Shown here one piece after another: positions 1 to 64,000 of a stretch of DNA of 64,000 nucleotides. The notes below the pieces were generated by a model. It had not been told where the DNA came from. It saw only the letters and a program-made list of their open reading frames with translations, and ran no database searches. Source of the DNA: Blepharisma japonicum (lineage: Eukaryota > Ciliophora > Heterotrichea > Heterotrichida > Blepharismidae); the NCBI GenBank assembly GCA_949751835.1, contig CATKHK010000069.1:124001-188000 (forward strand), written 5' to 3'. How positions within the stretch are numbered: position 1 is the stretch's first letter; each line of letters opens with the position of its first letter. The position numbers were made by a program, and so were the translations under genes.

Positions 1-690
1 ATCATTAGTGTAATTTCCTCAAATACTATCACTTCCCATGATAACTCCATAACCGTTTTTCAGCATCATTTTGGAGCTTAAACTTTTAACTATCAAAGGA
101 GAGCTTCTGCCATCGTTTAGAATAATTATATTTCCTATGCCATTAGGTTTTACTTCTCTTCCTATAATTAGATCATAAATATCTCGATCTTCATTATCTG
201 TGCAAAATACAGGCAAGCCTTTGCCTTGTTTTTTAAGTGAAAGCAAAATTGGATTTACTGCACTATTTGCTATAACTATAAATTTTTTTCAACCGAAGTA
301 ATTTGTTAGCTGATTTAAGGCTTGATAATGAAAATCATAAGAAATATGGCCAAAAAATTCATATTTACCATATACGTCTACTTGATGATTCAGATTTATA
401 TACAAAAAATGAAATTTTTCTGAGTAAGCTCTTATTTGGAACGAATAAAAAGTACTAAAAGTGGCATCAATCGCTAAACTTGGCAAATGGATGCAGCCAA
501 TTTGAAAATCGCAGTCTTCAGCATTTGTTATGATAAATGTAAAGTCCCTTTGAAACTTTTCATTTAAAGACTTCCATAAGTAATTTGTTAGACCTGATGG
601 TGTAGAATCTGATACTAATATAACCACATTAAAAGATTGGGATATACGAAATAGTTGAAACTGAAGAAATAGGATAAAAAACAAGGCCAT
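1..690 (-). CDS. Partial receptor-like protein with PBP-I/ANF-receptor-type ligand-binding domain
   Basis: The N-terminal 230 residues of a longer protein are visible; the gene continues past the left edge of the window. It starts with a hydrophobic signal peptide (residues 1 to about 19, MALFFILFLQFQLF). The rest resembles the first lobe of the periplasmic-binding-protein-I fold of ANF/class C receptor ligand-binding regions. The clearest mark is the segment Q-ALNQLTNYFGWKKFIVI (about residues 124-140), matching the family pattern of helix, FGW and beta strand before a VI strand. That Trp (W134, codon at 289-291) is TGA, as is a second one at 19-21, so the gene only reads through with TGA as Trp. 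I chose ATG 690 because TATTATAATATTA sits just before it, as in other genes here; ATG 747 in the same frame is possible. The downstream output domain (kinase, cyclase or channel) is not in the window. It is transcribed divergently from the TPR gene. Confidence 0.6.
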
Positions 691-747
691 TAATATTATA
701 ATAGACAAACATTTACGAAAATTAAGACTAATTATATAATTTCACAT

Positions 748-1539
748 TATTTAAATATCCAGAGCTATGTAGTTAATTTCATTTTAATTAATTAAATATT
801 TAATTCAACAACCAAAAAATAAAGTTAACAGAAAATGAATATTTTAGGAATCTACCCAGATTTATCAATTAAAATTACTTCTATTAAATCCTCAGTTTTT
901 GAGAGCCTTTTTAGTTGCATAATAACTGACTCTTATAAGGAGAGCTTTTGAAAATTTTTTTTTGAAATAGTTATTTTTTATATTTGAAATGCGTAGTTAT
1001 ATTGATGCTTAAATTTTTTTTCAATCCAAATTATTCAATTTTATTTTATTGGGATTGATGATTAAAGATAATTCAAAAATTCTGTTTAATTAGATAAGCC
1101 AAAACTTTAAATGGCAAAATCCTAGAATAATTCAAATACATAAAGTTTTAATTGAAAGGCAGCTATTTTCTGTAATAAATATTTTCAATCTGAATTCTTC
1201 TCTTAATATTTAATAACTCGATTTTTTTTTTAATCTTAACTTTAAATATAATAGAAAAATGCATTTATTATTCTATGACAGCTTGATACTTATTCAATTA
1301 TTAAGAGTTAATGGTTTGCATAAATAGCAAAATAATTTTGATTATTTCTCATAGATTACTGATAAGCCTTGGCGTTTTAGTAAGAGATTAAATTAATTAT
1401 TTAATAAAAATGAATTAATTGTTAAGCTAAATTTTCTTTAGAGTTTGATCATAACTTTTTATATAAATTAAACACTCAATAATTATTGCAGGATTTCATG
1501 AATCTGATACCTAGTATAATTTACTTAGGATGATAATTT
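748..1539. other. Divergent intergenic region, no gene seen
   Basis: Very AT-rich spacer between the divergent receptor and TPR genes. With TAA and TAG as stops no open frame of useful length is present on either strand. It should hold both promoters, but apart from the TATA-like boxes next to the start codons I see no recognisable element. Confidence 0.5.
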
Positions 1540-1544
1540 ACTGG

Positions 1545-1562
1545 AAAATAAGTTATAAAAAT
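1545..1562 (+). promoter_or_regulatory. TATA-like element directly before the TPR start
   Basis: The stretch AAGTTATAAAAAT ends directly at ATG 1563. A TTATAA box just before the start codon recurs in this window, most clearly in genes B, C and D. This favours ATG 1563 over the in-frame ATG 1530 and implies a very short 5' leader. Confidence 0.35.
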
Positions 1563-3674
1563 ATGAGCACTATAAGATGTTATAATCCAACGTGCAACCG
1601 TGAAGTTGAACTTTCATGCAGCTGCACTTCTCCTGAAACTTATTCTTGCAAAAAGCACTTATTGGAGCATTGCAAATCTACTAGCAGACCCCATAATTTT
1701 AGTTCAATATTTTATGAGTCTGTTGAAGGCACAAAAGAAGCGATTCTTAGCCTTCTTGCAGAAGAAATATATAAAACTGATGAAATAAAAGCAAATGTAA
1801 TCGCTTCCTTTTCTCAAACTCTTTTCAGTTATAAAAATATTCTTAAACAAGTTTTAGAAGAAATTGATTATGATTCTGTGAGGATTAGCCGCTATTTTGA
1901 AAAAATTTGACAAGTGCAAAAACTATCGAGATTTGAGAATGATCCAGATTTAAATTTGCTAGCTTTACAGCCATATGAAGCCGTTGAAAAAGTTAAAGAA
2001 TTTTTTTTTGTAAGAACAAATAATAGCATTAAATCATTCTGTGAAATGGGTAGACAAATTGATGGAATTATAAAAAGCTTTAATAAAGAAAATTCGGGAA
2101 TTATTCCACATGAAATACAGTTTAGATCGAAAAATTCTCTTGAAGAGCATATAAACTTTGAAAAGGAGGGGGAAGAGTTACAGTCAATGCTAAAAAAATA
2201 TAAAGAAGCCATCAGAATTGATCCAAGTAATGCTGGTGCATACAATAAAATAGGAATTATCTTAGAAAAAGAAAAGAAATATGAAGAGGCAGTACAACAT
2301 TACAACGATGCAATTAGAATCGATCCAAATTGTGCATTATATTATACAAATAAAGGATATGCTCTTTATTATTTAGGCAAAAGGGAAGAAGCTTTGGATT
2401 GCTATAAAGAGGCTATCAGAATTGATTCAAATCATGCTGATGCATACCACGGAATAGGAATTATCTTAAAATATGAAAAGAGATATGAAGAAGCACTATA
2501 TTATTATAATGATGCAATTAGAATCGATTCAAATTGTGCACTTTATTATACAAATAAAGGATATGCTGTTCAAGAATTAGGGAGAAGAGAAGAAGCTATG
2601 GAATGCTATAAAGAAGCTATCAGAATTGATCAGAATTGTTCTGATGCATACAATAATATAGGAGTTATCTTCTATAATGATAAGAGATATGAAAAAGCAA
2701 TAAAATATTACAATAATGCAATTAGAATCAATCCAAATAAAGTAACTTATCATAAAAATAAAGGAAATGCTCTTAAAGACTTAGGCAGAAGAGAAGAAGC
2801 TATGGAATGCTACAAACAAGCCATCAGAATTGACTCAAATTATTCTGATGCATACAATATGATAGGAAATATCTTTTTTATTGAAAATAGATATGAAGAA
2901 GCTATAAAATATTACAACGATGCAATTATTATCGATTCAAATATAGCACTTTATTATATAGATAAAGGAAATTCTCTTAAAGAGTTAGGTAGAGTGGAAG
3001 ACGCTATGGAATGCTATAAAGAAGCTATTAGAATTGATCCAACTGAAGATAATGCATACAATATGATGGGAGTTATTTTAGAAAGTGAAAATAGATATGA
3101 AGAAGCAATAAAATATTACAACGATGCAATTAGAATAGATCCAAACTGTGCATTTTATTATACAAATAAAGGAGATGCTCTTAAAAAGTTAGGCAGAAGA
3201 GGAGAAGCAATTGAATGTTATAAAGAAGCTATTAGAATTGATCCAAATGAAGATAATGCATACAATATGATGGGAGTTATTTTAGAAAATGAAAATAGAT
3301 ATGAAGAAGCAATAAAATATTACAACGAAGCAATTAGAATAGATCCAAACTGTGCATTTTATTATACAAATAAAGGAGATGCTCTTAAAAAGTTAGGTAG
3401 AAGCGGAGAAGCTATTGAATGCTATAAAGAAGCTATTAGAATTGATCCAAATGAAGATAATGCATATAATATGATAGGAGTTATTTTTTCTATAGAAAAA
3501 AGATATGAAGAAGCTATTAAATATTACAACGATGCAATTAAAATCGATCCAAATATAGCCATTTATTATACAAATAAAGGAAATGTTCTTAAAGCATTAG
3601 GCAGAGTAGAAGAAGCTATGGAATGCTATAATCAAGCTGCTAATATAGAAAATGATCCAAAATATTACCAATAG
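1563..3674 (+). CDS. TPR-repeat protein with N-terminal Cys/His zinc-binding module
   Basis: A 703-residue protein. Residues 6-37 carry ordered Cys and His residues (C6, C11, C19, C21, C29, H32, H36/C37), which look like a small B-box-like zinc module. Then comes a helical linker (about 40-205) and 14 tetratricopeptide repeats (about 210-695) arranged as seven two-TPR units of 68 residues. The units alternate an AYNxIG type with a YYTNKG type and end in AIRIDP. Such TPR stacks are protein-protein scaffolds; the partner is unknown. In-frame TGA at 1908-1910 encodes W116; read as a stop it would split the gene. The stop is TAG followed directly by TAA. An in-frame ATG at 1530 would add 11 residues, but the Cys module and TATA-like box fit ATG 1563. 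TPR genes with similar heads are, as I recall, numerous in heterotrich ciliates. It is convergent with gene A. Confidence 0.85.
2170..3655 (+). repeat. Tandem 204-bp repeats encoding paired TPRs
   Basis: Seven tandem copies of a 204-nt (68-codon) unit, each encoding two TPRs. The copies at about 3040-3243 and 3244-3447 are almost identical at the nucleotide level, while earlier units have diverged. The array therefore seems to have expanded recently at its 3' end by unequal exchange or slippage. Confidence 0.8.
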
Positions 3675-4360
3675 TAAAAATATTTAAGTTGAAATTATTT
3701 TTTAATATATTTATATAGTAATGCAAATAATAGCTAATGCATGATATCTTATCTTGCATAGCAAATATAATATGTAAACAAACATTAAAATAAATTCAAG
3801 CAGCAAGGTTAATTCTATGATATACAAATAGATTCAGAATTAAAGAATAATTGTAGAGATAAATACAAGAAGACCTCAAAAACACCTGATGTAGATATGG
3901 ATAGCTGCCTCCTTAAGCATCTAAAAGCTAAATTTTAAGCATATTACAATTTTTTTATTAAACTATGATTAAAATCGGCAATGCCAGCAAAACTTATATT
4001 CAATTATAAAGCAGAGACTTTATTGCAAATAAAGATTTAAATTTTTTAGATTTAAAAAGGAATTAGAAGTAAAAGATATTGAACTACAAATGAGAGAAAT
4101 GCTTGCAAATAATTGATTTTAACTAAGACGAAAAAAAAATATTTTTAAATTTTTCAAGCTTAATATCATTTGAAAGAAGAGCTAATTATTTTACAAAGAA
4201 TGCTATTTTAATATAAAAAAGTTACAATCCTCCTATTATTTATTACTTCTCTTTATATTCATTGACTAAATTTCTTATTATATTGATATTTTATAATTAG
4301 CTAATGTTATATTAAATTATTGTTCTAAAAAATCTAATAAATCAATTATTTAATCTTCTT
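3675..4360. other. Convergent intergenic region, no supported gene
   Basis: AT-rich spacer between the 3' ends of the TPR gene and gene A. At about 4030-4120 (plus) a short charged open frame of some 30 codons resembles a coiled-coil tail (KKELEVKDIELQMREML). It has no start and is too short to support as a gene; it may be a decayed exon. Confidence 0.4.
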
Positions 4361-7300
4361 TTATATTTGATCAGACTTATAACTAATCGATTCGTTTTTT
4401 TTTTTTTTATAAAACCCTTCTTTAGCGAGCTTATTTCTGATTATTCGATATAGTGTTCTAGCAAAAATAGCTATTGAAGCAAATGTTTGAATTGCTATAG
4501 CTACAATCACAGTGATTATAATAATATTATCAACTATTGTTATTGTACTTTCTTCAAGGTCAAATAAATAAACTGCTGTCGAGCCCATTATCCAGGAAAT
4601 CAATATTTCAGTAGTCAAATTCGTTACTTGTAAAATTGGGTCTTTATAAAGCCAGCAAATTGCTAAATGCATAATGGTTACTAATGAAAGAACGATGTTT
4701 ACAGTCACTTCTGTTTGCGGATAGTCTCTTAAATAAACTAAATTTAATATATAAATAAGCCTTCTTGCAAAAAATACAAAATAATATTGAGTTGCAAGAA
4801 ATCCTCTATCACTTCTAAATTCATAAAATAATTCACTAAATAAGGAAAAAAGTGTTTTCTCTCGTGATTGGATTCGGTTTTTATTTTTGTAAGAAAATCA
4901 AAAGCATAAACCTGGAGTTATAAATAGTAAAGCAGCAAGGGATATACAAATAATAAAATTGGATATTTGTGTGGCATTACTGAAGTTAAATATGAGTAAT
5001 CCTATGCAAGAGGCAGCTCCCAATTCAAGATAACATTGAATTCAAAATCTTATATAAAATGCATATTGATAAGCTTTCAGAGTTTTCCTGAACTTCTTGC
5101 CAATTCATTTATAAGAGCATCTAGAAAAAAATAAAATTAGTGGTAGAGCTGCAATAGAAGCTAATATTATAGTAAAATCAGTGCCTTGATTTATCAAAAT
5201 TAAATCAGAGTCAAATCCAAAATCCTTTGCTTGAGAGTATGGAGTATTTCCTTCATTTTCATCCAAAAAATACTCAAAAATATTTGGGAATAGATTGAAA
5301 GAGTTCAAATTATTCAAAAATGATCTCAATTTGCTAGAGAAAGGAATCCCTGATAAAGTCAAGAAGCTAAGAATTTGTAAAGTGTTTATAATACTTCATA
5401 AAGAGCTTGGACTTGCACCCACAAAAGATAAGGCAATTGCTCCAAAAACAACACCTTGAGAGCCCGCTTCTGCTCGAGAAGCAACCGATTCAATAGCTGG
5501 CAAGTAAGAATCTTGATCATAGGAATTCAATTTTCCATATACTTCTGATGAATTTAAAAATCTATTTGAAATTGATCTGACTTTTGTTAGATCTAAGAAC
5601 TCAAGTGTAATTAATGTACCTTTAGAAACAGTCTCTTTAATTTTTAAAGAAATATAATAGCATGTGCTATTTCTCTCCTCAATTTGGCTGGCAATTTTTC
5701 CTAGATTTTCAATTGTTATATTAAAATCAGATAATGTTAGATTATTTGCTAGGCTCTCTGAAAACAAAAGATATAAAGAATTGTCCGATAAAACCGCTAA
5801 TTTTGCATAAAATATAACTTCTGTACAGTTTATAGTCCCATTATAATCTAATTCGCAAGAAGCTTTGATTAGTTCACAGCTTTCATTGCTAGTATTTCAA
5901 TAATATCCGGAGTTGCATTGACAACTTGTGCCTATAAAATTTGAGTTAGCTTTGCAGATATGACATGTGCTTGTATAATCATCACATATATCGCATATAA
6001 CATCATAGCAAAGATTACAATTTTTATCACTTCTTACACAGCCATTACTTAAACAACTAGATAGACAAGAGACGCAGCTATTTCCATTTCAGTATTTATC
6101 AATAAGGCAGCTATCCAAACAAGTATTAGAATTATCTATTGGGCATAAAGAGCATCCATTACAAGTACTTGACACTAAAGCCCCAACATTTGGCGTATTA
6201 TAAATTTTTAAGTCCCATATAAATCCATTGAAAAACGATGCTAGCTGTGAGGAGTCTATATAATAAGCCCCAATCGTCAAAAAAAACGAGTGTCCCAGAT
6301 CAATGAATCAGCTTGCATGAATATCGCTTGATAGATCAGAATTTTGATTTATTGATAAATTAATAATTTGTTGTGGAGTTGTGCTTACATCAGATATAAC
6401 TGATATAAAATTTCATTGAGAAATAGAAGCCTCTAGTAATGGACTAGCACCTTTATAGGTTATTGTTGCTAAATCTTTTAAGGAAAGAATAAGTGTTGGA
6501 ATTTTGTCAATCAGCTCAAGACTGACGTATTTTGTAAATCCCCCGCTATTAGTTTGTTTTGAAAAGATAACCCCTGTGCCTGATATTGGCTTTATTCAGG
6601 TTGATATTACAAATTTTGGTGAAAAAGTAAATAATGGCAATGCTGTGCCTTGGTAAGGAGGAAGCTGCATATAAGATGAGCCTGAAAAGTAATAGCCTCT
6701 GTAAATAGTTGCTATAGGATCAGTTGCATCATAAGTAGGATAAAATTTATTATCTTTGCCTGTAAGAATTGGGATATTTGACTTTAAATCTGCCACGATG
6801 TCTTTTATTTGATGTGGCATCATATTAAATACAAAGAAATTAGTATAAGCAGTATCAGCATCACAATTATTGCCATTTTTAATATATCCAGTTGGACAAA
6901 ATGGCATGCATAAAGATTGAATTAGATAATATCCTGATATACAGGTCTGGCAGCCATCAAATTTAAATGTAGAGCAAGACGCACAAATTGAATTACAAAG
7001 CTCACAGCTCTGTGAACTTGATACTCATAGAGCGTTTCCAAGACATTTACAATGGCCAGCTAATTTATAAGCATTTGCAATACAGCTTGTGCATTCTCCT
7101 GAAAAGTTGGTGCATGAGTTGCATTCTTTATCTCTGCAAAGGTTGCATGATAAATTATCAACGCATCCTTTATTACACCCAGAATTACAAATAGAACAGC
7201 TATCTGGATATTTATCGAAATCACATTCACTTAAACATTGATTATTTGAAGGACAAGCTGAACATCCAGTATTACATGAAGAACTATAATCACCGTTCTG

Positions 7301-10300
7301 ATAGGCATTCGAATTATATATCATTAATCGAGCTAAAAATCCCTTAAATCCAGTAGCTCCACTAATTTGATTATTTCCTAGAAATAATTGTCCTATATGA
7401 GTATCTTTAAAATAAGATATAGATGAGGTTATATAATTAGTTTGCAATGTGTTAATATAAAGAACTACATTGGTTGTGCCATCACTTGCAATAGATCCTG
7501 AAAAACATAAAAAGTGCCAGCTATTTAAAATGCTTGTAGAAGCAGATAGAACACCTGATGATGAGTCAGAAAAAGTGATTGAAAGTCATGGAAAGCCCGA
7601 TGAGTTTATTTTTATTGTAAAAATATCAGTAGAAGTGCATTTAGTAATGAAAATTCCAGTTACCAGTGGCTTAATTCACACCAAAACAGTAAAAGAGGGC
7701 GATATCATTGCTGAAGACATTAAATAGCTGTTCGTATTAAAATAGTATCCTCGCTTATAAGAAGGGATTGGGTCATTAACATCTGTCCAGTCTGGATAAG
7801 TATTAGTATAATCTGAGCCTACATTAAAGCTAGAAACTGTATCAAGGCGTATTTGATCAGTTAAATCAAGACTAACCCCTAAATCTGATACTTTATCGCA
7901 ACTATTTGCCCCTGAATTTATAATATACCCAGATGGACATTCATTTAAACACTGCCCAGTAAGAGCAAAAAAATAATATCCTGAATAGCATGCAGTGCAT
8001 TTATGATAAGCTGAATCTGTGCACTGAGAACACCCATTGAAGCATATTACACACGATAATCCATCAGAAGAGGGCTGGCTGCAAATGCATGATAAACCAT
8101 CAGAAGAAGGCACATAGCCTGCATTGCAGAAACATGACCCAGAAATTTTACTTGCATTAGAAGCACATTGAGTGCATTTACCTGAGTCAAACCCTGTGCA
8201 AACCAAGCATAATAAATCATAACAAATATTGCAAACTTGAGCTCTTCTGCAGCCTTTACTGCATGAATTGCAGGGCAGATATGAAGACCCACTTAAATAA
8301 TGAAACAAATCACAAGACCACAAACAGCTGTGTCCTCCTCCACAAATATTGTCCATATAAATAGCGAAAGTGTTAATTGGTATATTTCAGAGCTGAAAAC
8401 TTCTGATAAATCCTGTAAAATATGAAGAACTTGATTTTCCAAGCATTAAGCTAGTAGAAGGAAGGTCTCTGTAAATGTAATTTGAAACTGGCAAGCTAAA
8501 AACTGATGCTCCGTTGATATATATTGTTATAGTTGTAATACCAGAAGTATAGCTAAATGTAACTGACAAGTAGCTTCAATCTGTGAAACTAGTGCTAGAA
8601 GACAAAGTTTCAGTAACTACTGCCTGCGAAGGGTCTTCCATTATAGCTTTTATGCTTCCTGTAGAAGATAAAACAAATCTGGTTTGCTTTTCTAATAAAT
8701 CACCATCAACTATTACATATACTCATGCTCCTATAGAAAAGCTATGAGAAAATAAAACACTAGTTGAGGATAATAAATACATATTTCCATCAAAATACAG
8801 CCCTCTATTATATGCAGGAATAGGGTCAAATGATTCTGGGGTGTTAAAAAATTGAAAAGACGTTGAAATTGTCCCTGATGTAAAAATCCCATATGAGCCT
8901 TGAAAATCAGTATTAAAAGATTCATTAATCACAGCAGTTGAAACTGATGAGCAAGAAGCATCAAATCCATAAGGGCAGTCATTTAAGCAGACAGATCCAA
9001 CCAATTGATAGCTTCCTAAACAATTTGAGCATTCGAAATAAGTAGTTTTTAAACAAATTGAACAAATGGCATCACAAAATTCACAAGTCTGAGAAGAAGA
9101 TACCCAAAAAGCATTTGCTGCACAGGTACAGCCACCAGATCCGTCACTAACTGCGTTAGTAATACAAGTCAAGCAAGAACTTCCTCCTGAAAACTCTATA
9201 CACGTGGCACATTCTTTAGTCTTACATATCCTACAAGTATCAGAGTTTCTGCATCCCTTATCACAAGTTGCTATACAGTTTGCACAAGATGTTCCATCAA
9301 AATATTGAGAAAACGGGCAGTTATCCTGACAAATTAAATCAGTCGCACATTTTGTGCAGCTTCCAGTACATCCAGTCGTTCTCCAGTCATCTAAATGATG
9401 GCCATTTTCTGTATAAATTTTTAATTCCCACAAAAATCCAGTAAAACTCTGAGTCAAATGCCCAATATAGAAATTTCAATGCATGATATCTATTAAATAA
9501 AGAGCAGTTGCTGATGAAGTAGAAGCTTGAAAAACTGAATTAATATAAGAAACTATTGTAGTTGTCCCATCAAGATTGATTTTACAGTCAAAAGAAACAA
9601 AAGACCAAGCATCAATTATGCTAGAATTTCCAATAACTGAAATGGTAGTTGACGTATCTGATAAGAGAATTCAAAGCTTTGGCTTTCCTGATGGCAAAAT
9701 CTGCACGTACCATTGTGTTGTAGTTGGAACATATTTGACTAATATGAAGCCGTTTACTGTTGCTTTTATCCATATGGCAATAGAAAAAGTTGGAGAAATC
9801 ATTATTGTTCTTGTTAAAAGACTGCTTGGATAAAAATAATAGCCTCTTAAATAAGCAGGGAATGGGTCTTCATTATCATATGTAGGATATATATTTGTGC
9901 TTGTATATCCTACCCTTGCCCCTGAAAGCGAGCTGAGTTGTATTTCATTGTAGAAATATAAGCTAAGTGAAGTGCTTGATGAGAAATCGCATGAATTTGT
10001 TCCTGAATTTTTATTATAGCCTGATGGGCAATCTGGAAGACATATCATGCTATTATATAAAAAATAGCTAGAACTGCAAGCCGTACATAAATAATAGCCT
10101 GAGCCTGTACAATCAGCGCATCCTGTATAGCAAGCTGAGCACAGAGCTTGGTTTGTAGGCTGATAAAACCCAGAATTGCATTGACATGGAGTTCCTGATG
10201 CATTATCAATACACAAAGTACAGGCCCCTGACCAAAAAGATGAGCATTGAGAGCACAAAAAATCATCACAGATATAACAAGAATTCCCTCGAGTGCATCC

Positions 10301-12166
10301 ATTTGTACAAGTAGAGTCTAAGCAAGATTTGCATGTAGATCCATCATAATAATGAGAGTAATCACATGGTCATAAAGTTGATACTAAACCTCCAGTCAAT
10401 GTATTGATATCATAATAAGAAGAAAAATCACTAATTGTGACTTGCCAAAGGATAAAATGAGCAATAAATCCTTTAAATTTGGTCGATCCTTTGCCAATAT
10501 ATAATGTCCCTCCTGGTTGTAATCTAAAGACATAATCTGCCACAGTTTGTGAGCTTCCAGCAATTTTATTAAGGTATGGAGTCACTGTAGTTAATTTACT
10601 CCCAAACCCAACCGAATACGAAATATGGCACCATACATTTAGTGGTATTGATTGTGAGGCAGAGTAGCTCGCAGAAGTTCCATCTCATTTTTCTAACGAA
10701 AAATTAATTCCACTGGGATCAATAGTGAGTTTACCTGAGCTATGACTTATAATTATTCCAGAAATCGCATAAACCCACAAACTCATACTCCAAGTATTAG
10801 AGAGATTTATTGACCCACTTAAAAACTGGTTTGAGTTAAAATAGAGCCCTCTGTTTTTAGCTGGGAATGGATCGGACGTTTCTGGAGAGTTTCAATAATT
10901 ATAGCTTGCAGGGCTTGCAGCAGTAATCAAATCTACACCATACCTTCCTGCAAATGAGCCTGAAAAGTCAACTGTCATCACAGCTGTAGAAATAGCCACA
11001 CAGTTCCCAAACCCATATGGGCATGCATGTAGACAAACTCCTCCAATAAGAAATTTTCCACTGTCGCAGTCTGTATTTGTCCAAGTTTGTGAGCAGACTG
11101 TCCCTAAATAATCACAACAATTAGGAGCAACACCTGTTTTGCAATCAACACATTCTAAAGGAGGATATCCTTGGCATGTAGCACAATCAAGAATATTGCA
11201 GGTAATACAATCAGTTCCTCTAATACATCAAGGTCAGGTAGGACAATTTGCATCACAATTCATGCAACTAGAGCCATCCCAATATTGATTGTCAATACAC
11301 TCAATATTGATACTCAATCCGCCATCATATTCTACTACACTAGATCTTGCTTCTATCCAATAAATAAACCCTCTAAATGAGTCAGAATTATGAATATCTC
11401 CAATTGTTCATGTATAAACATCGTCAGAAAATTTTGCTTCTCTATTAGTAAAAGTTGCAATACCAGCGTCGTTACTATTTATTAAAAATGTAACATCGAT
11501 CTGGCTGCAAGAGGCTTGGTTGAGACTTATTGATACAAATTGCCAGAATGATGTATAGCTAGACATGCTACTTCCAGATATTGTGTCTGGATCATTATTT
11601 GAATCGTAAATTTGAGCGTAAAAGCTATAAAAGCCTGAGGAATCCGCCCATATTCGAATTTTCTCAGAGCCTGAAAGGGCACTTAAAATTTCCCCACTAT
11701 CTAGAGGCTTTATTCATAAATTTAAAGTAAAATAAAGGGAAGGGATATAGTTTTGGTTGATGGATGTGCTAGAGGTTTTAGCAAAGTAAAAGCCACGATC
11801 GATGGTAGGGAGTGGGGATTTTTGTGTTGGAGAATTGAAGGGAATGCTGTCTGGATTTAGAAGCTGAGTAGAGGAATCATCTAAGCTTGCAACGAAGTTT
11901 GCTGTTAAATCTTTAACGGATGCTAATTCAAAGGTAAAATATATTGCAGAACCATCACTTGGTGGATAGCATATTGGAAATAATCCAACATCTGACACAG
12001 CAGGCATAAAATTAGTAGGACATGAATTTACACATATTTTAGAATCAATCATATAGAATGAGCTTGAGCAGGCTAATGATCCTCCACTGGTAAAACTGCC
12101 AAAGGGGCAAAATGAGTATGCGAGAACAATATTGGTGACAAAAATAAAAATTGAGTTCATCACCAT
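4361..12166 (-). CDS. Giant LamG/Cys-rich multi-pass membrane protein, paralogue A (6 modules)
   Basis: One continuous frame of 2601 residues when TGA is Trp; every segment is in the same frame, with a TAA stop. Signal peptide at residues 1 to about 20. Six modules follow, each opened by a DPxPAYxRGxYF-like motif (near 11795, 10858, 9850, 8810, 7757, 6703). Each module has a LamG-like jellyroll of about 220 residues (SIWI, SGxPxLSL, YIN, LYIG, FxGFL marks) and a furin-like Cys-rich stretch (CPSDxxCLxxCPxxxY, SCKGC, CxxCKxxECxSC, CTSCxxNA). A beta-rich juxtamembrane domain and about seven membrane segments end the protein (about 2250-2590). Compared with D, E and F the last LamG module is missing: near 5850-5880 the Cys-rich part after module 8 is fused directly to the juxtamembrane domain. 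The likely site is the cell surface. The membrane part recalls the C-terminal regions of large ciliate Cys-rich proteins and apicomplexan CRMPs; any relation to TRP/PKD channels is inference. Confidence 0.85.
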
Positions 12167-12525
12167 AATAATGTGTCGAAATAATTAAACTATGCAACTA
12201 AAGCATTAAAAATTATAGCCTAAGTGATGTTGATGCAATTTTATGATCAAACTTTATATTTATTTTATCAAAAATCTTATCAAATCTACGTTTTATGGGA
12301 ACATTTAGTTGTGAGGTAAAAACTGAACATTATTGTATTTATATTAGTCAAATCATAAAATTAGAAGTTTTAACAATTAGATTATAATTAATGAAATCAA
12401 CTATTAAGATGTCGAGTATAAGTCTTGAAAAAATGATTAAAATTACAATTAAAGAATAATTACAATAATTTCTTAATAAATATTTGTTTAATAAATGTAT
12501 AATTAAATAAATAAGCTATCATAAG
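12167..12525. other. Short intergenic spacer between A and B
   Basis: A 359-bp AT-rich spacer that must contain the 3' end signals of gene B and the promoter of gene A. The start of A is preceded by ACACATTATTATGGTG, a weaker form of the TATA-like box of its paralogues. ATG 12160, two codons in, is an alternative start. An octanucleotide-scale duplication, ATAAGCTATC twice at 12511-12530, covers the TAG stop of gene B. Confidence 0.45.
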
Positions 12526-15500
12526 CTATCTTTCTATTTTTCTAAGCTGACTATTATTCGGTAGAATGCTATTTCTTATGACACCTGCTTTAGAAAGTTT
12601 ATGATGAATCACTTGATATAGAGTTCTAGCAAAAATAAATACAGAAGATAAAGTTTGAACTGCCATAACTATCAAGACAATTGCTACAATAGCGCTCTCA
12701 ACTCCTGATACCATTTCTTGCCCAAGATCAAATAAATAAACTGAGGTAGAGATCATTATAAAGCAAATCAATATTTCAGTAGCTAAATTTGTTATTTGCA
12801 AAATTGGATCATTAAAAGGCCAGAAAAAGAATAAGTGCATAATTGTGATCAATGAAAGAACAATATTAATAGTGACTTCGGTTTGTGGGTATTCTCTTAA
12901 AAATACCAAATTTATTATATAGATAAGTCTTCTTGCAAAAAATACAAAATAATATTGTGTTGCAAGAAGTCCCTTATCATTTCTAAATTCATAAAAAAAA
13001 GTATCAAATAAAGAAGAAAAACTCTTTTCTCTTGACTGAATACGATTTTTATTTTTATAACAAAACCAGAAATATCCAGGAGGAGTGGCTACTAGAAGCA
13101 TATAAACAGCTAAACAAATAATTAGATTAGTAATTTGTGTTACATTTCCGAATTCAGCAGAAACAAATCCGATACTAGCAGCAGCCCCCAATTCAAGATA
13201 GCATTGAATTCAAAATCGCAAATAAAATGAAAATTGATAGCCTTTGAGAGTTTTTGCAAATTTTTTACCAAGTCATCTGTATGAGCATCGTGAGAAAAAG
13301 AAAATTATAGGGAAAACTGATAAAGAAGCTAATATCAGTGTGAAATCATTTCCTTGATTTATTAAGATAAGATCAGAGTCAAATCCAAATTCTTTTGCTT
13401 GAGAGTATGGAGTATTTCCTTCATTTTTATCAATAAAATAGGAAAAGGCATTTGGAAATAAGTTAAAAGAATTTAAATTATTCAAAAATGAGCTCATTTT
13501 GCTAGATAAAGGTATTCCTGATAAAGTTAAATAACTAAGAATTTGTAAGGTATTCATCATGCTTCACAAAGAGCTTGGATTTGGATTTACAATTGATAAA
13601 GCAACAGCTCCAGAAATAGCAGCCTGAGAACCAGCTGATGCTTGTGATGTAACTGACTCAATTGCTGCAGAGTATGGAGCTGGATCATACGAATTTAAAG
13701 ATACTGAAATTTCTGACGAATTCAGCACTCCATTCGAAACTGATCTAGTTTCTTCCAAATTTATAAAGCTGATTGTAGCTAAAGTACCTTTAGAAATTGC
13801 CTTCTCAATATTTAAAGAAATATAATAGCAAGTCTCATTTATCTGCTCAATTTTATAAGAAATTTCTCGATGCTCAATTGTTATTGTAAAATTTGATACA
13901 GAAAGAGTATACAAAAGATTATCAGAAAATGTAAGATATAAAGAATTATCTGATAAAGCTGAAATTTTTGCTGAAAAAGCAACAGATGTACAGTTTGTGT
14001 CTCCATTGAAGCCTAAATTGCAATAGCAGAGATCGGTTTTAAGGCTAGCATTTTCTACACAAGCTGTGCATTTAATAGAAGATTCGCATGTGCTGCATAG
14101 TTTTGGACAAGAATAAAGCATTCCATCTATACCTCTAAATCCACCAGGCCCAACAAGAACACAAGTACTGTTATTTGAAGTGTCAAGAACATAATTTATG
14201 TCACAGATGCATGAATCAGGATTTATAGCAGTTTCTTTACAAGTTATGCAGCCAAAAGGAGAATAATCTATGCAATCTTTGCATAATAAATTATTACATA
14301 GAGAACAAGTAGATCGCCAATCCCTGCAGCTGTTTGGGCATTTTATATTGCAGTGATAACAGACCTTATAGCCTGGCCCGCTCCAATATTCATTTATTTT
14401 GCAGTTAGGAATACATATTTGATTTAATGGACAAACACCACAATTTTCAGTACAAGAAATCGTCGATAAACTATTAACTGGCTTAACAGTATTGAATATC
14501 TGTATGGTATAAACAAAGCCTTGATAATAATTATAAACTGTCTGCGAGTTAAGCTGAGCTCCTATAGACATTACAGTATGATCTCCTTTATCTTGAAAAA
14601 TTCCAGACCCAGCAATCTCATATGTATCAGACAATCCATTTATATAACAAGAAATCATATTATCGCCATTTTGGGTGGTTTCAAATGTAAATTCTATATG
14701 GCTTCATTCATAATTACTAAGAGATTTTTGGCACATAAAAAATAAAGGAGATGAGTTTACTGTCAGAGAGATTGATGGGTTACTGCTTACTAGAGAAATT
14801 AAGAATAATGATGAATAATTATCAGAAATATCATGCTTTGATAATAAAGTACCAAATAAGGTTTCACTATTTAATCATATAGAAATTGTGAAAGTGGATG
14901 GAATTAGAAGCTTTGGGGATGTATAATTTGAATACTCTGGAAGCCTCAAAACTGAAGTTTTTCCGTTAAAATAAAACCCTCTTAAATAAGCTGGGATTGG
15001 GTCATCAACTTCGTAATCTGGATAAAATTGCTTAGATGACCCAGTTATAACTGGAATTGAGTTTGCTTTATCATAAATTACTCCATTAAGGGTATTAAGA
15101 TCCAAATCAAATATCTTTTCATTAACTAATATACACTTATTTCCAGATGGAGAATATCCTAATGAGCAACTGGCTTTACAGAGCCCTGATGAGCTATAAT
15201 ATCCATCAGCACAAGTCAAGCAGTCCAAATAACTAGCTGATGTGCAGGTCTTACAAGAAATATCACATTTCTCACAGTTTTCATTGCTGCTACTCCAATA
15301 ATACATAGAATTACATTGGCAGCTTGTCCCTACTAAGCTTGCGTTTATTTTGCAGGTAATACATGTATTAGTATAATCATCACATATTTCACATATAAGA
15401 TCTTGGCAGAGGTTGCAATTTTTATCAGTTCTTACACAGCCTTTATTTGAGCATCCTGATAAGCAAGCTGTACAACTGCTGCCATCCCAATAGCTATCTA

Positions 15501-18500
15501 TAAAACAGCTATCTAAACAAGTATTAGAATTATCGATAGGACATAAAGAGCATCCACTGCAAAAGCTTGACGTCAAACTACTGACTGCTATTATTTCGTT
15601 ATAGATTTTTAGATCCCAAAGAAAACCATTAAAAAATGATGTCATAGTTGTAGCATCAAGATGGGAAGCTCCAATTGTAATTAAAAATGAGTTTTGCAAG
15701 TCAATAAACCAGCTTGCGTGCTTATCACCTGAAATATCAATATCTGAATTTGTTGAAAATCCGATAATTTGCTGAGGGGTTGAACTGATATCAGAATTTC
15801 CAGAAATAAAATTTCATTGCGACAATGCAACTTCTAAAGAGGATACAGAGCTTGAATAAGTTATTGTAGAAGAATCTTTTAGAGTTAAAGTCATTGATGG
15901 AGACTTGCTTAATATAGAGAAGCTAATATAATTTGTAAACAATCCAGCATTAACTTGTTTAGAAAAAATAACTCCTGTATCAGATATTGGTTTTATTCAA
16001 GCTGATATTATAAATTTGGGTGCAAAAGTAAGCAATTGTGTTGAAGCGCTGGAGTATGGAGGGAGCTGCATGTAAGATGATCCAGTAAAATAGTACCCTC
16101 TATAAATAGTTGCTATAGGATCAGTTGTATCATAATTAGGATAAAATTTATTATCTTTGCCTGTAAGTACTGGAATTTTTGATGCTGAATCTACAACAAT
16201 GTCTTTTATTTGATGTGGCATCATATTAAATACTAAATAGTTTGTATAATTCGGGTCGCTATCACAAATGTTGCCATTAATAACATAACCAGTTGGGCAA
16301 AATGGCATGCATAATGATTGAATTCGATAATAGCCTGATATACATGTAAGGCAGCTATCAAATTTTGGTGTAGAACAGCTTGAACAAATAGAATGGCAAA
16401 GCTCACAACTCTGTGAGCTAGAGACTCATACTGCATTAGGAATACACATACAATGATCTACTGGTTTATAAGCATGTGCAATACAGCTTAAACATTCACC
16501 TGTAAATGTATCACATGAATAGCATTCTTTATCTCTGCAGAGTCTGCATGTTAAGCCATTAACACATCCTTGGCTGCATCCTGATATACAGGTTAAGCAA
16601 CTATCTGGATACTCATTTATAGCACAGGTATTTAAGCATATCAAATTTGAAGGGCAAGTCGAGCAACCCCCATTACATAAAGAATTTGCATAGTCATTAA
16701 GTTCATGCCCATAAGAGTTTCACATCATAAATCTTGCTATAAATCCAATCATCCCTGAAGATCCTAAAGTCTCATCATTTCCAATATAAAGTGTCCCTGA
16801 CAGCGTATCTTTAAAATAAGTCAAAGAAGTGGTAACTATATAATTATTAGCCAAACCGTTTATATAAAATTGTAAAATTGTTTTACCATCATTTTGGACA
16901 TGCCCTGATAAACTTAAATAGTTTCAATTATTTAAAATACTTGAAGAGGCAGATAAAGTTGATGTTGATGAATCGGAAAAAGTGATTGAGAGTGATGGAA
17001 GTCCTGATGAATTTATAATGATTTTAAGAATATCGCTAGATGTATATTTAGTCATCAAAATTCCAGCTGCCAATGGTTTTGCTCATAGAGAAACTGTAAA
17101 AGATGGGGATATCATAATTGAAGAAGATAAACAATTATTTTGGTAAAAATAGTATCCTCTTTTATAGGCAGGGATTGGATCGTGAGTATCAGATCAGTCA
17201 GGATAAGAGTTAGTATTGACTGAGCCTACATTGAAACCAGAAATACTGCTAAGAGAAATATTATCATCTACTTCTAAATTCATCACTAGATCAATGTCCA
17301 CCGAACAAATATTATTAGATGAATCTGAACTATATCTACTCGGGCATTCATCTAAGCATTGCCCAGTTAGAGCAAAAAAATAAAACCCTGGCTTGCATGC
17401 AGTGCATTTTTGATAAGTTATATCCGTGCAATGAGAGCAGCCATTAGAGCATGCTACACATGAAAATCCATCTGAAGAAACCACATAATTAGTATTGCAA
17501 ATACACTGGCCAGGAGCTCCACTTGCATTTTCAACGCATTGAGTGCATTTTCCTGAGCCAAATCCTGTGCAAACGGAACATAATAAATCATCACAAATAT
17601 TGCATGTTCCTGCCCGGACACATCCTTTACTGCATGAATTACAAGCTGAATAAGAACTCCCATCCCAATAATGAGATAAATTGCAAGATCATAAGCAAGA
17701 ATGGCCTAACCCTGCTCCGCATATAAAATTATTAACATAGCTCGAAAAATCACTAATTGGTACATTTCATAGCTGAAGTGTATTAATAAATCCTACAAAG
17801 CCAGAAGTACTACTTTTCCCGATAATTAATTTAGTTGCAGTGAGATCTCTTATTATATAGTTAGAAACGGCTAGGGTTGCAATTGAAGCTCCATTAAGAT
17901 AAACGGCTATATTTGTAGTATCTAAATTGTAGCTGAAAGTATATGACAAATAAATTCAGCTGTTTAATGAGCTGCTTGCTGATAAAGTTTGAGTGGCAAC
18001 TGCTTGTGAAGGATTTTCCATATTAGCTGCTATGCTTCCTGTAGAGGATAGAGAAATTATTTGTGTCTGCTTTTCTAGCCAATCTCCCTGCGTTATTATA
18101 TAAATCCAAGATCCAATTGAAAAACTATGGGAAAGCAAAACGCTGTCTGATGATAATAAATACATGGTTCCGTCGAAAAATAAGCCACGATTATATGCAG
18201 GAATAGGGTCATATGACTCAGGAGTATTAAAAAAACGAAAAGATGCGGAGCTAGTTCCTGTTGTAAAAATCCCATATGAGCCTTGAAAATCTGTATTGAA
18301 AGTCTGATCAATCACAGCAGTTGATACAGATGAGCAAGAAGCACCAAATCCATATGGACACTCGGCTAAGCAGACATTGCCAACTAATTGATAAATTCCT
18401 AAGCAAGCTGAGCACTCAAAATAAGTTGTTTTTAAGCAAGCCGAACAAAGAGCATCACAAAGATCACATGTCTGAGATGAAGCTACCCAAAAAGCATTTG

Positions 18501-21500
18501 CAGCACAAGTGCATCCTCCAGATCCATCACTAACTGCATTAGTAATACAAGTCAAGCATGAATTTCCTCCTGAAAACTCTGTGCATGTGGCACATTCTTT
18601 CGTCTTGCATAGCCTACAAGTATCAGAATTTCTGCATCCCTTATCACAAGTCACTATGCAGTCAGTGCAAGCTGAACCGTTGTTATATTTAGATATTGGG
18701 CAACTATCTAAACAATTAGAATCGCTCGGGCATTTTGCGCAGCTACTTAAGCATCCTGACGTTTTAAAGTCATTTAAAGCATTATTATTTTGACTGTAAA
18801 TTTTAACATTCCATAAAAAGCCATTAAATCCTGCACTATAATGCCCTATATATAGATTTCCTGAGTGGCTGTCTTGTAGATAAAGAGGAGCGGATGTAGT
18901 AGAAGTAGCTGGAGAAGTTTCGTCAATATAAGATGTAATAGTTATTGTCCCGTCAGAATTAATTTTGCAGTCAAAAGAAATGTAAAACCATCCTCCGACA
19001 AGAACACTAGAAGTGCCTGCGACTGATATAGTTGTTGATGAATCTGATAAATAAAGAGAGATTTGTGGATAGCTTGATAATATTTTTACTTGTAACATAG
19101 TTGTTGTCGAAATAAATTTTGATATTACAAAACCGGTTGCTAAAGGTCTTATTCACAAAGAAATAGAAAAAGAAGGAGAAAACATAAAACTTGTACTTAA
19201 ATAGCTGCTGGAAAGGTAATAGTAGCCTCTTAAATATGATGGATAAGGATCGTTAGTATCATAGTTTGGGTAAGAGTTAGTATTTGATGCACCTATATTT
19301 ACACCAGAAATAGTGTCTAAAAGAATTACATTTGAGAAAATAATTGAATATGTTGTAGAAGAAAGATCACAGCTATTAGTTCCTGAGTTTTGAGTATACC
19401 CTCATGGACATTCACTAAGGCATTGTATATTAAGAAAGTAATATCCTGTTTGACAACTTGTACACTGATAATACCCACTTCCAGTACAAGTTTGGCATCC
19501 TGTTGAGCACTGGACACATGAAAACCCATCATTAGAAACCCCAAACCCTGAATTACAAGCACAATTTGTTGGATTTTTTGACGCATTACTAACGCAGGTT
19601 GTGCATTTTCCAGATTCAAATCCTGTACAAGCAGCGCATAAAGGATCATCACAAATATTACAAGAGACAGCTCTTCTACATCCTTTAGCACAAGAATTAC
19701 AAGCTGCATAAGAGCTTCCACTTTTATAAGTCGCCATATCACATGATCATAAACATATAGCCTTATTTCCAGATGAGCAAAATGTAAACCCATTTATAAT
19801 TGTTGTAAAATCTGTAATAGCTACATTTCAAAGCTGAAAATAAAAGATAAATCCAACAAAGCCTGAGGTGTCACTTTTTCCTAGCTGTAAATTTGTAGAG
19901 GCATCATCTCGATAAATTTTTCCAGCAACTGTGTAAGACCCAGCTGAGACTCCATTAATATAAGCAGAGAGTACAGAAGCATTTGAAGTATAATATATCG
20001 TAATTGATAAGTAAGTTCAGTCTGTAAATGAAGAAGTAGGAGAAAAGGTCTCATGAGATGATGCTTGGGCTGTATCATCCATTAAAACACCTATTATACC
20101 AGTTGATCATAATTTAAGCTTAGTTTGTTTTTGCAAAAAATCTCCATCGGTGATTACATATATCCAAACTCCTATTGAAAAACTGTGAGAGATGTAAATA
20201 GACTGAGAGGATAATAGGTACATGTTGCTATCAAAATAAAGGCCTCTTAAATAAGTAGGAATTGGATCAACAGTTTCGGGTGATACAAAGGGTTGGTATT
20301 TACTAGAGTCTGCTCCTGTAGTAAAAGTCCCATATCCCCCTTGAAAATCTGTATAAAAGCATAGGTCAATTACGACAGTTGAAACTTGAGAGCAGGAAGA
20401 TCCGTAGCCAAATGGACAACTATTAAGGCATAACACTCCTACCAGCTGTTTACCCGAAGTACAAGAAGTGCACTCAAAATAGGTAGTTTGCTTACAAACA
20501 GCGCAAAGTGCATCGCACAATTCGCAGCTTTCTAAATCAGCTGACCAAAAAGCATTATTTTTGCATTTGCATCCATTTGACCCATCAGATTCTGCATTTG
20601 CTATACAGCTTGTACAAGACCCAGAAAAAGAAGTGCAACTATTACATTCCTTAGTTTTGCACAGTCTACAAGTGTCTGTAGACCTGCAGCCTTTGGTACA
20701 AGTTGATTTACAGTTTATACAGGAAGAGCCATTATTGTACTGTGATAATGGGCAAGAATCTGGACAATTGTGGTCAATTGGACAGGCTGAGCATGATAGG
20801 GAACAGCTAGAAGTTGAATAATCACTAAGTTGTAGAGTATTTAAACTATATATAATAATATCATATAAGAATCCGATAAAACCACTGCTCAAGCTAGATT
20901 TTGTTCCGATATATAAGGAGCCTGAGCTGCTGTCTTGGAAATAAGCGACGTTAGTAGACGAGCCAGAGTCTTTAGTTTGGGAATTTAAATATGAATTTAT
21001 AGTTGTTTTATAGTCCGTGTCAATTTTTCCCGTAAATGAGATAAAGTTTCAGCTATTTAATGTATTTGCAGATAAAGTTATTGAAAAGGTCGAAGAGTCT
21101 CTCAAAATAAGTGAAAGTTTGGGATTCCCAGAGCTTAAAATTTCAAGGCAAAGTATTTCATTTCCAGAAATGGTTTTAGAGACTATTGTTCCAAAAGTAG
21201 TTGGGTAAATTCAAATGGAAATTGTAAAATTTGGTGCAGTTACAACTTGGGCTGAGAGATAAGTTGTGCCAGTAAAATAGTATCCTCTAAGATAGGCAGG
21301 ATATGGGTCATTGGAGTCATATGTTGGATAAGTGTTTGTATTGAGAGATCCTACTGTTACTCCTGAAATTGAATTAAGCATTATTTGATCATAAAAAATT
21401 ATATTTAACCCAGTGAATGAAGTAAAATCACAAGTTTTTGTGGATGAGTTTTCGGTATATCCAGTTGCACAATTTGAGACACAAAAATTAGTATTATAAG

Positions 21501-23628
21501 AAAAATAGCCAGAGTTGCAGGCAGTGCATAAATAGTAAGATGAGCCTGTACAATGAGCACATCCTGTATAACAAGCTGAGCATAGAGCTTGATTAATAGG
21601 CTGATAATAACCAGAATTGCATTGGCACGGAGACCCAGATGCATTAGAAATACATGAAGTGCAACTGCCTGACCAAAATGATGAGCATTGAGAGCATAAA
21701 AAATCATCACAAATATAGCAAGATGCTACTCTAGTACAGCCAGTTGTACAAGTACCTAAACATGATTGACATACAGATCCATCATAATATTGAGTATAAT
21801 CACATGGCCATAAAATTGATACAGATCCTCCTGACAATGTGTTTATATTGTAATAGGCAGTAAAATCACTAATTGTAGTTTGCCATAGCACAAAGTTAGC
21901 TATAAATCCATTAAAGTTTGTTGAACCTTTACCAATGTATAGTGTTCCTCCTGAATGCAACCTAAACACATAATTTGTTACAGTTGTTGATGCTCCAGCA
22001 ACTTTGTTTAGATATGGAGTCACTGTAGTTATTTTATTCGCAAACCCAACGGTATATGAAATATAGCTCCATACGTTTGGAGTGATAGATTGTGAAGCAG
22101 AGCTAGTTGTGGACGACGCATCCCATTTTTCTAAAGAAAAATTAATTCCACTGGAATCAATAATGAGTTTGCCTGAGCTATGACTGATAATAGTTCCGCT
22201 AATAGCATAAACTCACAAACCTATACTTCAGGTGTTAGAGAGATTTATAGATCCACTTAAAAACTGATTTGAGTTGAAATAAAACCCTCTATTTTTTGCT
22301 GGATATGGATCTGAGCTTTCTGGAGAATTCCAAAAATTATAGCTTGAAGAACTTGTACCTGTAATCACCGCTGCTGTACTGTAGCTTCCAGCAAATGAAC
22401 CTGTAAAATCAGCTGTTATAACTGCTGTAGAAACAGCTGCGCAATTTCCAAAGCCGTATGGGCAAGTATACAAACAAATTCCTCCAATCAGAACTTTTGT
22501 ACTAAGGCATGCTGTATTTGACCAAGTTTGAGTACAAGCTGTAGCAATATAATCGCAGCATCCTGGAACGATACCTGTAGTGCATGATGTGCACATTGAT
22601 ACAGAGTATCCATAACAACTAATACAATCTAATGTATAGCAGATACTACAACTACCTCCTCTAATGCACCAAGGCCAAGTAGGACAGCTAGAATCGCAAT
22701 TCTGGCAAGCAGATCCATCTCAATATTGGTTATCAATGCATTCTCTCTTGTTTGCCATTTCTGGAAAGCTTGAAGTCTCAGTATCAGCTCTTGCCTGGAG
22801 TCAATAAATAAATCCCCTAAAGGAGTTTGCTGGATTATTATATCCAATAGTTCATATATAAGATACCCCACCAACAAATTTTGCTTCAGAGCTGCTTATT
22901 GTAGATGAGCCAGCCCCTGATCCATTTATAAAAAAAGATATCGTTGCTTCTGTACAAGAAATTTGTTCAAGACCTATAGAGGCTTTATGCCATGATGACG
23001 TGTAGCTTGAGGTGCTTGTTCCTGATATTGACTTAGAATTACTACTTGTATCATAAATTGTCCCACTAAATTTATAAACCCCTGATGAGTCGGCTCATAT
23101 TCTTAAATATTGGGTTGAGCCTGAAATGACATTTAAAATTTCTCCACTTGCAAGAGGTTTTATCCATAAGTTTAAAGTAAAGTAAAGGGCTGGGGTATAG
23201 TGTTGATCACTAGTCATGCTAGAAGTTGTAGCAAAATAAAAGCCACGATCTACTGTTGGCAGCGGGGAATTATGAGTTGGAGAGTTGTATGAGATAGAAC
23301 TTGGGTTGAGGAATTTTTCATTAGAGTTAGCAGAGTTTGAAATATAAGTGGCTGTCAAGTCTTGCATGCTTGTAAATTGCAATTCAAATAAAATTGCATC
23401 ATTTGCACTGGGTGCATCGCATGAATTTCCTGAGCCAGGGAAACTTCACGAAGGAGAATCGAAATTTGAAGGGCATGAATTTGCACAAACTTTATCGTCA
23501 ACCAGATAATATGAATTTGCGCATTTACAAAACCAAGAGCTAGAAATTGAACTGCCTGATGGACAGCAATCGGGAGTGTTGAATGAATAGGTCAACAAAG
23601 TCCTGGTGAAATAAATAAAAAAATTCAT
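12526..23628 (-). CDS. Giant LamG/Cys-rich multi-pass membrane protein, paralogue B (9 modules)
   Basis: The largest member: 3700 residues in one unbroken frame with TGA as Trp, ending in TAG. Signal peptide MNFFIYFTRTLLTYSF. Nine LamG plus Cys-rich modules are marked by the RGxYF motif near 23250, 22295, 21296, 20256, 19236, 18194, 17166, 16106 and 14984, about 1.0-1.1 kb apart. Modules 4 and 6 (VSTxVIDxxFxTDFQG-YGxFTTG) are alike, as are 5 and 7, so a two-module block (4-5) looks duplicated relative to D, E and F. After module 9 come Cys-rich repeats, then a beta-rich domain (SDNSLYLTFSDNL, CYYISLNIE, SSEISVSLNSYD) and the membrane domain (about 3340-3690). That domain includes SLWSIMNTLQILSYLTLSG, an FFFSRCSYR end, ELGAAASIGFV, TQYYFVFFARRLIYIINLVF and VTINIVLSLITIMHL. 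Residues after the last span are basic and probably cytoplasmic. Surface adhesion or sensing is inferred from architecture only. Confidence 0.88.
17460..18780 (-). repeat. Block nearly identical to part of gene C
   Basis: From about 17460 to 18780 gene B matches gene C at 27358-28670. Within 17494-17645 I find a single difference over about 150 bases, and the rest of the block differs by only a few percent. Elsewhere B and C are more diverged, so this points to recent duplication or gene conversion of modules 6-7. Confidence 0.75.
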
Positions 23629-23662
23629 CTTCTATTTATAAGGAAATAGAAAAATTCTCCAA
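23629..23662 (-). promoter_or_regulatory. TATA-like element upstream of gene B
   Basis: Read on the minus strand, GAATTTTTCTATT is followed by TCCTTATAAATAGAAG and then ATG. Gene C has the same two blocks (GAATTTTTTCTATT, then TCCATTATAATAGAAT) directly before its ATG. Conservation in otherwise diverged flanks supports a promoter with a very short leader. Confidence 0.5.
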
Positions 23663-24739
23663 CCTAAGTTCTTGAGATTTAGTTAAATTACTTTAGAAAA
23701 AAATTTATCTTTATGATGTTTTAATAAATTGCATTTTATAAGAATCTTTATAAAATTTAATAGAATGTTTTGAAGCTAAAATCCTTATTATGCATAAATC
23801 ATGCATAAACCACGCATATTAATATATTAAATTTATGCTTAGATTTTTTATCAATTCTTGCTTGACTCATATATTTGGTGAAAAGAAGCCACCATACCTC
23901 ACAAACACAAAATATATCAGAAACAGAGGATCATGACTCACAGAATACTTGAAATACACTTCTGAGAGGATAAAGTTGCAGAATAGTGAGAAGAACTTGG
24001 TACAGATAGAGAAATTATAGTATAGTTTGCATGCGGCGCTATATAGCCAAAAGATCCCATAAGAGCTGCTATGAGAAAGTCGAAAAGAAGCAAGTAATAA
24101 AATTTTAAAACCTTAAAAATAATAATCTCATATTGATTTGTCTCTGTTCTTGATAAATATGCGTATAAGTAGACAAAATTTTAATTATTACTTTTTTATA
24201 GAAAGGATCAACTAAATAAAATATCTTTTATAAATTCGTAAAATAAAAAGCATAAATTAAAACAAATTTAAGTAAAATTGTTTTTTAGATAAAAACCTGA
24301 AAACATCTATTTTAAGTGTAATCAAAGAGAAAATATTGTATAAATTGATATATTATAAGCAAGAGACTTGAAACTCTAATTAGTTTTCAAATTTAATAAG
24401 AGAATAAAAATTAAAACGAACTTTCTTATAATTATATAATAATATTAAAATCTTATAATTGCAAATATTTTTATACTTTTAATATATGCTAAAAACAGGT
24501 ATTATACCATAGATAATCAAATGTATAAAATAATAGACAATATAACATCATAATCATAGCAATTTACTGTTCTATTTAAAATTTAATGATAAGATCTTGA
24601 ATCTAATAATAATCAAATTGAAAATAAATAATATTTTTAAGTTTAATTTAAAAAAAAAACTGAAATCATATTTACTAAGCCTAATACTAAATAAATTTAA
24701 TTGATTCTTATAAATACTTAAATAAATATATGTCGTAAA
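23663..24739. other. Intergenic region between B and C with a coding-like relic
   Basis: Spacer of 1077 bp. Most of it is featureless AT-rich sequence, but 23843-24097 is visibly richer in G and C and looks like former coding sequence (described separately). Nothing else in it resembles a gene. Confidence 0.5.
23843..24097 (+). pseudogene. Coding-like relic with three in-frame TAG codons
   Basis: This 84-codon frame, ending in TAA, has coding-like composition: purine-rich first positions and A/T-rich third positions. It includes the segments THRILEIHFWEDKVAE, WEELGTDREIIV and PKDPIRAAMRKSKRSK. It needs TGA as Trp at 23879, 23963 and 23987, and is broken only by TAG at 23984, 24023 and 24044. 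A CAG-to-TAG change could explain all three, either as decay or because TAG is read as Gln, as once proposed for Blepharisma. The three TAG stops of nearby genes argue against a general reassignment. A competing frame shifted by one base is also partly open. I do not recognise the protein. Confidence 0.35.
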
Positions 24740-27700
24740 CTATTTTTCAATCTTTCTTATCCGAATATTCTTTGGCTGAGTCCCATTTCCCATGATGCCT
24801 TCTTTAATGAGCTTACTGCGAATTAATTCATACAGAGTTCTAACAAAAATAGCTAAAGAAATAATTATTTGAACTGTAACCGCTGTCAAAACAGTTGCCA
24901 CAATGATACTCTCAACTATTGTTACTATTTCTTGCTCAAGATTAAATAAGTATACTGAAGTGGAGATCATGATTATTCCAATCAATATTTCAGTTATTAA
25001 ATTGGCTAATTGCAAAATTGGGTCCTCAAAAGGTCAGTAAATTGCTAAAAATATAATAGTTACTAATGAAAGAACAATATTAATAGTTACTTCTGTTTCT
25101 GGGTAATCTCTTAAAAATACCAAGTTTATTATGTAAATGAGCCTTCTTGCAAAAAATACAAAATAATATTGTGTTGCAATAAATCCTCTATTTTTTCTAA
25201 ATTCATAGTAAAAAGTATTAAATAAATATATGAAGCTCTTTTCACATGATTGAATACGATTTTTATTTTTATAGGAAAATAATAAAAATCCAGGGGGAGT
25301 GATTATAATTAAAGCATAAACAATTGCACAAATAATAAGATTGGTAATTTGTGTGATATTTTTATGCCCTGCTGTAACAAATCCGATACTAGCAGCAGCT
25401 CCTAATTCAAGATAGCATTGGATCCAAAATCTCAAATAAAATGCATATTTATAATTTTTGAGATTTTTTGTGAATTTTTTACTAATTCATCTATGTGAGC
25501 ATCGTGAGAAAAATAAAATTACAGGAAGAGATAATAAAGAAGCCAGTATAAGTGTAAAATCATTACCTTGAATTATCAAGATTAAATCAGAGTCATATTC
25601 AAAATCTTCTGCTTGTGAATATGGCTTATTACCTTCATTTTCATCTATAAAATAGGTAAAAATATTTGGGAAAATGCTAAAAGAGTTCAAATTGTTCAAA
25701 AATGAGCTCATTTTGCTTGATAAAGGTATCCCTGATAAAGTTAAATAACTAAGAATTTGCAAGGTATTCATTATGCTTCATAAACCGCTTGCACTTGGAT
25801 TTATAAATGATAAAGCAGCAGCTCCAGAAACAACAGCCTGAGACCCAGCTGATGCTTGAGATGAGATTGATTCAATTGTTGCTGAGTACGGAGCAGGATC
25901 ATAGGTGTTCAAAGATGCCACGACTTCTGATGAGTTTAATATTCCATTATAAACTGATCTAGTTTCTTTTATATCTAGAAACTCAAGAACAGCAAATGTG
26001 CCTTTAGTAATTGCCTCCTCAATCTTTAAAGAAATATAATAGCACGTCCCATTTATCTTTTCAATTTTACATGAAACTTCTCCTTGTTTTCCTACTTTTA
26101 TAGTAAAATTTGATACAGTAAGATTATTTACAAGATTATCAGAAAACGTAAGATATAAAGAATTATCAGGTAAAACTGAAAGTTTAGCTGCAAAAAGAAT
26201 ATATGTACAAATTGTGGTACCATTATAGCCTAAATTGCAATAGCAGAGATTGTTTGTAAGGCTGGCATTTGATACACAAGCACTGCATTTAGTAAGAGAT
26301 TCGCATGTGCTGCATAATTTTGGGCAAGGATAATACATTCCGTCCTCGCCTCTGAATCCGCCTGCCTCAATAGGAATACAAGTGCTGTTATTTGAAGAAT
26401 CAAGGACATAATTTAGGTCACAGATGCATGAATCTGGATTTATAGCGTTGTCTTTGCAAGATATGCAGCCTGTAGAAGAATAATCTGTACAATCTTTGCA
26501 TAATAAATTATTACAAAGAGAGCATGCGTCTCTCCAGTCTCTACAGCTTTTTGTACATTTCATATTACAATGATAGCAAACATTATAGCCTGGCCCACTC
26601 CAATATTCATTTATTTTACAGTTAGGTATACAGATTTGATTTGTTGGACAAACACTGCAATTTTCAGTACAAGAAATCGTCGATAGACTATTTACTGGCT
26701 TAACAGTATTGAATATTTGTATAGTATAAATAAAGCCTTGATAATAATTATAAACTGTCTGAGAACTAAGCTGGGCTCCTATAGCTGTTGTGGTATAAGA
26801 TCTTTTATCTTGAAAAATTCCCGATCCTTCTATTTCAGATGAATCGAATAGTCCATTTATATAGCAAGAAACTTTATTATTGCTGTTTTGAGTAGTTTCT
26901 AATGTAAATTCTATATGGCTTCATTCATAATTATTGAGAGATGATTGGCTTATAAAAGTTATTGGAGATGAGTTTATTAACAAAGAGATTGATGGCTTAC
27001 TACTTATTAGTGTAATTGAGAATATTGATGAGTAATTATAAGAAATGTCATGTTTTGATAATAAAGCACCATATAATGTTTCGATATTTAGTCATATAGA
27101 AACTGTGAATGTGGATGGAATTACAAGCTTTGGAGTTAAATAATTTGAGTATTCTGGCAGCCTCAAGATTGAAGTCTGACCATTAAAATAGAAACCTCTT
27201 AAATAAGCAGCTATTGGGTCATTAGCTTCATAATCTGGATAGAATTGCTTAGATGATCCAGTTATAGCTGGAATAGAGCCCATTTTATCATAAATAATTC
27301 CATTTAGAGTATTTAAGTTCAAAGAAAATATTTCACAGCCATTAGAACATAGTATGCATGAAAATCCATCTGAAGAAACCACATAATTAGTATTGCAAAT
27401 ACACTGGCCAGGAGCTCCACTTGCATTGTCAACGCATTGAGTGCATTTTCCTGAGCCAAATCCTGTGCAAACGGAACATAATAAATCATCACAAATATTG
27501 CATGTTCCTGCCCGGACACATCCTTTACTGCATGAATTGCAAGCTAAATAAGAACTCCCACTCCAGTAATGAGATAAATCGCAAGATCATAAGCAAGAAT
27601 GGCCTAACCCTGCTCCGCATATAAAATTATTAACATAGCTCGAAAAATCACTAATCTGCACATTTCACAGCTGAAGTGAATTAATAAACCCTACAAAGCC

Positions 27701-30700
27701 AGAAGTGCTACTTTTCCCGATAATTAATTTAGTAGTAGGGAGATCTCTTATTATATAGTTAGAAACAACTAGGGTTGCAATTGAAGCTCCATTAAGATAA
27801 ACAGCTATATTTGTAGTAGCTGAAATGCAACTGAAAGTATATGATAAATAAATTCAGCTGTTTAATGAGCTGCTTGCTGATAAAGTTTGAGTGGCAACTG
27901 CTTGTGAAGGATTTTCCATATTAGCTGCTATGCTTCCTGTAGAGGATAGAGAAATTATTTGTGTTTGCTTTTCTAGCCAATCTCCATGGGTTATTATATA
28001 AATCCAAGATCCAATTGAAAAACTATGGGAAAGCAAAATACTAGTTGATGATAATAAATACATGGTTCCGTCGAAAAATAAGCCACGATTATATGCAGGA
28101 ATAGGATCATATGACTCAGGAGTATTAAAAAACTGAAAAGACGTGGAACTAGCTCCTGTTGTAAAAATCCCATATATGCCTTGAAAATCTGTATTGAAAG
28201 ACTGATCAATCACAGCGGTTGATACTAACAAGCAAGGAGCATCTAATCCATAAGGGCAGCTGTTTAAGCAGACATTTTCAACCAATTGATAACTTCCTGA
28301 ACAAGTTGAGCACTCAAAATAAGTTGTTTTTAAGCATGCTGAGCAAAGAACATCACAAATTTCACATGTCTGAGAAGAAGATGCCCAAAAAGCATTTCCT
28401 GCACAAGTGCATCCACCAGATCCATCACTAACTGCATTAGTAATGCAAGTCAAGCATGAATTTCCTCCTGAAAACTCTGTGCATGTGGCACATTCTTTAT
28501 TCTTACATAATCTGCAAGTATCAGAATTTCTGCATCCCTTATCGCATGCTGCTATACAATTAGTGCAACCAGAGCCACTATTGTATTTAGATATTGGGCA
28601 ATTATCTAGGCAACTAGAATCCATTGGGCATTTTACGCAGTTATTTAAGCATCCTGATGCTTTAAAATCGCTTAAATTGATACATGATTTTTATAGAGCG
28701 TTTTGATAGCATGGTTTTCCTCCCTATAATATGATTGATAAATTAGCGTTTTTTCAAAAAATGTTACACTATTAAAAAAATTTCTCCAAATTTTTAGAGG
28801 ATGGATGCTATCAAAAGCTTTTCGATAAAAAGACCTATAGCGCTTAAAGCATTATTATTTTGACTGTAAATGTTAACATTCCATAAAAAGCCAGTGAATC
28901 CTGAATTATAATGGCCTATATATAGATCTCCTGATTGACTGTCTAGTAGATAAAGACGAGTAGATGTGGTATAAGTAGCTTGAGAAGCTCCGTCAATATA
29001 AGATTTTAGAGTTGTTGTCCCATCAGAATTAATTTTGCAGTCAAAAGAAATATAAAATCATCCCCCAGCAAGCACACTAGAAGCGCCTGTTACTGATATG
29101 GTTGTTAATGAATCTGACAAAAGAAGAGAGATTTGTGGATAGCTTGATAATATTTTTACTTGTAGTATAGCTGTAGTTGATATATATTTGGATATTATAA
29201 AACCAGCTGATGAAGGTCTTATTCATAAAGAAATAGAAAACGAAGGGGAAAACATAAAACTTGTCTTTAAATAGCTGTTGTAGTTATAATAGTAACCTCT
29301 TAAATATGATGGATAAGGATCGTTGATGTCGTAGTTTGGGTATGAATTAGTATTTGATAATCCTACATTTACTCCAGAAATAGTATCTAAGAGAATAATA
29401 TTTGAAAGTGAAATTGAGTAAGTTGTGAAAGAAAGATCACAAATCTTAGTTGATGAGTTTGGAGTGTATCCTGATGGGCATTCTGCTAAGCATATTCCAT
29501 TAAGTAAGTAGTTGCCTGCTTGGCAGCTTGTGCATTGATAATATCAACCTCCAGTGCAAATTTGGCATACTGCTAGACATGAGACACATGAAAACCCATC
29601 ATCAGAGACTCCGTAACCTGGATTGCAAGCACAATTCGTTGGGTTTTTTGACGCATTACTAACGCAGGTTGTGCATTTTCCAGATTCAAATCCTGTACAA
29701 ACAGCGCACAAAGGATCATCGCAAATATTACAAGAGATAGCTCTTCTACATCCTTTAGCGCAAGAATTACAGGCTGCATAAGAGCTTCCACTTTTATAAG
29801 TCGCTATATCACATGACCATAAGCATATGGCCTTATTTCCAGATCCACAAAATGAAAACCCGTTAATAATTGTTGTAAAATCTGTAATAGCTACATTTCA
29901 AAGCTGGAAATAAAATATAAATCCAATAAAGCCTGAGGTGTCACTTTTTCCCAGCTGCAATTTTGTTGATTTATCATCTCGATAAATTCTTTCTGAAACA
30001 TTGATAGATCCAGAAGATACCCCATTAATGTAAATAGTAATGCCTGAGGAATTTGATATGTAATATATGACAATTGATAAATAAGTTCAGCCTATAAATG
30101 AAGAAGTAGGAGATAAGGTTTGTGTGGAAGCTACTTGCAAAGTATCATCCATTATAGCAGTTATTGCACCTGTTGACGATAATTTAAGCCTGGTTAATTT
30201 TTGCAATAAATCCCCATTGGTGATTACATATATCCAAACTCCTATAGTAAAGCTGTGCGATATGTAAATAAACTGAGAGGATAATAAGTACATATTGCTA
30301 TCAAAATAAAGGCCTCTTAAATAAGTAGGGATTGGATCAACCGTTTCAGGGGACACAAAGGGTTGGTACTTACTAGAGTCTGCACCTGTAGTAAAAGCTC
30401 CATATCCTCCTTGAAAATTAGTATAAAAACATAAGTCAATCACAACAGTTGAGACTTGAGAACATGAAGGCCCATAGCCAAACGGACAATCATTAAGGCA
30501 TAGCACTTCTACTAACTGTTTACCTGAAATACAAGAAGTGCACTCAAAATAAGTCGTCTGTTTACAAACAGCACAAAGGACATCACAAAATTCGCACCTT
30601 TCTAAGCCTGGAGACCAAAAAGCATTGGCCTTGCATTTGCATCCACCTGATCCATCAGATTCTGCATTTATTATACAATTTATACAAGACCCAGAAAAAG

Positions 30701-32618
30701 AAGTGCAGCTATTGCATTGCTTGGTTTTGCAAATTCTGCAGGAGTCCAAAAATCTGCATCCTTTGGTACAAGATGCTTTACAATTTACACAGGATGAGCC
30801 ATTATTAAATTGAGATAATGGACAAGAATCAGGACAAGTATGATCACTAGGGCAACTTGAGCAGGGAGAAGCACAGCTAGATATAGAATAATCGCTAAGC
30901 TGCAGATTATCTACATTATAGATAATAATATTATATAAAAATCCTGTAAAGCCATTGCTTAAGCTAGATTTTGTTCCGATATAGAAGGAGCCTGAGCTGC
31001 TATCCTGGAAATAAGCAAGATTAGTAGATGAGCCAGAGTCTTTAGTTTGGGAATTTAAATAGGAATTTATAGTGTATTTATAGTTTGTATCAATTTTTCC
31101 TGTAAACGCAATAAAATTTCAGCTATTTAATGCATTTGCTGATAAAGATATAGAAAAGGCCGAAGAGTCATTCAAAATAAGGGAAAGTTTGGGATTCCCA
31201 GAGCTTAAAATTTCCAGACAAAGTATTTCATTGCCAGAAACCGTTTTTGAGAATATTGTTCCTGCAGCTGTTGGATAGATCCAAGTGGAAATAGTAAAAT
31301 AAAGCCCAGTTACAACTTGGGTTGAAAGATAAGTTGCACCAGTAAAATAATATCCTCTTAAATAAGCTGGATATGGGTCATTGGGGTCATAATTTGGGTA
31401 AGCTAATACATTCGATGACCCTACTGATATCCCTGAAATCGAATCAAGCACTATTTTGTCATAAAAATTTATGCTTAGCCCAGTATTTGAAGTAAAATCA
31501 CAGGTTTTTGTAGATGAATTTTCTGCATAGCCAGTAGGACAATTCGAAAGACAGATATTGTTATTATATAAAAAATAGCCAGAGTTGCATGATGTGCACA
31601 TTGTAACAGAATATCCATTGCAACTAGAACAGCCAAGTGTATAACAATAGCTGCAACTACTTCCTCTAATGCACCAAGGCCAAGTAGAGCACCCAGAACA
31701 AGTTTGGCAAATAGACCCATCTCAATATTGATTATCAACACAATTTATCGTGCTTGCCATTAATGGAAAGCTTGAAGTCGTAATATCAGCCCTTGCCTGG
31801 AGTCAATAAATAAATCCTCTAAAAGAGTTAGATGGGCTATTATTCCCAAGAGTTCATATATATGGTACTCCACCCACAAATCTTGCTTCAGAGCTGTTTA
31901 TTGTAGATGATCCAGCCCCTAATCCATTTATGTAAAAAGATAGTGTAGAATCAGTGCATGAATTTTGGCTAAGAACTATAGAAGCTTTATGCCATGATGA
32001 CGTATAGCTTGATGTGCTTGCTCCTGATATTGAAATAACATTATTACTTGTATCATAAACAATTCCACTAAATTTAAATACACCTGAGGAATCTGCTCAT
32101 ATTCTTATATATTGGGTTGAGCTTGAAAAAACATTTAAAATTTCTCCACTTGAAAGAGGCTTTATTCATAAATTTAAAGTAAAATAAAGAGCTGGAGTAT
32201 AATTTTGGTCACTCATCATGCTAGAAGTTGTAGCAAAATAAAAACCACGATCGATTGTGGGTAGAGGAGAATTTTGGGTTGGAGAATTAAATGAAATGGA
32301 GCCTGGGTTTAAAAATTTTTCATTAGAATTAGCTGAGTTTGCGATGTAAGTAGCTGTTAAGTCTTGAATACTTGTGAATTTCAATTCAAATAAGACTGCA
32401 TCATTTCCACTGGGTGCAACGCACGTATTCCCACTAGACGACGGAATCCCTGAATATGCAACAAAAAGAGAAGGGCACGAGTTAACACAGACTTTGCTGT
32501 CAACTAAATATGAGCTTGAACAATCGCAGTAATTTCCATTAAGCGAACTTCCAGATGGACAACAACTGGGAATTCCGAACGCCAACGAAATCTGGATCAA
32601 ACAAAGCAAAAATTTCAT
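24740..32618 (-). CDS. Giant LamG/Cys-rich multi-pass membrane protein, paralogue C (6 modules, IES-interrupted)
   Basis: Encodes 2568 residues after removal of a 172-bp insertion at 28669-28848; as it stands the gene is frameshifted there. Frame upstream of the insert and frame downstream differ by exactly the insert length modulo 3. Signal peptide MKFLLCLIQISLAFG; stop TAG. RGxYF motifs lie near 32245, 31365, 30320, 29305, 28095 and 27204. By similarity to B these are modules 1, 3, 4, 5, 6 and 9. Module 2 is absent: near 31605 a CTSC stretch of the first Cys-rich region runs straight into the end of the one before module 3. Modules 7 and 8 are absent: near 27335 VSSDGFSC..CSNGC is fused in frame to the head of module 9 (IFSLNLNTLNG). 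The beta-rich domain and membrane tail are intact (about residues 2205-2560). The gene is thus a recombinant, shortened relative of B. Confidence 0.82.
27358..28670 (-). repeat. Block nearly identical to part of gene B
   Basis: Counterpart of 17460-18780 in gene B. It begins close to the fusion with module 9 and ends close to the 172-bp insertion, so both rearrangements bound the shared block. Confidence 0.75.
28669..28848. mobile_element. 172-bp IES-like insertion in gene C
   Basis: The insert is flanked by direct repeats CGCTTAAA at 28669-28676 and 28841-28848, each containing TTAA. Gene B has one uninterrupted copy of this region near 18775. Inside, TTTTGATAGCAT (28701-28712) and its exact inverse complement (28805-28816) form a 12-bp inverted repeat, with a second short pair TTTTTAT/ATAAAAA outside it (28688-28694, 28825-28831). 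Taking out 172 bp restores the frame and the conserved NNNALSDFK segment. There is no GT-AG at the junctions and no coding capacity. This is what a TA-bounded ciliate IES, perhaps of MITE origin, looks like; TTAA is also the piggyBac target. Confidence 0.75.
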
Positions 32619-32654
32619 ATTCTATTATAATGGAATAGAAAAAATTCTTCCAAT
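32619..32654 (-). promoter_or_regulatory. TATA-like element upstream of gene C
   Basis: On the minus strand, GAATTTTTTCTATT is followed by CCATTATAATAGAAT and ATG. It matches the gene B element in order and spacing. Confidence 0.5.
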
Positions 32655-33965
32655 ATCAATCTAATTATTTATATGCCTTAAAAATACTAAGGTTCTATTA
32701 ATTTAAAGAGCAAATTATAACTTTATGCATTCTTGTAAAATTTTATTAATTATTATAATAAAATCAGAATTTCTTCTTATCGATGAATCAGATATTTGAA
32801 ATTTGCAAGTTATTGGTAAATATCCAATTTTTGCATATTTTGAATAGCTAACAGAAAATGTTTCATACCAAATTTCAGAGCAATTTCATAAATGGTTTAT
32901 TTCCAATAAGAAAGAATCTAAACCAAAGTATCAATACAAATTTATTTATTCAAAAAAATCAATTTAAGAGTAGCTTTATTGCAATCATATGAATATTCAA
33001 GTGAAATTATGTAAAAGTTTTAAATAACAATTTTCATAAATTTATAATTAAAATAATATTTCTCTTATGTATTTAATGAAATGATCAATTTCTCATGAAA
33101 GGATTAAAATTAAGAAATTTTAATTTCCACTAATTTTATTGATTATGATATAAAATTTATAAATCTCAGCATCCAAATAAATAAGAGTCGTGCTTTTTTC
33201 TGAGATTTTCGAATTGGATTAATATATTTGAATACCTTCGCTCTTATAGCCTATAGAAAATTTATGACTATAAATTAATATTTGTAAATAATTTATATTA
33301 AAGCTGAAGCTAACTCTGCTTAAATTAAAGTCTTTCAAATAGGCAAAATTTGAGAAATTTAAAAATTTTATTTTTTTATGAGTCCTATTGCTCTTTTATC
33401 TTTTACATTTTGAGAGCCATAATCATTTTGACATATGAAAATTAGAGATACTAAAGTGAGAAAAGCCAGATTGAATATTAATTAATGTAAATTTGCATGC
33501 AACTAAAGATTAATAAAATTCAATGCAATGAGTTATATAGATTCCCTGCTTTCCTCCTTAAGCGAGTAAAATGATTTGCTCTTAATTTTTTTTTGAAATT
33601 TCAAAATGAATAAAAAGTAATTTATATTTGCCTCTTTGTATGTAGAATCTTTTGATTTTAATAATTTAGGTATAAACTATTTCATGCAAGCTATTTAAAT
33701 ATCAATATAATTAGATTTTAATATTTATAACTTGTTCATATTGATTTAATTCCAAAGAGAGGATTTTTCAATAACTTTACTCATTATCAAGGGATTATAC
33801 AAATCGTTTCAATTTAATCAAAATGAAACTATATTAAGCAATTCAATTTCAATAATTAAATAGTTTTAATCATGAATATTTAGAAAGAAATCAACACTCA
33901 TGTACAAAATATAAAATAGCTTATAATTCTTCATATCTAGATAATGATACTGAATTAGATAATTT
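32655..33965. other. Intergenic region between C and D, no gene seen
   Basis: The longest spacer inside the array, about 1.3 kb, uniformly AT-rich. I see no open frame of useful length with TAA/TAG stops, no similarity to the giant genes and no RNA gene. Confidence 0.5.
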
Positions 33966-36900
33966 TTATAAATTAGTTTTTTTAACTTTTTTAATCTGAT
34001 TGTTCAATGGCTTGACACTATTTTTCACAATCCCTGCTTTAGTAAGCTTATGATAAACTATTTCATATAGAGTCCTTGCAAAAATAGCAATTGAAGCAAA
34101 TGCTTGAATTATCATAACCACAATAACAATACCCACAATGGCATTTTCAATAATTGACACAATTTCCTGTTCTATATTAAATAAATAAACTGAAGTTGAG
34201 ACCATTACAAGCCAAATCATAATTTCAGTCAATAAGTTACTTACTTGCAAAATTGTGTCCTCAAACGGCCAGCAAAAAATCAAATGCATGATAGTCATTA
34301 AGGAAAGAACAATATTTATAGTTACTTCAGTTTGTGGGTAGTCTCTTAAATATACTAAATTTGCTATATAAACAAGTCTTCTTGTAAAAAATACAAAATA
34401 ATACTGTGTTGAAAGGAGGCCTCTATCAACTCGAAATTCATAAAATAGCGAACTAAATAGAGCTGTGAAAGTTTTTTCTCGTGACTGGATACGATTTTTA
34501 TTCTTATAAGAAAATCAAAAATATCCTGGCGGAGTTATTACTAGTAGGATATAGATAGCAATGCATATGATGAAATTAGCAATTTGAGTCATATTATTGA
34601 GTCCAACCATAATTAAGCCGATACTGGCAGCAGCTCCTAATTCAAGATAGCACTGGATCCAAAATCTTAAATAAAATGCAAATTGATAAGCTTTTATAGT
34701 TTTCATAAACTTTTTGCCAAGCCATCTATATGAGCATCTTGAAAAGAATCAAATTATAGGCAAAACTGATAATGAAGCCATTATTAATGTAAAATCATTT
34801 CCTGTAGTTATTAAAATCAAATCAGAGTCATACCCAAATTCTTTTGCTTGAGAATATGGAGTATTTCCTTCATTTTTATCAATTATATACTGAAAAGCAT
34901 TTGGAAACAGATTAAAGGAATTCAAATTATTCAAAAATGTGCTCATTTTACTGGAAAAAGGAATTCCTGATAAAGTTAAATAGCTCAAAATTTGTAAACT
35001 GTTCATCATGCTTCATAAAGAGCTTGGAGTTGGGTTAGCAACTGACAAGACAAGAGCTCCAGAAATAGCAGTTTGGACAGCAGCAGTGGCTTGAGATGAG
35101 ATTGCTGAAATAGCAGGAGAGTATGGCGTAGGATCGTATGAATTTAGTGATACAGATAGTACTGAAGAGTTTAAGACACCATTTGAGGCTGATATTACTT
35201 CTGTTAAATTCAAAAATTCTAAAATTGCTAAAGTGCCCTTAGAAACTGCCTCTACAATATTTAAAGATATATAATAGCAAGTATCGTTCACGTTCTCCAT
35301 TTTAAATGAAAATTTTCCTTGATTATCTATTGTGATAGTAAAATCATATACAGTGAGAGAATTAGCAAGACTTTCTGAAAAAATTAGATACAAAGAATTA
35401 TCTGGAAAAACTGTAAGACTTGCTGAAAATAAAACTAGGGTGCAATTTTTTGGCCCATTGTAGCCTAAATTACAATAACATAAGTCATTCTTTAAGCTAG
35501 CATTTTCTACACAAGAATTGCATTTCGTAAGTGATTCACACTGGGTGCAAAGATTAGGGCATGCGTATAATTTCCCATCAGAGCCTCTAAATCCACCATC
35601 CGTAAGAGGAATGCAAGTGCTATTATTCGATGGGTCTAACACATAATTTATATCACAAATGCATAAATCAGGATTAATTGCATTTTCTTTACATGATATG
35701 CATCCAGTTGAAGAATAATCAATGCAATTATCACATAATAAATCACTACATAAAGAGCAAGCAGATCGCCAGTCCCTACAGCTGTTCTTGCATTTTATAT
35801 TACATTTATAGCATGCATTATAGTTTGGTCCTGCTCAATATTCCTTTATTTTACAATTAGGAATACAAATTTGAGTTGTTGGACATACACTACAGCTTTC
35901 AGTACAAGAAGTTGTAGATAAACTTGATATAGGCTTTATTACATTATACATCTGAATTTGATAAATGAAGCCTTGATAAAAATTATTAGCTGCTGATGAA
36001 CTAAGCTGAGCCCCAATAGAAATTGTGGTATGAGGCCCTTGATCTTGAAAAGTTCCAAATAGTGAGATTCCTGGAGAATCAAGTAATCCATTTATATAAC
36101 ACAACAATGTACTATAACCGTTTTGAGCTAATTCTAGTGTAAATACTATATGGCTCCATTCGTAATTATTAAGCAGTTTATCGGATATATAAAAATTTTG
36201 GAATGAGCTTAAAAGGAATGAAATTGACACTTGGCTGCTCATCAATGAGATGGAGTATAGTGTCGAATAAGTATCAGAAATGTTATGCTTTGATAATAAA
36301 GTGCCATATGAAGTCTCAGCATTTAACCATATAGAAATTGTAAAGGTAGAGGGAATTACTAGTATTGGCGATGTATAGTTTGAATACTCAGGCATTCTCA
36401 AAATAGAAGACTTGCCATTAAAATAAAATCCTCTTAAATAAGCAGGTATAGGATCATCAGCTTCATAATTTGGATAAAATTGCTTACTTGACCCAGTTAT
36501 AACTGGAATCGAACTCGCTTTATCATAAATGACGCCATTAAGAGTGTTCAGATTCAAGTCAAATATTTTTTCTTGAGTCATTATGCAAATACTTCCAGAT
36601 GGAGAATACCCTGCCGGGCAACTAGCTAAGCAAGCCCCTGATACCTTATAGAATCCATAAGGACATTCTAAACAGTCTAAATAAGTCGATGCAGTGCAAG
36701 TTTTACAAGAAGAATGACATAATTCACAACTTTCATTAAGGCTACCCCAATAATATCCTACATTGCATTGACAGCTTGCTCCTACTAAGCTTGCATGCGT
36801 TTTGCAAGTAATGCAGGTGCTCGTATAGTCATCACAAACTTCACATATAATATCTTGGCAAAGGTTGCAATTTTTATCAGTTCTTACGCAACTCTTATTT

Positions 36901-39900
36901 AAACATCCAGATAAGCATGATACACAGCTGTTTCCATTTCAGTATTTGTCTATATCGCAACTATCTAAGCAATGATTGTTATTATCGTTTGGACATAGTG
37001 AGCAACCACTGCAAGTGCTTGAGGCTAAACTACTGACTGTTATCAGTGCATTATAAATTTTTAGATCCCATAGAAATCCATTGAAAAATGACATAAAGGT
37101 TGTAGAATCCAAGTGGCAAGCTCCAATTGTGATAAAAAACGAGTTTTCTAAATCATTCATTCAGCTTGCACCTAAACCACTTGATATGTCACTGACTAAA
37201 TTTTTGGATAGAGTAACTATTTGTTGCGGTGTAGAGTTTATAGTTGAGCTTGCTGATAGAAAATTTCACTGAGAAAGGGTGACTTCTAATGAAGGATTAA
37301 CACTTGTATAAGTTATTGTGGTGGAATCTTTTAAAGTTAAAGTAAGTGATATAGCTTTATTTATCAGTTCAAGGCTAACATATTTTTTAAATGGCCCGAT
37401 GCTGGTTTGCTTAGAAAAAATAACCCCGGTCCCTGATATCGGCTTAATTCAGGCTGATATAACAAATTTTGGTGAAAAAGTAAACAATGGAGATGATATG
37501 CTTCCATAAGGAGGTAGTTGCATATAAGATGAACCAGGAAAATAATATCCTCTATAAATAGCTGCAATAGGATCAGTTGAATCATAATTAGGGTAAAATT
37601 TGTTATCTTGGCCTGTGCGGACTTGGATATTTGAATTTAAATCATATACGACGTCTTTTATTTGATGAGGCATCAAATTAAATACAAAATAATTGGTATA
37701 AGCTGGGTCGACATTACAATTGCCACCATTTATAATATACCCAGTAGGACAAAATGACATGCAGAGCGACTGAATTAAATAATGTCCTAATGCGCATGCA
37801 ATACAGCCATCAAATTTCAGAGTAGAGCATGACGCACAAATTGAGTCACAAAGTTCACAACTTTGAGAGCTGGAGACTCATAGAGCATTTGTAAGACATA
37901 TACAATGACCATTTAATTTATAAGCATTTGTAATACAACTTGTACATTCTCCTGAGAAAGTAGTGCATGAGTAGCATTCTTTATCCCTGCAAAGTCGGCA
38001 TGTTAAATCACTAACGCATCCTTGATTGCACCCTGTCAAACAAGCAGAGCAGCTATCTGGATATTTATCGAAATCGCATTCACTTAAGCACAAATGATTT
38101 GAAGGACAAGTTGAGCAGCCAGTGCCACATGAAGGAGTAGTTGCATAGTCATTGGACTGATAATTATAAGAGTTATATATCATTACCCTAGCCAAATATC
38201 CATATAGTCCGTTATTTCCTGAAGTATGATCATTACCAATGCACACTTTTCCTGAATTACTGTCTTTAAAGTAAGTCAAAGTTGTTGTAGTAATAGAACC
38301 TGATGCCACGTTATTAATATAAAGAGTAAAAGTAGATTTCCCATTGGATTGGACTTGTCCTGTATAGCTTAAAAAGTGTCAACTATTTAAAATGCTTGTA
38401 GATACAGATATAGTCTTAGTCGATCAATCAGCCATTACAAGCGAAAACAATGGGAATCCTGATGAATCTGCTCCAATTAGAAAAATAACAGTGCTAGTTC
38501 ATTTTACCATCAATGTTCCACCACTTAATGGCTTAGTTCATATAGAAATTGTGAATGATGGCGCTATCATGACTGGTGAGGATATAACATCATTATGGTT
38601 AAATCAATATCCTCTTTGTTTAGAAGGTATAGGGTCATTATTATCAGACCAATCTGGATAGGTATTAGTATTAATACCTCCTACATCAAAACCAGAAATA
38701 GTATCAAGCCTAACCTGATCCGTTAAATCAAGACTAATCCCAATATATGTCGAATAATCACACGTTTTTGTACCTGAATTTGTGGTATATCCAGATGGGC
38801 ACTCAGCTAAGCATTGCCCTGTACTAGCATAAAAATAAAACCCAGAATTGCATGCTGTGCATTTCTGATAAGTTGTATCTGTACACAAAGAGCACCCACT
38901 AAAGCAAGCCACGCATGATAGCCCGTCTGCTGATTTTCCATAATTAGCATTACAAAAGCATGACCCGGAAATTAATGTCGCACTTGCTACACATTGAGTG
39001 CATTTATTTGTGCCAAATCCTGTACATTTTAAACACAAAGTATCATCACAGATATTACAAGAGGTACCACGTCTGCATCCATACGTGCAGGAATTGCAAG
39101 CAGAGTATGCTGACCCATCATTATAGGAAGAAATATCACAGGCTCATAAACAAGATGCTCCCTGGCTTGATCCACAAAATGAAAAGCTATTGATAATTGA
39201 TGTAAATGCTGTTATTGCTGTATTTCAAAGCTGGAAATAGTAAATAAAACCTACAAATCCAGAGCTGCTGCTTTTGCCTAGCATTAGATAAGTTAGTGCT
39301 GAGTCCCTATAAATCTTATTTGAAACTATGACTGATGAACTTGAAATTCCATTAATATAAATTGTGAGAGTTGTGCTACCTAATGAATATTGAAAAGTGA
39401 TTGATAGATAAGTCCACCCTGTAAATGAGGAGCTAGCTACTAATATCTGAGGAGATGCTACTTGAAAAGGATTTACCATTGTTGCTGATATAGACCCAGT
39501 GGATGATAATGTTAAAATAGTATGCTTTTGTAATAAGTCTCCATTAGTAACTACATATAGTCAAACCCCTATTGAAAAATTATAAGAAATATACACGGGT
39601 ATTGATGATGATAAACTCATAGTCCCATCAAAATATAAGCCTCTATTATATGCGGGAATAGGGTCTACTGTTTCTGGGGTATTAAAAAATTGAAAAGTTG
39701 CAGCACTTGTTCCTGTAGTAAAAATCCCATACGACCCTAAAAAATCGGCATCGAAAGACTGATCAATCACAGCAGTTGTTACCGTTGAGCAAGAAGTACT
39801 GTATGGGCAACCATTAAGACATACACTCCCTGCTAATTGGTAACCTCCTAAGCAAGCTGAACATTCAAAATAAGCTGTTTTTATACATGTGGAGCATAGC

Positions 39901-42900
39901 ATATCACAGAGCTCACAAGTTTGAGTTGCTGATACCCAGAAAGCATTAGGAGCACATGTGCAGCCTCCATTTCCATCACTAACTGCATTTGTGATACAAG
40001 TTAAACACGAATTTGTTCCTGTGAACTCAGTACATGTAGCACACTCTTTAGTTTTGCATAATCTACAAGTATCAGAATTTCTACATCCTTTATTGCAAGT
40101 ACTAATACAATTTTGGCAAATAGAGCCATCAAAATACTGAGATAGTGGGCAGCTGTCTGGACAGCTTAAGTCAGTTGGACACTTTGAACAGCTGCCTGAA
40201 CAATTAATAGTTTGCCAATCATCTAATGCATGATTATTCTTACTGTAAAATTTCAGTTTCCATAAGAATCCAGTAAATCCCATGCCTATATAAAAGTTTC
40301 CTGTTGTATTATCTAATAAAAATAGTGGAATTGCAGATGTTGAAGTTACTTGAGAAGCAGCATCAATATAAGAGTTTATTGTTGTTGTTCCATCAGAATT
40401 AATTTTACCGTCAAATGATACAAAAAATCAACTATCAAGCACACTATAAGACCCTGTAACTGAAATAGTGCTTGTGGCATCCATTAAAAGAAGTGAAAGT
40501 GTTGGAAGCCCTAAAGCTGAGATTTGTAGTGATCATTGAACAGTCGTCACATATTTTGTTATAACACTGCCACTTGATATCGTCTTTATTCATAATGCTA
40601 TTGAAAAATTTGGAGCTAGCATAAACATTGGCTTTAATCAACGGCTGGGATCAAAATAATAGCCTCTCAGATATGAAGGAAGAGGATCATCACCATCATA
40701 AGTAGGATAAATGTTTGTAGATAAAGCTCCTACAGTTATGCCCGAAATTTGATCAAGCAGTATTTGATTGTTAAAAGATAAATCAATTGGGATTAATGAA
40801 GAGAAATCACAGATACCTGTGCCTGTATTTTTTGTATATCCTGTAGGGCAATCTGGAAGGCATTGCATACTGTTATAGAAAAAATTGCCGGAGGTACAAG
40901 AGGTGCATAAATGATAATATGAGCCGGTACAATGAGTACATCCTGAATAGCAAGCTGAGCATAGAGCTTGGTTTGTAGGCTGATAAAATCCTAAATTACA
41001 ATGGCACGGAGTCCCAGAAGCATTAGGAATGCATAAAGTGCAAGCCCATGCCCAAAATGAAGAGCATCGAGCACATAAAAAATCGTCACAAATATAACAA
41101 GATGTTCCTCGAGTACAACCATTTGTACAAGAGGAGTCTAAGCAAGATTGGCATATTGATCCGTCATAATAATGAGAATAATCACATGGCCATAAAGTTG
41201 ATACTAAACCTCCAGTCAATGAATTGATATTGTAATAAGAAGAAAAATCACTAATTGCAACTTGTCATAGTATAAAATAAGCAATAAATCCTTTAAAGTT
41301 TGTTGTACCTTTGCCAATATATAGCTTCCCTCCAGAAGGTAGCCTAAAAACATAGTTGGTTACAGTTTTAGGAGTTCCTGGAACCTTATTCAGATATGGA
41401 GTTACTGTAGTTATTTTATTAGCGAATCCAACAGAATAGGAAACATAGCTTCATAAATTTGTAGTAATAGATTGTGTAGCAGAGAAGCTTGCTGCTGATC
41501 CATCCCATTTTTCTAAGTAAAAAGTAATAGTTCCGCTCGAATCAATGACAAGCATATCCGAGCTGTGACTGATTAATACTCCATAAATAGCATAAACTCA
41601 CATACTCATTGTTCAAGTGTTAGACAAATTTATAGCTCCACTCAAAAATTGATTCGCGTTAAAATAAAGACCTCTATTTTTAGCTGGAAATGGGTCAGAC
41701 GATTCAGGAGAAGTCCAATAATTATAGCTTGCAGAGCTTGTAGCAGTTACTAAAATGGACCCATATGTCCCAACAAATGATCCAGTGAAGTCAGCATTTA
41801 TAACAGCTGAAGAAACAGCAGCACAATTTCCAAAGCCATAAGGGCATGCATAAAGGCACACATTTCCAATAAGAACCATTCCACTAGTGCAAGCTGTATT
41901 TGTTCAAGTTTGTGTACAAGTACTTCCATAAACGTCACAACAGCCTGGAGGTATTCCTGTAGCGCATCCAGTACACATTGATTGTGCATATCCAATACAA
42001 TAAGCACAATCCTGAAGGTAACAAATGCTGCAATCAGTGCTTCTAATGCATCAAGGCCAAGTCGGACAATTTGAGTTACAATTTTGGCAAGAAGATCCAT
42101 TTCAATATTGGTTATCAATGCAATTAACTGTAACAGTCATGGTTGCGGAGCTCTGAATATAGTCTGCTCTTACTTGAAGTCAATAAATAAACCCTCTAAA
42201 AGAATTCCCTCCACTTAAATTCCCAATTGTCCAATCATAAATCCCATCTGGAAATCTTGCTTCTCTATTCATAAAAGCTGTATTCCCAACACTGGCATAG
42301 TCCACATAATAAAATATATTTGCCTGGTTACAAGTAGCTTGATAAATAATCATTGATGCTGCATGTCATGAAGTAGAAGAAACGTTTGAAGTAGTCGCTA
42401 CTGTTACTGTTATTGGGTTATTATTTGAATCGTAAATTAAGGCAGTGAATTTAAAATAGCCGGAATCTATTCATATCCTTATATAAGAGACTGAACCAAA
42501 AACAGCATTTAAAATCTCCCCAGTTTCTAGAGGCTTGATCCATATATTTAATGTAAAATAGAGCCCTGGGATATGATTTTTGTTACTAGTAATGCTTGAA
42601 GTTTTAGCAAAATAAAACCCTCTATCTATAGTTGGGAGTGGGGAATTTTGAGTCGGGGAATTATATGGTATTGAGCTTGGATTAAGAAAATATTCTGAAG
42701 GAGTAACTGAGCTTGCAATATAAGTAGCTGTTAAATCCTTAATAGTTGAAAATTCTAGCTCAAATATGACTGCATCAGCATAAGCAGGAGCGTTGCAACA
42801 GTTATAACCATTACTGATTGCTGGAGTAAAAAGTGAAGGACATACGTCAGCACACACTTTGGTATCAATAAAATATTTTGAGTTTGCACACCCTATAGTG

Positions 42901-42974
42901 ACACTGTTGTATGGGCAAGTTGCTGCGACGAAAGTCAACACAATTTTGGAGAAATAAAATAAAGTCAAAATCAT
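33966..42974 (-). CDS. Giant LamG/Cys-rich multi-pass membrane protein, paralogue D (7 modules)
   Basis: An uninterrupted frame of 3002 residues with TGA as Trp; TAA stop. Signal peptide MILTLFYFSKIVLTFVAA. Seven modules, the commonest number in this array, with RGxYF motifs near 42625, 41675, 40672, 39647, 38623, 37558 and 36440. They correspond to modules 1, 2, 3, 4/6, 7, 8 and 9 of B. Module 3 has an unusual end to the motif (GYYFDPSRW). Each Cys-rich stretch keeps the order CRLCRDKECYSCTTFSGECTSC or a variant. The beta-rich domain (SNSLTVYDFTITIDNQGK-like) and membrane domain (about 2631-2990) are complete, ending in the basic tail IKKVKKTNL. The tail is closest to that of gene E, differing by a few bases over the first 250 bp of the membrane domain. 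Module 9 keeps the HNISDTYSTLYSIS and SHIVFTLE strands typical of a LamG fold. Confidence 0.87.
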
Positions 42975-43005
42975 ATTTATATCTATTTATAATATGGAAA
43001 ATTTA
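42975..43005 (-). promoter_or_regulatory. TATA-like element upstream of gene D
   Basis: On the minus strand TTTTCCATATTATAAATAG precedes the ATG by nine bases. The TTCC and TTATAAATAG blocks match those of gene B. Confidence 0.45.
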
Positions 43006-43448
43006 TAATTTTGGATTATAAGGTCTTAAGAATATTTATTTAAATTAATTTTGTAATTTAAAAGTATTTCATAATATCTCTAATAAATCATTAAGTGGTT
43101 GTTGCAGTAAAGGAGTTAATTCATAGCTCTGCAATTAAATATAAAGTTAGTATAATTTTTTAGCAAGAAACTGATAGATTTATTCAAACTAATTTATGAG
43201 TTAATTTTATTAGAATTTATATTCACTCTAAATATAAATATTATAGAGATTAAGAATTTTATAACACAATTCACTTCTTTCTATTTAATTATCTTAAATT
43301 CTTTTTATTAATAAGTTTAGATTTATCTCTTTCAATGTATAAATTACTAGAATTAGAAATCAGACATGCTAAGAAAATCAAAAATAATAATTAGCATATT
43401 ATAAAATTTTATTTAAACAGTCATTAAATTGATAAATTTCAATTATTT
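43006..43448. other. Intergenic spacer between D and E
   Basis: A spacer of about 440 bp, AT-rich, with no gene or repeat that I can recognise. Confidence 0.5.
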
Positions 43449-46400
43449 TTATCTTTCAACCTTTTTTGGGTGATCATTTAAGGGTTTGATATGATTTTTC
43501 ATGATACCTGCCTTGGTAAGCTTGTGGTGAATAATTTCATACAGAGTTCTTGCAAAAATAGCAATTGAAGAAAAGGTTTGAACAATCATAACTCCAATAA
43601 CAGTCGCAACGATCGCATTTTCGATAGTTGATACAATTTCTTGATCTAAATCGAATAAATAAGTAGATGTTAAGATCATTACTAAACAAATCATAATCTC
43701 AGTCAATAAATTATTTATTTGTAAAACTGGGTCTTCAAAAGGTCAGAAAAAAATCAAATGCATAATAGTCATTAAGGAAAGAATAATATTTATTGTCACT
43801 TCTGTCTGCGGATAGTCCCTCAAAAATACCAAGTTTATTATATAAATAAATCTCCTAACAAAAAACACAAAATAATACTGCGTTCCTAAAAGGCCTTTGT
43901 CAACTCGAAATTCATAAAAAAAAGAGCTAAATAGAGCCTCAAATGTTTTTTCTCGTGACTGGATACGATTTTTATTTTTATAAGAAAATCAAAAATATCC
44001 AGGTGGGGTAATTACAAGTAATATATAAACAGCAACGCATATAATGAAATTAGTAATTTGTGTGATATTATTAAATCCAAGCGAAATTAGGCCAATGCTA
44101 GCAGCAGCTCCTAATTCAAGATAACATTGGATCCAAAATCTTAAATAAAAGCCAAATTGATAAGCTTTTAGAGTTTTCATCAACTTTTTGCCAAGCCATC
44201 TGTATGAGCATTTTGAAAAGAAGAAAACGATAGGTAAAACTGATAATGAAGCCAATATTACTGTAAAATCATTTCCTGTAGTTATTAAAATCAAATCAGT
44301 GTCATACCCAAAATCCTTTGCTTGAGAATATGGAGTATTTCCTTCATTTTTATCAATTATATACTGAAAAACATTTGGAAATAGGTTAAAGGAATTCAAA
44401 TTATTCAAAAATGTGCTCATTTTGCTGGAAAAAGGAATTCCTGATAAAGTCAAATAACTCAAAATTTGTAAACTGTTCATCATGCTTCATAAAGAACTTG
44501 GACTTGGATTTACTACTGATAAAGCAACAGCTCCCGAAATCGCACCCTGAACGCCAGCTGCTGCTTGAGATGTCACTGCAGCAATAGCTGGAGAGTAAGG
44601 TGTTGGATCATAAGAATTTAGTGATACAGAAATTTCTGAAGAATTTAATACACCATTTGAAGCTGATCTCACTTCTGTAAGATTTAAAAACTCAAGGGTT
44701 GCTAAAGTACCCCCAGAAATTGCTTCAGAAATAGTTAAAGAAACGTAATAGCAAGTATTATTAATCTGTTCAATTTTAAAAGAAACTTCTTTGTTTTGAA
44801 TCGTAATAGTGAATTCACCTATTGTAAGAGAATTAGCAAGGCTTTCTGAAAAAGTCAAGTATAGAGAATTGTCTGAAAGAACAGCAATTTTTAATGAAAA
44901 AGGAACTAATGTGCAGTTTTTGGTCCCATTGTAGCCTAAATTGCAGTAGCATAGATCATTTTTCAAGCTGGCGTTATCAACACAAGCATTGCATTTGGTA
45001 AGAGATTCACAATAGGTGCAGTAGCTTGGGCATGAATATAAAATTCCATCAGAGCCTCTAAACCCTCCTGCCTCAACTGTAATACAAGTGCTATTATTGG
45101 AAGTATCCAGCACATAATTTACATCACATATACATGAATCAGGGTTGGTAGCATTTTCTTTACAAGCCACACACCCAGATGCTGAATAATCAGAACAATC
45201 TTCACATAATAAATTATCACATAGAGAGCAAGTCGACCTTCAGTCCCTGCAGCTATTCTTACACTTTGTGCTGCATTGATAGCATTTATTATAGGCTGGC
45301 CCAGCCCAATATTCTTTAATTTTACAATTAGGAATGCATTTTTGGCTTGTTGGGCACACACTACAGCTTTCAGAGCATGAAGTTGTAGCCAAACTTGATA
45401 TGGCCTTTATTACATTAAATATCTGAATTTCATAGATAAAGCCTTGATAGAAATTATAAGCTGCTGATGAGCTTAATTGAGCACCTATAGTTATTGTGGT
45501 ATGAGGTCCTTGATCTTGTAAAGCTTTATATCCTGCCACTTCAGATGAGTCAAATATTCCATTTATATAGCAAGATAGCACATTAGAGCCACTTTGGGTG
45601 TTTTCTAATGTAAACTCTATATGACTTCACTCATAATTATTTAGAGAACCTTGGCACATAAAAACGATCTGTGAAGAATCTATAGTAAGCAAAATGGCTG
45701 GTTTGCTGCTCATTATATAAATTGCGTAAAATGTTGAGTAATTGTCAGAGATATTATGCTTTGAGAATATTGCAGAATAAGTAGTTTCAGTGTTTAGCCA
45801 TATAGAAATTGTAAAGTTAGATGCGATTACAAGCTGTGGTGATGTATAGTTTGAGTACTCAGGTAGTCTTAAAACTGAAGACTGTCCATTAAAATAGAAA
45901 CCTCTTAAATAGGCAGGGATAGGATCATCAGTCTCATAGTCTGGATAAAACTGCTTGGTTGATCCAGTAACAACTGGAATCGAGCTTGCTTTATCATAAA
46001 TTACTCCATTCAGAGTATTCAAGTCTAAATCAAAAATTAATTCCTCTACAAGCGTACATCCTGTTGCAGACTTTGAATATCCCAAAGGACAGCTAAGCGT
46101 ACAAATTCCTGATACCATGTACCGCCCATCAGCACATGTCAAGCAATCTAAATAAGTCGAAGCTTTGCAAGTTTTACATGAGGAATCACATGTCTCACAG
46201 CTTTCATTATTACTATTCCAATAATATCCTGAATTGCATTGGCAGCTTGTCCCTGATAAACTTGCGTTTGTTTTGCAGGTAATGCATGTGCTTGTATAGT
46301 CATCACAAATTTCGCATATGACATCTTGACAAAGATTACAATTTTTATCAGCTCTTACACAGCCTGTACTTGAGCATACAGATAAGCAAGATATGCAGCT

Positions 46401-49400
46401 GCTGCCGCTTCAGTATTTATCTATACTGCAACTGTATAAACAAGTATTAGAATTATCAATTGGGCATAAGGAGCATCCACTGCAAGTAGTTGATGCTAAA
46501 GAACTTACAGATAAAGTATTATAGACTTTTAAATCTCATAGAAAACCATTAAAAAAGGATTGCAAAGTTGAAGAGTCAAAATAGCTTGCTCCAATTGTGA
46601 TTAAAAATGAATTTTCTAAGTCAATAAACCAAGCTGGATTCAAGTCCCCTGAGCTATCAATATTTGTATTGGTGATGAGGCTGATTGATTGCTTAGGGGT
46701 TGCACTGACTTCTGATTTTGCTGAAATAAAATTTCATTGAGAAAGTGAAACCTTTAACGAAGTGTTCGAGCTTGTGAAAGTAATAGTATTGGTATCCTTC
46801 AAAGTTAAGGTAAGTGATGGAAATCCGCTTATTAGCTCAAGGGTGATATAATTTTTAAAAGTCCAATTGTCTTGCTTTGAAAAAATAACTCCTGTATCAG
46901 AAATTGGCATAATTCATGTTGAAATTACAAATTTTGGAGAAAAGGTTAACAATGGTAATGTAGTACTTGAATAAGGAGGTAGCTGCATATAAGATGACCC
47001 AGTAAAATAATAGCCTCTGTATATAGCTGCTATAGGATCAGTTGAATCATAAATTGGATAAAATTTATTGTCTTTTCCTGTGAGGATTGGAATTCCTGAC
47101 TCTAAATCGTCAACTATATCTTTAATTTGGTGTGGCATCAAATTAAAGACAAAAGAATTGGTATAAGCTGAATCACTGTCACATATATTTCCATTTTCTA
47201 TATACCCGGTAGGGCAAAATGGCATGCATAAAGATTGAATCAAATAATATCCTGATGTGCACACAAGACAACTATCAAATTCTGGGCTTGAGCATGTAGA
47301 ACAAATCGGATCGCAAAGTTCACAGCTTTGAGAACTAGAGACTCATACTGCGTTTGTTGAACACACACAATGGCCATTTGATTTAGAAGCATGTGTAATA
47401 CAGCTTGTGCATTCTCCATCAAATGTGGCGCATGAGTAGCATTCTTTATCCCTGCAAAGCCGACATGTTGAACCGCTAACACATCCTTGATTGCAGACTG
47501 TCAAACATTGTGTGCAGCTGTCTGGGTACTCATTTACTGCGCAGTCACTTAAACATTGATAATTTGAAGGACAAGATAAGCAGCCAGTATCACATGAAGA
47601 TGTCGCATAATCACTCACCTGATAAATATAAGAGTTATATATCATTACTCTAGCTAGAAAGCCATACAATCCTGAGGCTGCAAAAGTTTCATCATTTCCT
47701 ATATAAAGAGTCCCTGAAATAGTATCTTTAAAATAAACCAAAGAAGAAGTAGTGATAGAATTAATAGAGGCTGCATTTATATAGACAGTCAAAGTTGTTT
47801 TACCATCAGTTTGAACTTGCCCTGTAAAGCTTAAAAAATTCCAATAATTTAAAATACTTTGGGAGGCTGATAAAGTAGATAATGATGAATCAGAAAAATA
47901 TATAGAAAGCTTAGGATATCCTGATGAATCTACAATTATTTTTAAAATATCAGCAGAATTATATTTAGTCATAAGAATCCCAGCTCCCAATGGCTTTGCC
48001 CATATAGAAATAGAAAAAGAGGGCGATATCATGACTGTAGAATGCATATAATTATTTTGGTAAAAATAATAACCTCGTTTATATGAAGGGATTGGGTCAT
48101 TTGAGTCGGACCAATCGGGATAAACATTTGTGCTCACTGAGCCTATACTAAAACTAGAAACAGTGTCAAGATGTATCTGATCTGTCAAATCAAGACTAAT
48201 AGCTAAATTTGTCAAAAAATCACAAGTATTTGTACCTGAATTTGCAGTATACCCAGTTGGGCACTCAATTAAACATTGCCCAGTCAAAGACAAGTAATAA
48301 AATCCAGAAAAACATGAGGTGCATTTTTGATAAGTTATATCAGTACAAGCAGAACATCCACTTGAGCATGCCAAACATGAAAATCCATCTGATGAAACTA
48401 TATAACCAGAATTACAGACACATGTATTAGGAGCTCCGCTTGCATTAGCTACACATTGAGTGCATTTGCCTGATTCAAACCCTGTACAAATCGAGCATAA
48501 AATATCGTCACAAATATTGCATGTTCCTGATCTGACACATCCTTTACTGCAGGAACTGCAAGATAAGCAAGAAGATCCATCATAATAATTAGACAAATCG
48601 CAAGATCATAAACAAGTATTGCAAAACATAGCCATATAGCTGTGAAAACTATTAATAGGTACATTCCATAGCTGAAAATTATTAATAAACCCAATAAAGC
48701 CAGAAGAGTTACTTTTTCCTATCATTAAGTATGTTGAAGCTACATCTCTATAAATATAATTTGAAGCAGTTAGAGTTTGATCCAAAGAATCATCATAATA
48801 GTCTGTTATGGTTGTGCTATCAGAGGAATATTCAAAAGTTATTGACAAATAGCTTCATGACCCCCTTGATAATGAAGAGCTTGTCAATAAAGTCTGAGTG
48901 GCTACCGTTTGTGTAGGATCTTCCATATCCGCGGTGATACTTCCAGTTGAAGATAGTATAAGTCGTGTTTGCTTTTCTAATATATCACCATCAGTTATTA
49001 CATATATTCATAGTCCAATAGAAAAGCTATGTGAAAGATAAATAGATGTTGAGGATAATAAATAGCTAGCCCCGTTAAAATATAAACCTCTCTCATATGC
49101 AGGAATAGGATCAAAAGATTCAGGATTCACAAAGGGCTGATATGTGCTTGATGATGTTCCAGTTGTAAAAATCCCATAAGATCCTTGAAAATCAGTATTG
49201 AAAGACTGATCAATTACTGAGGTTGAGACTGAAGAGCAGGACGCCCCAAAGCCATATGGACAATCATTCAAACATACGCTACCTATAAGCTGTTTCCCTG
49301 AAATGCAAGAACTGCACTCAAAATAAGTTGTTTGTGCGCATATAGAACAAAGAGCATCACATAAATCACATGTAGCTGTACCAGAGTTCCAAATAGCACT

Positions 49401-52400
49401 TGTCATACATTGGCACCCTCCAAACCCATCATCTTCTGCATTTGTGATGCAGCTTGAGCAAGATCCAGAAAAAGAGGTACATTCATAGCATTGCTCAGTT
49501 TTGCACAGCCTACAAGTGTTTGTATATCTGCATCCCTCTGTGCAAGTTCCCATGCAAGTTGCACAGGTTGAACCATCATAATATTGTGATATTGGGCAGG
49601 TGTCTGGACAATTATAATCACTAGGACAGTTTGAACAAGGAGAAGTGCAGCTGGATGTAGAATAGTCACTAAGCTGCAAAGTTTCTGTATTATAAATAAT
49701 AATATCATATAAAAAACCTGTAAAGCCACTGTTTAAGCTTGATTTTGTACCAATATAAAGAGTACCTGAACTGCGGTCCTGAAAAAAAGTTTGGCTTGTT
49801 GATGAGCCTGAATCTGTAGTTAAGGAATTAAAATATGAATTTATGGTTGTTGTGTAGCCTGCATCGATTTTTCCTGTAAATGCAATAAAATTTCAGCTGT
49901 TTAATGCGCCTGATGATAAAGTAACAGATAATGCTGAAGAGTCACTTAAAGTCAGGGAAAGTTTGGAGTATCCAGAACTTAAAATTTCAAGGCAAAATAT
50001 TTCACTTCCTGAGACTGTTTTAGATATTATTGTACCAGCAGAAGTTGAATAAATCCAAGCTGAAATAGTAAAATATGGTCCAATTACAGTGCTTGTTGTC
50101 AGATAAGTAGTGCCAGTAAAATAATATCCTCTTAAATAGGCAGGATATGGATCATAAGCGTCATAAGTCGGATAAGTGTTTGTATTAGAAGACCCTACTG
50201 ATATTCCTGAAATTGAATTAAGCACTATTTTGTCGAAAAAGTTTAGGTTTAATCCAGTATTTGAAGTAAAATCACACGTTTTTGTGGATGAATTTTCAGT
50301 GTAGCCTGTTGGACAGTTTGAAAGACAAAAATTGCTATTATATAAAAAAGAGCTAGAGCTACAGGAAGTGCATAAATAGTAAGATGAGCCAGTACAATGA
50401 GCGCATCCTGTATAGCAAGCAGAGCATAAAGCTTGATTTGAAGGCTGGTAGAATCCAGAATTGCATGAACATGGCGACCCAGAAGCATTAGAAATACACG
50501 AAGTGCAAGTTCCTGACCAAAATGAAGAGCACTGAGAGCATAAAAAATCGTCACAAATATAGCAAGAGGTTCCTCTAGTACAGCCACTAGTGCAAGAGCC
50601 TAAGCATGGTTGGCACACAGATCCATCATAATAATGAGAATAATCGCATGGCCATAAAGTTGATACTGAGCCTCCTGTTAGTGAATTAATACTGTAATAA
50701 GAAGAAAAATCACTAATTGCAACTTGCCAAAGGATAAAATAAGCGATAAACCCATTAAAATTTGTTGAACCTTTACCAATATATAATGTTCCTCCTGATA
50801 GTAATCTGAATACATAATCTGTGACTGTTACTGCCGTTCCAGCTACATTGTTAAGGTAAGGAGTTACCGTAGTCACTTTATTGGCAAACCCAATTGAATA
50901 AGAAATGTAGCTTCATACATTTGAAGTTATAGATTGTGAAGCTGAATAACTTGCAGATGTTCCATCTCACTTTTCTAAGTAAAAATTAATTCCTGTAGAA
51001 TCTATTATAAGTTTATTTGAGCTATGACTAATTATTGTCCCAGAATTCACTAAAACTCATATGCCCATACTTCAAGTATTAGAGAGCTCTATAGATCCAC
51101 TTAAATATTGGTTAGAATTAAAATAAAGCCCTCTACTTTTTGCTGGAAATGGATCAGATGATTCTGGGGAATTCCAATAATTATAGCTCGAAGAACTTGT
51201 AGCAGTAATCAAAGCTGTTCCATAACTTCCTGTAAATGAGCCTGTAAAATCAGCAGTCAAAACTGGTGTAGAAACTGCTGTACAACTTCCAAATCCATAA
51301 GGGCATGCATACAAACAAATTCCTCCAATTAAGACGTTTCCACTACTACATGCAGTATTTGTCCAAGTTTGCGTGCAAGTTGTGCCTAAATGATCACAGC
51401 ATCCTGAAACTATTCCAGTAGAGCTGGTATCTAGATATTATATTTTATTTTTTAACTTTAAAATAGTCGAAAATCATTTTTAATAATCATAAATGAATAT
51501 TGCATGTCCTTAATAATTCATTAAAATAATATTTTATTAAGGTAAAAGATATGCCTGTAGTGCATGCTGTGCACATTGATACAGAGTATCCATAGCAAGA
51601 ATTGCAATCAGGAGAATAACAAATATTACAAGCTGAGCCTCTAATGCACCAAGGCCAAATAGGACATCCTGAGCCACAGTTTTGACAAGCAGACCCATCT
51701 CAATATTGGTTATTAACACAATCAACAGTGCTACTCATAGTCCCATAATTTTGAGTTGTATCAGATCTTGCCTGAAGCCAATAAATGAACCCTCTAAAAG
51801 AATTTCCTCCGCTTAAATTCCCAAAAGTTCACGTATAAGTTGCTGAGCCTGAAAATCTGGCTTCAGTGCTACTTGAAGTTGTTGTGCCAACATTGGACCC
51901 ATTTATATAAAAATTTATAGTTGCTTGACTGCATGCAGATTGATTAAGAATTATCGATGCTTGATGTCATAATGACGTATAGCTTGAAGTACTAGCTCCA
52001 GATATAGAGTTTGAAGCATTGCTTGTATCATATACAATTGCACTAAATTTATAAACACCAGAGGAATCTGCCCAAATCCTTATATATGAGCTTGAGCTCG
52101 AAATAACATTTAAAATTTCTCCATTCGCTAATGGCTTAATCCACAAATTTAATGTGAAATACAAAGCGGGAATATGGCTTTGATTACTAGTCATACTTGA
52201 AGTTGTAGCAAAATAAAAGCCACGATCCACTGTTGGAAGAGGAGAATTTTGAGTTGCTGAATTATATGAAATTGATCCCGGGTTTACAAAGTGCTCAGAA
52301 GCAGTTGTCGAGCTTGCAATATAAGTGGCAGTCAAATCCTGAACGTTTGGAAATTCTAATGTAAATAAAATTGAATTACTACCATTGGGTGTGTTGCATG

Positions 52401-52590
52401 AATTGGCATAATAATTATTTGGATTTGAGCTAAAAAGTGAAGGGCATGAATTCACACATACTTTGCTATCAACCATGTAGTATTGATTTGAGCATGCGCA
52501 GTAAGGTGATATGCCATAGGTGTTAGATGAACAGCAGGAAGAGTAGGTCAACAATATTTTGGTGAAAGAAAATAAAGTAAATATCAACAT
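43449..52590 (-). CDS. Giant LamG/Cys-rich multi-pass membrane protein, paralogue E (7 modules, IES-interrupted)
   Basis: Encodes 3000 residues after removal of a 139-bp insertion at 51418-51560; the frame changes exactly there. Signal peptide MLIFTLFSFTKILLTYS; TAA stop. RGxYF motifs lie near 52230, 51138, 50138, 49097, 48084, 47024 and 45913. The first interval is 1092 bp, or 953 bp without the insert, matching 955 bp in gene B. The modules correspond to 1, 2, 3, 4/6, 7, 8 and 9. One long stretch (47343-48596) has no TGA and shows a full module 7 LamG plus Cys-rich domain. Its core NYWNFLSFTG has TGG where several paralogues have TGA. Tail: beta-rich domain, then the membrane domain from about residue 2634, ending in HPKKVER. 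Gene D is its nearest relative in the tail. The insert falls in the Cys-rich stretch after module 1, inside CTACTTGIVSGCCD. Confidence 0.85.
51418..51560. mobile_element. 139-bp IES-like insertion in gene E
   Basis: An extremely AT-rich insert flanked by GTAG direct repeats (51418-51421 and 51557-51560), each with a central TA. Removing 139 bp joins CCAGTAG to TGCATGCTG, which aligns with CCTGTAGTGCATGATG in gene B near 22575. It also restores the frame across CTTGIVSGCCD. No GT-AG junctions, no coding capacity and no strong terminal inverted repeats; a 10-bp direct repeat ATATTTTATT occurs near both ends. A retained TA-bounded IES is the best reading. Confidence 0.75.
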
Positions 52591-52612
52591 GTTTTTATGT
52601 ATAAATGGGAAA
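52591..52612 (-). promoter_or_regulatory. TATA-like element upstream of gene E
   Basis: On the minus strand TTTCCCATTTATACATAAAAAC leads straight into the ATG; a weaker match to the TTCC plus TTATAA pattern of B, C and D. Confidence 0.35.
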
Positions 52613-53430
52613 TCTCTCTACTTAACTTTTCAATTAATTTAGTTATAATTTATAGCAGACTTTGAGAATTGATTTATGATCTAAAAGTGTAAAATTGAAA
52701 TTATAATAATGTGATAATAGCTACTGATTTGTAAGAAAAAAGGAAAATTTTGCGTTTCGATTTTATTATAAAATTGCTGGGCTTTATTTGACTGGAATAA
52801 AATAATCCTCAAATCTTTTTAACTACTTTTAACTAAGCTTTATTTGAGGTATAACTCTATTTTTTGCGATTGCATCTTTGTATTATAATTATTTAAAAAG
52901 GTTAAATTTTATGATATTAACTATTATAATTTAATTTATTTTCTCTATGATTATTCTTAAGATTACAATGCTTTAGAGAGGCTTAATTTAGTAAAATAGC
53001 CTTTTGATTAAATGATGAAATATTATCAATTTTCTGATATAATTAAGTGACCTTAAAGATTCTTAATAAAATAATCTATTGATTAAAAAGCCTATATAAT
53101 TTAATAGATTCTTTAGCAGTAATACCTTAGCCTATTCAATCAGTTATGCAAATGTCATATGTTTTGAAAAGAGTCAATTAAAAACTGACTAGCATTAATT
53201 ATAATCTGCACTTTGCAATTTTAAAATTGATCTTGTAGAAAAATTGACATTTACGAGGCATATTCAATCGACAAAGGTATTGCCCCTAGGCGAGCAATAA
53301 TGAGGTTGATGTTATATAAAAAATAAAACAGTAAATTTTATTATTTACATTATTGAATTTAAATCATTATTAATACTTATAAATATATTGCATTTGAATC
53401 GCAAAAATGTGGCATAATTGAATAATTTAG
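52613..53430. other. Intergenic region between E and F
   Basis: About 820 bp of AT-rich spacer without an open frame. It holds two small potential hairpins: CCTCAAAT near 52808 with ATTTGAGG near 52842, and TATTGC/GCAATA around 53279-53300. Their role, if any, is unknown; they could be 3' end or random structures. Confidence 0.4.
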
Positions 53431-56400
53431 TTATTTTTGAATTTTTCTAAGAACTTTTCCTTGTTTAGTAAGTTGACTGTGAATTGGAAGAATCTTGCTT
53501 TTTGCTTTATTGAGCTTATCACTAACTAACTCATATATAGTCCTTCCAAAAATTGTTATCGAAGATAGAAACTGAATTCCTATTATTGCAGTAGCTATCA
53601 CAACAACAGCATTTTCAATTTTTGATATCACATTTGACTCAAAGTTAAACAAATAAGCTGCTGTTGACCCCATAATTAAGCAAATTAATATTTCAGTTAT
53701 TAAATTGCTTATTTGCAAAATTTGGTCTTTAAAAGGCCAGTAGAACAATAAGTGCATAATAGTCATTAAGGAAAGTATAATGTTAACAGTAACTTCTGTT
53801 TGCGGATAATTTCTTAAATAGACTAAATTTATGATATAAATTAGTCTTCTGACAAAAAACAAAAGATAATACTGCGTTGCTAGAAAGGTTCGGTCTGTTC
53901 TAAATTCATAAAAACACGAGCCGAAATAGGCTAAAAATGTTTTCTCACGTGACAATATTCTATTTTTGTTTTTATAAGAAAACCAAAAATAAACACCTGG
54001 AGTAATAATCATTGATAAACAAACTACTGCACAGATAATAAAGTTAGCAATTTGAGTTGGATTGCTAAACTCAAAATCAATAACTCCTATACTAGCAGCT
54101 ACTCCTAATTCAAGATAGCATTGGATCCAAAATCTTAAATAGAAAGAAAACTGGTACGATTTTATAGTCTTTAAAAGATTTTTACTAATTCATCTATGAG
54201 AGCAATGAGAAAAATATAAAAATATTGGTAGAGCTGCAACAGAAGCTAATAGCAATGTAAAATCATTACCTTGGTTTATTAAAATCAGGTTAGTGTTATA
54301 TCCAAAATTGACTGCTTGAGTGTATGGAGTATTTCCTTCTTTTTGATCTATTAAATAAGCAAAAATATTTGGGAATAAGTCAAAAGAATTCAAATTATTC
54401 AAAAATGTGCTCAATTTAGATGAGAGAGGAATTCCTGATAAAGTTAAATAGCTAAGAATTTGCAAGTTGCTCATAATGCTTCATAACGAGCCTGGGTTTG
54501 GACTTACAAATGACAATGCAAGAGCTCCAGCAACAACTGACTGAGCTGCTGCTGTAGATTGTGACGCAACTGCTGCAATTGCTGGGGAGTATGGATCTGG
54601 GTCATAAGCGTTCAAAACTAGAGGAAAATCTGATGAGCCTAAGATTCCATTTGATATAGATCTTATTTCTTTTAGATCTACAAATTTAAAAATAGCTGAG
54701 GTGTCTTTGGAAAGTGCCGCTTTAATATCCAATGAAATATAATAGCAGGTACTATTCACTTTTTCTAATTTACAATAAGCTTCTCCTTGCTTTTCAATTA
54801 TTACAATAAAATCATATAAAGTTAAATCTGCGACTAGGCTCTCTGAAAATGTAAGACAAAGAGAATTATCAGAGAAAACTGTAAGATTAGCTGTAAAAGG
54901 AACTAATAAGCAAGATATTATCCCATTATACCCTAGATTGCAGTAACAGAGATCGTTTTCAAGGCTTGCATTTTCTACACAAGTTGTGCATTTTATAAGC
55001 GACTCACAAAAAGTGCATAGCTTTGGACAAGAGTAAAAAATTCCATCTATACCTCTGAAACCGCCAGGCATAATAGGAATGCAAGTGCTATTATTCGAAG
55101 TATCCAGTACGTAATTTGCATCACAAATACATGAATCAATGTTTATAGCATTTTCAATACAAGCCATGCAACCTCCAGAAGAATAATCTATGCAGTCTTT
55201 ACACAATAAATGACTACAAAGAGAGCATGTATCTCGTCAGTTCCTACAACTTTTTGTGCATTTATTATTACAGTGATAGCATTCATTATAGGCTGGCCCA
55301 CTCCAATATTTATTAATTTTGCAGTTTGGAATGCAAATTTTACTTGTCGGGCAAACACTGCAGTTTTCAGTGCAAGATGTTGTAGAAAAGCTTGATATTA
55401 TTTTTGCTTTATTGAATATCTGTATGCTATAAATAAATCCTTGATAAAAATTATAAACCCCTTGCGAGTTAATCTGAGCTCCTATAGCCATTGCAGTATG
55501 AGGGCCTTCATCAATAAAGGTTCCTGATCCTATGGTTGTAGAAGAATCAGTGACTCCATTTATATAGCAGGATAGTTTATTGTGTCCATCCTGGCTATTT
55601 TCTAGTGTGAATACAATGTGGCTCCATTCATAATTATTAAGCATGACCTGACACTGATAAAAGAATGGAGTTGAGCCTATGGTAAGAGAAATTGATGGTT
55701 TATTGCCTATTAAATAGACTGAATAGAGGGTTGAAAAATTATTTGAAATGCTGTGCTTTGATAAGATCGAGGAAAATGCCGTATCGATGTTTAGCCATAT
55801 AGAAATGGTAAAGGTAGGTGCAATTACCAACTTTGGAGATAAATAATTTGAGTGCTCTGGTAGTCTTAAAACTGAAGATTTGCCATTAAATCAAAACCCT
55901 CGTAAATATGCAGCGATTGGATCATCAGCTTCATACTCTGGATAAAACTTCTCAGTTGATCCAGTTATAACTGGGATTGAGCTTGCCTTATCATAAATGA
56001 CTCCATTTAAAGTATTTAAATCTAAGTCAAATATTATCTCGTTTACTAGCACACATCCGCTTCCAGATTCAGAATATCCTATCGGGCAGCTAGCTCTGCA
56101 AGTTCCTGATGACTCAAAATATCCATTTGCACAAGTTAAACAGCCTGAAGAACTGGAAGATGTGCAGGTTTTGCAGGCAATATCGCATAATTCGCAGTCT
56201 TCATTATTTTCATTCCAAAAATATCCAGGATTACATTGGCAATTTATTCCTATTAAACTTGCGTTCGCCTTGCAGGCAATGCATGTGCTTGTATAGTCAT
56301 CGCACTCTTCACATATGGCATCTTGGCAAAGGTTGCAATTTTTATCAGCTCTTACGCAGCCTTTATTTGAACATCCAGATGAGCACGATGCACAACTGTT

Positions 56401-59400
56401 ACCATCCCAATAGGTATCTATAAGACAATTATTTAAGCAAATATTAGAATTATCGATTGGGCATAATGAGCATCCATTGCAAATGCTTGATACTAAAGGA
56501 ACAGCTAAAAGTGCATTATAAATTTTCAGATCTCATAAAAATCCATTGAAAAATGAAACTAAAGATGTAGGGCTAGCATAGCATGCCCCAATTGTAATTC
56601 AAAATGAGTTTTCTAAATCAGCCAGCCAGCTTGCACCTAAATCACTTGATGTGTCGCTAAACCCATTTATAGCTAAACTTATAGTTTGCTCAGATGCAGA
56701 ACTTATGCTTGAAATCGTAGATATAAAATTTCATTGAGAAAGGGTAGTCTCTACTAAAGGATCAGAGCTTGTATAAGTTATTGTTGAAAAATCTTTTAGA
56801 GTCAAAGTGAGAGATGGAGCTTTATTTATCAATTCAAGACTGATGAATTTTTTAAATGGCCCATTACTGTCCTGTTTAGAAAAAATAGCCCCTGTATCCA
56901 ATATTGGCATTATCCAAGCTGTTATCACAAATTTTGGGGTGAAAGTAAACAGGGGTGATATAGTACCTGGATAAGGGGGAAGCTGCATATAAGATGACCC
57001 AGTAAAATAGTAGCCTCTATTAATAGCTGGGATTGGATCAGTAGGGTCATAATTAGGATAAAAATTATTATCTTTGCCTGTGAGAATTGGGATATTTGAC
57101 TTTAAATCATAAACAATGTCTTTTATTTGATGTGGCATCAAATTAAATACAAAATGATCTAAATAGTTAGAATCAATGCCACAACTACTGCCATTTAAAA
57201 CATATCCAGTTGGACAAAATGAAACACATATTGATTGAACTAGATAATGGCCTGATATACATTCAAGACAACCATTAAATTTTTCATTAGAACAAGTAAG
57301 ACAAATAGGATTGCACATTTCACAGCTCTGAGAGCTTGGTACCCATATAGCATTTTCAAGACATTTACAATGATCAACTGGCTTATAAGCATTTGCAATG
57401 CAATTTGTGCATTCTCCTGAGAAGGTTGTGCATGATAAGCATTCTTTATCCCTGCAAAGGTTGCATGATAAATTATTAATGCATCCTTTACTACAGTCTG
57501 AGCAAGCTGTGCAGCTATCTGGATATTTATCAAAATCGCATTCACTTAAGCATTGGTGATTTGAAGGACAAACAGAGCAGCCAGCCCCACAAGAAGAATT
57601 ATCATAATCTTCAGCTTGATAATTATAAGAATTAAATATCATTAACCGAGACAAAAATCCATGAAGTCCTGAAGTTCCAAGAGTTTGATCATTTCCTATA
57701 TAAAGAGTTCCTGAAAGAGTATCTTTGAAATATATTAAATTTGAAGTTGCAATATATGTAATAGAAACAGAGTTTATAAAGAGATTCAAAATTGTTTTGC
57801 CATCAGATTGAACTTGTCCTGTGAAGCTTAAAAGCTTTCAGCTGTTTAAAATGCTTGTAGAAGCTGTTAAAGTTTTAGTTGAAGAATCAGAAAATTTGAT
57901 TGAGAGAGATGGATATCCTGATGAGTCTACAGTAATTATGAAGATAGCACTTACAGTGTATTTAGTTACTAAGATTCCAGCTGCGAGTGGTTTAGCTCAT
58001 ATAGAAATTGTAAATGAAGGTGCAATCATTACACTAGATGTTAAATAATTTTTAAATTTAAAGTAGTAACCTCTTTTATAGGCAGGAATTGGGTCATTAT
58101 CATCAAAATTTGGATAATTATTACCATTGTTATTGCCGACATTGAATCCAGAAACTATCCCAAGGTGTATCTTATCTGTTAAATCAAATTTAATCCCTAT
58201 ATTCGACGTATAATCACATTTTCGTAGGACTGTATTTTTACTATAGCCGCTTGGACACTCGCTTAAGCATTGTCCAGTTAAACTAAATAAAAAAAATCCT
58301 GACACACATGAAGTACATTTTTGATAGCTTGCTTCTGTGCATAGAGAACACTCGATAGGGCATGTAGCACATGAAAGTCCATTAGAAGTTAGCCCAAAGG
58401 CAGCACTGCAAATGCACAATCCAGAAGACAAATATGCATTGGCAACGCATTGGGAACATTTTGCTGCTCCAAATCCTGTGCAAACTAAGCATAGTGTATC
58501 ATAGCAAATATTACAATTATTTTCTCTTACGCATCCTTTTGGGCATGAGCTGCAATCTAAGCAAGAAGATTCATTTGGATATTTCGAAAATATGCATTCT
58601 GGTAAACAAGAACCTTTCAGCCCAGCTCCACAAAATGTGTATTCATTCATGATGCTTAGAAAATCAGTAATTCTCACATTTCACAGCTGAAAATAATATA
58701 AAAACCCAATAAATCCAGTACTGCTGCCTTTTCCTAATTGCAATTTAGTGGATTGCTGATCTCTGAAGATCAAACTGGGAAGAGCCTTTGTTCAAACAGA
58801 GCTTCCATTTAAATAATATATAAGAATAGACCCACTTGATGTATAAGCTACAACAATAGATAAGTAGTTTCATTTTTTAAGCGGAGAATTTACTCCTATC
58901 GTTCCGCTTACAGAAGATGTTTGTAAGTTATCTTCAACACCTACATAAACAGCGCCTTTTGTATTCACTTGCAGCTTATTTTTCATATAATATCTCCATC
59001 AGTTACTGCATAACTTCATACACTCATTGAAAAGCTATGTGAAAGATAAACAGAAATTGAGGATAATAAATACATGTTTCCATCAAAATAAAGGCCTCTT
59101 TTATATGCAGGTATAGGGTCAGCAGATTCAGGTGATGTAAAAGGCTGATATGTGCTAAAAGAAGTCCCAGTGGTAAATATTCCATAAGATCCTTGAAAAT
59201 CTATATCAAATAGTTGGTCAATTATCACAGTTGAGACTACTGTGCAAGAAGCTCCGTAGCCATACGGACAGTCATTTAAGCATATGTCGTTTATTATTTG
59301 CATACCAGCAATACATGAAGTACACTCAAATAGAGCATCTCATTTGCAATTTGAGCAAAGTTTATCACAAAACGTACAAGAGCCTGAGTTCCAAAAAGTA

Positions 59401-62400
59401 TCTGCTTTGCATTTGCATCCTCCAGATCCATCACTTTCTGCATTTTGAATACAACTAGAACAAGGGCCAGAATAAGATTCGCATTGATAGCACTGTGGAG
59501 TCTTGCAAAGGGTGCATGAGCCGATAGAACTGCTATATCTGCATCCAGTAGTGCATGATCCGCTACAATTTTCACATGTTGATCCATTATAAAATCAAAG
59601 AACTTGACATGACCTAGGGCAATTGTGATCACTAGGGCATTGAGTGCATGGAGATGCGCAACCTATGGTCGTATAGTCACTAAATTTAAAATTTTCTGAG
59701 TTAAAAATGTTTACGTCGTACAAAGAACCAGTAAATCCAGTATTTGCCTTTCCTATATAAAGTGTGCCAATACTTTTATCCTTGAAATAAGCTTTAGTTG
59801 AGGAAGTAGCTGACGCTGTTGTCAATGAGTTATAAAAAGACGTTATTGTCACTGCACTACTTGCTTCGATTTTCCCAGTAAAAGCAATAAAGCTCCATAC
59901 TTGTGATGAAACTAATTGAGCTGATTTAACATAAACTGATGAAGAGTCACTTAGCACCAAGGAAAGACATGGATATCAGCCACTAAAGTCGAGACCAAAA
60001 ATCATATTCCCAGACACTTTTTTAGTTACTACTGGCCCAATGTACAGTGGATTTATTCATATAGATATTGTAAAGTATGGGCCAATAACAGTTTTTGTGA
60101 GTATATAACTATCTGATTTGAAAAAATAACCTTGCAGATACCACGGATATGGGTCAGATGTCTCACGAACAGGATAAACATTATTAGTAGCACCTACTTG
60201 ATTCCCTGAAATATAATCAAGTTTTATCACGTCATAAAAATTTAGACTTAGCCCGATATCTGACGAAAAATAGCAGTTATTTGTAGAAGAAATCTCATCA
60301 TACCCTGTAGGACAGTTAGGAAGGCATAGCATGCTATTATATAAAAAATACCCTGAATTGCAGGAGGTGCATGAAGAATACAGAGAGCCTGTACAAGTAG
60401 CACATCCAGAATAGCAAGCTAAGCATAGAGCTTGGTTTATTGGCTGATAGTAGCCAGAATTGCATTGACATGGAGTCCCAGAAGCATTAGAAATACAAGA
60501 AGTGCAAGCTCCTGATGAAAACGATGAACATTGAGAGCATAAAAAATCATCACATATATAGCAAGACGTCCCTCTTGTGCAGCCCATTGTACAAGTGCCT
60601 AAACATGGCTGGCATACGCTTCCATCATAATAGTGTGAATAATAACATGACCATAATGTTGATACTAAACTTCCTGTAAACCCATAAAGATTATAAGAAA
60701 TTGAAAAGTCTGAAATGGTTGTTCCTCATAGCTGAAAATAACTAATAAATCCATTCAAATTTGAAGATCCCTTACCTATATATAGTTTTTGTCCATCTGC
60801 AAGTCTAAAAACATAATCTGTGACTGAAACAGCAGTTCCAGCGACATTATTAAGGTATGGAGTTATGATTGTCGCTTTATTCGCGAATCCAACTGAGTAA
60901 GAAATGTAGCTTCATTTATTTGAAGTTATAGATACTGATGCAGAGTAGCTTGCAGATGTCCCATCTCATTTTTCTAAATCAAAATTAATAGCGCCACTTG
61001 AATTTATTGTAAATTTATTAGTGCTGTGACTAATTATAGTCCCAGATATAGCAAAAGCTCATATGCCCATGCTCCAAGTATTAGATAAATTTATAGATCC
61101 ACTCAAAAATTGATTAGAGTTAAAATAAAGTCCTCTGTTTTTTGCTGGAAATGGGTCAGAAATTTCTGCACTATTTCAATAATTATAGGTTGCAGAACTC
61201 GTGCCTGAAATCAACGACGAGGAATAAATTCCAGTAAAAGGAGCATTAAAATCTGCTGTTAACACAGTAAAACAAGAATTTCCTCCACAATTTGACCATC
61301 CATATGGAGTCCCATACAAGCAAACCCCAGCATTATCAGGAACTCCATTATTGCATGCTGTATTTGCTCAGGTTTGAGTGCAAGCTGTCCCTAAATGATC
61401 ACAGCATCTAGGAATAATTCCTGTAGTACATGAAGAACACATATCAGAAGCATACCCACTGCAAGTGATGCAATCCGATGTATAGCAAACTTTACAATCG
61501 CTCCCTCTAATACATCAAGGCCAAGTTTGGCAATTTGCGTCACAGTTTTGGCAAGAAGTTCCATCTCAATATTGTTTATCCAAACACTCAATTGTAGGAG
61601 TTATAGTTGGATTTCCATCATCAGTATCAACTCTTGCTTGAAGTCAGTAAAGAAAGCCTCTAAATGATGCTCCTCCTAAATTCTTTCCAATGGTTCATAT
61701 ATTAGTTCCAGGAAAAACGCTCAATTCGCATATGCTCAAGGTTGTAGAGCCAGCTGAATTTCTATTTATTTTGATTCCCATTTCGCACGTATTGCAATTA
61801 ATCTGATTGAAATATAGTGAGGTGTAATGTCAAGATGAAGAATAAGAAGCAGTGCTAACATGGCGTGCTGTGGTGTGAGATACGCTGGAATCTCGGTAAT
61901 TAATCTCAAAATTATAAAAGCCGTTATCTACCCATATGCGTATATATACATTTGAGCCCGCTTTAACATTTAAAATATCTCCATTTTGAAGAGGTTTTAT
62001 TCACATATCCAAAGTAAAATAGAGCCCTGGTATGAAGTTTTTATTGCAAGTAATAGCAGATGTTTGAGCAAAATAAAAGCCTCTATCTAAGGTTGGAAGA
62101 GGAGAATTTTCAATTGGATTATTATATGAAACTCCTCCTGGATTTAAAAATTCTGTATCAGAGCCTGATGAGTCCTCTATGCGATCTAATGATAAATTTT
62201 GAACCTCAAAAAAATTTAAAGTAAATAAAATCGCATTCACTCCACTAGGCTTGCTACAATAGTTATAGCATGTGCCGCAATTTTGCGAGTCTGAAGGAAA
62301 AAGGGAAGGACACATATAGGCGCATATTTTGGAGTCAACCATGAATTTCGGCTTATTGCAGCTGATCTGCCCAGAAACAGTTAAGCTATCATATGGGCAT

Positions 62401-62450
62401 GTTGAAAGAGCCAAATTAACGAGAATGATTAAAATAAAGATCCCTATCAT
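53431..62450 (-). CDS. Giant LamG/Cys-rich multi-pass membrane protein, paralogue F (7 modules, one frameshift)
   Basis: About 3006 residues if one missing base is allowed for at 58979-58983; TAA stop. Signal peptide MIGIFILIILVNLALS. RGxYF motifs lie near 62088, 61140, 60140, 59104, 58080, 57024 and 55907, giving modules 1, 2, 3, 4/6, 7, 8 and 9. This is the most diverged member: module 3 has WYLQGYFF, and module 9 has Trp (TGA) in place of Tyr in its RGFYF motif. Upstream of 58985 the frame continues through FSMSVWSYAVTDGDII. Downstream a different frame continues through VNTKGAVYVGVEDN and KKWNYLSIVVAY, which align with the same LamG domain in E. So the protein on both sides is conserved and only the join is out of frame. 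Beta-rich domain and membrane domain (from about residue 2640) are complete, ending in LRKIQK. Sequencing error, recent pseudogenisation or frameshifting are all possible. Confidence 0.8.
58979..58983 (-). other. Apparent -1 frameshift in gene F
   Basis: A run of five T (A on the coding strand) joins the two frames. One more A would read DGDIIWKNKLQVNTKG, in line with the paralogues. A 15-16 nt intron does not solve the shift: candidate GTAAG..ATAG in this region gives the wrong phase or an internal TAA. Confidence 0.65.
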
Positions 62451-62475
62451 TTTTATTTATGGATAATTTCAATGA
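62451..62475 (-). promoter_or_regulatory. TATA-like element upstream of gene F
   Basis: On the minus strand AATTATCCATAAATAAAA precedes the ATG. It keeps the TCC block and an AT-rich box but not a perfect TTATAA. Confidence 0.3.
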
Positions 62476-64000
62476 CGTCTAAGAAATAAAAATTTTAAAA
62501 TAATTAAATCTTTTAATAAAACTATTGAATTATAATTATTTGTGAAGAATTAGAATTTTTATAATACCTTTGAAAGGTGTGGGGAAGAAAATAGAAACTA
62601 AAAACCTCATTGAAATATGGCATTTTACTATTATGAAGCCAGATAAATATGGGAATAATAGATTAGTCAGTTAAAAGCTTTTATCAAAATATTCTCAAAT
62701 GATTTAGTTTCGCAAAAGATCGAGCTTTATATTCTCAAGAGAAGAGGTATAAAGTGAAATCTACATCTGGAGCTGAGTTTATAAAAAATGGATGATGCCA
62801 TCACTCTTGAACTGAGCAGAATTAAAACTTTTAATTTATAAATACCCTCCTTATCCATGCTCAATAAAATGTGAGATATATGTTGTACAGCATAGCAACA
62901 AAAGACTTTAGCAAATATAATATTTCTAAAATCAGAATTATTATAATTTTAGCAAACATCAGTTGGAATTTTCGAACTAATTATTTTAAATTTTAAAACG
63001 CTTTATTAATTTGATATTTTTTTGACTGTTTAAATTCTTTCAAGCACAAAGATTAGGCAATATTTAGGACTATTTTTATTGCCTAAATAAAAAAGGCTGT
63101 GCAAAATGATCTGCTATAATAATTATCAATTTAAGTCTTAATCTCAGATTTTTATATATTATTACTAAAATATGACTGGATCCTAACTATATCGCTAAAA
63201 CTTACAGGAATGATTATATTTTGTCAACTTTAATTGGGAGAGATTTTAAAATTTTAAGAATAAAATTAATGACGTCATTTAAAGTTTCTTTATTATTCAA
63301 AATTTTGTACATTTTATCAAATATTGTAAAATCAATATGCATAGTCTGAATTTAGCAGGAAGTCATTATTTTGTGTCTAAATTAAAAATTCAATCATTAA
63401 ACTTTGGTGAATTATTTCAGTGGTTTCTCTTTTACCAAAATTTATTTACTCTTTAAAAATGAATGGATTATTTAAATTTGTTATGAAGTAGCTAAAAATA
63501 TGGAAGAGTTTTAATATTGAATTCCATTCAAGAAAAGCATTTTTTATATTGATGAAACTGTTTTTATTTTTATAAGAAATCAAAATGACTACTTTTACTA
63601 GCATTAGTTATTATTACTTTAAGTGCTTTTTAACAGATTCTATCTCTCTTTATAAATCCTGCATTATCCTCCTTAACTTGCATTGATCACGAACTATATA
63701 GCACATCATCATTCAAGTTTATTTAATCATAGATTTAATAAAACAGTAGTATAAGGTATCATGCTAGTATAAGCCACATCAACATAAATTTATAACTTTT
63801 TATTTACTATAAGCTTATTTTAGTATCACAATTATTATAGAAAAAGTAATTTTGGTTATTCACAATGGATTTAAAGAAAGAGCTAAAACAAATACTTATG
63901 AATACATGATATTAAATTTTAATTAGTCTATTCTTCAACTTAAATATATAACATAAGATAATGCTTCTTAAGATTATTTCCTCACTACTGGGTATTTTTT
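62476..64000. other. Upstream flank of the array, no gene seen
   Basis: About 1.5 kb of AT-rich sequence with no open frame of useful length. Around 63560-63590 a short stretch resembles the segment that encodes SYKNKNR in the membrane domain of the giant genes, but the match is short, AT-rich and isolated, so a relic of a seventh gene is not supported. Confidence 0.45.

Follow-up and report, generated by a model that had tools for sequence, protein, structure and literature searches.

What interrupts gene C, a long LamG- and Cys-rich gene whose frame stops inside a short stretch bounded by direct repeats, and could that stretch be an internal eliminated sequence (IES) that was left in place? 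The gene lies in a window of 64 kb (the whole stretch of DNA analysed, C69:124001-188000), taken from a contig of 256,672 bp (C69) in an assembly of 45.2 Mb in 224 contigs. On the minus strand of this window, very long open frames appear when TGA is read as tryptophan, and CCCTAACA telomere repeats were found at the start of the contig (C69:2) and, among the matches listed, at or near other contig ends. The B. stoltei macronuclear genome paper describes the same telomere repeat and the same use of TGA (PMC9942806). Together, the code and the telomeres point to what is apparently a macronuclear Blepharisma assembly.

The features of the locus are collected in Table 1. The first in-frame methionine of the 3' part of gene C is residue 23, and a PDB sequence search with this downstream part returned 0 matches. 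LamG/Cys-rich genes form a very large family (456 candidate matches in the own genome, 150 of them scored), arranged in clusters, with many matches on C69 and others on C75, C41, C55, C37, C46, C78 and C83; the domain make-up of the family may resemble that of ciliate mating-type or surface proteins.

Table 1. Features of the interrupted gene C locus and of its closest uninterrupted relative, in window positions.
Feature	Position	Strand	Remarks
Gene C, 5' part	28794..32621	-	Signal-peptide-like start (by eye), Cys-rich stretches, LamG domains; frame stops inside insert
Gene C, 3' part	24740..28690	-	Cys-rich, LamG domains, C-terminal hydrophobic membrane-like stretches (by eye)
Left direct-repeat copy CGCTTAAA, 8 bp	28669..28676	+	Coding strand TTTAAGCG
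Insert body, 164 bp, 27% GC	28677..28840	.	Absent from 28 related stretches examined; stop in gene C frame
Left arm, imperfect inverted repeat	28688..28712	+	Perfect core 28701-28712
Right arm, imperfect inverted repeat	28805..28831	-	Perfect core 28805-28816
Right direct-repeat copy CGCTTAAA, 8 bp	28841..28848	+
Closest paralogous stretch, empty site (gene B, ORF 12526..23631; L022)	18505..19083	-	Uninterrupted

Taking out 172 bp, that is, one copy of the direct repeat together with the insert body, fused the two parts of gene C into a single reading frame, 2569 codons long before its terminal stop, as the sequence-only reading of this DNA had proposed; the other two frames then held 141 and 151 stops, and the joined 7.7-kb frame had no further stop or frameshift. 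When the joined stretch was searched against its own genome (150 scored of 456 candidates), two of the 150 matches were gene C's own halves, which overlap at query residues 102-105. Each of the 148 others, some of them LamG repeats from elsewhere in gene C, ran unbroken across the insert point as one match and contained no internal stop except TGA. Thirty loci were fetched, and the 28 that remained after exclusion of the two halves of gene C, including a further gene C repeat (L039), were read codon by codon; over the 20 or so columns next to the junction, none of the 28 had a stop or more than two inserted residues. At the site itself, gene B reads AAT AAT AAT GCT TTA AAT GAC TTT AAA and the emptied gene C reads AAT AAT AAT GCT TTA AGC GAT TTT AAA, a codon-level match indicating that the insertion was exact and that its removal would leave no footprint. 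The insert had been said to split a LamG domain. It is a real insertion, but it sits at the C-terminal edge of the domain and does not divide it centrally: the PF13385 match that Pfam gives for gene B stops at residue 198 (profile position 143 of 151), ahead of the site at residue 202. Among direct repeats of at least 4 bp in the tested range, 13 removals reopened the frame, the 8-bp repeat being the longest and the next ones 6 bp. Over a wider range, further frame-compatible direct repeats arise by chance, among them one of 9 bp at spacing 502 and one of 8 bp at spacing 457, but removal at these would delete conserved coding sequence.

The two CGCTTAAA copies, confirmed at a spacing of 172, enclose a body that is lower in GC than the flanking 1-kb stretches (27% vs 35-36%). 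The perfect 12-bp inverted repeat noticed earlier is present and proved to be the core of longer arms, which are identical at 23 of 24 ungapped columns, with additional gaps of 3 nt and 1 nt. None of 2000 shuffles attained their local inverted-repeat score of 17 (shuffle mean 8.5), and 1 of 1713 other 164-bp segments of the window did; the insert folded as single-stranded DNA gave a z of -4.5, with equal stability in 0 of 200 shuffles. A scan of 28400-29100 against Rfam gave 0 matches. An age from inverted-repeat divergence was considered and dropped, since the aligned core differs at just one of its 24 ungapped columns. The separate ingredients are not rare: the window contains 1853 pairs of 8-mers at spacings of 60-400, 1276 of them with TA, and six perfect 12-bp inverted repeats with spacers of 40-300. 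Their combination, a TA-containing 8-mer pair at a spacing of 101-400 with a shared 12-mer inverted at most 45 bp from both ends, by criteria chosen post hoc, occurs once in the 64 kb, at the gene C insert.

If each base matches with probability 0.28, a repeat of TA would be extended to 8 bp by chance with a probability of about 0.0005, and one of TTAA with about 0.006; such low chances make a true 8-bp duplication the likelier source of the repeat and a piggyBac TTAA element a less likely one. In piggyBac elements, the TTAA duplication stands directly at both ends. In gene C, the repeat CGCTTAAA is 8 bp long and carries TTAA in its middle rather than directly at the ends, and a piggyBac TTAA origin is accordingly not supported. 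The IES-like and MITE-like parts of the sequence-only reading fit the empty site, the TA-containing repeat and the inverted repeats, as well as the Blepharisma-type code and telomeres, whereas the idea that TTAA matters as such found no support.

A genome search for other copies of the element, suggested with the same reading, found the gene C locus only: neither the whole element (DNA, E up to 0.001) nor either end of the insert (DNA, its first 64 bp and its last 100 bp, E up to 10) matched anything else in the assembly, a search that covers an apparently macronuclear assembly and not germline-limited copies, and in which a lack of matches does not prove rarity. That no second copy was found in the assembly counts against the MITE-like reading, and the mobility of the insert is putative. 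The element was also compared by short words with the fetched loci, five that cover the element itself being left out; the matches listed were perfect over 11-15 bp, and no second copy was among them. A pattern made from the left-arm core, which has an extra K position missing from the right arm and thus represents the left arm only, occurred at 40 sites in the whole genome with at most two mismatches, vs nine for the reversed control; the two sites with one mismatch both lie inside open reading frames.

Judged from these features, the stretch is probably (about 0.58) a MITE-like IES with an 8-bp TA-containing target-site duplication, retained in the assembled somatic copy of gene C. According to this model, a non-autonomous, MITE-like unit of 172 bp would have inserted into gene C in the Blepharisma germline, duplicating 8 bp of target. 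Because the duplication contains TA, we propose that an excisase could cut the unit out cleanly as an IES during macronucleus formation, leaving one repeat and restoring gene C; in B. stoltei, the candidate excisase is the domesticated piggyBac protein BPgm. The assembled somatic copy carries the insert, so the unit would have been retained at least in the assembled copies. It speaks against this model that the inverted-repeat arms begin 9-11 nt inside the direct repeats, which is unusual for a fresh transposon end; the extreme ends of the insert thus do not form an inverted repeat.

The B. stoltei IES paper describes about 40,000 IESs. About 70% of these are intragenic, about three quarters have TA-containing terminal repeats, and their inverted repeats are heterogeneous; their lengths show isolated peaks (153, 174, 228 and 389 bp), and some are of MITE type ('MITIES'; PMC9942856). 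The gene C insert resembles the IESs and MITIES described there in being intragenic and AT-rich, in carrying a TA-containing terminal direct repeat and inverted repeats, in its precise empty site, and in its length of 172 bp, close to the 174-bp peak (PMC9942856); the comparison with MITIES covers their described features. Its direct repeat of 8 bp differs from the commonest terminal repeats in that source, which are TA, TAT/ATA and TATA, and TAA/TTA for the Bogo class (PMC9942856). A further difference is that the insert is present in assembled somatic sequence; in MAC-enriched B. stoltei DNA, residual IES retention is given as at most 0.02 (PMC9942856), and this counts against an IES.

Among named elements, Bogo and BogoMITE (Pogo/Tigger; PMC9942856) are comparable to the insert as short non-coding units whose inverted repeats are enclosed by short direct ones, but have a TAA/TTA duplication and a length of about 389 bp, compared with 8 bp and 172 bp here. 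BogoMITE identity, which requires the terminal-repeat core CTCCGTGAGCGAACAAAA, was rejected, as GTGAGCGAAC is missing from 28601-28900 on both strands. Elsewhere in the somatic assembly there are eight Bogo-core-like sites, each with two mismatches (control 0), none on C69; two of them, C38:415156 and C38:415241, lie close to the telomere repeats of that contig. Paramecium IESs, removed by domesticated piggyBac proteins, are TA-bounded, precise and intragenic, and in these three respects the gene C insert is like them. The two differ in their ends: Paramecium IESs have a TAYNR end motif in common (PMC9942856), and the insert ends, read from TA, are TAAAT and TAAGC.

We also surveyed 104 kb (the window and the fetched loci L073-L076) for other frame breaks and found six neighbouring frame pairs, gene C being one. 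Three, with gaps of 249, 341 and 462 nt, are putative gene boundaries, and one has a gap of 7 nt (51437/51444). In the remaining pair, at 58941-59034 (-), two long frames of LamG genes overlap without sharing a reading frame, in what looks like a single-base deletion in an A run (TGAAAAATAAG), whether a sequencing error or a real frameshift. Pieces of piggyBac transposase (DDE_Tnp_1_7) were seen in several frames at C214:4909-5954, C9:271572-272170 and C5:276928-277562, many with internal TAA or TAG; longer copies on C6 and C86 lack such stops.

The stretch could instead be a recent MITE-like insertion that is never excised and has freshly broken gene C in this strain, an alternative that deserves to be taken seriously even though we hold it doubtful. 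The insert is carried by the assembly, and no empty allele of the gene C locus was found among the scored matches, the best other match being 82% identical, as such an insertion would lead one to expect. The 2569 codons free of any other stop or frameshift speak against it, as does selection on the gene. Between gene C and gene B, dN/dS was 0.25 (bootstrap 0.22-0.29), estimated from five repeat-rich genes aligned with MAFFT; A, D and E are absent from this alignment over part of gene C, and repeats may be mispaired. Downstream of the insert it was 0.30 (0.251-0.361), far below 1 and somewhat higher than the 0.21 (0.18-0.25) upstream, with dN equal (0.124 downstream, 0.125 upstream) and dS differing (0.41 and 0.59). 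Nonsynonymous to synonymous changes downstream were 82:73 on the C branch and 45:63 on the B branch with outgroup E (P 0.08), and 77:78 and 38:55 with outgroup D (P 0.19); the C branch downstream compared with the C branch upstream gave P 0.085 (outgroup E) and 0.38 (outgroup D). The nonsynonymous excess, which would suit a fresh break, is thus a non-significant hint of relaxed constraint downstream of the insert. These values are consistent with gene C having been functional for most of the time since the B/C split, and the intact joined frame and dN/dS set only a limit on how long gene C can have been broken.

An unusually long spliceosomal intron, spliced from the mRNA, appears improbable. 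The earlier statement that the stretch has no intron signals was too strong: when 31 GT-AG pairs were tried, with donors at 28900-28781 and acceptors reaching to about 28641, four reopened the frame, among them 28834-28660 (175 nt), which yields NALSAI-ASGC. All four, however, lose the DFK encoded at the site, which matches the DFK of gene B and which removal by the direct repeats keeps, and an intron would require both the direct and the inverted repeats to be coincidental. Most B. stoltei introns have a length of 15 or 16 bp (PMC9942806), and one of that size cannot span the 103-nt gap between the frames. Slighter still is the chance of an assembly artefact, for example micronuclear reads in the consensus: the assembly is in 224 contigs and includes a 12-kb contig, C214, with broken transposase pieces, but the rest of gene C is undisturbed, and micronuclear reads would still make the insert a genuine IES.

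On the preferred reading, a MITE-like IES retained in gene C, the phenomenon is a known one, not new in kind, of which this insert is a good example. If true, gene C would offer, at a single locus, a clean case of a transposon-like insert with a target-site duplication that includes the TA needed by the excisase, the situation for which the legend of Fig. 6B in PMC9942856 proposes that a transposon with an excisase submotif in its target-site duplication can be removed without a footprint. The known sequence of the empty site also makes retention measurable, by PCR or from existing reads. It is a long shot that excision is facultative and that the insert thereby switches one protein of the large, clustered LamG/Cys-rich, membrane-type family on or off, heritably and in the soma; were this so, sister cells would differ in the surface proteins that they make.
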